Part shown: in pieces, positions 1-6,323 of the stretch
How positions within the stretch are numbered: position 1 is the stretch's first letter
Layout of the letters: each line of letters begins with the position of its first letter
The notes under the pieces: model-generated
Databases searched by the model: none
Told to the model about the DNA's origin: nothing
Seen by the model: the letters and a program-made list of their open reading frames with translations, nothing else
Made by a program: the position numbers and the translations under genes
Assembly: GCA_016213865.1 (NCBI GenBank)
Contig: JACQZL010000422.1
Location: 1-6,323 of the forward strand
DNA length: 6,323 nucleotides
Reading direction: 5' to 3'
Origin: Candidatus Rifleibacteriota bacterium
Lineage (GTDB): Bacteria > UBP17 > UBA6191 > JACPRK01

Positions 1-2
1 CG

Positions 3-272
3 CCACCTCCGCCGCCCCCGCCGCCACCTCCGCCGACACCGCCGACGCCCCCGCCACCGCCGCCGACACCTCAGACCCCGCCACCACCTCCGACGCCGCC
101 GCCGACACCTCCTCCGCCGCCAACTCCGCCAACCCCTCCGCCTCCGCCGCCGCCGCCGACACCTCCTCCTCCGCCGCCAACTCCGCCGACACCGCCGCCA
201 CCCCAGCCACCGCCTCCACCTCCGCCGCCTCCCCCCCCGCCCCCGCCACCTCCCCCGCCGCCACCTCCGCCG
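3..272 (+). repeat. CCN-rich low-complexity tract encoding the Pro/Thr stalk
   Basis: This tract is built almost entirely of CCG, CCT, CCA and CCC codons with scattered ACN. It is imperfect with no fixed period, although the block ACA-CCT-CCT-(CCT)-CCG-CCG-CCA-ACT occurs twice (about 105-125 and 159-182). Such tracts change length easily by slippage or unequal recombination, and because the unit is a codon, length changes keep the frame. They are also prone to assembly error, so the length given here is less certain than other parts of the window. Confidence 0.8.
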
Positions 273-413
273 CGGCGACCGTGCGGCTGCATGGTCGCGG
301 GAGATAACTCGCAGTTCTCGCCTCTCGACCTCGTCGTCGGGCTTCTGCCGTTCCTGATCCTGCTGGCGCGCAGGCGGTTTCTGCCCGCGAGGAGACGCCG
401 AAGGCTCGAGTAG
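3..413 (+). CDS. C-terminal part of a proline-rich surface protein with a CTERM-like sorting tail (5' end outside window)
   Basis: The open frame runs in from the left edge and ends at TAG 411-413, giving 136 visible residues. The first 90 codons (3-272) encode about 77 Pro, 11 Thr and 2 Gln, a stiff extended stalk. Next come Arg-Arg-Pro, a Cys-Gly-Cys motif (282-290), a short polar stretch, FSPLDLVVG leading into a hydrophobic helix (visible residues about 108-122), then RRR and a second basic cluster RRRRR before the stop. A Cys motif, helix and Arg cluster at the extreme C-terminus is the layout of MYXO-CTERM/JDVT-CTERM-type signals, which are thought to be processed by intramembrane proteases during surface sorting. 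By inference this is a secreted, surface-anchored protein whose functional domains lie upstream of the window. The exact CTERM family cannot be fixed by eye. The frame is supported by the uninterrupted Pro reading and the coherent tail; other frames give only low-complexity Ala/Thr/Ser or Gly. Confidence 0.72.
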   Translation, partial: PPPPPPPPPPPTPPTPPPPPPTPQTPPPPPTPPPTPPPPPTPPTPPPPPPPPTPPPPPPTPPTPPPPQPPPPPPPPPPPPPPPPPPPPPPRRPCGCMVAGDNSQFSPLDLVVGLLPFLILLARRRFLPARRRRRLE

Positions 414-570
414 CGTTCGGCTGCCAGCGCGGCTCGCCTGCCAACGGAACGTGCGGCAGCGTCGACGTTCATGAACGCCGACTTTCACGCCGTCCAACGG
501 GGAGCGGCGGACGGACGAGCGCCTTCCGGCGTCGAATCGGCGGCTCTTTCGGGAAACTCGAAAAAGAACG
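414..570. other. Intergenic spacer after the surface-protein gene
   Basis: I see no supported gene in these 157 bases. A weak inverted pair, CTGCC near 421 and GGCAG near 453, and the palindrome GTTCATGAAC (468-477) are present. Neither is followed by a T-run, so I do not call a terminator. Confidence 0.4.
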
Positions 571-599
571 TTGACTCGAGGATGAGCCGGTGCTATACT
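571..599 (+). promoter_or_regulatory. Strong sigma-70 type promoter with extended -10
   Basis: The -35 box TTGACT (571-576) and the -10 box TATACT (594-599) are separated by exactly 17 bases. TGC directly before the -10 supplies the extended -10 TGn element. Each hexamer differs from consensus at one position (TTGACA, TATAAT). Transcription would start near 605-607. No convincing open reading frame with a ribosome binding site begins just downstream. Instead the next 600 bases are rich in RNA-like hairpins, so the promoter most simply drives an untranslated RNA or a long leader. The match is better than usually arises by chance in such GC-rich DNA. Confidence 0.75.
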
Positions 600-613
600 C
601 ACCGGCTCTCGAG
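575..613. promoter_or_regulatory. Large inverted repeat spanning the promoter -10 (operator candidate)
   Basis: GAGCCGGTG (584-592) and CACCGGCTC (600-608) form a perfect 9-bp inverted repeat around a 7-base centre (593-599) that contains the -10 hexamer. CTCGAG occurs again on both flanks (575-580 and 608-613), so the dyad extends outward by five pairs after a 4-base offset on the left side. Two half-sites framing a -10 box suit a dimeric DNA-binding repressor. Because the likely start site lies within or just after the right arm, the full hairpin would not form in the transcript, which favours a DNA-level role. No regulator for it is visible in the window. Confidence 0.55.
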
Positions 614-1203
614 CGGAGGGGCCTCCAAGAAACGGACGGGGTCGTCCGGAGGAAGCCAGTAACGTTCGAGATATCGAGAAGAGGTCTGCAGACCGAATCG
701 AGATCAAGCCGACAGGCCCGAGGGATCGGCTGGACGCAAGTCCGAAAGCAGAAGTGGCCCTGGGATCCTCCCGTACCGGAGGATGAGGTAGGACAAGGAT
801 CGTTCCGGAATCTCCAGGTCAAGGGTGACAAGTCCGCGAGGACGTAAGCTTCTGGAGAAAGGTCCTTTGAAGAATCGGTACTGAAGACAGGAAGTAACTT
901 TCAGCTGGAATTCGTTCCGCTGCTGGTGAGAAGGACCCCCGCCCTGTCCCGTCTGGAAGGTTCAAAGACTGACGCCGACCTTTCAGAGAGCTGTTTCCGC
1001 AGGCGCCAGGAGCGAATTCGAAGAGATTGCCTCAAATCGAGTTCAATCCTACAGAAAGCGGAATCATCGCCGTCAGCGGGTTGTTCGAGACGAAGGAGTA
1101 AAATCCCGAGTTTAGAACGACGTGGATGTGCCCAAGAGGGATAAGACCCCGCGCAAAATCGTCCACACCCAGTTCTCCCGGGCCTCAAGGTCTGGGAGTT
1201 CTG
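606..1203 (+). ncRNA. Candidate long structured RNA of unrecognised class (about 600 nt)
   Basis: The region follows a strong promoter, is visibly less GC-rich than the genes around it and has no long open frame with coding character. Local stems are dense: 622-626/648-652 with inner 634-638/643-647; GGTC-TGCA-GACC 683-694 inside 671-677/698-704; 707-712/726-731 directly abutting a GCAA-capped hairpin 732-743; 765-771/778-784; a three-way junction closed by 811-817/852-858, with arms 818-829 and 832-843 (GCGA loop), itself enclosed by 790-794/862-866; 881-885/900-904 or, as an alternative, the UUCG-capped hairpin 902-922 with one bulged U; 1122-1128/1160-1166; and 1170-1203. GNRA and UUCG caps, coaxial-looking adjacent stems and a junction are typical of folded RNAs. 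I could not match it to RNase P RNA, tmRNA, SRP RNA, 6S RNA or a group I/II intron. The start is inferred from the promoter and the end from the last hairpin. It may instead be the leader of the downstream kinase operon. Confidence 0.42.
1170..1203 (+). terminator. Strong hairpin, possible 3' end of the RNA candidate
   Basis: CTCCCGGGCC (1175-1184) pairs with GGTCTGGGAG (1189-1198) over 10 pairs, two of them G-U, around a TCAA tetraloop. CAG (1170-1172) and CTG (1201-1203) extend it beyond a TT/TT internal loop. The 3' flank is only moderately T-rich (TTCTGTCATT), so it is an imperfect intrinsic terminator. The G-U wobbles pair in the plus-strand RNA but become A-C mismatches in the minus-strand RNA, so the hairpin belongs to plus-strand RNA. 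It could equally be a terminal structural domain. Confidence 0.4.
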
Positions 1204-1376
1204 TCATTCCGGACGCTCGCCGGGAAGCAGCGCGAGTTCGTCACGCGGCCAGAGGCTCATCTCAAGACCTACCCCTCGGCCAGGGAGTACCCGGCCGGGC
1301 TCTGCGGACAGGGCGGCATCTCGATGGCTCCGCCGACAAGGAAGCCGTCGTCAGGTTCCTGAAGGCAACTCGTTGA
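1204..1376 (+). other. Unassigned stretch, possibly containing a short gene remnant
   Basis: In one frame ending at TGA 1374-1376 the last codons read LDGSADKEAVVRFLKATR, which looks like the end of a real protein and has mostly G or C in the third codon position. Upstream the same frame gives Arg- and Ser-rich sequence without recognisable domain character and no start with a ribosome binding site. This could be the decayed 3' end of an older gene or chance. I see no RNA gene here and assign no function. Confidence 0.2.
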
Positions 1377-1402
1377 CGCGGCCGGGCCGCGGGCAGGACA
1401 AT
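1373..1402 (+). promoter_or_regulatory. Weak promoter candidate for the kinase-regulator operon
   Basis: TTGACG (1373-1378) and GACAAT (1397-1402) lie 18 bases apart. The -35 is a good match but the -10 fits TATAAT at only four of six positions. A start near 1409 would leave a leader of about 25 bases before ATG 1435 and would exclude the TTG at 1402 as start codon. The alternative is read-through from the strong promoter at 571-599. Confidence 0.25.
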
Positions 1403-1434
1403 TGGAGCGTGCCCGGCGGCGCCGGGCCGGCCGA

Positions 1435-2595
1435 ATGACCGACAGGACCGACAACGCGGAGCGTGACCTGGCCCAGTGGGCCCTGCGCGAGCGCGTCAAG
1501 GAATTGACGTGCCTCTACGGCATCGCCAGGGTCGCCGACAAGACCGGCATCCCGTTGGAAGAGGTAGTCCAGCACGTGGTGGAGCTGTTGCCGCCGGCGT
1601 GGCAGTATCCGGAGGTGGCCTGTGCGCGCATCACGTTCGAAGGGCGGGAGTGCTGCTCGGCGGGCTTCGTCGCAGGCGGTCAGAGCCTGGCCTCGGAGAT
1701 CCTCATCGACGGCGCGAAGCGCGGCCAGGTCGAGCTCGTCTACGTCGAGGAAAGACCGCGTCACGACGAGGGGCCTTTCCTGAAGGAGGAACGCAGCCTC
1801 ATCAACGAGGTGGCGCGCCAGATGTCCCTGATCCTCGCGAGGCGTCAGGCCGAGGAGGACCGGGCGCGGCTTCAGGAGCAACTTCGCCGGGTCGACCGCC
1901 TGGCCACGATCGGCCAGCTCGCGGCCGGCGTGGCGCACGAACTCAACGAGCCGCTCGGCGCAATTCTCGGCTATGCCCAGCTCACGCTGAAGGGATTCGG
2001 AATCCCGGACCAGATGTCCCGGAACCTCGAGAAGATCGTCAAGGCGTCTCTCCACAGCCGGGAGATCATTCGCAAGCTGCTTCTCTTTGCGCGGCAGGTG
2101 CCCTCCGAGAAGCGGGCCGTCGACCTCAACCAGATGGTCAAGGAGAGCCTCTATCTGGTGGAGACGAGGTGTGCAAAGGCGAAGGTCCAGCTCGTGCTCA
2201 GGCTGGCCAAGGACCTGCCCGCGGTGCCGGCCGATCCCGGGCAGATGCAGCAGGTGATGCTGAATCTCGCCGTGAACGCAGTGCAGTCGATGCCCTCGGG
2301 AGGCACGCTACGGGTCATCACCGAGAGGGCGGAGGGCCACGTGCGGCTCGCCGTCGAAGACACCGGCGTCGGGATGGAGCCGGAGGTCGTGGCGAAGATC
2401 TTCAACCCGTTCTTCACCACCAAGGATGTCGGCCAGGGAACGGGCCTGGGGCTCTCGATGGTTCACGGTATCGTTACGGCCCACGGGGGGACGGTCGAGG
2501 TCCAGAGCCTGCCGGGGAAGGGGTCTCGTTTCGACGTGCTCCTGCCGCTGGCCGCGGGAGGCGCGCCGCTCGCTTCTTCAGGTGATCGAGCATGA
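1435..2595 (+). CDS. Soluble two-component sensor histidine kinase (GAF-like sensor, HisKA, HATPase)
   Basis: From ATG 1435 the protein has 386 residues and no membrane segment, so it is a cytoplasmic sensor. Residues about 10-135 form a GAF-like sensory region starting with [17 protein letters not shown]; its ligand is unknown, and its Cys residues (RECCSAGF) are notable. A helical linker leads to the H-box [19 protein letters not shown] with phospho-accepting His168. The ATPase domain has the N-box NLAVNAVQ (Asn281), G1 DTGVGM (from Asp309), F-box FNPFFTTK (323-330) and G2 GQGTGLGLS (333-341), all intact. The kinase should autophosphorylate and pass phosphate to the next gene's product, which it overlaps by four bases (ATGA). 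An in-frame TTG at 1402 would add 11 Arg-rich residues; I prefer ATG because the added segment is unlike the family and the AGGA before the TTG is only 3 bases away. Neither start has a good ribosome binding site. NtrB-like in architecture, but the signal is unproven. Confidence 0.88.
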
Positions 2596-3839
2596 CGGCA
2601 GGGCGAGTTCTCGTCGTGGACGACGCACCCGACACTCTCGACATCATCGAGCAGAATCTCACCTCGCGCGGCTACGACGTCGTGGCTGTCTCGAGCGCGC
2701 GGGAGGCCCTGCGACTGCTCGCGGCTCGGCCGTTCGAGCTTGTCGTGACGGACATGAAGATGCCGGGGATGAGTGGGCTCGAGTTGGTGAAGCACGTTCG
2801 CGAGCGCCACCCTGACACCGAAGTGATGATGATCACGGGCTACGCGACGATCGAGGGCGCGGTCGAGGCCGTCAAGACTGGTGCCGAGGAGTATCTCGCC
2901 AAGCCCTTCACCGACGACGAGCTGCTCTGCGCGGTCGATCGCGCTCTCGAGAAGCTGCGGTCCCGGGGCAAGGCGCGGGCCGGCGAATCCGGCCGCTTCG
3001 GACTGGTCGGCCGTTCGAGCGCCATTCGCGCGGCCTTCGCCGCGATGGACCGGGCGTCGCGCCATGGGAACCCCGTCCTCGTTCTCGGCGAGCCGGGCAC
3101 AGGCCGGTGGGCTGCAGTTCGTGCGATCGCCGCCCGGAGCCGAGAGCCGGCGGCCGCCTTCATGCTCCTCGACGCGGCCTCGGATGACGCCGCGTGGCCG
3201 GACGATCCGGCCTCCGCGCTTGGCGGCGCGGCGGGGCTCTTCGTCAGGGATGCGGACCAAGCCGGGCCGGCAGTGCAAGGCAAGCTGCGAAAGCTGGTGG
3301 CGTCCCACGCCTCCTTGCCCGCTCGCGTCTACGTCTCGGCCAGCGGCGACCTGCCGGTGCTCGCGAGCGCCGGACTGTTCGCCCAGGAACTTTGCGAGAT
3401 GCTGTCAGGAGCGACCGTGGCCCTGCCTCCCTTGAGACAGCGCGGTGACGACGTGGCGCTGCTGGCCGAGCACTTCGCCAGGGTCTGGGCGGTGCGGCAA
3501 GGACAGGCGGCCCCCGCGTTCGCGGCGGCCGCAATGGGGGCCCTGGAGTCCTATGCGTGGCCGGGAAACGTGCGGGAGCTGCTGTCTGCCGTGCAGGGCG
3601 CGCCTCTTCGGTCGGCGGGCCGCGAAGTCGGGGTCGCCGACCTTCCGGAGGCCGTGCGGGCCGCGGCCGCCTCCGGCACCCTCGGCACTCTGGCCGAGGC
3701 CGAGGCCGCGCACATCCTGAGGGTCCTGGCGCACGCCGGAGGCAACCGCCGGCGCGCCTCCGAGATCCTGCACATCGATCGCAAGACGCTGCGTCTGAAG
3801 CTCAGGGAGCTGGGACATGACTCCGGCGAGGGCGACTGA
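2592..3839 (+). CDS. NtrC-architecture response regulator with degenerate AAA domain lacking GAFTGA
   Basis: A 415-residue protein. Receiver domain, residues about 4-120: acidic pair Asp10/Asp11, phospho-acceptor Asp54 (VVTDMKMPG), Thr82 and Lys104-Pro105, all intact. Central AAA domain, about 135-345: the Walker A position reads GEPGTGRW (166-173), with Arg172 where Lys is normal. The Walker B position reads GLFVRDAD (215-222) instead of GGTLFLDE. About 16 residues between them are missing, including the ELFG...GAFTGA loop that contacts sigma-54. The arginine-finger region LPPLRQR (Arg282/Arg284) and sensor II WPGNVREL (from Trp323) remain. Residues about 370-408 are a Fis-type helix-turn-helix (GGNRRRASEILHIDRKTLRLKLRELG). 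It is therefore probably a phosphorylation-controlled DNA-binding protein that does not hydrolyse ATP or remodel sigma-54 holoenzyme in the usual way. Translation is coupled to the kinase through ATGA. Confidence 0.88.
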   Translation: MTAGRVLVVDDAPDTLDIIEQNLTSRGYDVVAVSSAREALRLLAARPFELVVTDMKMPGMSGLELVKHVRERHPDTEVMMITGYATIEGAVEAVKTGAEEYLAKPFTDDELLCAVDRALEKLRSRGKARAGESGRFGLVGRSSAIRAAFAAMDRASRHGNPVLVLGEPGTGRWAAVRAIAARSREPAAAFMLLDAASDDAAWPDDPASALGGAAGLFVRDADQAGPAVQGKLRKLVASHASLPARVYVSASGDLPVLASAGLFAQELCEMLSGATVALPPLRQRGDDVALLAEHFARVWAVRQGQAAPAFAAAAMGALESYAWPGNVRELLSAVQGAPLRSAGREVGVADLPEAVRAAAASGTLGTLAEAEAAHILRVLAHAGGNRRRASEILHIDRKTLRLKLRELGHDSGEGD

Positions 3840-3844
3840 AACCC

Positions 3845-3896
3845 AGGACGCCTCGCCGGCTTCGGCCCCTCGAGGCCTGGACCGGCGAGGCGTCCT
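3845..3896. terminator. Shared hairpin between convergent genes
   Basis: AGGACGCCTCGCCGG (3845-3859) pairs perfectly with 3882-3896 to give a 15-bp GC-rich stem. The 22-base loop contains a further GGCC/GGCC pairing (3864-3867 with 3874-3877). It sits 5 bases after the regulator stop (TGA 3837-3839) and 11 bases beyond the porin stop on the other strand, so it can serve both convergent operons. There is no real T-run on the plus side (CTCTCGCG); the minus-strand side has only a short T stretch (GGGTTTCAG). It may act more as a 3' end stabiliser or pause than as a classical intrinsic terminator. Confidence 0.7.
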
Positions 3897-3907
3897 CTCG
3901 CGTTCGG

Positions 3908-5062
3908 TCAGTAGACGAGCATCAGGTTGATCGAGGCCGTGAACTGGCTGTCGGCCGGCGTGACTCCGTCGAAGAAGCTGGCCGTCGATGACCAATCCTT
4001 GCGCAGATCGGCCCGGATGATCGTGTGCTCATCGATGCGGTACTCGGGCGTGAAAGTGACCTCGCGCAAGGTCTGGGCGACTCCCGTGCGCGCGCCGTCG
4101 AGATCGTCGAACACCTCACCCCGGAAGTTGAGCGCCCACTTCTTCGATACGGCCACGCGCGCATAGCCGGCCGTGCCTCTCCAGCTCGCATCCGCTCCGA
4201 GCCCGAGGGCGTTCTGCTCGCGACCGTGGTCGAAGTTGAGCCCGAGACTCAGGGTGTCCGAGGCCTTCCACTGGACGATGACGTCGAGCACCGACCGATC
4301 GTTGCCGTTGTTCCCCGTCTGCTCGGGGCCGGTCATCCCGTTGAGGGTGATCGTCCACGCGGGGTCGAGCGCGTAGAGGAGCTGATAGCCGACCGACTTG
4401 GCCGAGTTGTTGTCCTGGAAGTTGTCCCAGCCCTGGACGACGTGCAACTGCCCCGAGAGCTTGTCGGTCAGGGGATAGCTCAGTCGCAGACCCGTGTGGG
4501 TGAAGGGAATGGCGTAACCGAAGAGAAACGAACGGGTATGGTTCGTGTTCCAGCCATCGTAGCCTTCGATCAGCTCGTAGCCCATGTGCGTGACGAACTT
4601 GCCCAGGTCGACCCGCAGCCCTTTGCCCACGGGGGCGATCCAGCTTGCGTAGGCTTGCTTGAGGTCGACGTCGTCCGCCTCGCCGGTCTTCGCGTCGCGG
4701 AAGAGCCCGGATTGGGCCGTGACCCGTGGGATGGTGCTGCCCGCCTCGGCGTCGATGCGGAATCCGGTCTCGCCGGGCTTCGAGATAGCCTTCTGGACCG
4801 CGACCTCGGCCACGTCCAGTTCCAGCGTCCTATCCCGGAAGTCGAAGACGCGAAACCCGTTGCGTCGCACGGCCGGACGGTTTGAGTTCATCGTGCGGGA
4901 GGCCGAGACGAATCCGTTCCAGGTGAGCTCGGAGCCGGTCGCGGCCTCGGTCGCGACCGGCGCCGCCGGCTGGCTCTGCTGGGCCGCCGCCGGAACGGAG
5001 GCCAGCAGCAGGAGGGTGAACGCAAGCCGGAAACCGGACCAGAGTGCGGTGGGCAATTTCAT
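3908..5062 (-). CDS. Outer-membrane beta-barrel porin, BBP2 (OmpL-like) type
   Basis: A 384-residue protein from ATG 5062-5060. It starts with a signal peptide: Lys2, a hydrophobic core LAFTLLLLASV, and an AAA-Q site giving predicted cleavage after residue 27. A Pro/Ala/Thr-rich linker follows, then long alternating beta-strand sequence to the end. Recognisable family stretches include LELDVAEVAVQK, KFVTHMGYELIEGYDGWN, TRSFLFGYAIPFTHTGLRL and HVVQGWDNFQDN, as in the putative beta-barrel porin-2 family. The last residue is Tyr (LMLVY), the aromatic C-terminal signal for BAM insertion. The family is thought to form outer-membrane channels; the substrate is unknown. A strong Shine-Dalgarno GAGGAGGG (5076-5069) lies 6 bases before the start, inside the 3' end of the Amt gene. 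The frame stays open far upstream of this ATG, but the signal peptide, Shine-Dalgarno and overlap with amt fix the start. Confidence 0.87.
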   Translation of the reverse strand: MKLPTALWSGFRLAFTLLLLASVPAAAQQSQPAAPVATEAATGSELTWNGFVSASRTMNSNRPAVRRNGFRVFDFRDRTLELDVAEVAVQKAISKPGETGFRIDAEAGSTIPRVTAQSGLFRDAKTGEADDVDLKQAYASWIAPVGKGLRVDLGKFVTHMGYELIEGYDGWNTNHTRSFLFGYAIPFTHTGLRLSYPLTDKLSGQLHVVQGWDNFQDNNSAKSVGYQLLYALDPAWTITLNGMTGPEQTGNNGNDRSVLDVIVQWKASDTLSLGLNFDHGREQNALGLGADASWRGTAGYARVAVSKKWALNFRGEVFDDLDGARTGVAQTLREVTFTPEYRIDEHTIIRADLRKDWSSTASFFDGVTPADSQFTASINLMLVY

Positions 5063-6312
5063 CACATACCCTCCTCGAGATAGGCCCTCTCGCCGTGCAG
5101 TCCTTCGTCGAGACCGATCTCCTCGGTGCTCTCGTCGACGCGGACGGTCGTGATCTTGTTGATCGCCCAGAGCATCCCCAGCGTGAAGACGAAAGCCCAG
5201 GCCGAGGACACCAGCACGGCAGCGCACTCGACCAGGAAGAAATGCACGTTGCCCTGGAGCAGCCCGTCGACGCCGCCCATCGAGGCCGGGTTGAAAGCTG
5301 TCGACGCGAAGATGCCGCAGAGAATGATGCCGAGAAAGCCGCCCACGCCGTGGACGCCCCACACGTCGAGCGCGTCGTCCCAGCCGAGCTTGTTCTTGAG
5401 CGCGACCGCGTAGAAGCAGACAATGCCGGCGATGAGGCCGATGATGCAGGCTGTCGTGGGGGAGACGTAACCCGCGGCCGGCGTGATCGTGGCGAGACCC
5501 GCGACAGCCCCGGTGAGTAGCCCCAGGAACTTGGGCTGCTTCGACGTTATCCAGTCCATCGCGAGCCAGGCCACGGCGGCGAAGGAAGCCGAGATGTCCG
5601 TGTTGAGAAAGGCCACGGCCGTCACGGAGTCGACCCGGAACTCGCTCCCGGCGTTGAACCCGTACCAGCCGAACCAGAGCAACCCGGTGCCAAGGGCCAC
5701 GAGCGGGATGCTGTGAGGGCCTCGGTCGGCGATCTTGCGCTTGCCCACGTAGAGGATCGAAGCCAGGGCCGCGATGCCCGCGATGTTGTGGACGACGATG
5801 CCTCCGGCGAAGTCCTTGACGCCCCAGGCTGCCATGATGCCGCCGCCCCAGACCATGTGGACGAACGGGAAGTAGACGAACAGCAGCCAGCCCGTCAGGA
5901 ACCACATGTACGCCTTGAAGGTGACCCGGTTCGTGAAGGCGCCCGTGATCAGCGCGGGCGTGATGATCGCGAACATCATCTGGTAGGCGCAGAAGACGAT
6001 CATCGGGATCGTGTCGTTGGGCGAGGGCATATCGAGTGTGATCCCTCTCAGGCCGACCCAGTTGAAGTTCCCGACGATCCCGAAGAAGTCGGTGCCCGAC
6101 TTGAGGTCACCCGAGAAACAGAGAGAGAATCCGACGGCCCACCACAGGACGGTGGTCCATCCCATCGAGACGAAGCTCTGGATCATGATCGCCAGGACGT
6201 TCTTTCGTCCGACGAGGCCTCCGTAGAAGAAGGCCAGGCCGGGTGTCATCAGCATCACCAGGCTGCTGCAGAGCAGCATGAACCCGGTGTTTCCGGTGTC
6301 CAGATGGAGCAT
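5062..6312 (-). CDS. amt: Ammonium channel/transporter, Amt/MEP/Rh family
   Basis: A 416-residue inner-membrane protein, near the usual bacterial length, with about 11 hydrophobic helices. It lacks the cleavable signal peptide of E. coli AmtB and begins directly before helix 1 (FMLLCSSLVMLMTPGLAFFYGGL). Family landmarks are intact: Trp155 (MVWGGG), Asp167 and His175 (DFAGGIVVHNIAG), Phe219 and Ser223 (GFNAGS), and the second pore histidine His321 (DVWGVHGVGG). His175 and His321 match the twin-histidine pore pair, and Phe115 is the probable pore-gate Phe. The cytoplasmic tail carries GLDEGLHGERAY, close to the family's GLD-EHGE-AY motif, where PII/GlnK-linked control normally acts. No PII gene is in view; it could lie upstream, outside the window. 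GAGAGGG (6323-6317) lies 4 bases before ATG 6312-6310. The stop TGA shares one base with the porin start, so the two are translationally coupled. Confidence 0.95.
   Translation of the reverse strand: MLHLDTGNTGFMLLCSSLVMLMTPGLAFFYGGLVGRKNVLAIMIQSFVSMGWTTVLWWAVGFSLCFSGDLKSGTDFFGIVGNFNWVGLRGITLDMPSPNDTIPMIVFCAYQMMFAIITPALITGAFTNRVTFKAYMWFLTGWLLFVYFPFVHMVWGGGIMAAWGVKDFAGGIVVHNIAGIAALASILYVGKRKIADRGPHSIPLVALGTGLLWFGWYGFNAGSEFRVDSVTAVAFLNTDISASFAAVAWLAMDWITSKQPKFLGLLTGAVAGLATITPAAGYVSPTTACIIGLIAGIVCFYAVALKNKLGWDDALDVWGVHGVGGFLGIILCGIFASTAFNPASMGGVDGLLQGNVHFFLVECAAVLVSSAWAFVFTLGMLWAINKITTVRVDESTEEIGLDEGLHGERAYLEEGM
5069..5076 (-). promoter_or_regulatory. Ribosome binding site of the porin gene
   Basis: The minus strand reads GAGGAGGG, 6 bases before the porin ATG. 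It is embedded in the codons for the last residues of Amt (LEEGM). Together with the TGATG overlap this supports termination-reinitiation coupling and decides the porin start codon. Confidence 0.8.
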
Positions 6313-6323
6313 GGAACCCTCTC

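Follow-up and report, generated by a model that had tools for sequence, protein, structure and literature searches.

A noncoding segment of approx. 600 nt (positions 606-1203, plus strand) in the 6,323-nt stretch of DNA analyzed here (the window) may represent a lineage-restricted, free-standing structured noncoding RNA, a tentative reading to which we assign a probability of roughly 0.4. We rank this reading best because three features concur: a promoter match at the start of the segment, a predicted structure well defined on only the plus strand, and the boundaries of this structure. Nearly as likely is that the segment is a long stretch of intergenic spacer DNA, either neutral or decayed, with hairpins that are the chance yield of 600 bases and were picked for their striking look, as no homologue supports the fold and folding energies of this kind are not rare in genomic DNA. 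Overall, the single-sequence evidence leans towards the undescribed long structured RNA proposed in a preliminary description of this DNA, since the segment is noncoding and well defined on one strand, has a fold with a boundary near the start expected from the promoter and matches no Rfam family. It is an orphan candidate noncoding RNA, possibly a new RNA and possibly no more than a long gap between genes.

The segment lies in a gap without coding of approx. 1 kb (414-1434), flanked by a gene for a proline-rich protein and by a histidine kinase/response regulator gene pair (Table 1). The proline-rich reading frame, which had no match in Pfam or NCBIfam, resembles surface proteins that carry a sorting signal (i.e., a hydrophobic stretch followed by an arginine-rich tail). 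Both the kinase and the ammonium transporter are 100% matches to database proteins encoded on an NCBI contig of 10,879 bases; for the kinase, this protein (P0001, 386 aa) is 1 aa longer than 1438-2592. Among named relatives, those closest to the transporter (87-88% identity) belong to MAGs of Holophagales, Planctomycetes and Thermoanaerobaculia, with unnamed relatives at 90-92%, and several of the kinase relatives at 66-71% are of metagenome origin. The DNA probably stems from a sparsely sampled lineage close to the Acidobacteriota. The AAA+ domain of the response regulator has neither a GAFTGA motif nor the Walker A lysine (GEPGTGRW), and with both lost this protein is probably no activator of sigma-54; of 10 regulator orthologues, four lack GAFTGA (the window, L001, L112 and L111) and the other six have it (L002, L004, L006, L017, L010 and L110). 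On the minus strand, the porin gene immediately follows the ammonium transporter gene, and this pair faces the kinase and regulator genes. The porin-transporter pairing was found again in genome G193 (locus L128) and the kinase-regulator-porin order in L001, a recurring neighbourhood of gene content that suggests a nitrogen-related regulon.

Table 1. Genes, promoter-like sites and predicted RNA elements in the window.
Feature	Position	Strand	Details
Pro-rich reading frame	3-413	+	Tandem repeats; C-terminal hydrophobic stretch, then Arg-rich tail
Sigma-70-type promoter-like site	571-599	+	TTGACT-17-TATACT, TG before -10; 10/12 consensus matches
Perfect 9-bp inverted repeat	584-608		Arms 584-592/600-608; -10 box within 7-base spacer
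Predicted 5' hairpin	607-671	+	Helix probabilities 0.97-0.99
Predicted branched domain A	684-888	+	Holds both GNRA hairpins; closing helices p 0.88-0.99
Predicted branched domain B	903-1174	+	Closed by 903-908/1169-1174, p 0.92
Predicted 3' hairpin	1175-1198	+	10 bp, p 1.00; tail TTCTGTCATT
Second promoter-like site	1373-1402	+	TTGACG-18-GACAAT; 9/12 matches; candidate promoter of kinase
Histidine kinase (HisKA, HATPase_c)	1435-2595	+	Pfam; ATG at 1435
NtrC-type response regulator	2592-3839	+	
BBP2 porin	3908-5062	-	
Ammonium transporter	5062-6312	-	

Codon-phase statistics and protein-family scans both indicated that 606-1203 does not encode protein. The codon-phase G+C spread ranged from 0.06 to 0.15 in 300-nt windows across 401-1450, as compared to 0.20 to 0.52 in windows starting at 1451-3851. 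Of the 19 stop-to-stop segments with at least 38 aa in 560-1440, 14 were scanned, each against one or more libraries; 10 segments showed no match in Pfam, and 10 segments searched against both NCBIfam and PHROGs showed two insignificant NCBIfam matches (E = 0.075 and E = 0.13) and no PHROGs match. Segment 575-844, compared against 5.8 billion proteins, had no match at E ≤ 10. A coding remnant was rejected on these grounds, i.e., no codon periodicity and no protein-family match among the segments scanned, and this lack of any coding trace counts against a decayed spacer and in favor of a structured noncoding RNA gene, for which absence of protein coding is expected. These data bear out the preliminary description, which had found no coding character here and had noted a segment poorer in G+C than its surroundings (0.55-0.57, as compared to 0.64 immediately upstream and 0.70 immediately downstream).

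The strong promoter match said to lie where the segment starts was also recovered, as the site at 571-599 is the only sigma-70-like match with at least 10 of 12 consensus bases in the window when both strands are scanned. Ten comparison loci (226,150 strand-bases) together contained one such match. That this sole match sits on the strand with the better fold, and that the first predicted helix (starting at 607) adjoins the start site expected from it, supports a free-standing RNA, and the strength of the match speaks against a spacer, although the site is a putative promoter by consensus match and not proof of transcription. The inverted repeat enclosing the -10 box is notable mainly for its position, since 8.3% of 300 shuffles contain a comparable dyad at some point in 400-1450. 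It may be an operator, or simply a hairpin; as a stable hairpin it may also be the whole basis of the apparent promoter, a prospect that weakens the promoter reading and thereby the case for a free-standing RNA.

The minimum free energy of 606-1203 (plus strand) was -231.0 kcal/mol, and 24 of the 42 predicted helices had a mean pair probability of at least 0.9. Boundaries taken from the fold itself inflate the z-scores of single domains, and the values for 606-671 (z = -3.75; 80 shuffles) and for domain B (z = -4.47) are of this kind. Domain A was less distinct, with z = -1.54 for 689-883 and with partly weak inner helices (e.g., 704-707/867-870, p = 0.28; 790-794/862-866, p = 0.49). Among the local stems reported in the preliminary description, the two GNRA hairpins (732-743, p = 0.99; 832-843, p = 0.97) and the terminal 10-bp hairpin at 1175-1198 were well predicted. 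A three-way junction proposed for 811-858 was not recovered, this region folding on its own as a single long hairpin with internal loops. The UUCG-capped stem at 902-922 formed in isolation (-7.3 kcal/mol) but not in the fold of the whole region, where its strands pair over long range (903-908/1169-1174, p = 0.92; 917-922/1074-1079, p = 0.99). Tetraloop-capped hairpins were nonetheless more numerous than in shuffled sequences (4 observed, shuffle mean 0.81; P = 0.012), which is in favor of a structured RNA. The 3' hairpin may be a weak terminator; a scan for intrinsic terminators (requiring at least 5 T in 8 bases) on the plus strand of 400-1700 listed none, not even this hairpin. The lack of a strong intrinsic terminator argues against a free-standing RNA. 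The list of repeats around 606-1203 contained no clear terminal inverted repeats.

We compared the fold of the region to dinucleotide-shuffled controls as well as to genomic windows. The z-score of the minimum free energy (plus strand) was -2.63, -3.08, -3.20 and -2.29 with 100, 200, 80 and 20 shuffles, respectively; one of 200 shuffles was as stable, and none of 200 matched the positional entropy (0.463) or the ensemble diversity (64.6). The minus strand was ordinary as compared to its own shuffles. The folding energy of the region as a whole is thus better than that of shuffled controls, and on the plus strand only, which is not what a spacer would lead one to expect. Moreover, among eight frames of 598 nt placed between 306 and 1403, both the lowest z-score and the lowest entropy were found at 606-1203, in further support of a free-standing RNA. 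Only 2 of 200 genomic windows with the same length and a matching G+C, sampled from 548 in the comparison loci, were as low in entropy (approx. the top 1%), another point against a spacer. Among 16 gene windows of the same contig, however, one (5624-6221, plus strand) was nearly as well defined, with an entropy of 0.469, as a spacer folding by accident would allow.

Comparisons of energy to the genomic background were less favorable. Of 106 background windows, eight reached a z-score of -2.63 and six reached -3.0, and among 89 background windows containing a closed domain 195-300 nt in length, six had one at or below the -4.47 of domain B. These comparisons, if anything, flatter the region, since under the procedure used for the background windows (20 shuffles) it scored only -2.29 as a whole, its best domain reaching -3.39. 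Energies of this order are therefore not rare in genomic DNA, which fits a spacer and argues against a free-standing RNA. A scan with 150-nt windows showed that the signal came from both ends, the central part of the region (701-1050) being ordinary; at 551-700, moreover, the z-score was lower on the minus strand (-4.62) than on the plus strand (-2.94). Both observations count against a free-standing RNA, and an ordinary middle is what a spacer would show. Overall, the fold signal is clear against shuffled sequences and moderate against genomic windows.

Searches for relatives covered overlapping sets of genomes. Using blastn, short matches were found in 9 of 10 genomes at E ≤ 1 (best E = 0.026) and none in 13 genomes at E ≤ 0.01; at E ≤ 0.05, matches occurred in 59 of 396 genomes (best E = 0.0025) and at E ≤ 0.01 in 4 of 119 (best E = 0.0020), none of which was judged a credible relative. 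The listed matches spanned 18 to 44 bases, and many fell on 1051-1096, where the composition is codon-like. The three that were inspected lie in reading frames, two of them (G309 and G293) in long open frames and one (G205, locus L090) at the start of a 291-aa reading frame. The same L090 locus gave the best match (E = 0.0088) in an nhmmer search over 1.57 Mb of comparison loci, and blastn against phages and plasmids gave no match.

Covariance models of 684-888 (R1) and 903-1174 (R2) were built from one sequence given twice each, at approx. 0.59 bits per position, and were searched against overlapping genome sets, those with more than 40 genomes being scored under stricter filters. R1, which recovers the window itself at 259 bits, matched none of 162, 10 and 267 genomes. 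R2 showed matches in 2 of 41 and 3 of 267 genomes, two of these shared between sets. The two best lie within genes that encode a FecR/Glucodextran_B and an EcsC protein, respectively, and the third (G227, L169) in the 3' portion of a reading frame of 582 aa, and all three were rejected as chance. Over nine loci of blastn matches, R2 gave one match of 5.1 bits. With regard to diverged copies, negative results from such single-sequence models are weak evidence. Four pattern scans of viral contigs yielded 9, 3, 1 and 24 stretches, in which R1 found nothing and R2 matched only 23 bases around its seed in two stretches (12.7 bits); the longest blastn match there (L134) lies inside a 2040-aa reading frame. 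Overall, no credible homologue of 606-1203 was found in the genome sets, phages, plasmids or viral contigs searched, and hence there is no covariation to support a free-standing RNA, as would be the case for a spacer.

The closest syntenic kinase locus, L001 from an Acidobacteria MAG (kinase 64%, regulator 48% and porin 51% identity), carries in place of the segment an opposite-strand reading frame, cupin-like by eye, close upstream of the kinase gene. The segment would thus be lineage-specific, or freely gained and lost. This locus also bears on whether transcription starting near 606 runs on into the kinase gene as a structured 5' leader of approx. 830 nt for the kinase/regulator operon. The kinase is the next gene downstream on the same strand with no strong terminator in between, 606-1440 folds with z = -2.93 (none of 20 shuffles as stable), and low codon-phase spread extends more than 1 kb upstream of the kinase in some of 18 related loci (e.g., L005, L009 and L010), although this statistic is weak at the G+C of these loci. 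However, we consider such a leader unlikely, given the arrangement in L001 and the second promoter-like site at 1373-1402; the 10-bp hairpin at 1175-1198 also stands against it.

If 606-1203 is a free-standing RNA, we infer that it would be transcribed independently of the kinase gene, starting near 606 from the putative promoter at 571-599 and ending near the hairpin at 1175-1198. Once folded, the transcript would comprise the 5' hairpin, the branched domains A (684-888) and B (903-1174) and the 3' hairpin, and might then act in trans as a scaffold or catalyst, not as a messenger. A repressor may switch this RNA via the inverted repeat that encloses the -10 box. It is tempting to go further and regard the segment as the first known representative of an undescribed class of large bacterial RNAs with several domains, restricted to a poorly sampled lineage near the Acidobacteriota, with its own strong promoter, repressor control via the -10 dyad and a role as an RNA machine or scaffold; taken together, we consider these propositions improbable.

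It is very improbable that the segment belongs to a known RNA class and has diverged so strongly that the Rfam models miss it. The covariance search suggested in the preliminary description recognized no known class, with no match to Rfam at E ≤ 1 in the whole window; at E ≤ 10, four matches were found over 540-1450, none of them OLE, ROOL or GOLLD. The best sub-threshold plus-strand match with base pairs was poplar-1 (RF03041) at 608-702, a weak alignment over the full length of the model that starts near the expected 5' end. This candidate was rejected, since its 14.5 bits compare to a gathering score of 110.5 and E = 1.3 is at chance level. Domain 5 of group II introns is a stem with a GNRA loop and a 2-nt bulge, and this pattern, allowing up to 3 mispairs, had no match on either strand of 400-1450; an ARAGORN scan for tRNA and tmRNA reported 0 genes. 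No such class from Acidobacteriota appeared among the matches listed in literature searches on poplar-1, on GOLLD and ROOL with Acidobacteria, and on large structured bacterial RNAs.

Few large structured RNA classes are known from bacteria, and three of these assemble into complexes made of RNA alone (PMC12286853). Another such class would be valuable, if true, but an orphan without homologues is indistinguishable from a spacer that folds by accident. Circularly permuted group II introns, which average approx. 900 nt (PMC8637638), resemble 606-1203 as large structured noncoding RNAs free of reading frames, whereas the segment has no domain-5-like stem in 400-1450 and no Rfam group II match. 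OLE RNA is approx. 600 nt long (PMC9723947), and the OLE, ROOL and GOLLD classes have hundreds to thousands of members (PMC12286853). Unlike these classes, 606-1203 has no Rfam match, no homologue found and no phage or tRNA-island setting, but it is like them in being noncoding, in having a length of similar order and in its predicted multi-domain fold.
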